Positions 1-64,000 of a DNA stretch of 64,000 nucleotides are shown piece by piece. A program made the translations under genes and the position numbers. The stretch covers positions 2,976,001 through 3,040,000 of the forward strand of contig NZ_CP034450.1 of NCBI RefSeq assembly GCF_003952505.1. Reading direction: 5' to 3'. Within the stretch, counting starts at the first letter, position 1, and each line of letters starts with the position of its first letter. The notes below the pieces were generated by a model. It ran no database searches, was not told where the DNA came from, and worked only from the letters and a program-made list of their open reading frames with translations. Source of the stretch: Mesorhizobium sp. M4B.F.Ca.ET.058.02.1.1. Its GTDB lineage: Bacteria; Pseudomonadota; Alphaproteobacteria; Rhizobiales; Rhizobiaceae.

Positions 1-142
1 ACATGCACATCGACGGGGTGAGGCTCACGCCCGATCTTTGGTTGTGGCGCCGCCAGGGACGGGCTGGAGCGGTGCGTTCGATGCCCCAACAGATCTTTGG
101 GTGAAAATCAGTCGCGGTCGGTTCTGGTTTTTGTGTCGATTG

Positions 143-1228
143 TCAGCCGAATTTTCGCGCAGGCGGCACAACTATCCTGCCGGAGTATCCGGATATTTCG
201 ATCCCGGTACCGAAGGCACGCGAGCGGCTTACGAAGCCCTCGAGACCATCTCGCGCCACGTGCCCGGTGGCGGGGACCGGGACCAATCTGCCCCTTTCGG
301 ATCCTATGCGATCATTTAGATCGCCGATCACTACCGGCAGAAGGTCTATGCCTTCGAGGGTTCCACTCTCATCGTAGCGGCAAGCCGCGACAATGCTCTG
401 CCAGACTTCCGGAGGATCCCATTCGCCCTCGTCCGGATGGACGTGAAACAGGAAATTTCCGAGACCGTAGAAGATGGGCAAGCCGTTATAGATTTCCACC
501 GCCTGAAGAACCGGGGCACCGTGGCTGACGAAGACGTCTGCGCCGGCGTCGATGCATGTGCGGGCAAAGGTCTGCACCCAGCGCGGCACATCCTGCCAGC
601 CCGGTTCCCAATGATGGTGGTGCAGATAGGCGATGACGAAATCGCCCCGCGCAGACGCCTGACCGATGGCAGACAGATGGATGCTGGCGCTCGCTTGATC
701 GACTTCGACCATGCGGCCGAAATTGGCTGCTTGGGTGAACACGGTGCCGTAGAAATTGAGCTCCCCGTCGCTCGCTATCTCCGGCGGATCTTCCGGCTGC
801 GCATAATTGGTCAGTTCGAAGGGAGAACTTTGCAAATGGCCTCCAAGCCGTGCCAACCGTCGGAAATGCCCGTCCGGCACTCCAATTTTTCGAACGGTCT
901 TAAGCCGGTTGACGCCAGGGCGAGACGGGCGAAAGGCCGTGTGGTTCTCGGCATACATGCTGGACGGGCCGGGACCCGCATCGATCGCAAGAAGAGCGAC
1001 GTCGCGTGTACCTAGCCGGCGGCGGCCCAGTTCCCGGGCATCGGTCGCGTCGACCCCGATGCCCGCATGCAGGAAGCCCCGTTCTTGAACTTCCTCTAGC
1101 GTCGAGAGGACGCCGCCAGCACCGAGATCGAACGCGTGGTTGTTCGCTAAGGCGAGCGCGTTGAAACCAATGTCCTGCAATGCATCCAGAACTTCGGCCC
1201 TGGAATAGCCGAAGTACCTGCCCTTGGT
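143..1228 (-). pseudogene. CapA-family metallophosphatase remnant, 5' end lost
   Basis: About 360 codons match the C-terminal four fifths of CapA/PgsA-type proteins (poly-gamma-glutamate synthesis family, calcineurin-like fold). Visible landmarks are ALANNHAFDLG near the start, an HHHHWEPGW metal-site block, and HGAPVLQAVEIYNG followed by FYGLGNFLF. The usual N-terminal strand with the first GD metal ligands is absent. Upstream of about 1228 the sequence changes to an integrase in another frame, so the gene has no start of its own; the open frame to 1318 begins inside integrase DNA. The C-terminus looks natural. It is most likely dead cargo of an integrated element, left after a deletion. CapA homologues act on capsule or poly-glutamate polymers, but no function should be inferred for this copy. 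Confidence 0.75.
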
Positions 1229-1898
1229 CGGGCAGTGTTGCGACCTTCTCCAGTATCTTGAGCATGACGCGGATTTCAGTTGGGGAGAGCGAGCGATCTC
1301 TCGGGACAAAGTGAGCAATCGATGCCGGCCCTACGTCGTCGGCCGGATTGGACACCTTCTCGCCATGGAGAATGGCGAAGCCGTAAATTTGCTTGAGGAT
1401 ATCACGGACGTGGATCGCCGTTGCCGGCGCTCCACGCTCGACGATCTTGGCACATTGGGCGCGAAGATCGTCCGGTGTGATTTCGGTCAGCAGCCTATTG
1501 CGCCAAACCGGCAGGAGTTCGCGTTCGTAAATTGACCGGCGCATTGAGCGAGTGCTATCCGCCATTGATGCCATGGTCAGCCACTTCTCTCCAAACTGAC
1601 CAAAGCTCTTTGCTTCTTTCAGTCGCCGTTTGTCGCGCTGCTTCTCGATGGCTGGAGAGCGACCTTCTCTAACCGCTCGACGTGCATCGAGGCATTTTTC
1701 CCGGGCTTGGAGCAGGGAGATCCCATCGCGCCCGTACTTGCCGAGATAGACGGTCTCCCTCCGGCCATTGAGCCTGTAATCCAGACGAAACGAGATCGTG
1801 CCGCTAGGCATGACGCGGACATACATCCCGTCACGATCCGCCACCTTGTACATTTTCTGCTTTATTTTCAATGCCTTGATTGCGGCGTCCGTCAGCAT
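1229..1898 (-). pseudogene. Tyrosine integrase fragment (P4/IntG type), N-terminal part only
   Basis: The reading frame starts MLTDAAIKALK and shows the Arm-type DNA-binding domain (DUF4102 style: VADRDGMYVRVMPSG, YLGKYGRDGISLLQAR), then the SAM-like core-binding domain (residues about 95-200) and SPTEIRVMLKILEKVATLP, the lead-in to the catalytic domain. The catalytic domain with the R..HxxR..Y residues is missing: homology stops at about 1229, where CapA sequence begins. P4-type integrases integrate elements at tRNA or guaA 3' ends, and this one starts about 290 bp from the guaA stop codon and reads away from it, the normal position for an integrase next to its attachment site. Inactive as it stands. 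Confidence 0.8.
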
Positions 1899-1916
1899 CC
1901 CGACTGCCTTTCCAAA

Positions 1917-2024
1917 AGTACCGTCACGGGTTTTTTGAGGGCTTTTGGCGGAACTTCTTCTTAATTTTCATAGCCTTAGCCTGAAAAAAGTACCGTCATC
2001 AGACCTCTATGACGTGACGGTACT
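1917..2024. repeat. Three copies of a 10-bp word next to the integrase, possible arm-type sites
   Basis: AGTACCGTCA occurs at 1917-1926 and 1989-1998, and its exact reverse complement TGACGGTACT at 2015-2024. The last two form an inverted repeat with a 16-base spacer. All three lie between the integrase start and guaA. Tyrosine integrases of this class bind short repeated arm-type sites beside the attachment core, so this reading is plausible. A hairpin or an operator for int is the alternative. Confidence 0.5.
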
Positions 2025-2190
2025 GTCGAAAATTCATCGTGGCAATATGTCGGAGGTCCGGCAGCCAGTCCGGCAAGGCCGAACAATGCACGCCGATAGG
2101 CAGCGAAAGCTGCTGGCAAAAATTATTTTTAATTTCAGTTAGTTAGATCGATTTTTGGCGTAATTTCGGCGAGGTTCGGATAGACCTGAA

Positions 2191-2235
2191 TCATTCCCAC
2201 TCGATCGTGCCGGGCGGCTTCGACGTCACATCGTA
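2191..2235. other. Candidate attachment site: 3' end of guaA
   Basis: The final codons of guaA (encoding PPGTIEWE and stop) lie directly beside the integrase remnant. The guaA 3' end is a known target of genomic islands and of IntG in Mesorhizobium tripartite ICEs. The guaA reading frame is intact, as expected when an element restores the gene end. No second copy of this sequence was found by eye in the window, so the core limits are not defined. Confidence 0.4.
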
Positions 2236-3753
2236 GACGACGCGGTTGATGCCCCGTACCTCGTTGATGATGCGGGTGGCGGCGGCGGCAAGGAAGTTCA
2301 TGTCATAGTGGTAGAAGTCGGCGGTCATGCCGTCGACCGAGGTGACGGCGCGCAACGCGCAGACGAATTCGTAGGTGCGGCCGTCGCCCATCACGCCGAC
2401 GGTCTGCACCGGCAAGAGCACGGCGAAGGCCTGCCAGATGGCGTCGTAGAGGCCGGCCTTTCGGATCTCGTCGAGATAGATGGCGTCGGCCTCGCGCAGG
2501 ATCTCAAGCTTCTCGCGAGAGATGCCGCCCGGGCAGCGTATGGCAAGGCCGGGGCCCGGGAACGGATGCCGGCCGATGAAGCTCTCGGGCAGGCCGAGCT
2601 CCTTGCCCAGCGCCCTCACCTCGTCCTTGAACAATTCGCGCAGCGGCTCGACCAGCTTCATGTTCATGCGCTCTGGCAGGCCGCCGACATTGTGGTGTGA
2701 CTTGATCGTCACCGACGGGCCGCCGGAGAAGGAGACGCTTTCGATGACGTCGGGATAGAGCGTGCCCTGGGCCAGGAAATCGGCGCCGCCGAGCTTCTTG
2801 GCCTCTTCCTCGAACACTTCGATGAAGAGCCGTCCGATCGTCTTGCGCTTCTTTTCGGGATCGGCCTCGCCTTCCAGCGCCGAGATGAAGCGGTCGGACG
2901 CGTCGACCAGGATCAGCGGCAAATTGTAGTGCTGGCGGAACATCTCCACCACGCTCGCCGCCTCGTCCTTGCGCATCAGGCCATGGTCGACGAGGATGCA
3001 GGTGAGCTGATCGCCGACCGCCTCGTGGATGAGAAGTGCGGCGACCGAGGAATCGACGCCGCCCGACAGCGCGCAGATCACCTTGCCCTTGCCGACCTGC
3101 TTGCGGATCGCCTCGACGGCGTGCTCGCGATAGGCGCGCATCGTCCAGTCGCCCTCGATGCCGGCGATGTTGTGGACGAAGTTCCTGAGCAGCCTGGCGC
3201 CGTCCGGCGTATGCACCACCTCGGGATGGAACATGATGCCGTACATCTTGCGCTCGACATCGCCGAAGATGGCGAAGGGCGAGCCTTCGGACCTGCCGAA
3301 CACCTCGAAGCCCTTGGGGAGCGAGATGACGCGGTCGCCATGGCTCATCCACACCTGGTGCCGCTGGCCGGGCGCCCACAGGCCCTCGAACAGCGGGCTC
3401 TCCTTCTCGATCTCGACGAAGGCGCGGCCGAACTCGCGATGGTTGGAGCTTTCGGCGACGCCGCCCATCTGCACACAAAGCGCCATCTGGCCATAGCAGA
3501 TGCCGAGCACCGGCACGCCGGCCTCGAAGACGATCTGCGGGGCGCGCGGGCTGCCGATATCGGTGGTCGAGGCCGGGCCGCCAGACAGGATCACCGCTTT
3601 GGGATTGACGCGCTCGAAGGCCGTCTCGGCCGACTGGAACGGCACGATCTCGGAAAAGACGCCGGCCTCGCGGATGCGGCGGGCGATGAGCTGCGTGAAC
3701 TGGCTGCCGAAGTCGACAATCAGGACGGTGTCGGAGCGATTGGCTGTTTTCAT
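2191..3753 (-). CDS. guaA: GMP synthase (glutamine-hydrolysing)
   Basis: A 520-aa protein of normal length that converts XMP, ATP and glutamine to GMP in cytosolic purine synthesis. The class I amidotransferase domain (residues about 8-200) carries the nucleophile Cys86 in GICYGQM and the later FHPEVVHT block. The ATP-pyrophosphatase domain has the P-loop LSGGVDSSV near residue 230. The C-terminal dimerisation domain ends with the near-universal PPGTIEWE. The gene is intact up to its stop, although an integrase remnant lies just beyond it. No close partner gene precedes it on the same strand, so it is probably transcribed alone. Identification is secure from motifs and full-length organisation. 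Confidence 0.98.
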
Positions 3754-3808
3754 GGCGAGCGTTTAGAGAAAGAAACGAGTCGGCGCAATGGGTTGCGAGG
3801 CGTCCGGT

Positions 3809-4464
3809 TCAATCCGACGGCTTCGCCGCGCCCAGGCTGACCGTGCCGGAAGCGATCGCCTGTTCCAGAAGGCCGACCGCGCCGGCCAGTTTCTCGTCGA
3901 TGACGTGCAGGTATTCCGTCCAGTCGCCGACATGCCTGAGGTCAGCCGCGCCATCGGAAATGCCGCGCAGGCCGGCGAGTGGCACGCCGAACAGCTGGCA
4001 GGCGCGCAGGCAGGCGAAAGTTTCCATGTCGACCATGTCAGCGGCGATCGCATCATAGGCAGCGCCGGAGATGATCGCGCCGCCGGTCGACAGCGACGCC
4101 TCCCTGATGCCGGGGATCCTTAGCGGCAAGGGCACGGTGACCGGCAGGTCGAGAAACGGCGTGGCACCCTTCTCGAAGCCCAAAGGCGAGGCGTCGATGT
4201 CGCGATAGGCGACCGAAACCGCCTGATAGATCTCCGCCTGCTCCAGCGTGCGGCTGCCGGCCGAGCCGAGCGAGACGACAAGATCCGGCAGCGCCTTCCC
4301 CCCCTCAGCCGGGCAAGCTCGGCGCCCAGCCTGACCCCGGCCTCGACCGGCCCGACGCCAGTCATCAGCGGCGTGAACAGTTTTCTGAGATGCGGACCGT
4401 ATTCGGCCTGCGCGGCCATGACGAAGAGAACGTCCCTGCCCGCGATCCGCACAGCGCTTGCCAT
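3809..4464 (-). pseudogene. 5'-methylthioadenosine/S-adenosylhomocysteine nucleosidase, frameshifted
   Basis: Two frames together make one nucleoside phosphorylase-fold protein of about 218 residues. The first (from 4464) gives MASAVRIAGRDVLFVMAAQAEYG and the ligand-loop lead-in LMTGVGPVEAGVRLG. The second gives VVSLGSAGSRTLEQAEIYQ, the DMETFA substrate motif and RGISDGA near the C-terminus. The break falls in a run of seven C (4298-4304 on plus); eight would restore the frame. The enzyme would cleave MTA or SAH to adenine and a thioribose or ribose product in methionine salvage. It starts 3 bp after the stop of the thioesterase upstream, so the two are probably co-transcribed. A real pseudogene, a slippage site or a sequencing error are all possible. 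Confidence 0.8.
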
Positions 4465-4467
4465 GGA

Positions 4468-4941
4468 TTATCCTTCGATCCCGTCCCGTCCGACGACCGT
4501 CATCATGGTGCCGGTCATGGTGGCGATCAGCTTGGCCTCGCCGTCGGCGGCGAAGGCGTAGGCCTGGCCGTCGGCGACGATGATGGTGCGGCCTGGCTTG
4601 GTCACCGAGCCGCGGAACAGGAAGCGCTCGCCCCTGCCCGGCGCCAGGAGATTGACCTTGAACTCTATGGTCAGCACGCTGGAATTCTGCGGCAGCAGCG
4701 AGAAGGCAGCATAGCCGCAGGCCGAGTCCAGCGCCGTCGAGATGACGCCGGCATGCAGGAAACCATGCTGCTGGGTGAGCGCGGCCGAGTAGGGCATCTC
4801 GATCTCGATGATGCCGGGTGTCACCAGGGTCAGCTCGGCGCCGATGGTCGTCATCGCCTGCTGCCGGGCGAAGGATGTGCGGACCCGGTCCTCATAGTCA
4901 GGAGCGGGTACGATCTTTGCTGCCATGGCTGTCGCCTTCAT
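4468..4941 (-). CDS. PaaI-family hotdog thioesterase
   Basis: A 157-aa single hotdog-domain protein. The central QHGFLHAGVISTALDSACG is the PaaI-type active-site segment, with a helix following the H-G turn, and IEFKVNLLAPGRG is the typical second strand. These enzymes hydrolyse acyl-CoA thioesters in the cytosol; the substrate cannot be read from sequence. An alternative start, MAAKIV at 4926, is equally possible because spacing to a ribosome-binding site is poor for the first ATG. It precedes the broken MTA/SAH nucleosidase by 3 bp, suggesting a shared transcript without a clear functional link. Confidence 0.85.
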   Translation of the reverse strand: MKATAMAAKIVPAPDYEDRVRTSFARQQAMTTIGAELTLVTPGIIEIEMPYSAALTQQHGFLHAGVISTALDSACGYAAFSLLPQNSSVLTIEFKVNLLAPGRGERFLFRGSVTKPGRTIIVADGQAYAFAADGEAKLIATMTGTMMTVVGRDGIEG

Positions 4942-5021
4942 TTCCTGGGAAAGCTTATTGCAGAGGCACGCCGCGCAGGCAATCTCTTATGTTGCAGTGC
5001 AGCAATGCCGGCACCCCTGCC

Positions 5022-6311
5022 TCAACCCGCCCTGTGCAGCGCGCAGACATAGAACCCGTCGGTGCCGCTCAGCGCCGGCGACAGCGAGATACCGCCGCCG
5101 GCGCCGATGCGCGCGGCGGCTTCATGGCCGGGAAAGCGGCCGTCCCAGAGCTTGCGGTGGTCAACAGGCGCGAACTCACCATGGCGGGCGCGGAAATCGG
5201 CCACTTGCTCGCCATTCTCGGCGTCGAACACCGAGCAGGTGATGTAGACCAGCAAGCCACCGGGTTTGACGAAGGCCTTGGCCGCGTCGAGGATTTCCCT
5301 TTGCTCGCCCCGGCGCTGGTCGAGCTGTCTTTGCGTCAACCGCCATTTGGCGTCGGGGCGGCGCCGCCAGGTGCCGCTGCCAGTGCAGGGGGCGTCGACC
5401 AGCACGATGTCCATATGGCCAGCGAGCGGGCCCAGTTCGGCGGGTTTGCTGACGATCTGGATGTTTCGGTTTTCGGACCGGCGCATGCGGTCGAAGATCG
5501 GCGCAAGCCGCGCCTTTTCGGCATCATGGGCAAATATCTGGCCGCGATTGTCCATTTCGGCCGACAGCGCCAGCGTCTTGCCGCCGGCGCCGGCGCAATA
5601 GTCGAGCACCTGCATTCCGGCCTCGGCGCCGGCCAGCGTCGCGACGATCTGCGACCCTTCGTCCTGGACCTCGAACCAGCCCTTCTGGAAGGCGGGTTCG
5701 GCCTGGACGTTGGGGTGCCTGCCGTCGCCATCGATCGGCGGGATGCGGATGCCTTGCGCGGCAATGCTCGCGGCAGCCGCGCCCGTGCCGTTGAGTTCGG
5801 CCAGCACCTTGCCGCGATCGGCCTGCAGCGTGTTGACCCTGAGGTCCAGCGGCGGGCGAGCGGCGAGCGCCGCCCCTTCCGCGACCCACGTCTCGCCGAA
5901 AGCCTGCCCGAACAGCGGCACACACCAGTCCGGAATGTCGGCTCGTACCGCGTCCGGCGCATCGGCCGGGCGGCGATCGGCCGCCGCCATCAGTTCGGTG
6001 TCGCTGAGCAGCGGCGGCGCGAACCTGTCGCCGTCCAGCGCATCGTTCAGCGACTGTGCCGTCTGGCCCCATTCGAGCAGCAGGGCGCCGAAGCCGATTG
6101 CGCGCGGGGTGTCCTCGCCGAGCAGCCAGCCGGCGGAACGCTTGCGGCGCAGCGCGTCATAGACGATGTTGCCGATCGCCGCGCGATCGCCGCCGCCGGC
6201 AAAGCGGTGCGACAGGCCCCAGTCGCGCAGGGCGTCGGCCACCGGCCGGTGCCGCCGGCCGATGTCTTCCAGAACCTCAATGGCCGCCGCCAGCCTTCCG
6301 CCCAGTCTCAT
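5022..6311 (-). CDS. RsmB-type RNA m5C methyltransferase
   Basis: A 429-aa protein. The N-terminal 140 residues resemble the NusB-like RNA-binding region of RsmB, and the C-terminal half is the class I SAM-dependent RNA cytosine-5 methyltransferase. The SAM-binding segment is VLDYCAGAGGKTLALSAEM. The two family cysteines are both present: motif IV DAPCTGSGTWRRRPD and motif VI VYITCSVFD. The predicted role is methylation of a cytosine in rRNA. The start at 6311 (MRLGGRLAAAIEVLEDIG) was chosen because homology begins there and a GGAGCAGGA purine block precedes it; the frame is open back to 6416. Paralogues are common, so the exact target site is uncertain. Confidence 0.9.
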   Translation of the reverse strand: MRLGGRLAAAIEVLEDIGRRHRPVADALRDWGLSHRFAGGGDRAAIGNIVYDALRRKRSAGWLLGEDTPRAIGFGALLLEWGQTAQSLNDALDGDRFAPPLLSDTELMAAADRRPADAPDAVRADIPDWCVPLFGQAFGETWVAEGAALAARPPLDLRVNTLQADRGKVLAELNGTGAAAASIAAQGIRIPPIDGDGRHPNVQAEPAFQKGWFEVQDEGSQIVATLAGAEAGMQVLDYCAGAGGKTLALSAEMDNRGQIFAHDAEKARLAPIFDRMRRSENRNIQIVSKPAELGPLAGHMDIVLVDAPCTGSGTWRRRPDAKWRLTQRQLDQRRGEQREILDAAKAFVKPGGLLVYITCSVFDAENGEQVADFRARHGEFAPVDHRKLWDGRFPGHEAAARIGAGGGISLSPALSGTDGFYVCALHRAG

Positions 6312-6642
6312 TCCTGCTCCGTCAACCGTTGCCTTCAGTCCTGCTCTTAGAGCCTTTCCTGCTCCGATTGAAACAGTTCTGTTGCGGTGAGGCCAAAACG
6401 GCCGGTCCAATGCCATCCTGCGTACGACATACGGAACGCTTTTCGATGCAGTCGGTCCTCAGCGGAAAACAAGAACAAATCAACCGGAACATGAAATATG
6501 TCTAATATTTTTACTAACGAGTACAAGCAAGCCCGCGGGCTTAACCACTCCGCTTTCCAAGATTTCGGGTTGCGAATACTCTCTCAGCCGTGATTCGCGA
6601 CGCAGTAAAGGCGGTTTTGCGGATCGATACGAGGAGAGGGCA

Positions 6643-7320
6643 ATGAAGACTTATCTTGCGGAAGTTCTAGGCACATTCCTGTTGGTATTCATCGGCACGG
6701 CTTCTGTGGTCACGGGCGGCTTCGGCGGCGCGCTGCCGCTTGGCCAGGAAGGCATCGGCCTGGCGTTCGGCATCGGCCTCATCGCGGCGGCCTATGCGAT
6801 CGGGCCGATCTCGGGCGCGCATCTCAATCCGGCTGTGACGCTTGGCGCCTTCCTCGCCGGCCGGCTGCCGGCAAAGGACGTCGTTCCCTACTGGATCGCG
6901 CAGATCATCGGCGCCATCATCGCCTCGCTGGCGCTGTGGATCATCGTCTCCGGCCAGGTCGGCGGCCACACTGGCGGTTTCGGCGCCAATGGCTGGGACG
7001 AAGCGAAATGGGGCGTCAGCTCGGCTTTCCTGTGGGAATTGATCGCAACCTTCACCTTCGTCACCGTGATCCTCGGCGTCACGGCGCAAAATCACAGCAC
7101 GACCTTCGCCGGGCTGGTCATCGGCCTGACGCTGGCCGGGCTGCACTTCGCCATCATCCCGGTCACCGGCACCTCGCTCAATCCGGCCCGCTCGATCGGT
7201 CCGGCGCTGTTTTCGGGCGCGGCGGCGCTCAGCCAGCTGTGGCTGTTCATCGTCGCGCCACTGATCGGCGGCGCCATCGCCGGCGTCGTCGCCAAGGCGC
7301 GCATCTTCGAGAAGGACTGA
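6643..7320 (+). CDS. aqpZ: Aquaporin of the MIP family (AqpZ-like)
   Basis: A 225-aa inner-membrane channel with six hydrophobic segments and the two half-helix NPA boxes: SGAHLNPAVTLG in the first half and GTSLNPARSIGPAL in the second. The Arg after the second NPA (NPAR) is the selectivity-filter arginine, and the second half carries the small-residue pattern typical of water channels, so AqpZ-like rather than GlpF-like is favoured. A strong ribosome-binding site (GAGGAGAGGGC) precedes the ATG. It stands alone, with about 330 bp between it and the divergent RsmB-type gene and a terminator just downstream. Confidence 0.9.
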   Translation: MKTYLAEVLGTFLLVFIGTASVVTGGFGGALPLGQEGIGLAFGIGLIAAAYAIGPISGAHLNPAVTLGAFLAGRLPAKDVVPYWIAQIIGAIIASLALWIIVSGQVGGHTGGFGANGWDEAKWGVSSAFLWELIATFTFVTVILGVTAQNHSTTFAGLVIGLTLAGLHFAIIPVTGTSLNPARSIGPALFSGAAALSQLWLFIVAPLIGGAIAGVVAKARIFEKD

Positions 7321-7342
7321 TTTTTTTTGAAGCCTGAATGCG

Positions 7343-7373
7343 AAAAGGCGCGGGGCTGGCCCCGCGCCTTTTT
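7343..7373. terminator. Bidirectional rho-independent terminator between aqpZ and katG
   Basis: A 14-bp perfect stem (7343-7356 with 7359-7372, core AAGGCGCGGGGC) ends in T residues on the plus strand and begins with A residues, so it can end transcription of both convergent genes. Confidence 0.85.
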
Positions 7374-7398
7374 GTTGGAGTGCACGCTCTTTCGAGGA

Positions 7399-9627
<2,229 letters not shown>

Positions 9628-9656
9628 TCACCAGGGGCTGCCAGCGGCCGCGCCAA

Positions 9657-9673
9657 TCTGGAACGATTCCAGA
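9657..9673. promoter_or_regulatory. Palindrome in the katG-oxyR intergenic region, candidate OxyR site
   Basis: A perfect 7-3-7 inverted repeat, TCTGGAA CGA TTCCAGA, lies about midway between the divergent starts. LysR-family regulators bind dyads with a T-N11-A core in such places. The E. coli OxyR spacing pattern was not recognised, so the assignment rests on position and symmetry. Confidence 0.5.
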
Positions 9674-9734
9674 CTAGGCCGGCGAGACGATAAAGACAAA
9701 TTGCCTTTCCTGTTTTTTCCGATAGGATTTCCTT

Positions 9735-10643
9735 ATGATCGGCCTCACCGTCCGGCAGATGCAATATTTCGACGCGCTGGCGCAGACGCTGCATTTCGGC
9801 CGCGCCGCCAAGCTCGCCGGCGTCAGTCAGCCGGCGCTCTCCGCACAGATCGCGGAGATGGAACAGCGGCTGGCCTGCCGTCTGTTCGAGCGCGGCGGCA
9901 AGACGGTGCGAATGACCGACGAGGCGCTGGCCTTGCAGCCACGCATCGAGCGCATCCTCGCCGATATCCGTGACGTCGAGACGACGGCCCGGCGCGGCCG
10001 CCCCGCCATGGAAGGGCGCTTCCGCCTGGGCATCATTCCCACGGTCGCGCCCTATCTGCTGCCGCATGTGTTGCCGGAATTGAGAAAGCATTTCCCGGTC
10101 CTGCAACTCGAACTGCGCGAGGCGGTGACCGCGTCGCTGGTCGAGGACACAGCTTCCGGCCGGTTGGACGCCTTCATCGCCGCGCTGCCGCTCGACCATC
10201 CCGGCCTAGTCAGCGAAGAGCTTTTCCCTGACCGCTTCTTCCTTGCCGTGCCGTCAGGCGATCCGGCCTTCGCCTCGCCGCCGGTGCCGCCGGAAAGCCC
10301 GGCGCTGGAAAGGCTGATGCTGCTGGAGGAAGGCCATTGTCTGCGCGAGCAGGCGCTGGCCGTGTGCGGCAATGTCCGTCCGGTGGCGATGGCAAGCTAC
10401 GGCGCCACCAGCCTGACGACGCTGCTGCAGATGGTGGCGCATGGACTGGGCGTGACGCTCGTGCCGGAGATGGCGATGCGGCCGGCCGGCACCATCCCCG
10501 ACCTCAAGATCGTCCCGTTCCAGGAACCGATGCCGCTGCGCATGATCTGCCTCGCCTGGCGCCGCAACAAGGCGCGGCATGACGAATGCGTGGAGTTGGC
10601 GAAAATCATCCGTGGGCTTGGCGAAGCTGTGCTGGCGAACTGA
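9735..10643 (+). CDS. oxyR: Hydrogen peroxide-sensing LysR regulator OxyR
   Basis: A 302-aa LysR protein. The N-terminal winged helix-turn-helix (residues 1-65, MQYFDALAQTLHFGRAAKLAGVSQPALS) is followed by a substrate-domain fold. The key feature is Cys202 and Cys211 in GHCLREQALAVC, nine residues apart, exactly as the redox cysteines 199 and 208 of E. coli OxyR. It is divergent from katG, its classical target. The 3' end overlaps the EamA exporter gene tail to tail by 38 bp. Confidence 0.95.
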   Translation: MIGLTVRQMQYFDALAQTLHFGRAAKLAGVSQPALSAQIAEMEQRLACRLFERGGKTVRMTDEALALQPRIERILADIRDVETTARRGRPAMEGRFRLGIIPTVAPYLLPHVLPELRKHFPVLQLELREAVTASLVEDTASGRLDAFIAALPLDHPGLVSEELFPDRFFLAVPSGDPAFASPPVPPESPALERLMLLEEGHCLREQALAVCGNVRPVAMASYGATSLTTLLQMVAHGLGVTLVPEMAMRPAGTIPDLKIVPFQEPMPLRMICLAWRRNKARHDECVELAKIIRGLGEAVLAN

Positions 10644-11658
10644 GAAGCGTCGTGTCCGACCGGATGTCTGCTTCTGGCGACTGGCGATCTGACCCGCGAT
10701 CAACCGACTTGTCCCCATCCGTGCCATCGGGTTTCGTTCCTATCGGCCCAGTTGAAATGACAGCGGCGAGCACCATGGCAATGCCGCCCAACTGCATCGC
10801 CGATATCGTCTCGCCGAGAACCAGGACGGCAAAGACTATGCCGAGCAGGGGCTCGACATTGCTGATCATCGTGGCGCGCACAGAGCCGACAATCGGGAAC
10901 GCGCAAAGGAAAGCCAACGTTCCGATGGTGGAACCGATCGCGACACCTGCAAACCCGACCCACCCCGCAACAGTCTGCGGCAACGCGAATACACTCATGA
11001 ACGGAAACAGGAGCGCCAGCGTTATCGTTGCCGACACCATCATATAGAAAGCCACAGCCAGGCCGCCGGCCTGTCTCATGGCGCGGGCGCTTCCAACAAT
11101 AACGAACACGCAGGTGACCGCTCCGAGAGCGGCAAGGCAAAGCCCCGTGGCATTCAAGGCGCTGAGCGAGAAACCAATGGCCAGGCCCAAGCCCGCGAAT
11201 GCCGCTGTGAACGCCATCATCATTCTCATGTTCATCGCCCCGTCGCCGAGCAGCGCCGCGGCAACCCCTACCAGCAGAGGGTGCGAAAAATAGATCAGGA
11301 TGACCATGTTGACGGGGATGTATTTGACCGCTCCCAGAAATCCGAACAGCATGACGGCGTAGGACACGCCGGCAACGCAGCTGACGATCAAAGATTTTCG
11401 GACTATCCAAAGGGTTTGGCCGAGCGAGACCATCAAGATCCAGGTCATTCCGACGGTTAACAGGCATCGCAGCGTTATGACGGACATGACGTTGCTGCCC
11501 CCGTCGTAGGCCAGCCTGGCGAAGCTCGGCACGACGGCTATCGCAACCGACGATAAGATGACCATGGCCGTGCCAATGGATTGGCGATGGCGAGGCGGGG
11601 CCAAAGCCCGGCTAATCTGTCGGTGATCCTTTGGAAGACTTTCAACCGCAGCCGTCAT
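10606..11658 (-). CDS. EamA/DMT-family transporter
   Basis: A 350-aa inner-membrane protein with about ten hydrophobic helices in two EamA repeats, each of about five helices. Typical helix-end signatures are FLGAVKYIPVNMVILIYFSHPLLVG in the first repeat (seen in part) and SNVEPLLGIVFAVLVLGE in the second, the latter being the classic EamA ending. Members export metabolites or amino acids; the substrate is unknown. The start at 11658 (MTAAVESLPK) was preferred to the open frame back to 11802, whose extra residues are arginine-rich and unlike a membrane protein N-terminus. The last 38 bp overlap the 3' end of oxyR on the other strand. Confidence 0.85.
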   Translation of the reverse strand: MTAAVESLPKDHRQISRALAPPRHRQSIGTAMVILSSVAIAVVPSFARLAYDGGSNVMSVITLRCLLTVGMTWILMVSLGQTLWIVRKSLIVSCVAGVSYAVMLFGFLGAVKYIPVNMVILIYFSHPLLVGVAAALLGDGAMNMRMMMAFTAAFAGLGLAIGFSLSALNATGLCLAALGAVTCVFVIVGSARAMRQAGGLAVAFYMMVSATITLALLFPFMSVFALPQTVAGWVGFAGVAIGSTIGTLAFLCAFPIVGSVRATMISNVEPLLGIVFAVLVLGETISAMQLGGIAMVLAAVISTGPIGTKPDGTDGDKSVDRGSDRQSPEADIRSDTTLLSSPAQLRQAHG

Positions 11659-11832
11659 TGTCGTTCGCCCCAAATCATCCGCGCCTTCAAACCTCTTGTA
11701 TCGCCGTGCAGGGATGCATCCGTGGCAGCCAGCGGGAAGCCAGCGGGATTCGATCTGTATCCGTTGTGCCTCCCGGGAATTGCGCGTTAATTGTGGAGCC
11801 AAGGGTTTGGATGACAGCGACCCAGCTGGCTG

Positions 11833-13840
11833 GTGGGCGTCGTGGCCGTAGAAATCACGTTGTTCGGAGACTTCGGGCTAAAGCTTGCGACCGGCCAGGA
11901 TATCGACCTGCCGGGCCAGAAAGACCGTGCCCTGCTTGCGTTCCTGGCGCTATCGCCTGGCACGAACCACACGCGAGACAAGCTGGCAAACCTGTTATGG
12001 TGCGACCGAGGAGATCAGCAGGCCCGCGACAGCTTGAAACACGCCCTAACGCGCGTCCGGCACGGCCTGCAGGCATCGGCGGCATCTCCGATCGTTGCGG
12101 ACCGGCGAACGGTGAAGCTCGATCCCGCCGCGGTGAAGACGGACGTCGCGACGTTCGAGCGGCTTTTGCGCGAAGGAACGCCGCAGTCGCTCCATGCCGC
12201 GGCTGCGCTCTACCGCGGGGAAATCATCGAGGATGTCCGCGTCCGAAGTCCCCCGTTCGAGGATTGGCTGCTTCTCGAGCGACGGCGCCTCCGACATCTT
12301 CTCGAAGCTGCGCTGACGAGAGCCATTGCCGATTCGATCGCCAACGGCGAATTGGGTTTTGCCGCGGAGGCCGCGCGGCGACTCCTCCTGCTTGATCCTC
12401 TCAACGAAGCGGCCAGCCGGGCAATCATGCAGGCAGAGGCCGAGGCGGGCCAAACCGTTCAGGCGTTGAGGCGGTACGAAGGACTGCGCGATCGCCTTCG
12501 CGCGGAGCTCGGAGTCAAGCCGGCGCCAGAGACAATTCGCCTCTACGAAGCCATCCGGGATCGCGCCGCTGAGGAGCCCGTTTCTGCTGTCAGCCCTGTC
12601 TTGCCTTCGACTGCGGAGATGCCGCTCCCCGAGAGGCCGGCGGTTGCCGTGCTGCCCTTCGAGAATCTCAGCGGCGATGCCGACCAACAGTATTTCAGCG
12701 ATGGCATCTCCGAGGACTATCATCACCGAGCTGTCGCGGTTCAGGTCGCTGTTCGTGATCGCGCGACACTCTTCGTTTGCGTTCAAGGGCCGGCCGGTCA
12801 AGGTGCAGGAAATCGCGCGGGAATTGGGCGTGGCCTATGTGGTCGAGGGCAGTTTCCGCCGGGTGGGCGACAGGGTGCGCATCAGCGCGCAACTGGTGGA
12901 TGCTGGTCGTGGCACCCAGCTATGGGCGGAAAAGTACGACTGGGAGCTTGTCGATATCTTTGCCGTTCAGGATGACGTCGCGAGGTCCGTGGCCGCGGCC
13001 GTCTGCGGGCGGGTGGACGTGGCGAGCCGGGACCGGGTCGAGCGTATGAGCCCGGACACGCTGCGGGCCTATGACCTGGTGCTGCGCGCCAAGTTCCTGA
13101 CGCTTAACTATACGCGAAGCGAGAATGCGCAGGCTCGCGAATTCGCCGAGCGCGCGGCGACGCTGGATCCCAAGAGCGCTGCGGCATGCACTCATGCCGC
13201 ATGGTGCCTCTTCTATGAATACATGGCCAAATGGACCCGTGACTCCGGCGCGTCGCTTCAAAGAGCTTTCGACTATGCGCAGCGCGCCGTTCTGCTCGAT
13301 GAAACCGACAGCTTTGCCCATACATTGCTTGGCATAGTGCACCTGTTCAGACGGGAATTCGACCAGGCTCATACAGAAATCCTAGCCGGCGTGGCTCTCA
13401 ATCCCAACGATTTCCTGGCGCGACGCTACTACGGCATGTTCCTTGCCGCGACCGGCAACGCTGAGAGCGGCATCGCTCAAATCGAGCTGGGGAGACGGCT
13501 CAATCCGTTCGATACGCGTTGGGTGCCATGGGACATGGGGATTGTCTGTTTCACAGCCCGCCGCTATCAGGAGGCGATCACCGCACTCAAGCAGGCCCGC
13601 AATCCCATCAATGAAGTGCACGGCTGGCTTGCAGCCAGCTATGCCCAAGCCGGCCTTTTGCAGGAAGCCAGATCGGCGCTGGAGCATTTCCTGCGCGTTG
13701 CGGAACAAGACATGGCGGTCTTTCCCGGCCGCAAGCTCGCCAACTGGGAGCCCTATTGGCACGGAGCTTTCGAGTATCAGGACCAGGCGGATTTCGACCA
13801 CCTGTTCGACGCGCTTCGAAAGGCCGGATTGGACGACTGA
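11833..13840 (+). pseudogene. SARP-type regulator fused to a TolB-like/TPR domain, frameshifted
   Basis: The first frame (GTG at 11833) encodes an OmpR-like winged helix and a bacterial transcriptional activation domain (residues about 1-245, with LANLLWCDRGDQQARDSLKH and LRRYEGLRDRLRAELG). It then enters the TolB-N-like segment PAVAVLPFENLSGD of rhizobial cyclase-type proteins. After FSDGISED the frame breaks. The next frame continues IITELSRFRSLFVIARHSSF and VVEGSFRRVGDRVRISAQL, then TPR-rich sequence to a natural stop at 13840. One extra T at 12718 explains the break; without it the protein would be 668 aa. No adenylate cyclase domain is present. It lies 92 bp upstream of the membrane glycosyltransferase operon and may once have regulated it. 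Confidence 0.8.
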
Positions 13841-13932
13841 AGCGAGCTACGGCAAGCGGACAATTCTGTTGAAGCATAGGCATATCCGTTGAAGCCGACC
13901 GCGGCGACACTATAGGGTCCCTGAAAAGTCGC

Positions 13933-16668
13933 ATGGGGTTCAGGGTATTGCCGACCGACACGGCCCATGCAGCGGGGCAAGAACGACAATCGCGGATATC
14001 GCGCCGAAGCGCCTTTCGGGATGTCGCGATCGCGGTCCTGATCGGGCTTTTCGCCTTTGTCGTCTACAACGCAAACCTGCGGTCGATCCCGGCCGCCGAT
14101 ACCTATGCGGCGCGATATATGCCGTTCTCGATCCTGCGCGACCACAAGGTGGTGCTGGATTCCATCGTCAGGGAGGTCGCCCAGGGGCGCAAGCCGCCGG
14201 AGGCTCAAGGGCAAGTCGAGACCGCGGCCTGGATGCTGAAGGGGCCCGGCGGCCACCTGGTCTCCCTATACCCGGTTGCCGTCCCTGTCGTTGTCGCTCC
14301 GCTGTACCTTCCGGCCGTTCATTTCCTCTCGGCCAGGGGCTGGGAACCGCTGCTGTTCGACAAGGTTGCCCGGGTCATGGAGAAGCTCTGCGCCTCGCTC
14401 ATGGCCGCGGGCTCGGTCATGCTTTTCTATCTGCTGCTGCGGCGCCGCTGCGAGCCGCGGACCGCCGTTTTTCTCACTGCCATCTATGCTTTCGGCACGA
14501 CAACATGGGTCATCAGCAGCCAGGCGCTCTGGATGCATGGGCTGGCTCAGCTCCTTGTCATCGCGACCATGCTGTTGCTGACCGGGCCGGTCACCGCGCT
14601 CCGCGCCGCGGCAACGGGTTTTCTCTGCGCGCTCATTGCCGTCAACCGCCAACCCGATGCCATTCTGGCGGCGGGCCTCGGCCTCTATGGACTTTGGTGG
14701 GCGGGACGCAAAATCCCCCTCTACGTGGCCGCAGGGCTGATCCCAGTGGGCCTGGTGGTCGCCTACAATCTCCATTTCGTCGGCAATATCGCCGGTGCCT
14801 ACGCCTTGATCGATCCGCCGGACAAGTACAGTGACGGCGTTCTGGGCGGCATTGCCGGCCTCCTGTTCAGCCCCACGCACGGGCTCTTCGTCTTTTCGCC
14901 TTTCCTGCTGTTTGTACCCTGCTTCCTGCGCCAGGTGCTGCGAGACCGGAAGATGCGCGGCCTGACCATCGCGATAGGCTGCGCCATGGTCGTCCAGGTG
15001 ATCTTCTACAGCATGATAGACTGGCGCCAGGGCATGTCCTTTGGGCCGCGCTGGCTCACGGATATGGCGCCGATGCTTGTCTGGATGCTGCCGCCCGTGC
15101 TGGCGGCATTGTCGCGAGCGGGCCGGGTTGTGTTTGCAGCAGCCGCATTGGCGGCGGTCGCGATCGAGGTCGTCGGCGCGTTCTGGTACCTCGGCGTGGC
15201 GGATGCGCACGTGGTGGCGGCGCGCGGTCCCGACAGAATGCGGCCAGCATGGGACATCAACAACGCTCCCTTTATCGCCGAGCTGAAGCATCCGCCCGCG
15301 CCCATGGACCTCCTGACCCGGATGCGCGGCTATCTGGACGAGATCAGGGTCATCGAGGCGTCGGCGGCGGGAGGCCAGGCGACCGAGCGCCAGGTCGAGA
15401 TCGTCGGATGGGCGCTCGCTGATGCGATGACTCCGGTCGATGTCAACGCCATGGTCGACGGCCAAGGCATAGCCGGCACAAACGCGTTCTTCGATCGTCC
15501 CGACGTCAGTCAGGCACTCGGCTCGACGAATGCCGCCGGCTGGCGAATCTCGTTTCCCGCCAGCAAGCTCGCGCCGGGCGACCATATGGTGAGCATCCTG
15601 GTGCATCCGTGGCAAGGCGGCGAACCGCGGCTCATCATGGAGCGCAAGTTCACCCTGGCACCGCCGCCGACTAGCGAGCAACGCGCGGTTCAGGCACTTG
15701 CCGAGAGACAACAGGCACCCGGCTACTGGCTGACGGATTTCACCAGTGGCACAGCGTTCGAGCAGACGCGCCAGGAACTGAACACCTACCTCAACGCTGT
15801 CATGGTTGACGTCCTTTCGCCCGTGGCGAACGAGGCCGGCGTGCCGGACATGCTGATGCGGGCGCGGCGATATCTGACGGACCAGATCGAACCCGGAGGC
15901 CTGGTCCGCTATCACGGACGACCCGATGCGCCGACGATCGGCACGCTGGGCTGCGCCATAACACCGGACGCCGACGACACGGCACTCGTCTGGCGCGTAG
16001 CGCCGAGCACGGACAGGACGCTGTTGGCCCCGGCGCTCGCCACCCTTGCGCAATATCGCAGGGCCGACGGTCTCTACAGGACCTGGCTCGCGCCGACGGA
16101 GCGCTATCAATGCCTCGACCCGGGGAGGGATCCAAACCCAGCCGATCTCGGCATCCAGATGCATGTGTTCATGCTGCTCGCCAAGGAAGACCCACCCGCG
16201 GCAAAAGCACTGTGCGAGGCCATGACCCGGAAAGCAGCCGATGGCGACGTCTGGGTGTACTACGCCGATGCCCCGCCTTTGCTCATCCTGCGGCTCGCCG
16301 AACTGCGCAAGGCCGGCTGCCCGCTACAGCTGCCATCGTCGCGCCTGCGCACGACAGTTCCCGGGCAAGAGATTTGGATCAGAGCCATTCAGCTTCTGCA
16401 GTTGACGGAGGACGGCGCGGCCACGGCCGACACCCACCACGAGGCAACAGAACTTCTGGACAAGATCGCCGCCGATGATTTTTCCTTGCTCAGGAGCACC
16501 CCTCCGCTCTTCTATCATAATGATCTGACTGCCTCGGTGCGGCGATTCTACTGGTCGCAAGAGCTAGGATATGCATTGTGGCTGAGGCTCGATTTCGAAA
16601 ACCGATCCAGGCAGACCAAGGCTGGCTGCCGATCCGACAGTCTCCAGCAGCGATGCGGTGAAAAGTGA
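13933..16668 (+). CDS. GT-C-like membrane protein with a C-terminal toroid-like domain bearing DxDD
   Basis: 911 aa. Residues about 30-445 contain roughly ten membrane helices in a pattern like GT39/ArnT-type lipid-linked glycosyltransferases (SSQALWMHGLAQLL, DWRQGMSFGPRWLTDMAPML). Residues about 480-585 form a beta-rich domain (VEIVGWALADAMTPVDVNAM, a PDVSQALG motif, LAPGDHMVSILVHP) also seen attached to surface glycan enzymes. Residues about 600-900 are alpha-helical and include PDADDTALVWRV, where Asp679, Asp681 and Asp682 make a DxDD motif in the setting seen in class II terpene cyclases. The stop overlaps the UbiA start (GTGA). The exact reaction is unknown; the neighbours point to prenyl-lipid-linked sugar chemistry. 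The cyclase resemblance is by motif only. Confidence 0.7.
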   Translation: MGFRVLPTDTAHAAGQERQSRISRRSAFRDVAIAVLIGLFAFVVYNANLRSIPAADTYAARYMPFSILRDHKVVLDSIVREVAQGRKPPEAQGQVETAAWMLKGPGGHLVSLYPVAVPVVVAPLYLPAVHFLSARGWEPLLFDKVARVMEKLCASLMAAGSVMLFYLLLRRRCEPRTAVFLTAIYAFGTTTWVISSQALWMHGLAQLLVIATMLLLTGPVTALRAAATGFLCALIAVNRQPDAILAAGLGLYGLWWAGRKIPLYVAAGLIPVGLVVAYNLHFVGNIAGAYALIDPPDKYSDGVLGGIAGLLFSPTHGLFVFSPFLLFVPCFLRQVLRDRKMRGLTIAIGCAMVVQVIFYSMIDWRQGMSFGPRWLTDMAPMLVWMLPPVLAALSRAGRVVFAAAALAAVAIEVVGAFWYLGVADAHVVAARGPDRMRPAWDINNAPFIAELKHPPAPMDLLTRMRGYLDEIRVIEASAAGGQATERQVEIVGWALADAMTPVDVNAMVDGQGIAGTNAFFDRPDVSQALGSTNAAGWRISFPASKLAPGDHMVSILVHPWQGGEPRLIMERKFTLAPPPTSEQRAVQALAERQQAPGYWLTDFTSGTAFEQTRQELNTYLNAVMVDVLSPVANEAGVPDMLMRARRYLTDQIEPGGLVRYHGRPDAPTIGTLGCAITPDADDTALVWRVAPSTDRTLLAPALATLAQYRRADGLYRTWLAPTERYQCLDPGRDPNPADLGIQMHVFMLLAKEDPPAAKALCEAMTRKAADGDVWVYYADAPPLLILRLAELRKAGCPLQLPSSRLRTTVPGQEIWIRAIQLLQLTEDGAATADTHHEATELLDKIAADDFSLLRSTPPLFYHNDLTASVRRFYWSQELGYALWLRLDFENRSRQTKAGCRSDSLQQRCGEK

Positions 16669-17579
16669 CACGAATTCCAATCGAAACGGCCATTGCGACG
16701 CGTCCTCGGCCAGGATTGTCCGCATATCGGCTGTTGTCCTGCGTCCGCTTCGATGAAGTGCTGGCGCTTCAAGGCGCGCCGCTGCTTGGGGCGATCCTAT
16801 CGATCGGCACCCTGACAAGCGGCAACCTGTTGGAGATCGCCGCTCTCATGAGCGGCAATTTCTGTCTGGTCGCGCATGTCTTTGTGTTCAACGACTGGTC
16901 GGGAATCGATGGCGACCTCAACAACCCCCGGCGTGCCTCCGGGACTTTTGCCGCCAGAGGGTTGACGCGGACCGAAATCGGCTGCCTGGCGCTGTCGCTT
17001 CTGGCGCTCAGCCTCCTGCTGTTCGGATTGGTCGGCCAGAACACTCTCCTGCTCGGGCTAGCGATTGCCGGCCTCAGCGCGCTCTACTCCGCCCCTCCCG
17101 TTCACCTCAAGGGCGCGCCTTTGTTCAGCTCGGCGCTTCATCTTGCCGGCGGGGCGCTGCACTTTCTGCTCGGCTACGCAACCTTCACGGCGATCGACGC
17201 ACGCGGCTTGGCCATCAGCTGCTTCTTCGGGCTGGTGTTCACCGCAGGCCATTTCACGCATGAAACGCGCGATCACGAGAGTGACGACCTCAACGGGATC
17301 CGCACGAACGCCGTGGCTTTCGGCAAGAGGCAGAGCTTCTTTGCCGGGCTTGCCTTGTTCACGGTGGCCTATGCCCTTCTGGTTGCGCTCGCGCTGTTGG
17401 GCCTTGTACCCCTCGTGCTCGTTCTGGCCGCGGCCCTCTACCCCTTGCATGTCCTGGCATCGTTGCGGGCCTTGCGCGAGGGCCTCACCTACGAAAGCCT
17501 GATCCGGCTTCAGGGACAGTATCGAGCGTTCTTTGCGATCATCGGACTGCTGATGCTCGCAGCAGCGCTTCTTGCCTAG
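16665..17579 (+). CDS. UbiA-family prenyltransferase
   Basis: A 304-aa membrane protein with about eight to nine helices. The first Asp-rich motif is N76-D77...D82-G-D84 ([13 protein letters not shown]), and the second is [13 protein letters not shown] near residue 205, matching the two metal-pyrophosphate sites of UbiA enzymes. The family transfers prenyl chains from prenyl diphosphates to aromatic, sugar-phosphate or other acceptors in the inner membrane. It begins with GTG inside the stop of the preceding gene (4-bp overlap), so translation is coupled, and the GT2 gene follows after 14 bp. With a GT-C-like protein and a polyprenyl-phosphate-type GT2, a role in making or modifying a lipid carrier is more likely than quinone synthesis. 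Confidence 0.85.
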
Positions 17580-17593
17580 GCCCGCCCCTCCCA

Positions 17594-18364
17594 ATGCTTT
17601 CCGTAATCGTTCCTGTCTTCAACGAAGTTGCGACGCTGCCAAGCGTGCTGTCCGTCATCAGCAGCGCGCTTCCCGGCATCGAGAAGGAAATCATCGTCGT
17701 CGATGACGGATCGACCGATGGGACCCGCGAGCTGCTGCGAAGGAATTTTCCAGACGGGCCTCGCTCGGCCTCCGGCATGGTGGTCGGTGCCAACGGAGAT
17801 CTAGTCTTCACCGACGATGCGGCGGATGCTCGAGTTACCGTGCGACCGCACTACCAGGAGCGCAACAGGGGAAAGGGCGCCGCAGTGAGGAGCGGGCTCG
17901 CGGCCGCCAGCGGGGATGTCATCGTCATTCAAGACGCGGACCTCGAATACGACCCCGCGGACTGGACCGTGATGTACGACCTGATCACCGGGCGTAAGGT
18001 TGCTGACGTGGTTTACGGCTCGCGCTTCTATGGCCGGCCGCATCGGTCACTCTATTTCCACCACTATCTGGCGAACAGGTTCATCTCGCTGATGTTCAAC
18101 CTGCTCTACAACCAGACGCTCACCGACATCGAATGCTGCTACAAGATGTTCACACGTGAGGTCAAAGACCGCCTGCGTCTCACCTGCGACGACTTTGGCT
18201 GTGAAATCCAGTTGAGCGCCCAGATCGCACGCGCGCGCCGCTTGCGCATCTATGAGGTAGGCATCAGCTACTACGGCCGGACCTATGACGAGGGCAAGAA
18301 GATTGGCTGGCGCGACGGGATGAAGGCGCTCTGGTATCTGATCCGGTTCCGGATTTCTTCGTGA
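17594..18364 (+). CDS. Family 2 glycosyltransferase, polyprenyl-phosphate sugar synthase type
   Basis: A 256-aa GT-A protein without clear membrane segments, resembling dolichol-phosphate mannose synthase (DPM1-like). The nucleotide-binding motif [10 protein letters not shown] lies near residue 37 and the DxD-type metal motif is [27 protein letters not shown] and [12 protein letters not shown] are typical of this subgroup. It would transfer a sugar from an NDP-sugar to a polyprenyl phosphate at the cytoplasmic face, giving a donor for a GT-C enzyme such as the 911-aa protein encoded two genes upstream. It is the third gene of a tight operon. Specificity is not readable. Confidence 0.85.
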
Positions 18365-18393
18365 CTTGTTGGCGCCGTTTCGGCAGGAGGAGG

Positions 18394-18500
18394 GTCAGCG
18401 CGACCAGGACCGCCAGATAGGCGCCGGTCCCTGTCGAACGATCGCCTGCTTGCGATGACGCCAGCCCCCAGGCGAGAGGCACAGGCCGACAACGCCTGCG
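18394..18500 (-). pseudogene. Degenerate fragment of the CaCA antiporter gene
   Basis: About 107 bp closely resembles 23256-23359, inside the intact antiporter gene, in the same orientation. In translation the fragment still reads GAYLAVLVALT against SAYLAVLIALT in the intact gene, and a one-base gap breaks the frame. It sits between the GT2 stop and the amidohydrolase start. It is a decayed partial duplicate, not a functional gene. Confidence 0.75.
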
Positions 18501-18590
18501 AGACAATGTGGTTCTGCTCGCAAGCGTCAACCCGCTATGCTGGTGTGACGGACTGGAACCGTCCGCCCTCTCCGTGCATTTCGGTGGATC

Positions 18591-19409
18591 GTGAACAAGC
18601 CAACGTTCAATACCAATCGGGGCGGGCCGGCAGGCTGGACAATCAAGCTCGGTGATTCCCCCGTTATTGGCACGGCGATCCACAGCGGCTCCGACGTCGG
18701 GCCGACCTGCCAATCGCTCCTGTGCATTTCCAACTCGGACCGACGGAGGGAGGAAGACCCCTTCACCGAGCACTTTATCGCCGATTTCCCAACCCAGATC
18801 ATTGTTCATCGATCGCGCTTCCAAGTCGATCTGAACCGCGCGCGCGCGGCTGCGGTCTATCGGTCGCCGGATCAGTCCTGGGGTCTGAACGTATGGCGAG
18901 AGCCGCCTGCCGAGCACATTGTCGACGAGTCCGTTGCCTTTCACGACGCGTTCTACGGCGAACTCAAGCGTGTCCTTTCCGATGTCGAGAAACGTTACGG
19001 CAAGTTCGTCCTGGTCGACGTCCACAGCTACAACCACCGGCGCGAAGGGCCGACGGCAGCGGCTGCGCCGCAAGATGTCGCGCCTGACATCAACATCGGC
19101 ACATTCTCGATGGACCGCACGCGCTGGGCGCCGGTCGTCGACGCCTTTGTGGAAACGCTGCGCGGCCATCGTTTCCATGGTGACCCGATCGACGTGCGCG
19201 AAAATGTGTCTTTCCAGGGCAAGGGCGAACAGACCCGCTTCGTCCATGCCAATTTCCCCGAGACGGGGTGTGCCATCGCGGTCGAGTTCAAGAAGATTTT
19301 CATGGACGAATGGAGCGGCGAGCCCGACTGGGCGGCAATCGAACGACTGCGCGCCATGCTTGCGTCGACGGTGCCCGTGCTCGAGGCAGCGCTGCGGGGC
19401 ATGACATGA
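18591..19409 (+). CDS. N-formylglutamate amidohydrolase-like protein
   Basis: 272 aa. Family landmarks are AIHSGSD near residue 29, VHRSRFQVDLNRARA, the metal-site block VLVDVHSYNHRR near residue 145, and AVEFKKIFMDEWSGEPD near the C-terminus. Classical members hydrolyse N-formyl-L-glutamate in histidine breakdown, but no hut genes are present here, so another amide or amidine substrate is likely. The start is GTG with a GGTGGA element 6 bp upstream. The stop overlaps the start of the DUF1704 gene (ATGA), so the two are translationally coupled. Together with the ATP-grasp gene they form a compact trio. Confidence 0.85.
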   Translation: MNKPTFNTNRGGPAGWTIKLGDSPVIGTAIHSGSDVGPTCQSLLCISNSDRRREEDPFTEHFIADFPTQIIVHRSRFQVDLNRARAAAVYRSPDQSWGLNVWREPPAEHIVDESVAFHDAFYGELKRVLSDVEKRYGKFVLVDVHSYNHRREGPTAAAAPQDVAPDINIGTFSMDRTRWAPVVDAFVETLRGHRFHGDPIDVRENVSFQGKGEQTRFVHANFPETGCAIAVEFKKIFMDEWSGEPDWAAIERLRAMLASTVPVLEAALRGMT

Positions 19410-21274
19410 AACCGAAGCTGGTCCAGGCTGCCTCTCCGTTGGCGACAATCGAATCGGACCTCGACGCACTTTTCCGGGACGGTAAGCCGATCCGCCGCGA
19501 GTTCGGCGACGGCGACCGTTTGCACATCGATCGGCCGCTGCCCTTTCTCTGCGTCCATGTCGGCTCGCAGCAGGATGCGGCATTCGATGTTGTTTCCGCC
19601 AGTGCGTCCTATCTGATCGTGGCCAATGCCGGCTTCGCCGGCGAGGTTGCGCGGCTGATGGCGAAGAGGATACGCGATCGTTGCGGCGCATTCCTCGTAC
19701 TCGACATCGGCGAATTGGCCGAAGACCGGTTCCTGACGGAGGACGTTCCGTTCCTGCCGCCTTTCGAGATTGCACTGGCCGGCGGCGGCACGGCGGGTGA
19801 GAAGGCAGCGCTCAAGCGCTTCGCCGCCGCCGCGTCCGGACGCGACGCAAAATACCGCACGCCCCGCGTGGACGAATTCAATCCCACGACACGCGCCGAA
19901 GCACGGCTCCCGGACCATCTCGGCAATGTGGCGCGCCTGACGGTGCGCTTCGCGCCAATCTACAGGGTGCCAGGCACCGAGCGCGTCTATCCTGAATTAC
20001 GCGACCTCATCGTCGCCAACATGGTGGATTCGGCGCTTCAGGCCGTCAGCGCCTTTCTGAAGGCATCAAAGCTGGAACCGCCGGCAACCCATCGTTCGCT
20101 GGGGCGACGCGCCTATATCGACGCTGTCGTGCGCGCCGACCGGGCGCTCGACAGCGTCGCGTCGACATTCGATTTTCTGCTTGCCGTCACACCGATCAAC
20201 GCCGAACCAGCCTGGCAGGAATTCCAGGCCGGCGGCTTCGAGCGGATGCCTGCGCTGCTCTACAGGCCGCTTGAGTTCGAGGTTGCCGCGCAGAAGCGGA
20301 AGCTCTATTCGGTCTCCCTTGATCACCTGGAAGATCCGCTCCTGACCAGGCTGCTGTCCGAAAAGCAGCAGGAACTCGATCTTCAACTGTCGATGCTCGC
20401 GGCACGCGAAACGGCCAGCTTCGTCGAACTCGGTCGAGCACTGTATGGCAGCGTCGAGCCTAGCCTGGCGGCGAGGGCACGCACCATTCTCGAAAAGACG
20501 CCCCGCGTTGCTTCGACGGCCCGACAGAAGGGCCTGGGCGCCGACGCTGTCGCCGCGGCCGCGCGAGACATGATCGCCGGATACAGTGCCGCCTACGCCG
20601 ATTTCGACGCTTCCGTGGAGGTCCGCGCCGACCTGCCGGCCGGCCTCCTCGTCTCTCGGAACCGGCTGCTGGTTTCGCGCGACACCAATCTTCCACCGGA
20701 GCGACTGACCGCACTGCTCAGTCACGAGATCGGTGTTCATCTGCTGACCTATTTCAACGGCGATGCGCAAGGGCTCGCCATCTTCCGCAACGGGCTAGCC
20801 GGTTACGAGGGCATGCAGGAGGGACTGGCCGTGCTGGCGGAATATCTGGTCGGCGGCATGACCGCGGCGCGGCTGAGACTGATCGCGGCAAGGGTTATCG
20901 CGTGTCAGGCGATGCTCGCCGGCGCACCGTTTGAGTATACGTTCCGCGTTCTGCATGGTGATTTCGGTCTCGATGATCGCAGCGCCTTCAACGTCGTTCT
21001 GCGCGTCTTTCGAGGCGGCGGCTTGGCAAAAGACGCCATCTATCTGCGTGGCGTGGCGCAGGTTCTTGATCATCTGAAGAGTGGCGGCAGTCTCACGCCG
21101 TTCTGGATCGGCAAGATCTCCGCGGCGCATTTCGCCGATATCCAGGAACTCAACGCGCGCGGCTTGTTGCGGGCGCCGCGGCTCGAACCTGCGTTCCTCT
21201 CTTCCGACGCAGCGCGTCCACGCCTGAAGAAGGCGATGGCGGGGATCGATCCGATCGATATGGTTGAGACGTGA
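19406..21274 (+). CDS. DUF1704 (QEGLA-motif) zinc metallopeptidase, MATCAP-like family
   Basis: A 622-aa protein. The catalytic domain in the C-terminal half has a zincin motif H440-E441-I-G-V-H444 (SHEIGVHLLTYFNG), followed 30 residues later by Q471-E-G-L-A475 (YEGMQEGLAVLAEYLVGG), the motif that names the family; Glu472 is the probable third zinc ligand. The N-terminal 200 residues are unassigned. The annotation 'flavohemoglobin expression-modulating' is historical. The eukaryotic relative MATCAP removes the C-terminal tyrosine of tubulin, so carboxypeptidase action on a peptide or protein tail is a reasonable inference. It overlaps the amidohydrolase stop by 4 bp, and the ligase gene starts 12 bp after its stop. 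Confidence 0.85.
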   Translation: MKPKLVQAASPLATIESDLDALFRDGKPIRREFGDGDRLHIDRPLPFLCVHVGSQQDAAFDVVSASASYLIVANAGFAGEVARLMAKRIRDRCGAFLVLDIGELAEDRFLTEDVPFLPPFEIALAGGGTAGEKAALKRFAAAASGRDAKYRTPRVDEFNPTTRAEARLPDHLGNVARLTVRFAPIYRVPGTERVYPELRDLIVANMVDSALQAVSAFLKASKLEPPATHRSLGRRAYIDAVVRADRALDSVASTFDFLLAVTPINAEPAWQEFQAGGFERMPALLYRPLEFEVAAQKRKLYSVSLDHLEDPLLTRLLSEKQQELDLQLSMLAARETASFVELGRALYGSVEPSLAARARTILEKTPRVASTARQKGLGADAVAAAARDMIAGYSAAYADFDASVEVRADLPAGLLVSRNRLLVSRDTNLPPERLTALLSHEIGVHLLTYFNGDAQGLAIFRNGLAGYEGMQEGLAVLAEYLVGGMTAARLRLIAARVIACQAMLAGAPFEYTFRVLHGDFGLDDRSAFNVVLRVFRGGGLAKDAIYLRGVAQVLDHLKSGGSLTPFWIGKISAAHFADIQELNARGLLRAPRLEPAFLSSDAARPRLKKAMAGIDPIDMVET

Positions 21275-21286
21275 GCGGAGCCCCCG

Positions 21287-22333
21287 ATGCGCATTGCGTT
21301 CTTCGTCAATTCGATTGAGAGCGAGACGCCCGGCTACACGACGACAACGCTGGCGCAGGCCGCGGTTCAGCGCGGTCATTCTGTTGTCTACGTTGAACCT
21401 GGCGACTTCATACTGCGTCCGGATGACAATCTGGCTGTCAGCGTCGCTGTCCTGCCGAACGCTCCCTACAGGACGACCGACAAGCTGTATGCTGCCCTGA
21501 AGGATGCCGCGAAGCAGAAAAAGACCTTCCCGACAGGCGAAGTCGACATCTTGTTTCTGCGCAACGACCCGTCGCTCGACGCCACCGATCGACCATGGGC
21601 CGCCAACGCAGGCGTTATGTTCGGGCGGCTCGCTGCGGAACGCGGCGTCGTCGTCGTCAACGATCCGGACGGTCTGGCGCAGGCACAAAGCAAGCTCTAC
21701 CTGCAGACCTTCCCCGAGGCAGTTCGGCCGGCGACCCTGATATCGCGCAGCATTGTCGAGATCCGCGCGTTTATCGACAAGAACGCAAAGGGCTGCATCG
21801 TCAAGCCACTCCAGGGATCGGGTGGCAAGAACGTCTTCCATATCGCAACGCCTGCTGATTCCAACCTGAACCAGATTTTCGAGGCGGCCAGCGGTGACGG
21901 CTATCTCATCGCCCAGGTCTACATCCCGGAGGCCAAGGCCGGTGACGTGCGTCTCTTCCTGATGAACGGCCTGCCACTGATGCGCGATGGCAATTATGCA
22001 GCCTTTCGCCGCGTCCCCGCCAAGGGCGATGTTCGCTCCAACATCCACGCCGCCGGAACCGCCCGCAAGGTCAAGGTGACGGACACGATGTTGCGCATTG
22101 CCGAGATGGTACGCCCCAAATTGGTGAGCGACGGCATGTTTCTGGTTGGGCTCGACATAGCCGGCGACAAACTTCTCGAGATCAATGTGTTCACGCCAGG
22201 CGGGCTGTCGCGGCTCGCGGACATGTACAAGACTGATTTTGCCACACATGTCATCGTTGCGCTGGAAGAGAAGCTGACCCTGCGCCGGGCCTACGGAAAG
22301 ACCATGCCGAATTCGCGGCTGGCGACCCTTTGA
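21287..22333 (+). CDS. ATP-grasp ligase, glutathione synthetase-like
   Basis: A 348-aa protein with the GshB-type layout. The N-terminal preATP-grasp Rossmann domain (MRIAFFVNSIESETPGYTT) is followed by the central ATP-binding part with Lys173 and a glycine loop (VKPLQGSGGKNVF). The C-terminal metal-binding strands are DVRLFLMNGLP and LLEINVFTPGG. Such enzymes join a carboxylate, via acyl phosphate, to an amine. True glutathione synthesis is unlikely to be its only role: gshA lies 25 kb away and the partners here are a MATCAP-like peptidase and an amidohydrolase. An amino acid or peptide ligase acting on the product or substrate of those enzymes is inferred. Confidence 0.85.
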   Translation: MRIAFFVNSIESETPGYTTTTLAQAAVQRGHSVVYVEPGDFILRPDDNLAVSVAVLPNAPYRTTDKLYAALKDAAKQKKTFPTGEVDILFLRNDPSLDATDRPWAANAGVMFGRLAAERGVVVVNDPDGLAQAQSKLYLQTFPEAVRPATLISRSIVEIRAFIDKNAKGCIVKPLQGSGGKNVFHIATPADSNLNQIFEAASGDGYLIAQVYIPEAKAGDVRLFLMNGLPLMRDGNYAAFRRVPAKGDVRSNIHAAGTARKVKVTDTMLRIAEMVRPKLVSDGMFLVGLDIAGDKLLEINVFTPGGLSRLADMYKTDFATHVIVALEEKLTLRRAYGKTMPNSRLATL

Positions 22334-22441
22334 TGAACGCAGGGCAAGCCGGCCATAAGATCGGCGATAGGGCAAGCAGCGGCTGGCTTTAGCGAGGAGA
22401 CTGACCAGCTCGCAGCGCTGTCTTGTGGCATGCGCCCCGAC

Positions 22442-22519
22442 AGAGCAATTCCAGGAAAAAGTGTGAAACGGCTTTCCGTCCGGAATTGCGTCAAAACAAA
22501 GAGATAGAGCGGTTCAGCG
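22442..22519. repeat. 78-bp dispersed rhizobial repeat, copy 1
   Basis: It matches 54996-55072 in inverted orientation over its full length with few differences. Its ends form a hairpin (GCAATTCC near the left with GGAATTGC further right). It lies in the 270-bp gap between the convergent ATP-grasp and antiporter genes. No gene was seen in the rest of this gap. Confidence 0.8.
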
Positions 22520-22603
22520 TTTCCGCGAACAATGAAAGCACCAGCGATTCCCAACCGGTGGCCGTCTCATCCCTGCATCCGGTTGCCAGCATGGACCAAG
22601 CCT

Positions 22604-23707
22604 TCAGGGTACAAATATCAGAAACACGTACGTAAGAAACACCACGACATGAACCATGCCCGTCAGGAATGTCGTTCTTTCGGTGCTGAAGCTCACGTTG
22701 CAAACGAAAAGCGCCAAAACCATAAGGACTGCGTCAGCCGCCGGCAGCCCCAGGGTCAAGCCTCGTCCCGTCAGCAGGCTGGCGGCGGCGACCGCCGGTA
22801 TCGTGAGACCAATCGTGGCGCAAGCCGAACCCAACGCGACGTTCAAGCCGCGCTGCAGTTCGTTGCTGAGTGAAGCGCGAACCGCCGAAATGGCCTCCGG
22901 CATCAAGACCAGCCCCGCGATCAGCGCCCCCACGATGCTGTCCGCCTGGGTCACCTGATAGGCAACGAGCGCATCTTCGACACTCGCGGCGACCTGTTCA
23001 GCGAGCATGACAATGCCGATCAACCCGATGAACAGGAGCACGGCGCTGGCGTAGATGCCTTCGTGAGGGGCGCTTGCGATCAAGACGTCGCGCGCCTGTC
23101 CTTCGATGAAATCGTCGCGGTGCCGGACTGTCTGCGCGAACACGAAAGCCGCGTAAAGCAGAACCGAAAGCACACTGACAAAGCCAAGCTGGGCGGCCGA
23201 GAACGTGCCGGGATCGGTGGTCCGGGTGTAGGTCGGCAGGATGAGCGTCATCACCGTCAGCGCGATCAGGACCGCCAGGTAGGCGCTGGTCCCCTGTCGA
23301 ACGATTGCCTGCTTGCGGTGACGCCAGCCGCCAAGCACGAGGCACAGGCCAACAACGCCGGTGCATGTGATCATCACAGTCGAGAAGACGGACTCGCGGG
23401 CAAGCGTCGGGTTGTTCTCGCCATGCAGCATCATGGAAACGATGATCGACACCTCGATCGCCGTCACGGCAAAGGTCAGCACCAGCGTGCCGTATGGCTC
23501 GCCCACCCGCCGAGCCACCGCCTCGGCATGCTCGAGCACGATGAAAATGGTGATGAACATGATCGCGCTCGAAAGCGCTCCGATTAGGATCCTGACGCTC
23601 GGCGAACCTGCGTCCACCGACATCCCGCTGGCTCTGACCGCGACGGCCATCGCCAGGGCGACCAAGGGCATCGCATAGGACGTCACCGATCGGCCGAAAC
23701 CTGTCAT
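22604..23707 (-). CDS. Calcium/proton antiporter, ChaA/y4hA-type CaCA family
   Basis: A 367-aa inner-membrane protein with about eleven helices in two inverted repeats. The alpha-1 repeat contains GEPYGTLVLTFAVTAIE and the alpha-2 repeat contains VLMPEAISAVRASLSNELQ followed by NVALGSACATIGLTIP; the acidic residues in both repeats are the ion-binding sites. This resembles the y4hA/ChaA group that exchanges Ca2+ or Na+/K+ for protons. It is convergent with the ATP-grasp gene and appears monocistronic. A decayed fragment of the same gene lies at 18394-18500. Confidence 0.88.
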   Translation of the reverse strand: MTGFGRSVTSYAMPLVALAMAVAVRASGMSVDAGSPSVRILIGALSSAIMFITIFIVLEHAEAVARRVGEPYGTLVLTFAVTAIEVSIIVSMMLHGENNPTLARESVFSTVMITCTGVVGLCLVLGGWRHRKQAIVRQGTSAYLAVLIALTVMTLILPTYTRTTDPGTFSAAQLGFVSVLSVLLYAAFVFAQTVRHRDDFIEGQARDVLIASAPHEGIYASAVLLFIGLIGIVMLAEQVAASVEDALVAYQVTQADSIVGALIAGLVLMPEAISAVRASLSNELQRGLNVALGSACATIGLTIPAVAAASLLTGRGLTLGLPAADAVLMVLALFVCNVSFSTERTTFLTGMVHVVVFLTYVFLIFVP

Positions 23708-23801
23708 CCGAGCCCCCGAACGCCGCGCGTTTCTGCGAACTTAGCGGAAAAGGGCGGCGGGGGCACCTCTCACAGGCATCTTTGCCTGCCAAGCGCACCA
23801 T

Positions 23802-24423
23802 TCAAAACACGATTGAGGCCAGGGCACCGTTTTGCGCATCGAATGTCTCGATGGCCTTGCGAACCGCCCCACAAAATCGTTCCAGAAGTTCCAACTCGTT
23901 CCCCAGTCGACGGCGCAACGACAAGGGCACTTCCAGCTGTGCTCCTTTCCCCGTCAAGCCTCGGTTGACGATGCAAATCCTGGATACCTGGAAAGGGATG
24001 GTTGTCCTTTTGCGTCTGGAAGTCGGCGTCCTGCAGACGCCAGGCTATCTCCGAAACCAACGCGGCGTCCTTGCCGCCGAGGTAGACTGTCGAGGGATCG
24101 TCCCGATCCCGACGACCGTGGATAGCGACGACCGTGGACTTGGTCCGCAACAGTTCCAGCGCGGTTGCCTCGTCAAAGTTTCTGGATGTTATGTGCAGCT
24201 CTCGGTTGCTTTCCGGCATGAGCCCTTCAAAGCAATACATATCGAGATCGCGCCCGGCTATCGTCTCGGTGATCAGGGAGGTGCGGGGCTCGATCTTGCC
24301 GCCATGCGGGGCCATGACGATCGCACTGCCGGTTCGCCCTCCGCGCCGGACGACTATGCGAAAATCTATGTTTTCGGTTTTGGCAGCCTTCAGCGCCGCG
24401 AAATTCGGAAACTCGTTGTCCAT
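23802..24423 (-). pseudogene. Poly-gamma-glutamate hydrolase family protein, frameshifted
   Basis: The N-terminal 150 residues show the PghP-type Zn peptidase pattern: VMAPHGGKIEPRTSLITE, DMYCFEGLMPESNRELHITS, VVAIHGRRD and VYLGGKD. After DNHPF the annotated frame continues to 23770 with unrelated residues. The other frame gives the expected ending (RICIVNRGLTGKGAQLEVPL) and stops at 23802. An extra G in the pair at 23990-23991 (plus strand) accounts for the break. The family cleaves poly-gamma-glutamate. Its start lies 10 bp beyond the acyl-CoA synthetase stop, so it is downstream in the same transcription unit. Confidence 0.8.
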
Positions 24424-24433
24424 AAATGCCGTT

Positions 24434-26200
<1,767 letters not shown>

Positions 26201-26265
26201 CGCCGTCTCCTCCCGGGATAGACCGAGCCTATCAGTCCGCCGGGGCAGAGGAAATCCCACCAATG

Positions 26266-26381
26266 TCCCCCTTGAGGGGAGGGTGGACAGCCGCCGACGG
26301 CGGATGGACGTGAGGGGGCCTGCTCGAAGTGAGACGACCCCACCCGCCTCGCTTGGCGAGGCACCCTCCCCTCAAGGGGGA
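26266..26381. repeat. Paired inverted palindromic repeat (TCCCCCTTGAGGGGA type)
   Basis: A perfect 20-bp inverted repeat: 26266-26285 with 26362-26381, each arm also nearly self-complementary. The spacer holds further GC-rich dyads. It fills the gap between the acyl-CoA synthetase start and the hisG stop, and the right arm supplies the final hisG codons and its stop. Confidence 0.85.
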
Positions 26382-27073
26382 GGAAGGGCGCTCATCTTCG
26401 CGCCGATATCGCGCAAGAGCGCCTCATCGGCGGCTGTGCGTTTCTTCCTGGAGGCGACAAGGCAGGCCTGCGATCGCAGCACCACGCCATCAGCCAGCAC
26501 CTTGAGGTGATTGGCGCGCAGCGTCGAACCGGTGGTGGTGATGTCGACGATGACGTCGGCCAGCCCTTGCGCCGGTGCGCCCTCGGTGGCGCCGAGGCTC
26601 TCGACGATGCGATAGACCTGGATGCCGTGCTTGAGCGAGAAGAACTGCTGGGTGAGCCGCCAGTATTTGGTGGCGATCCGGAGCCGCCTGCCGTGGCGCT
26701 GGCGGAAGTCGGCGGCGACATCGTCGAGGTCGGCCATGGTCTCGACGTCGAGCCAGATGTCGGGCACCGCCACCACGACATCGGCATGGCCGAAGCCAAG
26801 ACGGGCGACGATCTCGGCGCGCGCTTCCCAATCGGCCAGGTTTTCGCGCAAAAGGTCCTCGCCGGTGATGCCGAGGTCGACAGAGCCCTGGCCGATCTCG
26901 CCGGCGATTTCCGACGCGGAGAGAAACGCGACCTCGACGGCCTCCATGCCCTCGATGCGGGCGCGGTATTTGCGCTCGTCGCCGGGCAGGCTGACGGTGA
27001 GGCCGGCCTTGGCCAGCACCTCCAGCGCCTGCTCCTTCAACCGGCCTTTCGACGGGAGAGCGAGCGTTATCAT
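26372..27073 (-). CDS. hisG: ATP phosphoribosyltransferase catalytic subunit, short form
   Basis: A 233-aa HisG of the short type, which lacks the C-terminal regulatory domain and works only with HisZ. It catalyses the first step of histidine synthesis, ATP plus PRPP to phosphoribosyl-ATP. Seen are [17 protein letters not shown] at the start, [12 protein letters not shown], and the PRPP-binding loop [17 protein letters not shown] near residue 180. It overlaps the end of hisZ by 4 bp, the usual coupled arrangement. The last residues ALPPP and the stop lie in a palindromic repeat arm, so the C-terminal tail was supplied by the repeat. Confidence 0.97.
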
Positions 27074-28191
27074 TCGGCCTTCTCCCGCAGCGCCTCGATG
27101 CGGTCGAGCCAGACCGAGAAGCCGACGCCGGGGATCGGCGTCTTCGCGCCGAGCAGAGTCAGCAGGCGGTCATAGCGGCCGCCGCCGGCCAGCGGCCTGT
27201 CGCCGCCTTCAGCCGCGATCTCGAAGACAAGTCCGGTATAGTAGTCGAGCGGACGGCCGAAGGCCGCGTCATAGCGAATGCCGGCAACCGGCAGGCCATG
27301 CGCCTCGATCGTACTGGCGCGAGCGGCGAAATTGTCCAGCGCCGCGCCCAGCGAGAGACCGGCAGAGGCCGCGAAGCTTTCGAGGGCCTGAGGTGCGCCA
27401 TCGAGCGGCACATCGATCGCCAGAAACCCTTTCAAGGCCGAGAACGCCTCGTTCGATAGCCGCACGCTGCGCAATTCGGCCTTCTCGATCAGCCGCCGCG
27501 CAATGTCCGCGGGCGAGCGCCCGGCGGAAGCCGACAGGCCTGCCTCTTCCATGCCGGCGGCAATATGCGCGGCAAGACCCTCGACGTCGCCGTCGAGCAC
27601 CAGCGTCGCGACCGAGCCGGCAAGCTGGCTGTTGCGCGGCGGGTTGGCGAGGTCGGCCAATGCCGCCTCCAGCATCGGCGCCGAGCCGAAGGCCCGCGCC
27701 AGCCGCATGCGCCAGCCGCGCGGCAAGCCAAGGGCTGCCAGCACCGCCTCGAAGACGGTCTGGTCGCCAAGCGTGACGGCCAGCGCCTGGCCTGGCAGCG
27801 CCAGCGTCAGCAGCGCGTGCGCATCGGCCAGCGAGCGGGCATCGGCGGCGGCGGTGTCGCGATCGCCGAGGTCCTCGATGCCGGCCTGGAAGAACTCGTT
27901 ACCGCCCTCGCGGCGCTGGCGAAACACCTCGCCGAGATAGGAATAGCGGCGCGGCGTGCCCGCCTGGCTGGTGATGTGGTCCAGGCAGACGGGAATGGTG
28001 AATTCGGGCCTGAGACACAGCGTCTTGCCGGTCTCGCTCTCGGTGAGGAAGATGCGGCGGCGCAGGTCTTCGCCGGCCATGTCGAGGAACGGATCGGCCG
28101 GCTGCAGCACGGCGACCTCGACCGCGTGCGTGTCACGCGCGGCGAAGAGCTTGGCGATGTCGGCGGCGATGGCGGGGTAGCGGGAGATCAT
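27070..28191 (-). CDS. hisZ: ATP phosphoribosyltransferase regulatory subunit
   Basis: A 373-aa catalytically inert paralogue of histidyl-tRNA synthetase. It keeps the class II fold ([62 protein letters not shown]) but lacks the C-terminal anticodon-binding domain of HisS. It forms the hetero-oligomer with short HisG and mediates histidine inhibition. It sits between hisS and hisG on one strand, with a 4-bp overlap with hisG. The gap to hisS is filled by a repeat pair. Confidence 0.95.
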
Positions 28192-28210
28192 GGATAGGTT
28201 GGGCGCGAGG

Positions 28211-28368
28211 CACCCCCCTCTGGCCTGCCGGCCATCTCCCCCTCAAGGGGGGAGATCGGCAGCTTCGAGCGCCGCACCCTTACTCCAACACCGGAGATTT
28301 GCGAAACCACACGGGACATCCAATCTCCCCCTCTGAGGGGGAGATGTCCGGCAGGACAGAGGGGGTGT
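28211..28368. repeat. Paired inverted palindromic repeat between hisZ and hisS
   Basis: Two arms of about 47 bp (28211-28257 and 28322-28368) are inverted copies with few mismatches, each made of a CCCCCTCTG block, a CTGCCGG block and an ATCTCCCCCTC dyad. The right arm ends directly at the hisS stop codon. Confidence 0.85.
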
Positions 28369-29874
28369 TCAAGCGCCACCCTTCGCGCGGTCGGCAGCCT
28401 GAGCCGCCAGGATCTTCTTCACCTCGGCAACCAACTCGCTCTCCGCCACCGTCACCTGCGCCGGGCGTGCGGCGCGCCATTCGGCGTTGTCGGTGATCTC
28501 CGCCGACATGCGGGCGCCTTCGATCAGGTCCTTGATCTGCAGCTCACCCCGGGAGCGCTCGTCGCCGCCCTGGATGATGGCGACCGGGCTGCCGCGGCGG
28601 TCGGCATATTTGAGCTGCGCCTTCATGCCGGCGCCGCCGAGATACATTTCCGAGCGGATGCCGGCCGCGCGCAGCTCCGCCACCATCTTCTGGTAGCGGC
28701 CGAGGCTTTCGGTGTCCTTGTCCATGACCAGAACGACGACCGGAGCGATGACGTCGGAGATGTCGAGCTTGCCGAGGTTCTTCAGCGCCGTCATCAGCCG
28801 GGAGACGCCGATCGAAAAGCCGGTCGCCGGCACCGGCTCGCCGCGGAAGCGCGAGACCAGCCCGTCATAACGGCCGCCGCCGCCAACCGAGCCGAAGCGC
28901 ACGATCTGGCCGTCCTCGTTGGGGATTTCGGCCAGCAGCTCGGCTTCGAAGACGGGGCCGGTGTAGTATTCCAGGCCGCGCACGACGGAGCGGTCCATGG
29001 CGACGCGGTCTTCGCCATATCCTGCCGCTCTGACCAGAGCTTCGATCGTGGCAAGTTCGGCGACGCCTTCCTGGTAGACGGCGTTGGAACTGACGCTGGT
29101 ATTCTGGCCAGCCTGTCCGTTCCTCGCCGTTGCAATCAGCACAGCTTCGGCCTGCGTGTCTTTCAGTCCGGCGCCCTTCGCGAAATCGCCTTCGCCTTCC
29201 TTGCCGCCATCCCAGCGCCCCGGACCAAGCAGGAGCCTCACGCCTTCCGGCCCGAGCTTGTCCAATTTGTCTATCGCGCGCAGCACCGTCAGCCGCCGCC
29301 CCGCATTCTCGTCACCGCCGAGGCCGATCGCCTCTAGCACGCCGTCGAGCACCTTGCGGTTGTTGACGCGAATGACGTAGTCGCCGCGCTTGATGCCGAG
29401 CGCTTCCATGACGTCGGCCATCATCATTGCCATCTCGGCGTCTGCCGCCACACCGGGCGTGCCGATCGTGTCGGCATCGAACTGCATGAACTGGCGGAAG
29501 CGGCCGGGTCCGGGTTTTTCGTTGCGGAACACCCAGCCGGAGCGGTAGCTGCGATAGGGTTTGGGCAGCTTGTCAAAATTCTCGGCGACGAAGCGTGCCG
29601 TCGGCGCGGTCAGGTCGTAGCGCAGCGACAGCCACTGGTCATCATCATCCTGGAAGGAAAAGACGCCTTCGTTCGGCCGGTCCTGGTCGGGCAGGAATTT
29701 GCCGAGCGCGTCGGTGTATTCGATCATCGGCTGGTCGACCGGCTCGAAGCCGTAGAGCTCATAGACGCCGCGGATGGTCGCCATCATCTTCTCGACGGCG
29801 CGGATGTCATCGGCGCCGCGGTCGGCAAACCCGCGCGGCAGCCGCGCTTTCGTCTTTTCCGATTTGTCGGCCAT
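28369..29874 (-). CDS. hisS: Histidyl-tRNA synthetase
   Basis: A 501-aa class II synthetase that charges tRNA-His. Motif 1/2 blocks are [17 protein letters not shown] and [18 protein letters not shown], the histidine-specific loops are [14 protein letters not shown] and GGGGRYDGL, and motif 3 is [13 protein letters not shown]. The C-terminal anticodon-binding domain (residues about 400-495) is complete. The start [15 protein letters not shown] at 29874 is where homology begins; the frame upstream is open but proline/arginine-rich. It leads the hisS-hisZ-hisG cluster. Confidence 0.97.
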
Positions 29875-30072
29875 GGGATGGGGTCTTTTCGTTCGATAGA
29901 TGCTGGCTGGTTGCGGGCGCGCGTGTCCTAGCCCATGCGGCTTGGAGCGGCAAGGGTTTGCACCTTCACGGAAACAAACGGCGCCCAAAGGAAACAATTC
30001 CGCCATCGGCGCGGCATCGTGTCGACACAATCGCAGCCGATAAAGCGCACCGAAAACAAAGAGTTCGGGGCT

Positions 30073-30321
30073 ATGAGCACCACGGGACAATTCGACACCA
30101 TCAACGGCGGCACGCGCGAACTGCCCATCCGGCTGCGCCCGGCCGACCACCAGGCGCCCGTGACGGTGAGCCAGGCAGCCGGGCCGTTCGAGGTGGATCC
30201 GCGCCGGGGCTCATCCATGCGTGATGCGCTGATGACCGGCCTGCTGGTGATCTATCCGGCTTTCGCCGCGCTGGCGGCGATCGTCGCCGGCCTGTTCCTC
30301 ACCGGCGCCAGCGGCATCTAG
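30073..30321 (+). CDS. Small membrane protein, unknown function
   Basis: An 82-aa protein with a polar N-terminal half ([20 protein letters not shown]) and one C-terminal transmembrane helix, roughly residues 51-78 ([19 protein letters not shown]). A purine-rich stretch (AAAGAGTTCGGGG) precedes the ATG. It is divergent from hisS across about 200 bp and convergent with tag. No family was recognised. The reading frame, membrane helix and plausible ribosome-binding site support it as a real gene. Confidence 0.6.
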
Positions 30322-30332
30322 TCTCGCAGGCG

Positions 30333-30391
30333 GGCGCTGCCCCTCATCCGCCCTTCGGGCACCTTCTCCCCGTGGAACGGGGAGAAGGAAG
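30333..30391. repeat. Palindromic repeat (CTTCTCCCCG type) at the tag 3' end
   Basis: A stem of CCTTCTCCCCGT with ACGGGGAGAAGG preceded by CTGCCCCTCATCC. Same family as the repeats flanking the IS element at 33.3 and 34.7 kb. It separates the convergent small membrane protein and tag genes and may act as a terminator. Confidence 0.75.
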
Positions 30392-30394
30392 GTC

Positions 30395-31033
30395 CTACCT
30401 CGGCCGTTTGAACCTCTTCCGCTCCGCTTCCACTGCGTTGCGGCAGACGCATCCTTCGAGATGGTCGTTGACAAGGCCCATCGCCTGCATGAAGGCGTAG
30501 ACGGTGGTCGGGCCGACGAAGCTCCAGCCCCGCTTCTTCAGCTCCTTCGAGATGCGGACCGAGACCGCCGTCGTCGGATTGGCGCGCAGATGGGCAAGGT
30601 CGACGATCTCCGGGCGCTCGCCCGCGCCCGGCTCGAACTTCCAGAACCAGGCCGCCAGCGAGCCGAACTCATCAACCATTTCGCGCGCCCGTTTGGCGTT
30701 GTTGATGGTCGAGACGATCTTGCCGCGATGGCGGATGATGCCGGCATTGCCGAGCAGGCGCTCGACATCCTTGTCGGTGAACTGAGCCACCTTGTCGAAG
30801 TCGAAGCCAGCGAAGGCCTCGCGGAAATTCTCGCGCTTGCGCAGGATGGTCAGCCAGGAAAGGCCGGACTGGAAGCCTTCGAGGCAGATCTTCTCGAACA
30901 GCCGCCGGTCGTCCACCACCGGCCGGCCCCACTCATGGTCGTGGTAGTGCAGATAGTCCGGCAGATTGCCATGCCAGAAGCAGCGCGCCTTGCCGTCAGG
31001 GCCGTCGAGCAGGCCGGCATTTTCAGTTCCCAT
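30395..31033 (-). CDS. tag: DNA-3-methyladenine glycosylase I
   Basis: A 212-aa base-excision repair enzyme that removes 3-methyladenine from alkylated DNA. The N-terminal ARCFWHGNLPDYLHYHDHEW and the EGFQSGLSWLTILRKRENFR block are diagnostic, and KRGWSFVGPTTVYAFMQAMG lies near the C-terminus with the structural zinc residues (the N-terminal Cys and His, and C-terminal H and C in NDHLEGCVCR). It is divergent from the L,D-transpeptidase gene and appears monocistronic. Confidence 0.95.
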   Translation of the reverse strand: MGTENAGLLDGPDGKARCFWHGNLPDYLHYHDHEWGRPVVDDRRLFEKICLEGFQSGLSWLTILRKRENFREAFAGFDFDKVAQFTDKDVERLLGNAGIIRHRGKIVSTINNAKRAREMVDEFGSLAAWFWKFEPGAGERPEIVDLAHLRANPTTAVSVRISKELKKRGWSFVGPTTVYAFMQAMGLVNDHLEGCVCRNAVEAERKRFKRPR

Positions 31034-31245
31034 TGCCAGAAATCCGTTCGTTAATGCGCCTCGGCGCCTGTTTTACCGTGGCTTTACCAGATTCCTGAAC
31101 CGGCCGGTAACCACACCAAAAGGTTTACTGACACATCGGCATTTTACGCATTCCGATTCATGTTTCGGTTGCCGCTTCGCGCCAAGGATCGCGCAACCGG
31201 GGCGGTTTCGTGCCTCCGTCCGTTCGACGATCAAGGTGCGTTCCG

Positions 31246-31986
31246 ATGAAGACAACGTTGGTTTCCCTGCTGGGTGCCGCGGCGGTTCTTGCCGCCGGCG
31301 CCACCGCCTCCAATGCCGATGACCGCTATGCCGACCGGCCGCCGGTGATGGTGAGCCCCGACCTTTCGGCGCCCTGGGTGCTGCAGCTTGGCCGCGCGCC
31401 TGGTATCGTGCGGCAGACCCGCCAGATGGTGCAGCAGCCGCAGCGGCGCTATCTGCAGGTCCAGCCCGACCAGCAGCGCACGGCGGCGGTGCAGCAGCCG
31501 GCCCGGCGCACGGCGATGCGGCCGCAGATCAACCCGATCTACCTGCCGCAGGAAGTCGCGTTCGACGGGCCGCAGAAACCAGGCACCATCGTCATCGATA
31601 CGCACCAGAATTTCCTCTATCTGGTCGAGAAGGACGGCAAGGCGCGGCGCTACGGCGTCGGCACCGGCAAGCCGGGCTTCGAATGGTCGGGCACGCACAA
31701 GATCACCGACAAGCGCGTCTGGCCGGACTGGCGCCCGCCGGCGGTGATGATCAAGCGCGAGGCCGCCAAGGGCCGCTATCTGCCGACCTATCTGGCCGGC
31801 GGCGAGGAGAACCCGCTGGGCGCCCGTGCGCTTTATCTCGGCACGACGGAATACCGCATCCATGGCACCAACCAGCCATGGACGATCGGCGGCGCCGTAT
31901 CTTCCGGCTGCATCCGCATGCGCAACGAGGACGTCGTCGACCTCTACGAGCGCGTCAATGTCGGAACGACGGTGGTGGTGATATAG
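31246..31986 (+). CDS. L,D-transpeptidase (YkuD domain), periplasmic
   Basis: A 246-aa exported protein. A signal peptide (MKTTLVSLLGAAAVLAAGAT, cleavage near ASNA/D) is followed by a Pro/Gln-rich linker (residues about 30-100) and a YkuD domain (about 112-246). The catalytic motif has His206 and Cys222 (HGTNQPWTIGG, then SSGCIRM). The enzyme would make 3-3 peptidoglycan cross-links or anchor proteins to peptidoglycan; rhizobia carry many paralogues, so the specific role is open. The start at 31246 fits the signal peptide. Confidence 0.92.
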   Translation: MKTTLVSLLGAAAVLAAGATASNADDRYADRPPVMVSPDLSAPWVLQLGRAPGIVRQTRQMVQQPQRRYLQVQPDQQRTAAVQQPARRTAMRPQINPIYLPQEVAFDGPQKPGTIVIDTHQNFLYLVEKDGKARRYGVGTGKPGFEWSGTHKITDKRVWPDWRPPAVMIKREAAKGRYLPTYLAGGEENPLGARALYLGTTEYRIHGTNQPWTIGGAVSSGCIRMRNEDVVDLYERVNVGTTVVVI

Positions 31987-32128
31987 GGACTGCGAATCTA
32001 TCGGTCAGGCAGCGCCGACTAATTTTGGCGCCAGCTGTTGCTCCCAAGCCATAGCGCATATTCGGGAGACGTGCTTAGACTGGCAACGAGTTAACGGGGG
32101 ACGGGCCGTGTGGGGATGCGGCCGGTCA

Positions 32129-32164
32129 CGAAAGGGCAGCACGGGAAACCGCGCTGCCCTTTCG
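32129..32164. terminator. 12-bp perfect stem-loop between ldt and folD
   Basis: CGAAAGGGCAGC (32129-32140) pairs with GCTGCCCTTTCG (32153-32164) around a 12-base loop that can pair further. It lies 143 bp after the transpeptidase stop and 114 bp before folD. The T run is short, so an attenuator or leader structure for folD is also possible. Confidence 0.5.
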
Positions 32165-32277
32165 CCTTTCGAGGCAAAACGCGTCGCGCTGAAGGCAGAG
32201 CGTTTCGTTTTCGGAGGCTGATTTCCCGGACGGCCTCTGCTATTGCAGCGCACAATTCCCGACGCCAAAGGTCAGCC

Positions 32278-33198
32278 ATGTCCCGGTCCGACGACAGCCG
32301 CTATCTCAAGGGTGGGCCGGTGGCCCAGCGCATCATCGCCTCCGTGCGCGAGGACGCCGCGATCGCCACAGCCGAGGGGTTTCCGCCAAAGCTGGTGTCG
32401 ATCACCGTCGGCGACACCGCCGCAGTCGATGTCTATGTGCGCAACCAGCGCGCCAAGGCGGAACTGGCCGGCATCGGCTTCGAAGAGCGGCGCTTTGCCG
32501 CCGACATCACCGCCGGCGAACTGGAGGCCGCGATCCACGGCCTCAATGCCGATCCACGCGTCACCGGCATCATCATCCAGCGGCCGGTGCCGGTGCACAT
32601 CCCGATCAAGACGCTGCAGGCGGCGGTGCATCCGCTGAAAGACGTCGAGGGCATGCATCCGGCCTCGATCGGCAATATCGTCTACAACCAGCTCGATCTG
32701 GCGCCCTGCACGGCGGCCGCCTCGGTCGAGCTCTTGAAGGAGACCGGCCTCGACCTCAAGGGGCTCGAGGTGGTCGTCGTCGGCCATTCCGAGATCGTCG
32801 GCAAGCCGATCGCCTTCCTCTTGATGAGCGAGGGCGCGACGGTGACGGTCTGCCATCACATGACGCGTTCGGTGGCAGCACACGCGCGGCGCGCCGACGC
32901 ACTGTTCGTCGCCGTCGGCAAGCCGCGCCTGATCAAGGCAGATATGGTGAAGCCGGGCGCCGCCGTCATCGACATCGGCATCAATTCCGAGATCGGACCG
33001 GACGGCGAGAGCCGCATAGTCGGCGACGTCGACACCGACAGCGTCAAAGAGGTCGCCTCCTGGATCACGCCGGTGCCGGGCGGCGTCGGGCCGATCACGG
33101 TGGCGATCCTGCTGCGCAACACGATGGTGGCGCTCAGCCGCCAGCGCGCGCTCTACCACGCGACCTACGGCGTGGCGGACAAGCTGGCGGCGGAGTAG
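32278..33198 (+). CDS. folD: FolD-family methylene-tetrahydrofolate dehydrogenase, cyclohydrolase Lys replaced
   Basis: A 306-aa FolD homologue of one-carbon metabolism (5,10-methylene-THF to 10-formyl-THF). The fold is complete: GDTAAVDVYVRNQ, GIIIQRPVP, the NADP-site segment VVVVGHSEIVGKPIAFLL and the C-terminal signature ITPVPGGVGPITVAILL. Two conserved catalytic positions differ. The Lys four residues after the active-site Tyr53 is Gln57, and the KDVDG pterin motif reads KDVEG (Glu124). The matching Lys-to-Gln change in the human enzyme removes cyclohydrolase but keeps dehydrogenase activity, so a dehydrogenase-only paralogue is likely. The start at 32278 follows an AAAGG element. A standard FolD probably exists elsewhere in the genome. 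Confidence 0.85.
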   Translation: MSRSDDSRYLKGGPVAQRIIASVREDAAIATAEGFPPKLVSITVGDTAAVDVYVRNQRAKAELAGIGFEERRFAADITAGELEAAIHGLNADPRVTGIIIQRPVPVHIPIKTLQAAVHPLKDVEGMHPASIGNIVYNQLDLAPCTAAASVELLKETGLDLKGLEVVVVGHSEIVGKPIAFLLMSEGATVTVCHHMTRSVAAHARRADALFVAVGKPRLIKADMVKPGAAVIDIGINSEIGPDGESRIVGDVDTDSVKEVASWITPVPGGVGPITVAILLRNTMVALSRQRALYHATYGVADKLAAE

Positions 33199-33270
33199 CG
33201 CGGTCACACGCCCGAGGCTATTACGTCAACCAAGCCGTTTCCAATTTTTGCAGACACGCCAATTGTCGAA

Positions 33271-33332
33271 GCTGGCGCCGCCCCTCATCGCCCGCCGGGC
33301 ACTTCTCCCCGTATAGTGACGGGGAGAAGGGG
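33271..33332. repeat. Palindromic repeat arm left of the IS element
   Basis: A CTGGCGCCGCCCCTCATCGC block followed by the dyad CTTCTCCCCGT / ACGGGGAGAAG (33302-33312 with 33319-33329). It is the inverted partner of 34724-34790; the IS lies between the two arms. Confidence 0.85.
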
Positions 33333-33336
33333 CTGG

Positions 33337-34664
33337 TGTCCGAACCGGATAGATAGGTAACAGAATGGACCGATTGCATAGGTGACAGTTTTCTCCCTCG
33401 CCGGAGGACCCGGCGATGGTTTGGCGAGAGACTGGCATCATGGACGAGCGGCTTCGTTTTGTAGTGGATTGCCTTTCTGGCGAAGAGACGATGAGCGAGC
33501 TTTGTGCGGCCTACGGAATTTCGCGCAAGATCGGCTATAAATGGCTGGGTCGCTACCGGGAGTTTGGCCCGGAAGGTTTGCACGATCGGCCGCGAGCGCC
33601 GCTCAATCATGGCCGTGCGACAGCCCTTGATCTTGTCGAGCGGATCGTGGCGGCGAAGGAGACGCATCCGCTGTGGGGGCCCAAGAAGATCGTGGCGCGG
33701 CTCAAGCGCGCGGCTCCCGACTTGATCTGGCCGTCGGCCTCGACGGCAGGCGCTATCCTTGCACGGCATGGGCTTGTCAGCGCCCGCAAGCGGACCCGGC
33801 TGCGGGCCTGCGGCAATGGACCTTGGCCGGAGCCGCAAGGGCCGAACGCGGTGTGGACCGGCGATCACAAGGGCTGGTTCCGGACCCGTGACGGGTGGCG
33901 TTGCGAACCGTTGACGGTGATGGATGCGTCGAGCCGCTACTTGCTGGCGCTCGAAGCGACCGGCTCGACGGCGGATGCCGAGGCCTGGCCGGTATTCGAG
34001 CGGCTGTTTGAGGAGCATGGCCTGCCGGACCGGTTCCGAAGCGACAATGGCCCGCCCTTCGCGTCGGCCGGTGTCACCGGGCTGACACCGCTTGCGGTGC
34101 GCTTCATCAAACTCGGCATCGCCCTGGAGCGGATCGCGCCCGGCAAACCCCAGCAGAACGGGCGCCACGAGCGCTTTCATCTGACCCTGTTGCCGCTGGC
34201 CGAGGCACCGGAGGCCGACAGGGCGACCCAGGGCCACGCCTTCGAGGCCTTCCGGCGCAGCTACAATGAAGAACGTCCCCATGAGGCGCTAGGCATGGAC
34301 ACTCCAGCCCAGCATTACAGATCCTCCCGGCGCGCCATGCCGACGATGCCGCCCGAGCCTGATTATCCGGCCGAGGCCGCGGTCCGTCATGTACGCCACA
34401 ATGGCGAGATCAGGTGGAACGGCGGCTTCGTCTATGTCTCGCAGGCACTGGTTGGTGAAGCTGTCGCGGCCGCCCAAACCGAGGATGGTCAATGGGCTCT
34501 TTCCTTCCATGCACACCAGCTCGGCATCATCGACACAAGGCGTATGACGCTTGTCCGCTGCAGCGCCGCGCTAACCAATCCGCTTGGCGCTGCAGCGGAC
34601 AAATAGGGGGAGAACTGTTACCTATGTATCCGGTTCAAACTGTTACCCATCTATCGGCTGGACA
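33337..34664 (+). mobile_element. Complete IS481-family insertion sequence, 1328 bp
   Basis: The ends are imperfect inverted repeats: left TGTCCGAACCGGATAGATAG then GTAACAG, right (complement) TGTCCAGCCGATAGATGGG then TAACAG. Each end has a second inner copy of the ATAGGTAACAG-like word (left inner TAGGTGACAG, right inner complement ACATAGGTAACAG). CTGG stands directly outside both ends (33333-33336 and 34665-34668), consistent with a 4-bp target duplication. One intact transposase gene fills it. It interrupts the spacer of a palindromic repeat pair and no gene. Confidence 0.9.
33416..34606 (+). CDS. IS481-family DDE transposase
   Basis: A 396-aa transposase. An N-terminal helix-turn-helix (residues about 10-60, MSELCAAYGISRKIGYKWLG) is followed by an rve-type RNase H fold. 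The catalytic residues are Asp150 (WTGDHKGWF), Asp210 (RSDNGPPF) and Glu252 (GKPQQNGRHERFH). The C-terminal tail (about residues 325-385) has the DUF-like strand-rich region seen in longer IS481 members. GGAGG lies upstream of the ATG at 33416. The frame is intact and the terminal repeats are present, so the element could be active. Confidence 0.93.
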   Translation: MVWRETGIMDERLRFVVDCLSGEETMSELCAAYGISRKIGYKWLGRYREFGPEGLHDRPRAPLNHGRATALDLVERIVAAKETHPLWGPKKIVARLKRAAPDLIWPSASTAGAILARHGLVSARKRTRLRACGNGPWPEPQGPNAVWTGDHKGWFRTRDGWRCEPLTVMDASSRYLLALEATGSTADAEAWPVFERLFEEHGLPDRFRSDNGPPFASAGVTGLTPLAVRFIKLGIALERIAPGKPQQNGRHERFHLTLLPLAEAPEADRATQGHAFEAFRRSYNEERPHEALGMDTPAQHYRSSRRAMPTMPPEPDYPAEAAVRHVRHNGEIRWNGGFVYVSQALVGEAVAAAQTEDGQWALSFHAHQLGIIDTRRMTLVRCSAALTNPLGAAADK

Positions 34665-34723
34665 CTGGCTGCGACGGCGGCGACCCTCTTGCAACGCAGG
34701 TGATTGGCGAAATCAGCCATGAC

Positions 34724-34790
34724 AGCGCCCCTCTCCCCGTCACTATACGGGGAGAGGACGCCGGCAGGCAGGTGAGGGGCAGCGCCGACA
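34724..34790. repeat. Palindromic repeat arm right of the IS element
   Basis: Inverted copy of 33271-33332, containing CTCTCCCCGT / ACGGGGAGAG around CACTAT, then a CCGGCAGGCAGGTGAGGGGC block. It lies just beyond the 3' end of glcF, which ends at 34835 on the minus strand. Confidence 0.85.
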
Positions 34791-34834
34791 GTCCGAAGAA
34801 TTATCTGGCCAAGTCGAAACCTGGAGGAACTGCA

Positions 34835-36160
34835 TCACTCTGCCGCGACCATCGTCGAGTCGGCAACGCCTTCCGGCTTCGGGCCGCCATAGGCCCAGTC
34901 GAGCAGCTTGATCGTGTGCACCACCGGCAGTTTCGCGGCGGAGGCGATCTGGGTGATGCAGCCTATGTTGCCGGTGGCGACGATTTCGGCGCCGGTCGAC
35001 TCGATGTTTTTCACCTTGCGGTCGCGCAGTTTTGCCGAGATCTCGGGCTGCAGGATGTTGTAGGTGCCAGCCGAGCCGCAACAAAGATGCCCTTCGCGCG
35101 GCTCGCGCACGACAAAGCCCGCCCTGGCCAGCAGCTCCTTCGGCTGCCGGGTGATCTTCTGGCCGTGCTGCATCGAGCAGGCCGAATGATAGGCGACGAC
35201 AGTGCCGGGCTTGCGCAGCGGTTCGGGCAGGTCGAGACCGGCCAGATATTCGGTGATGTCCTTGGCCAGCGCCGAGACCCGCGCGGCCTTTTCGGCATAG
35301 GCCGGATCGAGGCGCAGCATGAAGCCGTAGTCCTTGATCGTGGTGCCGCAGCCCGATGCGGTGATGACGATAGCATCGAGCCCGCCCTGGTCGATGGCGC
35401 GCGTCCAGGCGTCGACGTTCCGCCTCGCCGAGGCAAGGGCTGCCTCCTCGCGGCCCATATGGTGGACGAGCGCGCCGCAGCAGCCCTCGCCTTCCGGCAC
35501 CACGACATCGACGCCGAGCCTTGTCAGCAGCGAGATGGCCGTCTCGTTGATGGCCGGATCGAGCACCGACTGCGCGCAACCGGTCAGGATGGCAACGCGG
35601 CCCTTGCGCGTGCCCTGCCCGGCGTGCACGCCAGGCAAGGCCATTGCCGACACCGCCGGGATCGAGGATGGCGCGAGCCTGAGCATGGCGGCGACAGGCT
35701 TTAGCGCCGGCAGCTTTTCGAACAGGCCGATGAACGGCCTGCCGAGCCCGGCCAGCTTCAATGCCGCACGGAAGCGCGAGGGATAGGGCAGCACGAAAGC
35801 CAGCATGGCGCGCGTCAGCCGGTCGAGCAGCGGCCGCTTGTAAGTTTGCTGGATATGGGCGCGAGCATGGTCGACCAGATGCATGTAATTGACGCCCGAA
35901 GGGCATGTCGTCATGCAGGCGAGGCAGGACAGGCAGCGGTCGATATGGGTGACGATCTCCTTGTCGGCCGGCCGGCCGTTCTCGAGCATGTCCTTGATGA
36001 GATAAATCCGCCCGCGCGGCGAATCCAGCTCATTGCCCAAGGTCACATAGGTCGGGCAGGTGGCGGTGCAGAAGCCGCAATGCACGCATTTGCGCAGGAT
36101 CTTTTCCGATTCCGCGACGTGCGGATCGGCAAGCTGGGCGGCTGAGAAGTTGGTCTGCAC
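34835..36160 (-). CDS. glcF: Glycolate oxidase iron-sulfur subunit
   Basis: A 441-aa subunit of membrane-associated glycolate oxidase, passing electrons from the flavin subunits to quinone. Two [4Fe-4S] ferredoxin motifs lie in the N-terminal 110 residues (CVHCGFCTATCP and CLSCLACMTTCP). Two CCG domains follow in the C-terminal part (GEGCCGALVHHMG and GHLCCGSAGTYN), with further Cys in LTGCAQSVLDP and ACSMQHG. It is last in the minus-strand unit glcD-glcE-DUF4870-glcF, 9 bp after the DUF4870 stop. Confidence 0.95.
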   Translation of the reverse strand: MQTNFSAAQLADPHVAESEKILRKCVHCGFCTATCPTYVTLGNELDSPRGRIYLIKDMLENGRPADKEIVTHIDRCLSCLACMTTCPSGVNYMHLVDHARAHIQQTYKRPLLDRLTRAMLAFVLPYPSRFRAALKLAGLGRPFIGLFEKLPALKPVAAMLRLAPSSIPAVSAMALPGVHAGQGTRKGRVAILTGCAQSVLDPAINETAISLLTRLGVDVVVPEGEGCCGALVHHMGREEAALASARRNVDAWTRAIDQGGLDAIVITASGCGTTIKDYGFMLRLDPAYAEKAARVSALAKDITEYLAGLDLPEPLRKPGTVVAYHSACSMQHGQKITRQPKELLARAGFVVREPREGHLCCGSAGTYNILQPEISAKLRDRKVKNIESTGAEIVATGNIGCITQIASAAKLPVVHTIKLLDWAYGGPKPEGVADSTMVAAE

Positions 36161-36169
36161 CGGGGAGTC

Positions 36170-36559
36170 CTATTGTCCGAGGAGCCAGCTTTGCGGGTTC
36201 TTGACCGGCTCGCCGCGCTGCAGCGCCTGCAGCCCGAGGATGCAGCGGGCGATGAACCAGACAGCAGCGGCAAACATCAGCAGGAAGCCGATCACGAGCA
36301 TCATAAGGACCACGGAGATCAGCGCGTAGAGCAAACCGATCCAGAAGGTCCTGATCAGGAAGGTGTAGTGGCTTTCGACGAAGCCGCCAGCCTTGCCGCG
36401 GTTGATGTAGGCAAGCACGATGCCGACAATGCCGGTGACGCCAATGACGAGGCCGGCGAGATAGAGAATGTAGATGACCAGGGCGTTGGTCGAACCTGGC
36501 TCCAGCCAGCGATCGGTCTGGCGCGGTCCGCCGCCCGGGCCTTGATTGATGTTGCTCAT
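36170..36559 (-). CDS. DUF4870-like membrane protein within the glc operon
   Basis: A 129-aa protein with three predicted helices (residues about 28-50, 68-90, 92-112), resembling DUF4870/Tic20-like small membrane proteins: INRGKAGGFVESHYTFLIRTFW and the tail RGEPVKNPQSWL are typical. It overlaps the end of glcE by 4 bp and is 9 bp upstream of glcF, so it is co-translated with glycolate oxidase subunits. A membrane anchor or assembly role is possible but only inferred from position. Confidence 0.8.
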   Translation of the reverse strand: MSNINQGPGGGPRQTDRWLEPGSTNALVIYILYLAGLVIGVTGIVGIVLAYINRGKAGGFVESHYTFLIRTFWIGLLYALISVVLMMLVIGFLLMFAAAVWFIARCILGLQALQRGEPVKNPQSWLLGQ

Positions 36560-37812
36560 TGTGCTGCTCCTTCCGATGAGTGTGCCAGAGTAGCAGAGCT
36601 GGAACCCGGCGCCATTCGACCGGGGTTGAGGATATGCTTGGGGTCGAACTCGGCCTTCAGCCGCGCCGACAGCGCCGCCAGATGCGGTGGCTGCGGCTCG
36701 AACACCGGCAGAGCGGCGCGATGCGCGGGTGCGGCGCGCACCAGCGTCGCGTGGCCGCCGCCATGCTTGCGGATCAGGCCGCGCAGCAGGTCGGCCTCGG
36801 GATCGTTCTCGCGCATCGACAGCCAGACCAGACCGCCCTGCCAATCGTAGAAAGCGTCGACCGCCGCCTGCATGCGCAGGGCCATCACCATGTGATGCGC
36901 CTGCGACGGCGCCATCGACACACGCCATACCGGTCTCGCGCCGCCATCGGCGAAGGGTATGCAATCGCGGATATCGCGCCAGATGGCCTTCGACGCCTCG
37001 CCGGCGATCTCCTCCAGTGGCCCTGCTTTGCCAAGCAGCTGCTTCAATGCCTCGATGCGATAGACAACGGAAGGGCCAAAACCCTCGACGCGCAGCAGCG
37101 TCGCGGCATCGCTGCCATGCTTGCCGGTAGCGACGCGCGCTGTGATGCGCTCAGGCAGGTGCGCGGCGCTCGACACTTCGGCGCTGGAGCCAAGTGCCAG
37201 CGCCATGGCGGCCGTCGCCGCCTCGTCGAGCAGGCCACGGATGGCGAGCGTCACCTCGGTCTCCGCCGCCGGCAGCACCTTGAAGGTGACGTCGGTCAGC
37301 ACGGCGAGCGTGCCCCAGCTTCCCGCCATCAGCTTGGAGAGATCGTAGCCGGTGACGTTCTTGACGACGCGGCCGCCGGACTTGAAGGCCTCGCCGCGAC
37401 CCGAGATGGCGCCGACGCCGAGGATGTGGTCGCGCGCCGCGCCAGCCTTCAGCCGGCGCGGGCCGGACAGATTCGCCGCAAGCACGCCGCCGATCGTGCC
37501 TTTGCCCGGCTCGCCGCCGAGCAGTCGGCCATAGTCCATCGGCTCGAAGGCGAATTGCTGGCCGTTCTCGGCAAGCAGCCTCTCGATCTCGGCAAGCGCC
37601 GTGCCGGCTTTGGCCGACAGCACCAATTCGGCTGGCTCGTAGAGGGTGATACCGGTGAGCTTCGACAGGCCGAGCGTGTGTTCCGCTTGCAGCGGACGAC
37701 CGATGCCGCGCTTGGAACCATGCCCGAGGATCTCCAACGGCGCCTCTTCCGCTGCAGCCCATTGAATGGTGGAGAGGACTTCGGCGGATGAGATTGGGGT
37801 GAAGGTTGTCAT
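36556..37812 (-). CDS. glcE: Glycolate oxidase FAD-binding subunit
   Basis: A 418-aa flavoprotein subunit related to GlcD but shorter. The FAD_binding_4 (PCMH-type) half shows ILGHGSKRGIGRPL, GEPGKGTIGGVLAANLSGPR and GRVVKNVTGYDLSKLMAGSWG; the C-terminal FAD-linked oxidase cap ends with FDPKHILNPGRM. It works with GlcD and GlcF to oxidise glycolate to glyoxylate. The start at 37812 (MTTFTPISSAE) was chosen; the frame runs back to 37872 through a hairpin repeat. Confidence 0.94.
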   Translation of the reverse strand: MTTFTPISSAEVLSTIQWAAAEEAPLEILGHGSKRGIGRPLQAEHTLGLSKLTGITLYEPAELVLSAKAGTALAEIERLLAENGQQFAFEPMDYGRLLGGEPGKGTIGGVLAANLSGPRRLKAGAARDHILGVGAISGRGEAFKSGGRVVKNVTGYDLSKLMAGSWGTLAVLTDVTFKVLPAAETEVTLAIRGLLDEAATAAMALALGSSAEVSSAAHLPERITARVATGKHGSDAATLLRVEGFGPSVVYRIEALKQLLGKAGPLEEIAGEASKAIWRDIRDCIPFADGGARPVWRVSMAPSQAHHMVMALRMQAAVDAFYDWQGGLVWLSMRENDPEADLLRGLIRKHGGGHATLVRAAPAHRAALPVFEPQPPHLAALSARLKAEFDPKHILNPGRMAPGSSSATLAHSSEGAAQ

Positions 37813-37831
37813 CGGAGAGCGCCTTTCCTCG

Positions 37832-37848
37832 CCCCCGCAAAGCGGGGG
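37832..37848. repeat. GC hairpin between glcD and glcE
   Basis: CCCCCGC-AAA-GCGGGGG, a strong 7-bp hairpin just upstream of the glcE start within a 108-bp gap. It could cause partial termination or protect the upstream mRNA end. Confidence 0.6.
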
Positions 37849-37920
37849 AGAGGTGGCTCGGGCGTAGCCCAAGACGGAGATAGGCCGCGTTCCTGCGCCG
37901 TCATGCGAAATTGGCCCCCA

Positions 37921-39417
37921 TCAAAACCTCGGAATGTCCGGAAACGCCACCTGCCCGCGATGCACATGCATCCGCCCCAGCTCGGCGCAGCGGCGGAGCT
38001 GCGGGAAGACCTTGCCGGGGTTGAGCAGGTGGTTGGGGTCGAAGGCGCATTTGACCCTCATCTGCTGGTCGAGGTCGACCTGGTTGAACATTTCCGGCAT
38101 CAGGTCGCGTTTTTCGACGCCGACGCCATGCTCGCCGGTCAGCACGCCGCCAACCTGGACACAGAGGCGCAGGATGTCGGCGCCGAAGCTTTCGGCCTTG
38201 TCCAGCTCGCCCGGCACGTTGGCGTCGTAGAGGATCAGCGGGTGCAGGTTGCCGTCGCCGGCGTGGAAGACGTTGGCGACTCCGAGCCCGTATTTCTCCG
38301 ACAGGTCGCGCATGCCGGCGAGCACGCGCGGCAGTTCCTTGCGCGGTATGGTGCCGTCCATGCAGTAATAGTCGGGCGAGATGCGGCCGACCGCCGGGAA
38401 GGCCGCCTTGCGGCCGGCCCAGAAGCTCAGCCGCTCCTGCTCCGACTGCGAGATGCGGCAGGTGGTCGAGCCGTTCCTGTAGGCGATCGCCTCGACGAGG
38501 CCGATCAGGTGGTCGACCTCGACGCCCGGTCCGTCGAGCTCGACGATCAGCAGCGCCTCGACGTCGAGCGGATAACCGGCATGGACGAAATCCTCCGCGG
38601 CGTGGATCGCCGGGCGGTCCATCATCTCCATGCCGCCGGGGATGATGCCGGCGCCGATGATGTCGGCGACGCACTGGCCGCCCTGCTCGCTGGTCGGAAA
38701 GCCGATCAGGAGAGCGCGCGCCGTCTCCGGCTTCTTCAGGATGCGCACGGTGACCTCGCTGACGACGCCGAGCAGGCCCTCGGAGCCAGTCATGACGCCG
38801 AGCAGATCATAGCCCTCGGCGTCGAGATGCCGACCGCCCAGCCGCACCACCTCGCCATTCATCAAGACCATCTCGATGCCCAGCACATTGTTGGCGGTCA
38901 GCCCGTATTTCAGGCAATGCACGCCGCCGGAATTCTCCGCCACGTTGCCGCCGATCGAGCAGGCGATCTGGGAGGATGGATCAGGGGCGTAATAAAAGCC
39001 CTCCTGCTCGACGGCGGTGGTGATGCCGAGATTGGTGACGCCCGGTTGGGCGACGACAACTCGATTGGGAAAGTCGATCTCCAGGATGCGGTTGAAGCGG
39101 CTCATGACCAGCAGCACGGCATCCTCGAGCGGCAGCGCGCCGCCCGAGAGCGATGTGCCGGAGCCGCGCGGCACGACGCGGATGTTGCGATCGTTGCAGT
39201 ATTTGAGCACCCGCGAGACCTGCGCCACCGTTTCCGGCAGCACCACGACCAGGGGCAACTGCCGGTAGGCGGTGAGACCGTCGCTCTCGAAGGCGCGCAT
39301 TTCATTGGCCGTGTCGACCACGCCCTCGCCCGGCACGATGATGCGCATGTCGGCGACGATCTCGGCGCGCCGGCGAATGGTGGCGGCATCTGGCTTCGGC
39401 ATGGCAAGGCCGGGCAT
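37921..39417 (-). CDS. glcD: Glycolate oxidase FAD-linked subunit
   Basis: A 498-aa FAD-linked oxidase that oxidises glycolate. FAD-binding segments are VVPRGSGTSLSGGALPLEDAV (seen in part), SIGGNVAENSGGVHCLKYG and GSEGLLGVVSEVTVRI; the catalytic cap has NVFHAGDGNLHPLI and TGEHGVGVEKRDLM. The ATG at 39417 with AGAGG eight bases upstream is preferred over the TTG at 39444, which lies inside the candidate operator. First gene of the glcDEF unit. Confidence 0.95.
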   Translation of the reverse strand: MPGLAMPKPDAATIRRRAEIVADMRIIVPGEGVVDTANEMRAFESDGLTAYRQLPLVVVLPETVAQVSRVLKYCNDRNIRVVPRGSGTSLSGGALPLEDAVLLVMSRFNRILEIDFPNRVVVAQPGVTNLGITTAVEQEGFYYAPDPSSQIACSIGGNVAENSGGVHCLKYGLTANNVLGIEMVLMNGEVVRLGGRHLDAEGYDLLGVMTGSEGLLGVVSEVTVRILKKPETARALLIGFPTSEQGGQCVADIIGAGIIPGGMEMMDRPAIHAAEDFVHAGYPLDVEALLIVELDGPGVEVDHLIGLVEAIAYRNGSTTCRISQSEQERLSFWAGRKAAFPAVGRISPDYYCMDGTIPRKELPRVLAGMRDLSEKYGLGVANVFHAGDGNLHPLILYDANVPGELDKAESFGADILRLCVQVGGVLTGEHGVGVEKRDLMPEMFNQVDLDQQMRVKCAFDPNHLLNPGKVFPQLRRCAELGRMHVHRGQVAFPDIPRF

Positions 39418-39435
39418 GGGCTGCCTCTTCGCTTT

Positions 39436-39458
39436 ACTGGTCAAAATCTTTTACCAGT
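39436..39458. promoter_or_regulatory. Candidate GntR-type operator upstream of glcD
   Basis: A perfect inverted repeat ACTGGT (39436-39441) and ACCAGT (39453-39458), equal to ACTGG-N13-CCAGT, 19 bp upstream of the glcD start. The 12-base word ACTGGTCAAAAT recurs with one change upstream of the GntR regulator gene (41160-41171, complement). Confidence 0.6.
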
Positions 39459-39538
39459 GAAGCGCGTCAGTTGCAAACTCTGCATTGATCGAGATCGAGT
39501 GCCGGACGCTTCCGCAGCGGCAATCTGCCGCTGCGCCC

Positions 39539-39697
39539 TAATCTCCCCCTCGAGGGGGGAGATGGCCGCGAAGCGGTCAGAGGGGGTCCTAGCGCGTGAA
39601 ATGCCAACGCTGTCTGACGTCGCGAAGAGCGTCGGCGCCCCACGCGAGGCGACCCCCTCTGTCGCCTTCGGAGACATCTCCCCTCAAGGGGGAGATT
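39539..39697. repeat. Paired inverted palindromic repeat, 3' end of the DUF3422 gene
   Basis: Left arm 39539-39589 and right arm 39650-39697 are inverted near-copies: CCCCCTCTG, a CGC-TTCG dyad and ATCTCCCC-CTC. The right arm ends at the DUF3422 stop codon. Same family as the pairs at 26.3 and 28.2 kb. Confidence 0.85.
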
Positions 39698-41018
39698 ATT
39701 CTCCCGGATGTTTCGCCGGCTCGGAGTGCATGCGCCGCACGCGGCGCACGCCCCACCAGACAAGCAGGATGGCGACCGGCACCGCGGCGGCGGTGACGAC
39801 TTCGGGCGCAAAGGCATGGCCGAAGATCGAGGCGCCCTTGGCGAGATAGGAGATGAGGCCGACGACGTAATAGGAAACGGCGGCGACGGAAAGGCCTTCG
39901 ACCGTCTGCTGCAGGCGCAGTTGCAGGCGGGCGCGGTTGTTCATCGAGGCCAGCAGGTCGCGGTTCTGCTTCTCGACCTCGACATCGACCCAGGTGCGCA
40001 GGAGCGTGGTGGCCCGGGTGAGTTTGCGCGACAGGTTGGCCTGCCGCTCCTCGACCGAGCGGCAGGTGCGCATGGCCGGCGCCATGCGCCGCTGCAGGAA
40101 GCCGGCCCAGGTGTCGTAGCCGGACACCGGCTCTTCCTCCAATGCCTCGAGTCGCTCGACGACAATGCCGTCATAGGCGCGGCTGGCGCCGAAGCGATAG
40201 AGGCTGGAGGCGGCATCCGCCTCCAATTCGGCGGCCAGCTCGGTCAGGTCGGCAAGCAGCGTCTGGCTGTCCCGGGTCTCCGCCCCCTTCATTTCCAGCG
40301 TGGTCTGCGCCAGCCGGTCCTCGATGCGGCGGGCGCGGCCGGAGAGCGTCAGCGCCAGCGGCAGGCCGAGCATGGCCAGCGTCCGGTAGGTCTCGATGTC
40401 GATCAGCCGCTGCGACAGCGCGCCGGTGCTGGCCGGCGTCAGGCCCCGATCGAGCACCAGCATGCGTGTCAGGCCGTCGCCGTCCTGGCGGAAGTCCGTG
40501 ACAATGGCGGCATTGCCGCGCCCGACCAGCGAGTAGCACAGGCTGGTCGGGTCGAAATCGGCGATCAGTCTTTCGCTGGCCTGCGTCCATTTGCGGATCT
40601 CGAGCCTGATCCCGGATATGACCGTGCCCGGCGGCGAAAACCCGTTGCCAAAAGGCGAATCCTCCTGCGATCCGGCGCTTTCGGCAAGCGGCCCTTCCCA
40701 CAGGTAGGTCGAGAATTCCGTGTGCCGTTCCCAGCGCAACGAGCCCTTGCCCCACTTCATGGCATGGTGGCGGGCCTGGCGGTCGGGGGCGGCGATGCCA
40801 AGGCGTCGCGACATCTCCGAAAGCACCGCGTGGTCGACGCCGGAGCCGCCTTCGGTCATGAAGGAAAGCTGGATCAGCACGCGCGGCTTCTCGATCAGCG
40901 GATGCGGCCTGGCATGGACCTCGCCCAGCGCGCCGGAGCGCCCTCCATGCGCCGGAAAACCCATGACGCTGCCCTGGGCGCGTGGCTGGAATTCGAGATT
41001 GGACGTCTCGTCCGACAC
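39696..41018 (-). CDS. DUF3422 family membrane-anchored protein
   Basis: A 440-aa protein of the proteobacterial DUF3422 family. The N-terminal segment EVHARPHPLIEKPRVLIQLS is diagnostic. Residues about 130-370 are mostly helical, and two C-terminal transmembrane helices follow (VAAVSYYVVGLISYLA and VVTAAAVPVAILLVWWGVR). The family function is unknown. It stands alone, divergent from the GntR-lldD pair across about 207 bp, and its stop is embedded in a palindromic repeat. Confidence 0.88.
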   Translation of the reverse strand: MSDETSNLEFQPRAQGSVMGFPAHGGRSGALGEVHARPHPLIEKPRVLIQLSFMTEGGSGVDHAVLSEMSRRLGIAAPDRQARHHAMKWGKGSLRWERHTEFSTYLWEGPLAESAGSQEDSPFGNGFSPPGTVISGIRLEIRKWTQASERLIADFDPTSLCYSLVGRGNAAIVTDFRQDGDGLTRMLVLDRGLTPASTGALSQRLIDIETYRTLAMLGLPLALTLSGRARRIEDRLAQTTLEMKGAETRDSQTLLADLTELAAELEADAASSLYRFGASRAYDGIVVERLEALEEEPVSGYDTWAGFLQRRMAPAMRTCRSVEERQANLSRKLTRATTLLRTWVDVEVEKQNRDLLASMNNRARLQLRLQQTVEGLSVAAVSYYVVGLISYLAKGASIFGHAFAPEVVTAAAVPVAILLVWWGVRRVRRMHSEPAKHPGE

Positions 41019-41148
41019 GGCCGGTCCCCCTGTTCTTGACCCTGCGTGTATCGGCGTCCTCTAGGACCAATCGCCGGGAGACGCAAACGGCAAAGTTTAG
41101 CTGAAGGCGATATAGGGCGGCGACGCCGAACCGGACCAAACCGAACGA

Positions 41149-41171
41149 ATTGGATAAATAATTTGACCAGT
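41149..41171. promoter_or_regulatory. Candidate GntR-type operator upstream of the regulator-lldD pair
   Basis: ATTGG (41149-41153), 13 bases, CCAGT (41167-41171): the same half-sites, apart from one base, and the same spacing as the site upstream of glcD. It lies 54 bp upstream of the regulator start, so autoregulation is expected. Confidence 0.55.
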
Positions 41172-41225
41172 TGGCGACACAGGCTTTAATCTGAACGTCA
41201 ACCGCTTCTTTTCCCAGGCACCCCG

Positions 41226-42023
41226 TTGAGCGATATTTTCTCCAGGATCGAGCATTCGCGCACCGCCGACGAGGTGGTGCAGCAGATCGAGAGCCTGATC
41301 CTGGAAGGCGTGTTGCGCACCGGTGACCGGCTGCCGGGCGAGCGCGAGCTGGCGCGCCAGTTCGACGTGTCACGGCCGATCCTGCGCGACGCGCTGAAGG
41401 CGCTGGAGGGGCGTGGGCTGCTGACGACCAAGGCCGGCGGTGGCACTCATGTCGCCGACGTCATCGGCCAGCTGTTCACCAAGCCGGTGACCGACCTCAT
41501 CTCGATGCACCGCAAGGCGGTGACCGACTATCTGGAGTATCGCCGCGAGATCGAGGCGGTCGCCGCCGAATACGCGGCGCGGCGCGCCACGCCGGAAGAC
41601 CTTACGCTGCTCGACAGCATCATGGCGCGCATGGACGAGGCGCACCGCACCGGCGATTTCGACGACGAGGCCGAGATCGACATCGAGTTCCACCACGCCA
41701 TCTCGGAATGCGCGCACAACATCATCCTGCTGCATACGCTGCGCTCCTGCTACCGGCTGTTGTCGGAAGGTGTGTTCCAGAACCGGCTTCTGGTGTTCAG
41801 CGTGCCCGGCGCGCGCGAGGCCCTGCTTCACCAGCACCGGGCGATCTATGCGGCGATCAAGGCCGGCGATCCGGCGGCTGCCCGGCAAGCGGCCATGGAC
41901 CACATCTCCTATGTCGAGCGCTCGATGCTCGAGGCCGAACGCAGCGGCGACTGGCAGCGCGTGTCACGGCTGAGGCTGAGACAGCGCTCCGACGCCGGCG
42001 ACGGCGCCAAGACAACGAATTAG
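41226..42023 (+). CDS. GntR/FadR-family regulator (LldR/GlcC-like)
   Basis: A 265-aa regulator. The N-terminal winged helix (residues about 12-75) has GDRLPGERELARQFDVSRPILRD, and the C-terminal FCD-type helical effector domain contains the metal/effector His pattern in EIDIEFHHAISECAHN. The start is TTG at 41226. lldD begins 22 bp downstream, so it probably senses L-lactate or a related hydroxy acid. A matching operator upstream of glcD suggests control of glycolate oxidation too. Confidence 0.88.
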   Translation: MSDIFSRIEHSRTADEVVQQIESLILEGVLRTGDRLPGERELARQFDVSRPILRDALKALEGRGLLTTKAGGGTHVADVIGQLFTKPVTDLISMHRKAVTDYLEYRREIEAVAAEYAARRATPEDLTLLDSIMARMDEAHRTGDFDDEAEIDIEFHHAISECAHNIILLHTLRSCYRLLSEGVFQNRLLVFSVPGAREALLHQHRAIYAAIKAGDPAAARQAAMDHISYVERSMLEAERSGDWQRVSRLRLRQRSDAGDGAKTTN

Positions 42024-42045
42024 CGAACACCCAGCGGGAAAGACC

Positions 42046-43182
42046 ATGAGCGACATCCTCACCATTGCCGATCTGAAGGACCTGGCGCGCCGCCGCGTGC
42101 CGAAGATGTTCTTCGACTACGCCGATTCCGGCGCCTGGACCGAAAGCACATACCGCGCCAACGAGGAGGATTTCCAGAAGATCAAGTTCCGCCAGCGCGT
42201 GCTGGTCGATATGAGCAACCGCTCGCTGGAAACGAGCATGATCGGAGAGAAGGTGGCGATGCCGGTGGCGCTGGCGCCAACCGGCCTGACCGGCATGCAG
42301 CACGCGGATGGCGAGATGCTGGCGGCGCAGGCGGCGGAAGAGTTCGGTGTGCCGTTCACGCTGTCGACGATGAGCATTTGCTCGATTGAGGATGTCGCCT
42401 CGGTGACGAAGAGGCCGTTCTGGTTCCAGCTCTACGTGCTGCGCGACAAGGACTTTGTCCTCAACCTGATCGATAGGGCGAAGGCGGCGAAATGCTCGGC
42501 GCTGGTGCTGACGCTCGACCTGCAGATCCTCGGCCAGCGCCACAAGGATGTCCGCAACGGGCTGTCGGCGCCGCCCAAGATGACGCTCGCCAACATCATC
42601 GACCTGGCGCTCAAGCCGCGCTGGTGTCTGGGCATAGCCGGCACCAAGCGCCGCACCTTCCGCAACATCGTCGGCCATGCCAAGGGGGTCGGCGACGTCT
42701 CTTCGCTGTCGTCGTGGACGACGGAGCAGTTCGACCCGCAACTGTCGTGGAAGGATGTCGCCTGGATCAAGGAGCGCTGGGGAGGCAAGCTGATCCTGAA
42801 GGGCATCCTCGACAAGGAGGACGCGCTGATGGCGGCCCAGACCGGCGCCGACGCGATCGTCGTTTCCAACCATGGCGGACGCCAACTCGACGGCGCCGCC
42901 TCGTCGATCGAGGTGCTGGAGGAGATCGCCGACGCCGTCGGCGACAGGATCGAGGTGCACATGGATGGCGGCATCCGCTCGGGCCAGGACGTGCTCAAGG
43001 CGCTCTGCCTCGGCGCCAAGGGCACCTATATCGGCCGTCCCTTCCTCTACGGCCTCGGCGCCATGGGCAAGGACGGGGTCACCAAGGCGCTGGAGATCAT
43101 CCGCAAGGAAATGGACATCACGCTGGCACTGTGCGGTAAGCGTTTGGTAACCGACATGGGCAAGGACCAGCTGAGGCGCTAG
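42046..43182 (+). CDS. lldD: FMN-dependent alpha-hydroxy acid dehydrogenase (L-lactate type)
   Basis: A 378-aa TIM-barrel flavoenzyme that oxidises L-lactate to pyruvate. It starts in the family manner (IADLKDLARRRVPKMFFDYADSGAWTE, in part). The catalytic base lies in VVSNHGGRQLDGA, with MDGGIRSGQDVLKALCLGAKG and IGRPFLYGLGAMG forming the FMN phosphate site. Lactate, mandelate and glycolate oxidases share these motifs, but length and the adjacent GntR regulator favour LldD. It is co-transcribed with the regulator. Confidence 0.92.
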   Translation: MSDILTIADLKDLARRRVPKMFFDYADSGAWTESTYRANEEDFQKIKFRQRVLVDMSNRSLETSMIGEKVAMPVALAPTGLTGMQHADGEMLAAQAAEEFGVPFTLSTMSICSIEDVASVTKRPFWFQLYVLRDKDFVLNLIDRAKAAKCSALVLTLDLQILGQRHKDVRNGLSAPPKMTLANIIDLALKPRWCLGIAGTKRRTFRNIVGHAKGVGDVSSLSSWTTEQFDPQLSWKDVAWIKERWGGKLILKGILDKEDALMAAQTGADAIVVSNHGGRQLDGAASSIEVLEEIADAVGDRIEVHMDGGIRSGQDVLKALCLGAKGTYIGRPFLYGLGAMGKDGVTKALEIIRKEMDITLALCGKRLVTDMGKDQLRR

Positions 43183-43241
43183 GGCCTATTCACCTATCCG
43201 CCCTAGTTTCCCGTGATGATCGATACGGGAAGACGCTCACC

Positions 43242-44015
43242 GTGACCGAAACCGGCATCCACTATCTCGACGCGCGCGGGCCGGAAGGCATGCGGCTCTG
43301 CGCCATCGGCGACGTGCATGGCCGGCTCGACCTCCTGGCCGCCATGCACCGCCGGATCGAAAGCGAGCTCGAATACAAGCCGACCGCTGACTGGCGTGCC
43401 ATCCATCTCGGCGACTATGCCGACCGTGGGCCGGACTCCAGGGGTGTGATCGATTTCCTGATCGACGCGCAGAAGCGCGACCCGCGCCACCTGATGCTCG
43501 CCGGCAACCATGACATCGGCTTTCTCGACTTTCTCGCCGAACCCGATCCGGACGGCCTGTTCATGCGCTATGGCGGCGTCCAGACGGCGCAGTCCTATGG
43601 CGTTGATCTGGTCGCGGACGCGCGCTGGTTCGGCAAGGCAGAGACGGTACGGAAAGGACACGCGGCCCTGATCGAGGCCGTACCGCAAGCCCATGTCGAT
43701 TTCCTGCGCTCACTGCCGTTTTCCGTGGCCTTCGGCGACTTCTTCTTCTGCCATGCCGGCATCCGGCCAGGCGTGCCGCTCGAAAGCCAGAGTCCGCAGG
43801 ACCTGATCTGGATTCGCGATGCCTTTCACGATCACCCCGGCCTTTATCCGAAGGTGATCGTGCATGGGCACACACCGGTGCCGGAGGCCGAAATCATGGC
43901 CAACCGCGTCAATGTCGACACGCTCGCCTGGCATTCGGGAACGCTCAGCGCGCTCGTTGTCGACGGCGCGGAAAAGCGCATCCTGACGGTCGAAGGGCGG
44001 CCGTTCCAGTCATGA
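43242..44015 (+). CDS. PPP-type metallophosphatase
   Basis: A 257-aa calcineurin-like serine/threonine phosphatase of the bacterial PrpA/ApaH-related group. The metal motifs are in order: GDVHGRLD, GDYADRGPDS, AGNHD, the His of FFCHAGIRPGVP and IVHGHTPVPEAE. The start is GTG at 43242. It is followed by a small GATCCC hairpin (44014-44031). The substrate is unknown; relatives dephosphorylate proteins or dinucleoside polyphosphates. Confidence 0.88.
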   Translation: MTETGIHYLDARGPEGMRLCAIGDVHGRLDLLAAMHRRIESELEYKPTADWRAIHLGDYADRGPDSRGVIDFLIDAQKRDPRHLMLAGNHDIGFLDFLAEPDPDGLFMRYGGVQTAQSYGVDLVADARWFGKAETVRKGHAALIEAVPQAHVDFLRSLPFSVAFGDFFFCHAGIRPGVPLESQSPQDLIWIRDAFHDHPGLYPKVIVHGHTPVPEAEIMANRVNVDTLAWHSGTLSALVVDGAEKRILTVEGRPFQS

Positions 44016-44031
44016 TCCCGACTATGGGATC
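44014..44031. terminator. Short hairpin after the phosphatase gene
   Basis: GATCCC-GACTAT-GGGATC begins at the stop codon. No long T run follows, so termination is uncertain. Confidence 0.35.
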
Positions 44032-44061
44032 AGCTTTCCGTTTGTCGGGAAGGACCAGGCT

Positions 44062-44202
44062 TCAGCGAAGGGCGGCGGTGACGCCGTAGCCGTCGACGGC
44101 CTGATGATTGTTGGCGGCGTCGGCCGAATAGATGCCGAGGCCGCACAGGACGATGGCAGACAGCATAACAAAGGACAAAAGCGCTGCTTTCACGGACGTC
44201 AT
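44062..44202 (-). CDS. 46-aa small exported protein, unknown
   Basis: A short frame starting MTSVKAALLSFVMLSAIVLC, with a lysine, a hydrophobic stretch of about 20 residues and a possible cleavage near YSADA, leaving only about 18 residues (NNHQAVDGYGVTAALR). The basic-hydrophobic start looks like a signal peptide or single membrane anchor. An AGAG element lies just before the ATG. It is convergent with the phosphatase. No family was recognised. Confidence 0.45.
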   Translation of the reverse strand: MTSVKAALLSFVMLSAIVLCGLGIYSADAANNHQAVDGYGVTAALR

Positions 44203-44521
44203 CTCTGGTTGAGCTTCCTGCATCTGTGCACGACCCGGTTACCAATGCGTTGAAACGATAAAATGCGTCTCAATGTTTCGACGATCTCGCGTTTCTAAGC
44301 AGATTCCGTATCGCCGGTGTGTCGCGCGGATCACACAGAAGGTTCATCGCGGTTGCACCGGCGATACAAAGCGCGCGCCTTCTAGGATGGCGCGCGGCCA
44401 CAAACCAAGGATGAAAAGGGTTTTCCCCAGCCGGAACTGCCGTGGCGTGCCAATAATGTCACGCCGCCCCAGGTCGGTGTGCGCCAAAGTGGGAGATTCA
44501 GGTCAGGCCGAGCCGAAAACT
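44203..44521. other. Gene-free stretch upstream of the small exported protein gene
   Basis: No supported coding frame. AT-richer sequence near 44250-44290 could hold the promoter of the small minus-strand gene. Long plus-strand frames here have no recognisable protein content. Confidence 0.5.
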
Positions 44522-44587
44522 ATGGCTTTTGAGAACCGGAGCGGAGCGTACTTGAAGTACGTGAGCACCAGAAGCGCAGGAAGCCAT
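44522..44587. repeat. 66-bp structured repeat-like element with central palindrome
   Basis: The outer arms ATGGCTT (44522-44528) and AAGCCAT (44581-44587) enclose the 13-bp palindrome GTACTTGAAGTAC (44548-44560). It lies 37 bp beyond the 3' end of the glutamine amidotransferase gene. A second copy was not found in the window. Confidence 0.55.
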
Positions 44588-44623
44588 TGTTTGCAGGCTG
44601 CCTCACCTGAATATCGACACGCT

Positions 44624-45322
44624 TCAGATGGTCGCCACCCAGGCGCGGGCAATGGCCAGACCGGCGGCGTCGGCATCGGAACCATTGCGGGTGATTTCGC
44701 CGTCGAGCCGATCGTTCCAGTCGGGATGGCGCTCGGCGATGAGGGAGGCGAAGGATGTGCTCCAGTCGCGCACCATCGGCGTATCCGCCTCGAAATGGAA
44801 CTGGAAGGCGTAAACGGCGCGGCCAAGGCGGAAGGCCTGGTTCTCGGCGACGGCGCTGCCTGCCAGCCGCACGGCATTCTGCGGCAGCGCGAAGGTGTCG
44901 TCGTGCCATTCGAAGATCGGGAAATTCTCCGGCAAGGCTGCCAGCACCGGATCGGTCTTGGCCGCCGGCGTCAGTGACACCTGGTGCCAGCCGAACTCGG
45001 TGGCACCGCCGATCTGGTTCTCGCCGCCGAAGGCCCGCGCCAGCAACTGGCTGCCGAGGCAGATGCCGAGCACCGAGCGGTCCCTGTCGGCGAAGTCGCG
45101 GGTCAGATCGAGCAATTCGGGGAAATAGGGGCAGAGTTTGTCATCGAGCGCGTTCTGGGCGCCGCCCAGCACGACTATGGCGTCATGCTCGCCGCTGTGC
45201 TCGGGCAGGGCCTCGCCACGATAGGGCTTGCGCAGATCGATATCGGCGCCAGCCTCGACCAGTGCGGCGCCGATCTGGCCAAGGCCCTCATTGTCGAAAT
45301 TCTGAACGACCAGGACGCGCAT
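44624..45322 (-). CDS. Class I glutamine amidotransferase-like protein
   Basis: A 232-aa stand-alone GATase1 domain. The nucleophile Cys is in GICLGSQLLARAFGG near residue 97, the His/Glu pair lies in YAFQFHFEADTP near residue 178, and the oxyanion segment is VVLGGAQNALDD. Such proteins resemble GMP synthase-like amidotransferases of polyamine or amino acid catabolism. No synthetase partner is adjacent, so the ammonia acceptor or substrate is unknown. Divergent from the 215-aa gene at 45398. Confidence 0.85.
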   Translation of the reverse strand: MRVLVVQNFDNEGLGQIGAALVEAGADIDLRKPYRGEALPEHSGEHDAIVVLGGAQNALDDKLCPYFPELLDLTRDFADRDRSVLGICLGSQLLARAFGGENQIGGATEFGWHQVSLTPAAKTDPVLAALPENFPIFEWHDDTFALPQNAVRLAGSAVAENQAFRLGRAVYAFQFHFEADTPMVRDWSTSFASLIAERHPDWNDRLDGEITRNGSDADAAGLAIARAWVATI

Positions 45323-45397
45323 CGAAACCCTGCTGACATGATATTGATCCCGCGAGCGATATCATGGCGCCCGCATCGCAGCCAAGAAGGAACGCCT

Positions 45398-46045
45398 ATG
45401 CCACTGCAGAACCGGGTCGATCCGTTCGGCGCAATCCACGCGGTGCCCGAACGCGGCCTGTTCACCGGCAATCGCGGCATCATCCACGACCCCGAGACGA
45501 AGACGCTGTTGAGGAAGCGCTGGGCGCTTCAGGCCTGGATCATCTGCGTGTGCCAATTTCGCAATGTGCGACGCGAGCCGATGGGCCGCAACAGGCAGGG
45601 CGGCAAGGCGGGCTGGACCGAGCTGTTCTTCCTCGACGAGGTGACGGCGCTTGCCGCCGGCCACCGGCCCTGCTTCTTCTGCCGGCGCGAACGGGCGAGC
45701 GACTTCGTCCGCCGCTTCGGCGGGGCGTTCGGCATCGCCGAGCCGCGCGCGCCGATGCTCGACAAGCGGCTGCACAGGGAGCGGCTGGCGGCTGGCGGCC
45801 AGCCGCCGGCGGTCAAGCCGGAAGCGCTGGCCGCCCTGCCCGATGGCGTCATGGTTGCTGACGGCAACGCGGCTTATGCCCTGCACGGCGGCCAAGCGCT
45901 GCGCTGGTCGTTCGCTGGCTATGGCGCGCCGGCCGCTTTTGGCGATCTGGCCGGCCGGCCACTCCGGCTGCTGACACCGGCGACCACCATTTCGGTGCTG
46001 CGGCAAGGCTACGTGCCGGCATGGCACCCTTCCGCCGAGGCTTGA
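45398..46045 (+). CDS. Conserved hypothetical protein with a CxxC motif
   Basis: A 215-aa cytosolic protein without membrane segments. It has [20 protein letters not shown] near the start and an [18 protein letters not shown] segment with two Cys two residues apart, which could bind metal; only one further Cys (in WIICVCQF) precedes it. A beta-rich tail follows. The start at 45398 has AAGGAACGCC upstream; the frame is open far upstream but over the divergent gene. It precedes rsmE by 31 bp and may be co-transcribed. Function not recognised. Confidence 0.7.
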
Positions 46046-46076
46046 CGGCAAACACCGCCTCGCCCATTGCTCGGCC

Positions 46077-46811
46077 ATGCGCGCCAATTACAAGATGCAG
46101 CGGCTGTTCGTGCCTGACGATCTCGGAACCGGCATTGAATTCGATGCCGGGCCACAGCAAAGCCATTACCTGATGCATGTGCTGCGGCTCGGCGAAGGCG
46201 CGGAGCTCCTGGTGTTCAACGGCCGCGACGGCGAGTGGTCGGCGGCGATCGCGGCAAAGTCCAAAAAGGCGGTTCGGCTGAAGGTTGCCTCCCTGCAGCG
46301 GCCGCAGCCGCCGCTGCCCGATCTCGTCTACTGCTTCGCGCCGCTGAAGCAGGGACGGCTCGACTATCTGGTGCAGAAGGCGGTCGAGATGGGTGCCGGT
46401 ATCCTGCAGCCGGTGATTACGCAACACACGCAAGTGGCCAAGCCAGGCATCGAGCGGCTGCGCGCCAATGTCGTGGAGGCGGCCGAACAATGTGGCATCC
46501 TGGCGGTGCCTGAGGTGCGCGAGGCGGAAAAATTCGAACGCCTGCTGACAGGCTGGGACAAGGAACGGCGGCTGATCTTCTGCGACGAGGATGCCTCGAC
46601 CAACAATCCGCTGCCGGCGCTGCAGGCGGTCGACGAGACCAAGCTCGGCCTGCTGGTCGGACCGGAGGGCGGCTTTTCCGACGACGAGCGCAAGATGTTG
46701 AGGGCGCTGCCTTTCGTCACCGCCATCCCGCTCGGGCCGCGCATCCTTCGCGCCGACACGGCCGCGGTGGCCGCGCTTGCGGTGATCCAGGCGACAATCG
46801 GTGATTGGTGA
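46077..46811 (+). CDS. rsmE: 16S rRNA (uracil1498-N3)-methyltransferase
   Basis: A 244-aa SPOUT-class enzyme that methylates U1498 of 16S rRNA. The N-terminal PUA-like domain includes [20 protein letters not shown], and the C-terminal trefoil-knot SAM site has [15 protein letters not shown] and [20 protein letters not shown]. Length and motifs match the family throughout. It lies 31 bp after the hypothetical gene and about 185 bp upstream of gshA. Confidence 0.95.
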
Positions 46812-46996
46812 TCAATTCGAGTTGAGCCCTGGCTCAGGATTTTTCGCTTGATCGGCTACTGACATTTCGTCCATCTAGCGCCGGCGGTCGTTCGGCCGCC
46901 TATAGCGCCGCGCTCTTTTGTGCGCACAAGGAACGCTGTAGCACTATGGTTTGGCGCATGATCGGTCTTGGGGATCACGCGTCGGGAGGGCTTCTG

Positions 46997-48370
46997 ATGG
47001 CGCGCGACACGACCGATTTCCGGCCCATCGAGGGCGTCGACGAACTTGTCGCCTACCTGGCCGCCGGCAATAAGCCGCGCGACCAATGGCGTATCGGCAC
47101 CGAGCACGAGAAGTTTCCGTTCTATGTCGACGGCAATGCGCCGGTGCCCTATGGCGGCGAGCGCGGCATCCGCGCCATTCTAGAGGGCATGCAGCAAAAG
47201 CTCGGCTGGGATCCGATCATCGATGACGGTCGCATCATTGGCCTGGTCGAGCCGACCGGCCAGGGCGCGATCTCGCTTGAGCCGGGCGGCCAGTTCGAGC
47301 TCTCCGGCGCGCCGCTGGAGTCGATCCACCAGACCTGCCGCGAGGGCAATGCGCATCTTGCGCAGGTGCGCGAAATCGCCGAGCCGCTCGGCATCCGCTT
47401 CCTCGGGCTCGGCGGCAGCCCGAAATGGTCGCTCGCCGAAACGCCCAAAATGCCGAAGTCGCGCTACGAGATCATGACCCGCTACATGCCGAAGATCGGC
47501 ACCAAGGGCCTCGACATGATGTACCGCACCTGCACCATCCAGGTGAATCTCGACTTCGAGAGCGAGGCGGACATGCGCCGCAAGATGCAGGTCTCGCTCA
47601 AGCTGCAGCCGCTGTCGACGGCGCTGTTCGCCAACTCGCCCTTCACCGAAAGCCGACCGAACGGGCTGCAGAGCTGGCGCGGCGACATCTGGCGCGACAC
47701 CGACAACCAGCGCTCCGGCCTGCTCGAATTCTGCTTCTCGCCCGATTTCGGCTTCGCCGACTATGTCGAATGGGCGCTCGACGTGCCGATGTATTTCGTC
47801 ATCCGCGACGGCCACTATCACGACATGACGCACATCACCTTCCGCCAGTTCATAACAGGGGCCGCCCGCAATGAGGTCCCGGACGGGCTGCCGACGATGG
47901 GCGATTGGGCAAACCACCTGTCGACGCTGTTCCCCGACGTCAGGCTGAAGCGCTTCCTCGAAATGCGCGGCGCCGATGGCGGACCGTGGCGGCGCATCTG
48001 CGCGCTGCCGGCCTTCTGGGTCGGGCTGCTCTATGACGAGGCCGCGCTGGACGCCGCCGAGGCGCTGACCTCGAACTGGACCTACAGGGAAGTGCTGGCA
48101 ATGCGCAACGCCGTGCCGGAGCTGGGCATTTCGGCGCCGTTCCGCAACACGACCTTGCGCGATGTCGCGCGCGACGTGCTCTCCATCTCGCGCTCGGGGC
48201 TGAAGAACCGCGCACGCAGGAACCGTGATGGCTATGACGAGACCTCGTTCCTCAACACGCTGGACGAAGTGGTGGCGCGCGGCACGACAAGCGCCGAGGA
48301 GATGCTGTCGGCCTACCACACGCGCTGGGGCGGCTCGATCGAGCCGGTGTTCATGGAGTATGCCTACTGA
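46997..48370 (+). CDS. gshA: Glutamate-cysteine ligase, plant/alphaproteobacterial type
   Basis: A 457-aa enzyme for the first step of glutathione synthesis, ATP-dependent joining of glutamate and cysteine. It has the GCS2-like plant-type pattern: WRIGTEHEKFPFYVD near the start with the metal-binding Glu residues, GQGAISLEPGGQFELSGAPL, and MYRTCTIQVNLDFESEADM. The ATG at 46997 is preceded by GGGAGGG; the open frame extends to 46946. It appears to be a single-gene unit following rsmE. Confidence 0.95.
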   Translation: MARDTTDFRPIEGVDELVAYLAAGNKPRDQWRIGTEHEKFPFYVDGNAPVPYGGERGIRAILEGMQQKLGWDPIIDDGRIIGLVEPTGQGAISLEPGGQFELSGAPLESIHQTCREGNAHLAQVREIAEPLGIRFLGLGGSPKWSLAETPKMPKSRYEIMTRYMPKIGTKGLDMMYRTCTIQVNLDFESEADMRRKMQVSLKLQPLSTALFANSPFTESRPNGLQSWRGDIWRDTDNQRSGLLEFCFSPDFGFADYVEWALDVPMYFVIRDGHYHDMTHITFRQFITGAARNEVPDGLPTMGDWANHLSTLFPDVRLKRFLEMRGADGGPWRRICALPAFWVGLLYDEAALDAAEALTSNWTYREVLAMRNAVPELGISAPFRNTTLRDVARDVLSISRSGLKNRARRNRDGYDETSFLNTLDEVVARGTTSAEEMLSAYHTRWGGSIEPVFMEYAY

Positions 48371-48473
48371 CCCTTCGCCATCCGACCGGTTGAGGCTTCG
48401 GCAAAAGCCGCTTCAATCAAGGATGGAAACGAACTAGGTTTCTCCAACGAGGATGTTCCCGGAGGAGATTCCA

Positions 48474-49466
48474 ATGCCTTCCCTGTTCGACATATTCGCC
48501 CAGGCGCAGAACGGCGCCGGCATGCAGGCGCTGGCTCAGCAGTTCGGGCTTTCGATGCAGCAGACCCAGGCCGCGGTCGAGGCGCTGCTGCCTGCCTTTT
48601 CGCAAGGGCTGCAACGCAACACGGCCGACCCCTACGGGCTCGGCGCCTTCATGACCGCGATGGCGAGCGGCCAGCACGCCAAATATTTCGAGGACGCGAC
48701 CCGGGCCTTCTCGCCGCAAGGCATCAACGAGGGCAACGGCATTCTTGGCCATCTGTTCGGCTCGAAGGAGCTGTCGCGGGCCGTGGCTGCCCAAGCCGCG
48801 CAAGCGACCGGTCTCAGCCAGCAGGTGCTGCAGCAGATGCTGCCTGCGATGGCCTCGATGATGATGGGCGGGCTGTTCAAGCAGACCACCAACCAGATGC
48901 AGGCGGCGGGCGGCTTCGGAGGCGGCGGCAATCCGCTCGGCGAGATCATAGAGCAGATGATGCGGCAGGCGGGCGGCAGCGCGCAGCAGCCGCAACAGGC
49001 GCCCAATCCCTATGGCGACAACCCGCTCGGCAAGGTGCTGCAGGACATGTTCGGCGGTGGTGCGCAGCAGCCGCAGAGCCAGCCGCAGCAGGCGCCCAAT
49101 CCCTATGGCGACAATCCGCTCGGCAAGGTCCTGCAGGACATGTTCGGCGGCGCGCAACAGCCGCAAGGCCGGACGCAGCCGCAACAGACGCAAAGTCCCT
49201 TTGGCGACAATCCGCTGGGCAAGATGTTCGAGGAGATGCTGCGTCAGAGCGGAGGCGGCGGGTTCGGCCAGCCGGTGCCACAGCAGCAGGCACCCCAGCA
49301 GCGCGAGGCGCCGCAACCGCAGACCAACCCGAGCGGCAGGCCGAGGAACCCGTTCGACGATCTGTTCGGTAAGATGTTCGAGACCGGCGCGCGGCAACGC
49401 GACGAGTACCAAAAGGGCATGGAATCGATCTTCGATCAGTTCAAGCGCGGCATGGATCGACGTTAG
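48474..49466 (+). CDS. DUF937-type protein with tandem repeats
   Basis: A 330-aa protein. The first 140 residues are helical, DUF937-like (LAQQFGLSMQQTQAAVEALLPAFSQG, LSQQVLQQMLPAMASMMMGG). A Gln/Pro/Gly-rich region then carries three copies of a unit ending NPYGDNPLGKVLQDMFGG (the third reads SPFGDNPLGKMFEEML), and a related NPFDDLFGKMFE follows. The linkers look disordered and the units may be short helical binding motifs. The start at 48474 follows GGAGGAG. Function unknown. Confidence 0.8.
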   Translation: MPSLFDIFAQAQNGAGMQALAQQFGLSMQQTQAAVEALLPAFSQGLQRNTADPYGLGAFMTAMASGQHAKYFEDATRAFSPQGINEGNGILGHLFGSKELSRAVAAQAAQATGLSQQVLQQMLPAMASMMMGGLFKQTTNQMQAAGGFGGGGNPLGEIIEQMMRQAGGSAQQPQQAPNPYGDNPLGKVLQDMFGGGAQQPQSQPQQAPNPYGDNPLGKVLQDMFGGAQQPQGRTQPQQTQSPFGDNPLGKMFEEMLRQSGGGGFGQPVPQQQAPQQREAPQPQTNPSGRPRNPFDDLFGKMFETGARQRDEYQKGMESIFDQFKRGMDRR

Positions 49467-49479
49467 CCCGAAAAGAAGA

Positions 49480-49503
49480 GCCCGGTCCTTGGGAGGACCG
49501 GGC
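49480..49503. terminator. Stem-loop after the DUF937 gene
   Basis: A perfect 10-bp GC stem, GCCCGGTCCT (49480-49489) with AGGACCGGGC (49494-49503), and a four-base loop, 14 bp after the stop. The T tract is absent, so termination efficiency is uncertain. Confidence 0.6.
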
Positions 49504-49614
49504 AGCGTGCAGGCAGGCCGGGGGGAACCGGCAGGGAGTGGGGAGCCTGCATGAACCTTGGTCGCCGCGCCCCTTGAAAAGGTTCAGGGCGACCGAATGC
49601 ACCAGCCGGCTGGA

Positions 49615-49905
49615 TCAAGCCACCTTGCGGGCGAGATCCTCGATCGAGCCGACCCGGTCGCTGGCGATGGCGCGCAGCTTCACCGTCGGGTCACGCCCGA
49701 AGGGCACAGCGACGGCGACGTGGAGGTCGGCGCGCGTCAGCCCGATATCGGCGAGTTCGGCATCCGACATCTCGCCGAGGCGATAGAATTGGCGGCGGTT
49801 TTTCCAGGCGCGGTAGGCATCAGCGATGGCATTGGCCACGCGCGCCGCTACGGACGGACGCGTGGTGATGCGCGAGGTCTCGGTGGCGAAATCAAACGTG
49901 GTCAT
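49615..49905 (-). CDS. DUF1127 small protein
   Basis: A 96-aa protein with the arginine-rich DUF1127 (YjiS-like) motif NRRQFYRLGEMSDAELADIG followed by LTRADL at residues about 36-62, and a polar C-terminal extension. In related bacteria DUF1127 proteins act in RNA or phosphate/stress metabolism and several are activated by LysR regulators. It is divergent from the LysR gene at 50084 across 178 bp and preceded by AGGAGG. Confidence 0.88.
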   Translation of the reverse strand: MTTFDFATETSRITTRPSVAARVANAIADAYRAWKNRRQFYRLGEMSDAELADIGLTRADLHVAVAVPFGRDPTVKLRAIASDRVGSIEDLARKVA

Positions 49906-50083
49906 GTCAGTCCTCCTTCAGAGTCGAGCGGGCGAAGCCGGGCAAACGTCGCTGGGAGGAGCGCCGTTCCGGTCTCGATTCACATGCCTTCATGTGGATG
50001 TTGGAGAATGTGCCACGGTGCGATTGATTAATCCAACGAATGTTTCTAATCTTTAGCATCAACATCAATGATGGATTGGACCG

Positions 50084-51040
50084 ATGAAAGCGCCACTCGA
50101 TCTCGATCAGTTGCAAACCTTCATCTCGATCGCCGATACCGGCAGCTTCACCCGCGCGGCGGAAGAGGTGCATCGGACGCAGTCGGCGGTGTCGATGCAG
50201 ATGCGCCGGCTGGAGGAGCGGATCGGCAAGCCGCTGTTCGAGAAGGACGGCCGCACCAACAAGCTGACCGAGGAAGGCGACAGGCTGCTTTCCTATGCGA
50301 GGCGGCTGATCTTCCTCAACCGGGAAACGCTGGCCGCCTTCGACGACAAGCGACTGGAAGGCACCATCCGCATCGGCACGCCGGACGACTATGCCGACCG
50401 CTTCCTGCCAGAGATCATGGCGCGCTTCACGCGCTCCAACCCGCGGGTCGAGCTGACAGTCATCTGCGAGCCGACGCCCGGACTGGTCGAACACATCAAG
50501 CGCGGCAATCTCGACCTGGCGCTGGTGACGCACAACGACACGCGCGGCCAGTCGGAAGTGGTGCGGCGCGAGCCGCTGTTGTGGGTGACCTCGGCCAACC
50601 ACGCCACGCATGAGCAGGAAATCCTGCCGATGGCCTTCGGCCGGCCGAACTGTATCTGGCGCCGCGCCGCGGTCGACGTGCTCGACCGGCAGAACCGCGA
50701 GTACCGCATCCTGTTCTCGAGTTTCTCGGCGACCGTCATCACCGCCGCGGTGCTTTCCGGCCTCGCGATCTCGGTGCTACCGGAATGCGCGCTGCGGCCC
50801 GGCATGCGCGTGCTCGGCGAGGCCGACGGCTTCGGCACCCTGCCCGACTGCCGCATCGGCATCATGCGTGGCCAGACCTCGCAGCCGGAGATCGTCGACG
50901 CGCTCGCCCGCCACATCTGCGAAAGCCTCGACAACATCTCGGTGCCGCTGGGCGAAGAGACGGGAAACTTCGACTTCGCCGCGCTCGCCTTTACCAAGAT
51001 GAAGCGGACCAAGGCAAACCAGATCATGCCGGGCTGGTAG
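50084..51040 (+). CDS. LysR-family transcriptional regulator
   Basis: A 318-aa regulator with an N-terminal winged helix (LDQLQTFISIADTGSFTRAA, then QSAVSMQMRRLEERIGKPLFEKD) and a type 2 periplasmic-binding-like effector domain (GTIRIGTPDDYADRFLPEIM). The effector domain resembles the LrhA/HexA group. It is divergent from a DUF1127 gene, the likely target by position. The effector is unknown. Confidence 0.88.
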   Translation: MKAPLDLDQLQTFISIADTGSFTRAAEEVHRTQSAVSMQMRRLEERIGKPLFEKDGRTNKLTEEGDRLLSYARRLIFLNRETLAAFDDKRLEGTIRIGTPDDYADRFLPEIMARFTRSNPRVELTVICEPTPGLVEHIKRGNLDLALVTHNDTRGQSEVVRREPLLWVTSANHATHEQEILPMAFGRPNCIWRRAAVDVLDRQNREYRILFSSFSATVITAAVLSGLAISVLPECALRPGMRVLGEADGFGTLPDCRIGIMRGQTSQPEIVDALARHICESLDNISVPLGEETGNFDFAALAFTKMKRTKANQIMPGW

Positions 51041-51065
51041 GGCCTGTTTCCGGGTCAGAGATGCC

Positions 51066-53288
51066 CTAGGCCCGGGCGGCCGCCGGCACGACGTCGTCCG
51101 GCGAAGCCAGACCGGAAAGACCGAGCAACTGGCCCGGTTCGAGCGGTGGCGACAGGAAATAGCCCTGGAACTGCCGGCATCCCATGGCGACCAGCAGGAT
51201 CTTCTGCGCCTCGGTCTCGACACCCTCGGCGGTGACGTCGACGCCGAGCGCGACGGCGAGGTCGATCAGCGCCTTGACGATCGCCGCCGCATTGCCTTCG
51301 CCGTCGAGCAGCCGGACGAAGGAGCGGTCGATCTTGAGCTTGTCGATGGCGTGGCGGCGCAGATAGCTCAGCGACGAATAGCCGGTGCCGAAATCGTCGA
51401 GCACGATGCCGATGCCCGACTGGCGCAAGGCGGCCAGAGCCGCCCTCGAGGCATCGCTGTTCTCCAGAAGCACACTTTCGGTGATCTCGAGTTGCAGGCG
51501 CTGCGGCGCCAGTCCGGTGTCGGCAAGGATCGACGCAACCTGTTCGGCAAAGCCGGCGTCGCGCAGTTGCAACGGCGACACATTGACGGCGAGCCATGGC
51601 AGTTCGGTCCGCACGGCGAAACGGCAGGCTTCCTGCAGCACCCATGCGCCGAGTTGGCCGATCATGCCGCGCTCCTCGGCAATGGCGATGAACTGCGCCG
51701 CCGGCAAAGCGCCATGCACCTCATGCCCCCAGCGGATCAGCGCCTCGGCGCCGAGGATCGTCTTGCCGTTTGCCGCGAACACCGGCTGATAAGCGAGCCC
51801 GATGCCGGTGCCGCCATCGAGGGCCTTGCGAAGCTCGGTCTCAACCTTGCGCTTGCGTAAGAGAAGGTCGTCCATGTCGCCGGCGAAGACCTGGTGCCGG
51901 CCACGGCCGTTCTTCTTGGCCTCGTAAAGCGCGATGTCGGCCTTGCGCAGCAGGTCATCGGCATCGGTCTCGGCCTCGGCCGACAGCGCGATGCCGATGC
52001 TGGCGCTGACGAAGACCTGGTCGTCGATGAGCTTGAACGGCTCCTGCAACTTCTGCAGCAGCCGCTCGGCAATGTCCTCGGCGGCGCGGATATCGCGGAT
52101 GTCGATGAGGATCAGCGCGAACTCGTCACCCCCCAGCCGCGCCACGGTATCGACTTCACGAATGGTGTGCTGGAGCCTGGCCGCAGTCTGGCGCACGAGC
52201 TCGTCGCCCGCCGGATGACCGAGCGTGTCATTGATATGCTTGAAGCGGTCGAGGTCGAGATAGAGCAGCGCCACTTTCCCAATGTCGTGACCGGCCTGCC
52301 CGGTCCTGAGCATGGCCTGCCGCAGCCGATCCTCGAACAGGGCCCGGTTGGGCAGGCCGGTGAGCGTGTCGTGGAAGGCGAGATACTGCGCCCGATCCTG
52401 GCTGGTTTGCAGCGCCGAAGAGGCGCGGCGCAGGCGCCGCAGCAGGAATGCAAGCACGCTCGCCGCGAGCAGCAGGCCGACGATCAAGGCAGGGGCAGCC
52501 TTGCGCACCAGCGTCAGACCGGGACGTTCCTGATCCCAGCCGATATAGCCGAGAATGACGCCGCGAGAATCGACCAGCGGAATGGCGGCCGAGCCGCTGG
52601 TTTGCGAGAGCGGCAGCAGATGCGCGCCGGCCAGCAGGTATTTTTCGGCAATCTTGCCGATGACCGCGTCGTTGATGAACTCGACCGAGATGTGGAGGTA
52701 TTCGCTGCCCCGTGCCTGGGTGAGCCGGTTCGTGCTGGGGACGAGCGGCATGATGCTGAGTATGGCCGGCTTGCCGCCGAGCGACACCAGGTCTTCGCCG
52801 ACCATCTTGGCCGGCGCGGCCGAAGCGTCCTCACTCGGCGGCTCGGCCATCTTTGCGCGCAGCCTTTCGATGGTGGGCCGCAATTCGGGCTCATCCTCGC
52901 CATAGACGGACGGGTCGAGCACCTTGCCTTCCCGCATGGCGTGTACCGGACGGTTTGCGGCATCCAGCACATAGACCCGGTTGTGGCCGTAATAGGAGTA
53001 CATCCAGACGCTGAGGTTCTCCTCTATCCAGGCCTGGTTTCCCGCCTTCACGTTGATGATGGAATCATCCCAGACGGTCACGCTCTCCTGCTCGCGCTCG
53101 ACCGCCGCGATCTGATCCTTCAAGCCATTGGCGAAGAATATCTTTTGCCGTTCGAGCGAGACATGGTCGGCCTGGGCGGTGGCATAGAAACCAAAGCCGA
53201 CGACCATGGCCAGCGCAAAGGCGGCCAGCATCAACACGGTCAGCGTGACCTGATGCGTCAATGGGCTTTGGCTTGCGCGTGCGCTCAT
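51066..53288 (-). CDS. CHASE4-GGDEF-EAL cyclic-di-GMP protein
   Basis: A 740-aa membrane sensor for c-di-GMP turnover. One transmembrane helix (residues about 15-37) and a second (about 265-290) enclose a CHASE4-type periplasmic domain (EREQESVTVWDDSIINV). The cytoplasmic GGDEF domain is intact (RLGGDEFALIL, residues about 385-392), with the DTLTGLPNR start. The EAL domain is also intact (LGAEALIRW near 514, NVSPLQLRD, DDFGTGYSSLSYL, TAEGVETEAQ). Both activities are thus possible. It is divergent from xseA. The ligand sensed is unknown. Confidence 0.93.
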   Translation of the reverse strand: MSARASQSPLTHQVTLTVLMLAAFALAMVVGFGFYATAQADHVSLERQKIFFANGLKDQIAAVEREQESVTVWDDSIINVKAGNQAWIEENLSVWMYSYYGHNRVYVLDAANRPVHAMREGKVLDPSVYGEDEPELRPTIERLRAKMAEPPSEDASAAPAKMVGEDLVSLGGKPAILSIMPLVPSTNRLTQARGSEYLHISVEFINDAVIGKIAEKYLLAGAHLLPLSQTSGSAAIPLVDSRGVILGYIGWDQERPGLTLVRKAAPALIVGLLLAASVLAFLLRRLRRASSALQTSQDRAQYLAFHDTLTGLPNRALFEDRLRQAMLRTGQAGHDIGKVALLYLDLDRFKHINDTLGHPAGDELVRQTAARLQHTIREVDTVARLGGDEFALILIDIRDIRAAEDIAERLLQKLQEPFKLIDDQVFVSASIGIALSAEAETDADDLLRKADIALYEAKKNGRGRHQVFAGDMDDLLLRKRKVETELRKALDGGTGIGLAYQPVFAANGKTILGAEALIRWGHEVHGALPAAQFIAIAEERGMIGQLGAWVLQEACRFAVRTELPWLAVNVSPLQLRDAGFAEQVASILADTGLAPQRLQLEITESVLLENSDASRAALAALRQSGIGIVLDDFGTGYSSLSYLRRHAIDKLKIDRSFVRLLDGEGNAAAIVKALIDLAVALGVDVTAEGVETEAQKILLVAMGCRQFQGYFLSPPLEPGQLLGLSGLASPDDVVPAAARA

Positions 53289-53410
53289 GCGTTCCTGGCC
53301 GGCTGCGTTACGGCGAACTCAAAGCAAATCGGGCTTAAGATCGCGTTATTGTATTAGCGAGGATTGAGCGCCGCCTTGACGCGGACAGGCAACCGCCCCT
53401 CAATCGGCCG

Positions 53411-54972
53411 ATGAGCGACACGTCCGAATCACGCAGCAACGCCACCGAATACACGGTGAGCGAGATTTCCGGCGCGCTGAAGCGCACGGTGGAGGACGCG
53501 TTCGGCAATGTGCGGGTGCGCGGCGAGATTTCCGGCTATCGCGGCCCGCACTCGTCCGGCCACGCCTATTTCGCGTTGAAGGACGACCGCGCGCGGCTCG
53601 ATGCCGTGGTCTGGAAGACCACGATGAGCCGGCTGAAATTCCGTCCAGAGGAAGGGATGGAAGTGATCGCCACCGGTAGGCTGACGACCTATCCCGGCAA
53701 GTCCAACTACCAGATCGTCATCGACAATCTGGAACCGGCCGGGGCCGGCGCGCTGATGGCGCTGCTCGAGGAGCGCAAGCGCCGGCTGCAGGCGGAAGGC
53801 CTGTTCGATGCCGGCCGCAAGCGGCGGCTGCCGTTCATGCCCAGCGTCATCGGCGTCGTCACCTCGCCGACCGGCTCGGTGATCCGCGACATCATTCACC
53901 GCATCAAGGATCGCTTCCCGCTGCACGTTCTGGTCTGGCCGGTCAGGGTGCAGGGCGAGACGGCCGGCACGGAGGTGACTGGCGCGGTCAATGGCTTCAA
54001 CGCGCTTACCCGGGATGGCGCCATCCCCCACCCCGACGTGCTGATCGTGGCGCGTGGCGGGGGCAGCCTCGAGGACCTTTGGGGCTTCAACGATGAAAGT
54101 CTGGCGCGAGCGGTCGCCGCCTCGCGCATCCCGGTGATATCAGCCGTCGGGCACGAGACGGACTGGACGCTGATCGACTTCGCGGCCGACATGCGGGCGC
54201 CGACGCCGACGGGTGCGGCCGAAATGGCCGTGCCGGTCAAAGCCGACCTCGAAGCGACCCTAGCCAGCCTCGGCGCGCGGCTCAAGGCAGCGGCCTCGCG
54301 CAATTTCGAGCGCAAGCGCCAGGCGGTACGCGCAGCGGCGCGGGCGTTGCCCTCGCCCGACCAGTTGCTGGCGCTGCCGCGCCGCCGCTTCGACGAGGCG
54401 ACGAGCCGGCTCGCCCGGGCGCTGACGGTGAGCATCGAGCGCAAGCGGGCAAGGCTGGAGCGGCGGCGGCTGACGCCCGCCACACTGTCCCGCCGCATCA
54501 ACGAGGCGCGCACGCTGACCGGCCGCGATCTGGCGCGCGCGAAGGCTGCCTTCTTCGCCATCGTGCGCGAAAGGCGGGCACGGTTCAAACGTACCGCTGC
54601 ACGGCTGTCGCCGGCGCCGATCGCAAGACGACAGAAGGTGCAGGCCGATGCTCTGACCGGGCTGACACGGCGCCAGGACCATGCGATTGCGCGAAGGCTG
54701 GACCGGTTGCGCGCGAGCCTGACCCAGGCCGACCGGCTTTTGTCGACGCTTTCGCACAAGGCGGTGCTGGCGCGCGGCTTCGCGCTGGTCAAGGATGCCG
54801 AAGGCGCGGTGATCAAGCTGGCGGCGGACGTCGCGCCGGGGCGGCGCTGTCGCTGGAATTCGCCGACGGCAGCGCCGACGCGATCGCCACCAGCGGCGCC
54901 GCGCGGCCGAAGGCGCCTGCCAAGCCCGCTGCCAAGACCAGGGAGCCGGGCAATCAAGGCTCGTTGTTCTAG
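53411..54972 (+). CDS. xseA: Exodeoxyribonuclease VII large subunit, frameshift near the C-terminus
   Basis: The large subunit of exonuclease VII, degrading single-stranded DNA with XseB. The N-terminal OB domain ([20 protein letters not shown]) and catalytic core ([56 protein letters not shown]) are complete, with a long coiled-coil C-terminal part. At 54838-54841 a GGGG run breaks the frame. As read, the tail becomes [19 protein letters not shown] and ends at 54994; one extra G restores [14 protein letters not shown] and a natural end (NQGSLF) at 54972. Only the last 45 or so residues are affected, so the protein may still work. Confidence 0.9.
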
Positions 54973-54995
54973 CGCCGGTCAACCTTTCATGTAAT

Positions 54996-55072
54996 CGCTG
55001 AACCGCCCTAAGTATTTGGTTTGACGCAATTCCGGATGGAAAACCGCTACGCACTTTTCCTGGAATTGCTCT
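54996..55072. repeat. 77-bp dispersed rhizobial repeat, copy 2
   Basis: Inverted copy of 22442-22519. Shared blocks include AGAGCAATTCCAGGAAAA, CATCCGGAATTGCGTCAAA and GGCGGTTCAGCG on the complement. It fills the gap between xseA and the DmpA-type peptidase gene and can fold into a hairpin. Confidence 0.8.
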
Positions 55073-55082
55073 AAGGTACGGC

Positions 55083-56207
55083 ATGACAGGACATGATCCG
55101 CACCTTGCGACGCCGTCGGGAAGGCCACGCGCCCGATATTTCGGCATCGGCTTCGACGGCACGCCGGGCGAGTCCAACGCCATCACCGACGTGGCCGGCG
55201 TGTCAGTGGGCTACACGACGCTGATCTCGGGCGACGGGCCGCTGGTCGTCGGCAAGGGGCCGGTACGCACCGGCGTGACCGCCATCCTGCCCAGGCCGAA
55301 GGCGGAACTCGCCACGCCGGTCCTTGCCGGGGTCTTCAGCCAGAACGGCAATGGCGAGCTGACGGGGTCGCACATCATCGAGGAAACCGGCGCCTTCAAT
55401 TTCCCGGTCACCATCACCAACACGCATTCCTGCGGCGTCACCCGCGACGGCACGCTGCGCTGGATGCACAAGGTGCTGCCGGCCGCGCTCGACACAGGCT
55501 GGGGCCTGCCGGTGGCGGCGGAGACCTATGACGGCTTCCTCAACGACATCAATGGCCATCATGTCAGCTTCGACGATGTGGCCGGCGCCCTCGACAGCGC
55601 TGCCGTCGGCGCAATCGAGGAAGGCAGCGTCGGCGGCGGCACCGGCATGATCTCGTTCGGCTTCAAGGCCGGGTCCGGCACCGCCTCGCGCATCGTCGCA
55701 TGGCAGGACAGCCGCTACACCGTCGGGGTGTTCGTGCAGGCGAATTTCGGCAAGCGGCGCAATTTCACCCTGCGCGGCCAGCGCGTCGGGCCGGATCTCG
55801 CCGAACCGGCGATCCGCGAAGGCACACCGCGCGCCGAAAAGGGCTCGATCATCGCCATCGTCGCCACCGACGCGCCCTTGCTGCCGCATCAGATGAAGCG
55901 GCTGGCGAGGCGTGTCCCGCTCGGCATCGCCATGACCGGCGGCTACGGCTACCACAGTTCGGGCGACATTTTTCTCGCCTTCTCTACCGCCAACCCGGAG
56001 GCCGCGCTGGCGCCGTCAGGCCGGATCGCGCATGCCGATTTCGTCCCTGACGTCGATATCGATCCGTTTTTCGATGCGGTGGTGCAAGGAGTGGAGGAAG
56101 CGATCCTCAACGCGCTGGTCGCCAATGAGGACATGACAGGGCGGGACGGCAATTTCGTGCCGGCGCTGCCGAAGGCCTGGCTTCAGGCCAGATTCCCGAA
56201 CCAGTAG
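55083..56207 (+). CDS. P1-family aminopeptidase (DmpA-like)
   Basis: A 374-aa N-terminal nucleophile hydrolase. In DmpA the precursor cleaves itself before a serine in GSIIVVVATDAPL; here Gly254-Ser255 sits in EKGSIIAIVATDAPLLPHQ, so Ser255 is the expected nucleophile. Other family parts are NAITDVAGVSVGYTTL, EEGSVGGGTGMISFGFKAG and YTVGVFVQANFG. Relatives release N-terminal D- or L-amino acids or beta-amino acids from small peptides. No signal peptide is seen. Monocistronic. Confidence 0.9.
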   Translation: MTGHDPHLATPSGRPRARYFGIGFDGTPGESNAITDVAGVSVGYTTLISGDGPLVVGKGPVRTGVTAILPRPKAELATPVLAGVFSQNGNGELTGSHIIEETGAFNFPVTITNTHSCGVTRDGTLRWMHKVLPAALDTGWGLPVAAETYDGFLNDINGHHVSFDDVAGALDSAAVGAIEEGSVGGGTGMISFGFKAGSGTASRIVAWQDSRYTVGVFVQANFGKRRNFTLRGQRVGPDLAEPAIREGTPRAEKGSIIAIVATDAPLLPHQMKRLARRVPLGIAMTGGYGYHSSGDIFLAFSTANPEAALAPSGRIAHADFVPDVDIDPFFDAVVQGVEEAILNALVANEDMTGRDGNFVPALPKAWLQARFPNQ

Positions 56208-56256
56208 GCGCTGCCTGGGACAGGCGTCCCTCGCCCGGCTGCTCCGGGCCGGGCTA

Positions 56257-56511
56257 TCACTCGGACGGCTTATCCGGATTGGTCTCTTGCTCGCTGGCCT
56301 CGGCGGCCTCTTCGAGGCGCGATGCGATCAATTCCTTGATGTCGCCGACCTCTTCCTGGATGTCCTCCAGAAGAATGCCCTCCTCGGCCGCCTTGGCCGC
56401 GCACTCCTTGGCAAGGGTCTCGGCCTGCGTCTCGATCTTTGCCGGCGAGTGCTGGCAGTGAACCTTCTCGCCAATCCACTCCCGCAAGAACTCGATCGCA
56501 TGTTCACTCAT
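56257..56511 (-). CDS. DUF768 family small protein
   Basis: An 84-aa acidic, mostly helical protein (MSEHAIEFLREWIGEKVHC, followed by a Glu/Ala-rich helix and a polar tail). It resembles DUF768, a family found mainly in Mesorhizobium. Function unknown. It is convergent with the DmpA-type gene. Confidence 0.75.
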   Translation of the reverse strand: MSEHAIEFLREWIGEKVHCQHSPAKIETQAETLAKECAAKAAEEGILLEDIQEEVGDIKELIASRLEEAAEASEQETNPDKPSE

Positions 56512-56926
56512 ACTGCTTTTCCCTAGCGGCTATGCCGGTTGGTAATCATAAACGTCGGCATCCCGCAAAGGATGCATGCTCCCATTCCAGCCGAGTCGGC
56601 CTCGCCCGGCAAGTTGATCTTGCCCGAGGTCCACAGGGTGCGAGAGGTGGGAAGGTTCAAGGAACACGTTCTGATCGTTGAGGATGATGGTGGCGGTGGC
56701 TGGGATACCCAGCATCATACTATTGTTTCTATTTTGCTTTTCCGGTTTTCAGACCGATTTGCATCACAATAGAGGTCAGCACATTCGCAGCGCCGTCGAC
56801 CGCACAATACCCAGGGCGCGTCGCCGAAGCCGCCGGTATATAGAGATATCCTCATGCGATGTCGACTCTCCTGGTTCCAGTGCTTCTTTCCGCCGCAATG
56901 AGGGGGCCGCCGGGGGTGCTGCGTAC
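56512..56926. other. 415-bp gene-free stretch at the 3' end of the purine operon
   Basis: Short frames exist on both strands (for example 56539-56772 plus) but have no recognisable protein content or good ribosome-binding sites. It probably holds the DUF768 promoter and the end of the purine operon transcript. No clear hairpin terminator was seen. Confidence 0.5.
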
Positions 56927-57838
56927 CTATCGCTCGAAAGACTCTCCGAGCGAAGCCACGCCGTTGAGCTTGAGCAGGCGCCGGTTCGACGAGATGATGC
57001 CAAGTACGATGATTGTCACGAGATAGGGCAGGCTCGACAGAAGTTGCGAGGAAACGCCCAGCCCGGTCGCCTGGGCCGCCAGGCTTGCCAGGGACACGGC
57101 GCCGAAGAGGCAGGCGCCGAGGAAGATCCGGCTGGTGAGCCATGTGCCAAAGACGACGAGCGCAATCGCAATCCAGCCGCGCCCGGCGATCATGCCATCG
57201 GCCCACAGCGGCGTGTAGACCACGGCTGCGTAGGCGCCGGCGAAACCCGCCAGCACACCGCCGAAGGCGACGGCTGCGAAGCGTACGGCGATCACCGGAT
57301 AGCCGAGCGCATGCGCCGCCTTGGGGTTCTCACCGACGGCGCGAACGACGAGGCCGGTCTTGGTGTAGGCGAACATCGCCCAGATGGCGACGGTCGCGGC
57401 AAGCGAAAGCCACACGACAACGTCCTGGGCGAACAGGCCGCCGAAGACCGGGATATCCGCAAGCCAGGGCAACGAAAGCTTCGGCAGCCCCTTGACCGTG
57501 AGGCTTTCATAGCTCTTGCCGAACAGCGCCGAGAGGCCCTGGCCGAGTATGCCGATGGCGAGGCCCACCGCGACCTGGTTGGCGCGGAATCCCAGCGCGA
57601 TGACAGCAAAGACAAGGGAAAGAGCAGCGCTGGCGAGGCCAGCGGCGAGGAAACCGAGGAGATGCCCGCCGCCTTGATGGACGACGATGAAGGCGATGAC
57701 CGCCCCGAGGGCCATCAGCCCCTCGATGCCGAGGTTGAGGACGCCGGCCCGCTCGGCCACCAGTTCGCCGAGCGCCGCCAGTAGGAACGGCGTGGCCGCC
57801 GCCAGCATCCCGGCGACGATGAACTCGACGGCGTTCAT
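56927..57838 (-). CDS. ABC transporter permease, purine nucleoside/BMP type (second permease)
   Basis: A 303-aa inner-membrane permease with about nine helices, in the YufQ/NupQ-like group: LVAERAGVLNLGIEGLMALG is the signature near residue 27, and VRAVGENPKAAHALGYPVIAVR is the cytoplasmic coupling loop. It pairs with the permease gene upstream, which it overlaps by 4 bp (ATGA). Last gene of the purine import and breakdown operon. Confidence 0.92.
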   Translation of the reverse strand: MNAVEFIVAGMLAAATPFLLAALGELVAERAGVLNLGIEGLMALGAVIAFIVVHQGGGHLLGFLAAGLASAALSLVFAVIALGFRANQVAVGLAIGILGQGLSALFGKSYESLTVKGLPKLSLPWLADIPVFGGLFAQDVVVWLSLAATVAIWAMFAYTKTGLVVRAVGENPKAAHALGYPVIAVRFAAVAFGGVLAGFAGAYAAVVYTPLWADGMIAGRGWIAIALVVFGTWLTSRIFLGACLFGAVSLASLAAQATGLGVSSQLLSSLPYLVTIIVLGIISSNRRLLKLNGVASLGESFER

Positions 57839-58935
57839 GACGTGCTTCCGTGGACGGCATGGCGCCAGACGAGCCGGTAGCGGACGAAGGCGATGGCGAC
57901 GAGATAGGCGAGCAGCAGGCTGCCCTGGAAGACACGGACCGCTGCGACCGGCAGATTTGCCGAGACCATGGCGTTATCGCCACCGATGTAGAGGGCCGCC
58001 ATCAGCAGCGCGGAAAAGACGATACCGACCGGGTGAAGGCCACCGAGATAGGCGACGATGATGGCGGCGTAGCCGTAGCCGGTCGAGATGGAGCGCTGCA
58101 ACTGACCAAGCGGGCCAGCCACCTCGGCCGCTCCGGCGAGACCTGCCGCGAAGCCGCCGATGAGCAGCGAAAGCCAGATCGCGCGCCCTTCGTTGAAGCC
58201 GGCGTATCCGGCCGCGTGCGGCGCGAGGCCGCCGACCTGCAGCTTGTAGCCAGCGAAACTCTTCTGCATGAAGATCCAGGCGGCGAGGGAGAATGCGAAG
58301 GCGACAAGCAGCGAAACATTGACGCGGGTGCCGGGGATCAGGATCGGAACCATCGCATCATACTGGAACATCACCGATTGCGGGAAGTTGAAGCCGTTCG
58401 GATCCTTCCATGGGCCGAGAAGCAGATAGTTGAGCAATTGCGCGGCAACCAGCGCCAGCATGAGCGACACGAGAATCTCGTTTGCGTTGAGCCTGACGCG
58501 CCAGAAGGCGGTGAGCGATGCCCACAGCGCGCCGCCCAACGCACCGATGACGAGCATGGAGGGCCAGATCCACTGGCCCGTCGCCGCTGGAAACCAGATG
58601 GGGATGGCCGATGCGAAGATCGCGCCGAGGACGAACTGGCCCTCGGCGCCAATGTTGAAGACCTTTGCGCGAAAGCCGATCGCAAGCCCCTGCGCGATGA
58701 GCAGGAGCGGCCCGGTCTTGAGCAGGACTTCCGAGAACGAGGCCCAGGACAGGAAAGGTTCCAGAAGCATCGTGTGGAAAACGGCCACCGGATCGCGGCC
58801 CATCAGGAGGTAGAGCCCGAGATTGAGGAGAGTCGCCAGGCCGAGCGCCACGGGCGGGGCGACCAGCTTCACGGTAAGCGAGGCATGCTCCCGGCGAACC
58901 AGAACGGGAAGGAACGGCCTGGAGAGAGCGATCAT
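57835..58935 (-). CDS. ABC transporter permease, purine nucleoside/BMP type (first permease)
   Basis: A 366-aa permease of the YufP/NupP group with about nine to ten helices. FRAKVFNIGAEGQFVLGAI is the conserved early motif, LNANEILVSLMLALVAAQLL follows, and GTRVNVSLLVAFAFSLAAW lies in the centre. The ATG at 58935 overlaps the end of the ATPase gene. The open frame to 59349 is only a shadow of the ATPase gene. Confidence 0.92.
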   Translation of the reverse strand: MIALSRPFLPVLVRREHASLTVKLVAPPVALGLATLLNLGLYLLMGRDPVAVFHTMLLEPFLSWASFSEVLLKTGPLLLIAQGLAIGFRAKVFNIGAEGQFVLGAIFASAIPIWFPAATGQWIWPSMLVIGALGGALWASLTAFWRVRLNANEILVSLMLALVAAQLLNYLLLGPWKDPNGFNFPQSVMFQYDAMVPILIPGTRVNVSLLVAFAFSLAAWIFMQKSFAGYKLQVGGLAPHAAGYAGFNEGRAIWLSLLIGGFAAGLAGAAEVAGPLGQLQRSISTGYGYAAIIVAYLGGLHPVGIVFSALLMAALYIGGDNAMVSANLPVAAVRVFQGSLLLAYLVAIAFVRYRLVWRHAVHGSTS

Positions 58936-60454
58936 GCAGGGACTTTCCTGGCCGTCGAATGTGCGCCGATCATGTAGCGGCCGATCTCCTCGGGTCTGGT
59001 GTCGCGCGTCACCAATGGCGGGCTCAGCCGGCCCTGATGGATCACCTGGATCGAATCGCAGAGTTCGAACAGCTCCTCCAGTTCCTCCGAGATGACGAGG
59101 ATGCCCATGCCTTCGTTGCGCAAGGCGACGAGGCGCCGGCGGATGGCGGAGGCCGCGCCGACGTCCACGCCCCAGGTCGGTTGCGCCACGAACAGCAATT
59201 TCGGCGACAGCATGATCTCGCGGCCGACGATGAACTTCTGCAGATTGCCCCCGAGAGCGCGCCGGCCTCCGCTTCGGAACCTGGCGTTCGCACGTCGTAT
59301 TGGCGGATGCAGTCCTCGGTGAAAGCTTTCGCCCGGGCCGTGTCGACAAGGCCGCGTTTCAGCAGGCCGAACGGATGGGCGGTCAGAAGGCTGTTGAGGA
59401 CGAGCGACATTTCCGGCACCGCGCCGCGGCCGAGCCGCTCCTCAGGGACGAAAGCGAAGCCCAGCCGGCGGCGTGCCGCCGCATCGAGCGCGCCGACATC
59501 CTTTCCCATCATGAAGATACGGTCGGACTTTTCGCGCGGCAGCACCGTCTCGCCCGAGATCAGCGCCGCGAGTTCGCTCTGGCCGTTGCCCGATATGCCC
59601 GCGATGCCGAGGATCTCGCCGCCCCGCACCGTCAGGTTGACGTCGGAAAGCGGCACGGCGAAGGGGTCGTCCGGCCGATGGTCGAGGCCGACGATCTCGA
59701 GGCGCTTGTCTCCGCCGGAATGCGCGACCGCCGGCATGGGCTGCGGCATGTCGCGGCCGATCATCATGCGGGCGAGGTCGTGCGCGTCATGGTCGCGCGG
59801 GTCCACATTGCCGGTGACGCGGCCGCCGCGCAGGATGGTCGCATGGTCGCAGACCGCGCGGATCTCCTCCAGCTTATGCGAGATGAACAGGATGGAAACG
59901 CCGCCATCGCGCAGCCGCCGCAACGTCTCGAACAGCTTGTCCACCGATTGCGGCGGCAGGACGGAAGTCGGTTCGTCGAGGATCAGGAGCTGGGGTTCGG
60001 TCATCAGGCAGCGGATGATTTCCACCCGCTGCCGCTCCCCGACCGAGAGCGCGTGCACATGGGCGAGCGGATCGACTTCAAGTCCGAAGGCGCGGCCGAG
60101 CGCACGGATGCGTTGCGCAAGATCCGATTTGCTTGCGGGCACAACCAGCCGGATGTTCTCCACCACCGTCAGCGTCTCGAACAGGGAGAAATGCTGGAAC
60201 ACCATGCCGATCCCCTTGCGCCTCGCATCTGCCGGGGACGCGAGGGCCAGGGGTTCGCCTTTCCAGATCACCGTTCCGGCGTCGGGCTGCTCGACGCCGT
60301 AGATCAGCTTCATCAGCGTCGACTTGCCCGCTCCGTTTTCGCCGAGGATCGCGTGGATCGAGCGCGGAGCCACGTCCAGATCGATGTCTCGATTGGCATG
60401 GATCTGGCCGTAGCTCTTGGAGATGCCGCGCAGCGACAGGAGCGGGACGGTCAT
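58932..60454 (-). pseudogene. ABC transporter ATPase of the purine importer, frameshifted
   Basis: A two-domain ATPase like RbsA/YufO. The N-terminal cassette has ILGENGAGKSTLMK (Walker A), SVGERQRVEI (signature) and LLILDEPTSVLPP (Walker B). The C-terminal cassette reads GIAGISGNGQSELAAL, then LSGG is broken in a run of five C (59248-59252 plus). One more base restores the second signature and the continuation MLSPKLLFVAQPTWGVDVGA through to 58932. Restored length is about 507 aa. The break would kill the second cassette, which is degenerate or active depending on family. With every other operon gene intact, an assembly error is a real possibility. Confidence 0.85.
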
Positions 60455-60456
60455 GG

Positions 60457-61554
60457 TCACTTGGGCAGCGGCGTGGTGACACCCTTGACGTGCCAGTCCA
60501 TGGCCACGATCTCGGCCTCGGTCATCGTCTTGCCGGCGGGGACACCCTCGTTGCCATCGGCCTTGGCGATCGGACCGGCAAAGGGCGAGAAGCTGCCGGC
60601 GGCGATCTTGGCTTCAACCTCCTTGATTCTGGCCATCATGTCGGCCGGGATACCCGGGTTCCAGTCAACGACCTCGACAACCTTGTCGCCGACACCCAGG
60701 AAAGCGTTGCCACCCTTGAAGGTGCCGGCGATGTGGGCGTCGACCGAGGCCTTGAAGAAGGGCGACCAGTCGGTCGCAACACAGCCAAGATAGGTTTTGG
60801 GCGCGTATTTCTTCATCGACGAGTTGAGGTTGAAGGCGGGGACGCCGGCCTCCTCGCAGGCCGAGACGACGGAGGGCGTGTCCTGCGCGTTGGAAAAGAT
60901 CACATCGCATTTCTGCGCCAACAGCGCCTTGGCGGCCTCCTGCTCCTTGGCCGGATCGAACCAGGAGTTCACCCATACGACCGAAACCTCGACATCGGGC
61001 CTCACCGCCTGCGCTCCGAGCGTGAAGGCGTTGATGGAGGTGATCAGCTCGGGAATGGCGAAGGCGGAGACCGAGCCGAGCTTGCCGGTCTTTGAAAGCG
61101 CGGCTGCCGCCATGCCCATCAGGTAGGTGCCCTGGGAATACTGGGCCGCGAAGGGCGAGAAGTTCGGCGCCACCTGGAAACCGGAAGCGTGCAGCACGGT
61201 GACGTCGGGATTGCGGCGTGCGATCTGCAGGGCGCCATTCTGGTAGCCGAAGGAGCCGGCGATCAGGAACTTGTTGCCGTCGGCGACCGCCTTGTTCATG
61301 ATCCGGTCGGCATCGGGTCCTTCCTGAATGTTCTCGATGACGGTCACCTTCACCTTGTCGCCGTAGGCCGCCTTCACCGGCTCGAGCCCGTCGGCGAGCG
61401 CGCGGCCCCAGCCGACATCGCCGACCGGCGACGGGACCACAAGCACGATACCCAGAGGTTCGTCGGCGGCAAACGCGCGGCCGGCCACCGCGGCGACGAG
61501 CCCGGAGGCGGCCGCGCCCTTCATCAACGTTCTGCGGGTAAGTTTTGTCAGCAT
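60457..61554 (-). CDS. BMP-family substrate-binding protein of the purine ABC importer
   Basis: A 365-aa periplasmic protein. A twin-arginine-like leader (KLTRRTLMKGAAASGLVAAVAG) with cleavage near AFA/ADE precedes a BMP/PnrA-like domain (IVLVVPSPVGDVGWG, IQEGPDADRIMNKAVADG, IFSNAQDTPSVVSACEEAG). BMP-type proteins bind nucleosides or purine bases, and the deaminase next door supports a purine ligand. The start at 61554 was chosen for the leader peptide. The ATPase gene begins 2 bp beyond its stop. Confidence 0.92.
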   Translation of the reverse strand: MLTKLTRRTLMKGAAASGLVAAVAGRAFAADEPLGIVLVVPSPVGDVGWGRALADGLEPVKAAYGDKVKVTVIENIQEGPDADRIMNKAVADGNKFLIAGSFGYQNGALQIARRNPDVTVLHASGFQVAPNFSPFAAQYSQGTYLMGMAAAALSKTGKLGSVSAFAIPELITSINAFTLGAQAVRPDVEVSVVWVNSWFDPAKEQEAAKALLAQKCDVIFSNAQDTPSVVSACEEAGVPAFNLNSSMKKYAPKTYLGCVATDWSPFFKASVDAHIAGTFKGGNAFLGVGDKVVEVVDWNPGIPADMMARIKEVEAKIAAGSFSPFAGPIAKADGNEGVPAGKTMTEAEIVAMDWHVKGVTTPLPK

Positions 61555-61577
61555 GTCGGTTCCCCTTGTTTTGGTTG

Positions 61578-62957
61578 CTAAAATTCCACCGTCGCGAGCG
61601 CCGCCTCGGCTTGCGCGAACAGCCGGGCCTCGTCGAGGCCCGGGAACTCGCCCTTGGCCCAGACGATGCGGCCGTTGATCATGGTCATGTCGGTCGGCGC
61701 GCCGATGCCCACCTTGGCCAGCAGGCTCAGCGGATCGTGCCTGGTGCCGACATAGTCCATGCGCCGCGTGTCGATGGCGAATAGGTCGGCGGCCATGCCG
61801 GGCGCCAGCCTGCCGATGTCGCCGCGCCCGAGCAGCGCCGCGCCCCCGGTCGTCGCATAGCCGAGAAAATCGGCCGGCGGCGGCACCGGATGGCCGCGCG
61901 TCGACGCCGCCAGGCATTGCAGCATGTAGGCGGAATGGATGCAGTGCATCAGGTTGGAATTGTCGTTCGAGGCGGCGCCGTCGCAGCCCAGACCCACATT
62001 GAGCCCGAAGGCCGACATCGCCGGAATGTCGGTGATTTCGGCGCCGACGAGATAGACCGGCTCCGGGCAGTGAGCGACGCCGGTGCCGCTGGCGGCCATC
62101 TTGCGCAACTCGTCGTGGGTCAGTTCCCAGCAATGGGCATAGAACGCATCCGGCCCGCAGAAGCCGATCTCCGCGCAATAGTCCACCGTGCGCATGCCGT
62201 GACGGGCCTCGATGACCGGGCTTTCGCCCTCGCCGACATGGGTATGCAGGCGCACCCCGCGGTCGCGCGCCAGCGCCACCGATTCCACGAAGGTCTCGCG
62301 ATAGCAGTTGACCGGCTGGCAGGGCGCGACGACGACCTGGCGCGTGCTGAAAGGACCGGCATCATGATAGGCGTCGATCAGCCGGGCGCAGTCGGCGATG
62401 AACTCGTCGGTCGTTTCCAGCATCGCGTCGGGGATGGTCGAGCCTTCCGATTTCGGCAGCGTGTTGCCGCCGCGTCCGGCATGGAAGCGCATGCCGAGGA
62501 GTTCGGCCGCTTCGAACTGCCGGTCGACCAGCCGTTTGCCGGCATGCCGCGGAAAGCAATACTGATGGTCGAACGCCGTCGTGCAGCCGTGCTTTATCAA
62601 CTCGGCCATCGCTGTGACCGACGCGTGGTAGAAGCATTCCTCGGTCAGCCGCGAGAAGACGGGATAGATGCGGTCGAGCCATTCGATGACCGACAGCTTC
62701 GTCCAGTCCAGATCGGCGCGGTTGCGCACGAAGCATTGAAAGAAGTGGTGATGGGTGTTGACGAGGCCGGGATAGACAAACCAGCCGGCGGCGTCCCACG
62801 CTACCGTCCCGGCGGGCAGCTCCGCCTTGTCGATACCTTCGCCGATGGCGCGTATCGCCGGGCCGTCGGTCAGGACATCGACATTGCGCCGGACGTCAGG
62901 ACCGTTGCCCTCGTCGACGATGACCGCAGCGCAGTTCTTCAACAGATAGCCAGCCAC
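61578..62957 (-). CDS. 8-oxoguanine deaminase-like amidohydrolase
   Basis: A 459-aa TIM-barrel amidohydrolase. The metal ligands are in order: HxH in VNTHHHFFQ (near residue 69), His in RLHTHVGEGE (near 235), the His in FYAHCWELTHDE and the Asp in LGCDGAASNDNSNL. The cluster of motifs matches the 8-oxoguanine/isocytosine deaminase subgroup rather than classic guanine deaminase. It converts an oxidised or amino purine to its oxo form in the cytosol. It lies 23 bp upstream of the transporter genes and 1 bp downstream of the GST stop. Confidence 0.85.
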   Translation of the reverse strand: MAGYLLKNCAAVIVDEGNGPDVRRNVDVLTDGPAIRAIGEGIDKAELPAGTVAWDAAGWFVYPGLVNTHHHFFQCFVRNRADLDWTKLSVIEWLDRIYPVFSRLTEECFYHASVTAMAELIKHGCTTAFDHQYCFPRHAGKRLVDRQFEAAELLGMRFHAGRGGNTLPKSEGSTIPDAMLETTDEFIADCARLIDAYHDAGPFSTRQVVVAPCQPVNCYRETFVESVALARDRGVRLHTHVGEGESPVIEARHGMRTVDYCAEIGFCGPDAFYAHCWELTHDELRKMAASGTGVAHCPEPVYLVGAEITDIPAMSAFGLNVGLGCDGAASNDNSNLMHCIHSAYMLQCLAASTRGHPVPPPADFLGYATTGGAALLGRGDIGRLAPGMAADLFAIDTRRMDYVGTRHDPLSLLAKVGIGAPTDMTMINGRIVWAKGEFPGLDEARLFAQAEAALATVEF

Positions 62958-62958
62958 G

Positions 62959-63618
62959 TCAGGCCTCGCCGACTTCTGGCACGGGCTCGGGCTTCAGTTC
63001 GTGCAGCCGGTGGATGCCGGGCATCTCGATGAAGCCATCGATGGCGCGGATCGCCCGCGACCAGAGCCGGATCGCAGGATAGGGATCGAGCGAAACACCG
63101 CCGTCCGGCGCCAGCGCCACATAGGGAAAGCAGGCGATGTCGGCGATCGTCGGCCGGTTCGACGCAAGGAAGCGCTGGCCGCGGATCTGCTGTTCGACAA
63201 GGCCAGCCTCCAGCTCCCGCAGGGCCGCTACCCCCTGCCCTTGGAGGACAGCGATATTGCCCGGACGCAGCAGCATCTCGTGCAGGCGCGCGGCGCCCAG
63301 GCTGGCGGTAAGCCGGTGCGCGAAGGAAAGCCATTGCTGGACGCGCGCCGCCTGCCCGGCCGTATCGTTGCCCAGCCATTGCGGCGCCACCTTGGCGGCG
63401 AGGTAGACCAGCATGGCCGAGGATTCGGTGAGGACAAGATCGCCATCCTCCAGGATCGGGATCGAACCCGCCGGGTTCAGCGCCATGAGCTCAGGACCGC
63501 GATGCTCGACACCGGGATGGAAGTCGACAGGGCGGATGTCGAGCGTCACCCCGGTCAGCGCAGCCATGAGGCGCACCTTGTAGCAGCTCGGCGACAGCAC
63601 GTAGTCGAAGAGCTTCAT
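62959..63618 (-). CDS. Glutathione S-transferase-like protein
   Basis: A 219-aa GST with an N-terminal thioredoxin-like domain (MKLFDYVLSPSCYKVRLMAAL, and LNPAGSIPILEDGDLVLTESSAML for the glutathione gamma-Glu site) and a helical C-terminal domain. Ser10 or Cys12 in LSPSCYK could be the catalytic residue. Its start overlaps the end of the Rieske oxygenase gene by 4 bp. In a purine operon a GST beside a Rieske oxygenase recalls NdmE, a GST-like subunit of a methylxanthine N-demethylase. Confidence 0.88.
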   Translation of the reverse strand: MKLFDYVLSPSCYKVRLMAALTGVTLDIRPVDFHPGVEHRGPELMALNPAGSIPILEDGDLVLTESSAMLVYLAAKVAPQWLGNDTAGQAARVQQWLSFAHRLTASLGAARLHEMLLRPGNIAVLQGQGVAALRELEAGLVEQQIRGQRFLASNRPTIADIACFPYVALAPDGGVSLDPYPAIRLWSRAIRAIDGFIEMPGIHRLHELKPEPVPEVGEA

Positions 63619-64000
63619 TGCGCCACCAGTTGCGCGCCGTAGGTGTAGCCATGACGTTTCAGCCAGCGCCGGTAGGCAACCGAGGTGAGGTCCGCTCTCG
63701 TGGGGATCTCCATGCCGGGATCCAGCGGCAGCAGCCCCGGAATCTGGTTTTCGAGGATTGACCGGTCCTGGACGAAGATCGTCTGCTGGAAGTGGATGAG
63801 GTCCGTCATCGGCGTTTCGTCGTCGAACAGCGCCATCCATGGCCAGACATCGCACAGATCTTCGGCAAGCGGCTGCACGAAAAGCGTGATGACGTCCCAT
63901 TCACCCGGGCGCGGCGGGCAGGTCTTGTAGAGGATCGAGCAGGTCGGCGCGGGCACGCGATACATGTATTCCGTGGTGATGCCGCCCTCCGCCGACTTGG
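63615..64000 (-). CDS. Rieske aromatic-ring-type oxygenase alpha subunit, C-terminal part
   Basis: The last 129 or so codons are open to the window edge. The visible part, ITTEYMYRVPAPTCSILYKT and QPLAEDLCDVWPWMALFDDE, followed by QQTIFVQDRSILENQIPGLL, matches the C-terminal catalytic domain end of Rieske non-haem oxygenases of the VanA/caffeine-demethylase group. The Rieske cluster and mononuclear iron ligands lie beyond the window. It is first in the visible part of the operon. Confidence 0.8.
   Translation of the reverse strand, partial: KSAEGGITTEYMYRVPAPTCSILYKTCPPRPGEWDVITLFVQPLAEDLCDVWPWMALFDDETPMTDLIHFQQTIFVQDRSILENQIPGLLPLDPGMEIPTRADLTSVAYRRWLKRHGYTYGAQLVAQ

Follow-up and report, generated by a model that had tools for sequence, protein, structure and literature searches.

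We propose that three adjoining genes in a 64,000-nucleotide stretch of Mesorhizobium DNA (the window, contig NZ_CP034450.1) constitute what is probably a cytosolic, self-contained and old amide-bond module. They encode an N-formylglutamate-amidohydrolase-like protein (FGase), a MATCAP/DUF1704/QEGLA metallopeptidase (MATCAP) and a GshB-like ATP-grasp ligase. Our tentative explanation, to which we give somewhat less than an even chance, is that this ligase/hydrolase module builds a small acidic peptide amide of glutamate type and trims it. The direct basis of the model is the linkage of the genes, a gene fusion, a degenerate domain and intact active-site residues; the order of the steps and the activities we infer.

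The three genes and their products

All three genes lie on the forward strand. The FGase gene (18591-19409, +) begins with GTG and encodes a stand-alone amidohydrolase of 272 aa with an M14-like zinc carboxypeptidase fold. The ATG of the MATCAP gene (19406-21274, +; 622 aa) overlaps its stop by 4 bases, and the ligase gene (21287-22333, +; 348 aa) starts 12 bases past the MATCAP stop, in agreement with the original prediction that the genes overlap or nearly touch. In each of them most differences from three relatives (L019, L024 and L038) fall in third codon positions. The predicted families are likewise borne out by profile scores: 74.8 bits for FGase against PF05013 (cut-off 28.9), 303.5 bits for MATCAP against PF08014 (cut-off 27) and 358.4 against TIGR02421 (cut-off 338.65), and 457.2 bits for the ligase against subfamily NF009110 (PRK12458; cut-off 408).

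The PF05013 score, the fold and a conserved His/Glu/His set place the first protein in the FGase family, and its putative metal and catalytic residues H31, E54/E55, H145 and E232 are intact. It differs from HutG, the N-formylglutamate deformylase, in scoring far below that equivalog (TIGR02017, 23.5 versus 278.75 bits) and in having a peptidase and a ligase as linked partners. Poly-gamma-glutamate hydrolases belong to the same fold class.

The MATCAP domain proper spans residues ~240-622 and carries, as had been predicted, HEIGVH (440-445) and QEGLA (471-475). H440, E441, H445 and E472, which make up the HExxxH motif and third Glu ligand of MATCAP/DUF1704 enzymes, are invariant in 90/90 aligned long-form proteins. 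In front of this domain lies an FGase-like domain (19406-20119, +; residues ~1-238) from which the FGase catalytic residues are missing, clearly so at the positions of H145 and E232. Loss of the ligand equivalent to His31 is uncertain, as judged from the alignment: FGase His31 aligns to MATCAP position 53, which is His in 0/90 proteins, and position 51 is His in 63/90. We therefore read the N-terminal part as a probably dead domain (a pseudoenzyme), attached to a carboxypeptidase that looks live. It occupies the same position as the intact FGase in FGase-MATCAP fusions of other lineages. By structure comparison, the FGase match of this N-terminal half ties with other M14-like enzymes.

The annotation of bacterial MATCAP proteins reads "flavohemoglobin expression-modulating QEGLA motif protein". 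In the literature searched, the first part of this name occurs in one paper (PMC10308900), where a table lists a Photobacterium protein whose fold change at 1% NaCl is positive. This entry gives no function, and we rejected the name as a guide to one. The literature that we searched yielded no function for bacterial MATCAP proteins.

A Pfam scan of the ligase (E up to 0.001) returned GSH-S_N, GSH-S_ATP and RimK only; no TTL domain was found at that threshold, and the protein is thus not of TTL type. Residues K136, K173, D290, E298 and N300 are conserved in at least 95% of 96 trio ligases. The original prediction had named the loss of catalytic residues on alignment as evidence against itself; the known or putative ones are intact in all three enzymes. 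An alignment with E. coli GshB covers residues 28-329 of the ligase (E 1.3e-33), which shares with that enzyme the two-domain ATP-grasp architecture and the conserved Lys, Asp, Glu and Asn positions. Unlike GshB, it belongs to a separate subfamily, scores below both GshB equivalog cut-offs (TIGR01380, 196.4 versus 299.05 bits; NF003573, 209.9 versus 272 bits) and reads NVFTPGGL instead of NVTSPTC after the conserved Asn. It also falls short of the cut-offs for RimK alpha-L-glutamate ligases (32.5 versus 331 and 60.1 versus 143.4 bits). The same genome harbors a second, higher-scoring PF02955 locus (249.7 bits, G000:C1:4018634). By sequence, the trio ligase is a paralogue distinct from the housekeeping GshB.

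Conservation, fusions and variants

The neighbourhood is conserved. FGase, MATCAP and ligase genes occur in the same order and on the same strand in 83/83 long-form loci examined, and the 4-base overlap between the first two recurs in 73 of them. A draw of 397 genomes across the phylum contained 14 ligases above the NF009110 cut-off, in 12 genomes; they score 436-488 bits, the next best protein scores 241, and all 14 adjoin a MATCAP. Conversely, the ligase accompanies 14 of the 15 long- or fused-type MATCAPs in this draw. Chance falls far short of explaining this adjacency.

A single FGase-MATCAP polypeptide, with the ligase gene adjoining, is found in other lineages, for the most part marine gammaproteobacteria. 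Six loci combine the fusion with an upstream ligase, and both Pfam domains are present in all of the best 120 of 1015 homologues of one fusion. These fused forms agree with the original prediction that such trios exist in other proteobacteria.

In the tree, long and fused MATCAPs group together (100/100), each of the two forms on its own side, and short MATCAPs form a separate clade; the tree holds 26 of 28 fetched short-form loci and leaves out short-form L156 and L168 and the split L018. From this grouping, the association should predate the divergence of long and fused forms. Beside short MATCAPs, the profiles of trio-type FGase and ligase matched nothing in 29 fetched stretches except a RimK-like gene ~5 kb off (L153). 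Given the separate clade and the missing partners, we rejected short MATCAPs as members of the same system.

Several loci deviate from the pattern and count against the proposed module. The fused FGase of L132 lacks the HSY and EVKK motifs, and a second FGase was not found in its 17.5 kb stretch, so FGase activity would not always be at hand. No FGase was found in the 13 kb stretch of L142, and in L139 and L144 it lies 1.4-2 kb from its trio partners. In L137 the partner of a long MATCAP is an AstE/AspA-type enzyme, and the locus yielded no ligase. Three MATCAPs of 393 aa nest with the fused forms, and both partners are missing from their stretches. In favour of the module, RimK-type or Rlo-type ATP-grasp genes adjoin the trio in L132, L138 and L143.

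The trio is accessory and often resides on large plasmids; no MATCAP occurs in the eight same-genus genomes among those listed in the 397-genome draw. It is present on pSymB of Sinorhizobium meliloti 1021 (NC_003078.1, ~1122942-1126743), and in S. meliloti ml28 it adjoins a sugar ABC importer operon. Phage records gave no match to the trio and the PADLOC anti-phage models no family for any of the three proteins; a role in phage biology or defence was rejected on these grounds. Literature listings searched for DUF1704/QEGLA, MATCAP in bacteria, FGase with ligase, and amidoligases gave no prior description of the trio, and neither did a search by presumed locus tags of the S. meliloti genes.

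Search for a substrate gene

Clustering of called genes of at least 40 aa covered 89 stretches, of which 83 are long-form trio loci and 6 are short-form loci, and no conserved fourth gene was found around the trio. The largest non-trio cluster has 58 members in 43 stretches; it consists of ABC-transporter ATPases (judged by eye from 7 sequences) and adjoins the trio in 2 loci only. Each remaining cluster occurs in at most 13 stretches.

Small ORFs on the same strand, at most 130 aa long and no more than 400 bases away, precede FGase in 18/83 loci (9 in one Mesorhizobium cluster, 5 in one Ensifer-type cluster, 4 unclustered) and follow the ligase in 8/83; at these frequencies we rejected them as general substrates. 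A small secreted acidic protein with two cysteines was rejected as well, as a motif scan of the loci from L011 up found it only in L139, L142 and L144 (twice). The operon had been described as having no obvious precursor peptide, and neither neighbour clustering nor the small-ORF scan revealed one. The suggested search for a co-conserved small acidic protein beside the trio likewise turned up none of general occurrence.

Possible function

In the proposed scheme, the GshB-like ligase would use ATP to join an amino acid to a carboxyl group of a small peptide-like acceptor. The MATCAP-type metallopeptidase would then take off a C-terminal residue. Finally, FGase would cleave an N-acyl or isopeptide amide at an acidic residue of glutamate type, the kind of bond that relatives of FGase attack. 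In Rhizobiales, a free FGase with intact residues would work alongside the degenerate copy on MATCAP, which may dock the substrate or a partner; in the sister lineage, the intact FGase is fused to MATCAP. The most likely substrate is a small acidic peptide or amino-acid conjugate of a common kind, given that our searches revealed no conserved fourth gene next to the module. It could also be that the steps run in a different sequence or that the three enzymes have different targets.

The original prediction saw in the locus a bacterial counterpart of the cycle in which TTL adds and MATCAP removes the tubulin tyrosine. Its linkage of ligase and MATCAP stands; the analogy itself is weakened by a ligase of another type than TTL and by the lack of a conserved partner peptide. 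A reversible C-terminal tagging of a housekeeping protein, with the ligase adding and MATCAP removing as in TTL/MATCAP or RimK/RimB, we consider unlikely. In its favour, the peptidase is kin to human MATCAP, and a housekeeping protein would need no substrate gene in the locus, where none was found. There are also precedents: human TMCP1 and TMCP2 remove first Tyr and then Glu from the tails of tubulin (PMC10499314), and RimK, linked with the peptidase RimB, adds glutamates to the RpsF C-terminus (PMC12239564). The human enzymes are the only characterised MATCAP relatives we found, and their action on protein tails favours a protein target over a small acidic peptide. Against tagging speak the GshB-type ligase, so far below the RimK equivalog, and the accessory nature of the trio, unusual for modification of a core protein. 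To our knowledge, moreover, the tubulin cycle has no place for an FGase partner. A version in which the ligase adds and MATCAP removes on a cellular protein while an active or inactive FGase recognises the acidic end appears to us quite improbable. Were it true, bacteria would have their own version of the tubulin tyrosination cycle, built on a GshB-type ligase, and this might show the origin of eukaryotic MATCAP.

Salvage is rather unlikely too: FGase and MATCAP would degrade an N-acylated or formylated acidic peptide, imported or internal, and the ligase would recapture one product. FGase-family kinship, the fusion of both hydrolases in one lineage, the plasmid-borne accessory distribution and the importer operon in ml28 would fit; yet the sole transporter-like cluster around many loci rarely adjoins the trio, one would not expect a purely catabolic pathway to keep a dedicated, ATP-consuming ligase as its constant partner, and FGase fails the HutG equivalog. 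That the ligase is a second glutathione synthetase and the hydrolases recycle glutathione or a conjugate is very doubtful. NF009110 carries the name glutathione synthetase and the ligase aligns with E. coli GshB, but the equivalog scores, the motif after the conserved Asn and the better-scoring PF02955 locus argue against it. For chance neighbours with no common function, a negligible prospect, we found nothing in favour, and the linkage statistics, two gene orders and a fusion oppose it.

Relation to known systems

The near-constant ligase partner, the FGase fusion and the presence of a degenerate FGase domain limit the range of functions to the editing of a single amide-type bond; S. meliloti 1021, a model symbiont carrying the trio, offers a directly testable system. 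The substrate, if found, would define a new peptide metabolite or protein tag and shed light on the original activity of an enzyme family whose animal members trim tubulin tails. The window protein is a distant relative (21% identity) of human MATCAP/TMCP1 and TMCP2 (KIAA0895L and KIAA0895; PF08014). Unlike them, it has the extra degenerate FGase domain, is of a type nearly always paired with a ligase, and has an activity predicted from sequence.

RimK/RimB of Pseudomonas also places a ligase and a hydrolase in one operon, as described in PMC12239564; the trio has a GshB-type ligase, not RimK, and in place of an aspartic peptidase it has two hydrolases, an HExxxH metallopeptidase and one M14-like amidohydrolase. 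The RloABC operon of Pseudomonas likewise combines ATP-grasp and peptidase, but its secreted retropepsin-like peptidase and 7TM inactive transglutaminase are absent from the trio; the trio and its nearest neighbours in the window belong to other families. Genes of all three RloABC families adjoin the trio in L138 and L143. Iyer et al. 2009 (10.1039/b917682a) reportedly described amidoligase/peptidase neighbourhoods in which ATP-grasp ligases are linked with peptidases, and the trio is a system of the same kind.

Linkage of the three genes

The source genome of the window is one contig of 6.46 Mb, and the nearest named relatives of the window proteins are from Mesorhizobium. On the plus strand, three genes encode an N-formylglutamate-amidohydrolase-like protein (FGase, 18591-19409; PF05013), a MATCAP metallopeptidase (19406-21274; PF08014 and TIGR02421) and a GshB-like ATP-grasp ligase (21287-22333; NF009110), each profile matching above its curated cut-off. 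The genes had been described as overlapping or nearly touching, and this is borne out by a 4-base overlap of FGase and MATCAP, followed by a 12-base gap. Because no signal peptide is apparent by eye on any of the three proteins, the module is probably cytosolic. A poly-gamma-glutamate-hydrolase-like gene (PF05908; 23770-24423, minus strand), sharing its broad fold class with FGase, is probably decayed; its profile match breaks off at position 134 of 191, and its coding score is weak.

Genome contigs were scanned with an alignment of long MATCAPs, and the best 80 of 181 loci were taken, from Mesorhizobium, Aminobacter, Devosia, Rhizobium, Ensifer, Shinella and others. The window and a pair of loci in other alphaproteobacterial families (L016, L017) bring the set to 83. 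All 83 keep the order FGase, MATCAP, ligase on one strand, 73 of them with the 4-base overlap; since the 80 loci were picked by similarity to long MATCAP, these counts describe the long form only. A less biased test is provided by a draw of 397 phylum genomes, apparently the same for both profile scans. There, PF08014 matches occur in 53 genomes, and ligases above the NF009110 cut-off at 14 loci in 12 genomes, each with MATCAP beside it by coordinates. Fifteen MATCAP genes of the long or fused type were counted, including an incomplete one near a contig end (G469:C47) but neither G469:C132, a fragment at a contig end, nor the untyped fragment G559. All but L137 have the ligase, 14 in total. 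The conserved neighbourhood sought by the original prediction thus exists.

Among the 14 ligase-MATCAP loci, FGase is adjacent in four (the window, L131, L138, L140), fused to MATCAP in six, one of them degenerate (L132), and 1.4-2 kb away in two (L139, L144); it was not found in the L142 stretch, and at the remaining locus, L143, its placement is not determinable. The fused protein of L132 (7498-9480) has lost HSY and EVKK from its FGase part; a RimK-like ligase gene is nearby, and no free FGase was found in that stretch. At L137 (8158-11110), an AstE/AspA-type enzyme (PF24827), of a further family for acylated acidic amino acids, lies next to its genome's second long MATCAP, and no trio-type ligase was found in the stretch; a swap of amidohydrolase partner is possible. 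Genes from all three RloABC families (PF05618, PF14400/PF14402, PF14397) come straight after the trio ligase at L138:4265-7277 and L143:2688-5679. One MATCAP matched as two separate pieces in L009 and L010 (G082:C39) is a frameshift or pseudogene.

Clustering of called genes across 89 stretches, performed to find genes conserved around the trio, revealed no fourth member. The largest further cluster comprises 58 ABC-type ATPases from 43 stretches but adjoins the trio in only 2 of them, and every remaining cluster is confined to at most 13. Genes directly flanking the 83 loci form 20 clusters upstream, with 28 more left unclustered, and 19 clusters downstream, with 37 unclustered. The co-conserved small protein suggested as a search target was not found beside the trio, where small ORFs are lineage-bound. 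In other lineages, one LysR cluster is present in stretches of 8 of 13 trio loci among L131-L144. Small two-cysteine acidic proteins, apparently secreted, occur near the trio in one bacterial group (L139:4237-4509, L142:11036-11338, L144:13174-13895).

Active sites

Loss of catalytic residues, named beforehand as counter-evidence, is not seen at the known or putative active sites of the three enzymes. MATCAP H440, E441, H445 and E472 are invariant in 90 of 90 aligned proteins, as are FGase H31, E54, E55, H145 and E232 in 38 sequences; the latter are, judging from the family, putative metal-binding or catalytic residues. In at least 95% of 96 ligases, K136, K173, D290, E298 and N300 are conserved; they align to identical residues of E. 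coli GshB that take part in ATP and metal binding. After the conserved Asn, the trio ligases displayed read NVFTPGG, NVFSPGG or NVLSPGG, whereas E. coli GshB has NVTSPTC; this difference in sequence suggests that the trio ligase may use another acceptor than GshB does. A separate GshB locus elsewhere in the genome scores better than the trio ligase.

History and distribution

A tree was built from 55 MATCAP domains (midpoint-rooted for drawing only, with a program warning that long branches meet there). In it, the 26 short MATCAPs form a single clade (support 100/100), as do the long ones (100/99), and the fused forms group with three 393-aa forms beside the latter (100/97). Because long and fused forms alike are associated with the ligase, the association should have arisen before the two diverged. 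The 393-aa forms (L145-L147) are nested with fused ones and have no FGase domain; both FGase and ligase are absent from their stretches.

The MATCAP protein has 116 matches among 72,556 plasmid records, 79 of them in Sinorhizobium; one of the matching plasmids is pSymB of S. meliloti 1021, which carries the complete trio. Phage records gave no match. On pSymB of S. meliloti ml28 (L176), an exopolysaccharide biosynthesis gene and a small hypothetical gene lie on one side of the trio, and a galactofuranose-type ABC importer operon on the other. The eight same-genus genomes listed in the 397-genome draw are devoid of MATCAP, yet the contig scan places it in many Mesorhizobium species; the trio is an accessory trait.

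Possible target

Linkage, fusion, the degenerate FGase-like domain of the window MATCAP and intact sites are direct observations. As for the presumed reactions, the ligase would turn a carboxyl group into an amide, MATCAP would remove a C-terminal residue and FGase would hydrolyse an amide adjoining an acidic residue. We favour a small acidic peptide as substrate: enzymes related to GshB and FGase work on small glutamate compounds, a pair of hydrolases on one chain would fit a single small substrate, and the trio has no linked protein partner.

The human relatives TMCP1 and TMCP2 speak for a protein target: they take first Tyr and then Glu off tubulin tails and respond to the penultimate Glu (PMC10499314). 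The RimK/RimB precedent (PMC12239564) points the same way. At L132, L138 and L143 the trio has a RimK-like or Rlo-like ATP-grasp gene beside it; such genes show a shared context, but they are few.

Relation to known systems

The trio proteins belong to PF08014, PF05013 and NF009110. Family membership tests ruled out HutG for the FGase, GshB, RimK and TTL for the ligase, and RloABC for the trio. Linkage of an ATP-grasp ligase with hydrolases is of a kind already known, while literature searches, which left out one key 2009 review, gave no paper on the FGase/MATCAP/ligase combination.
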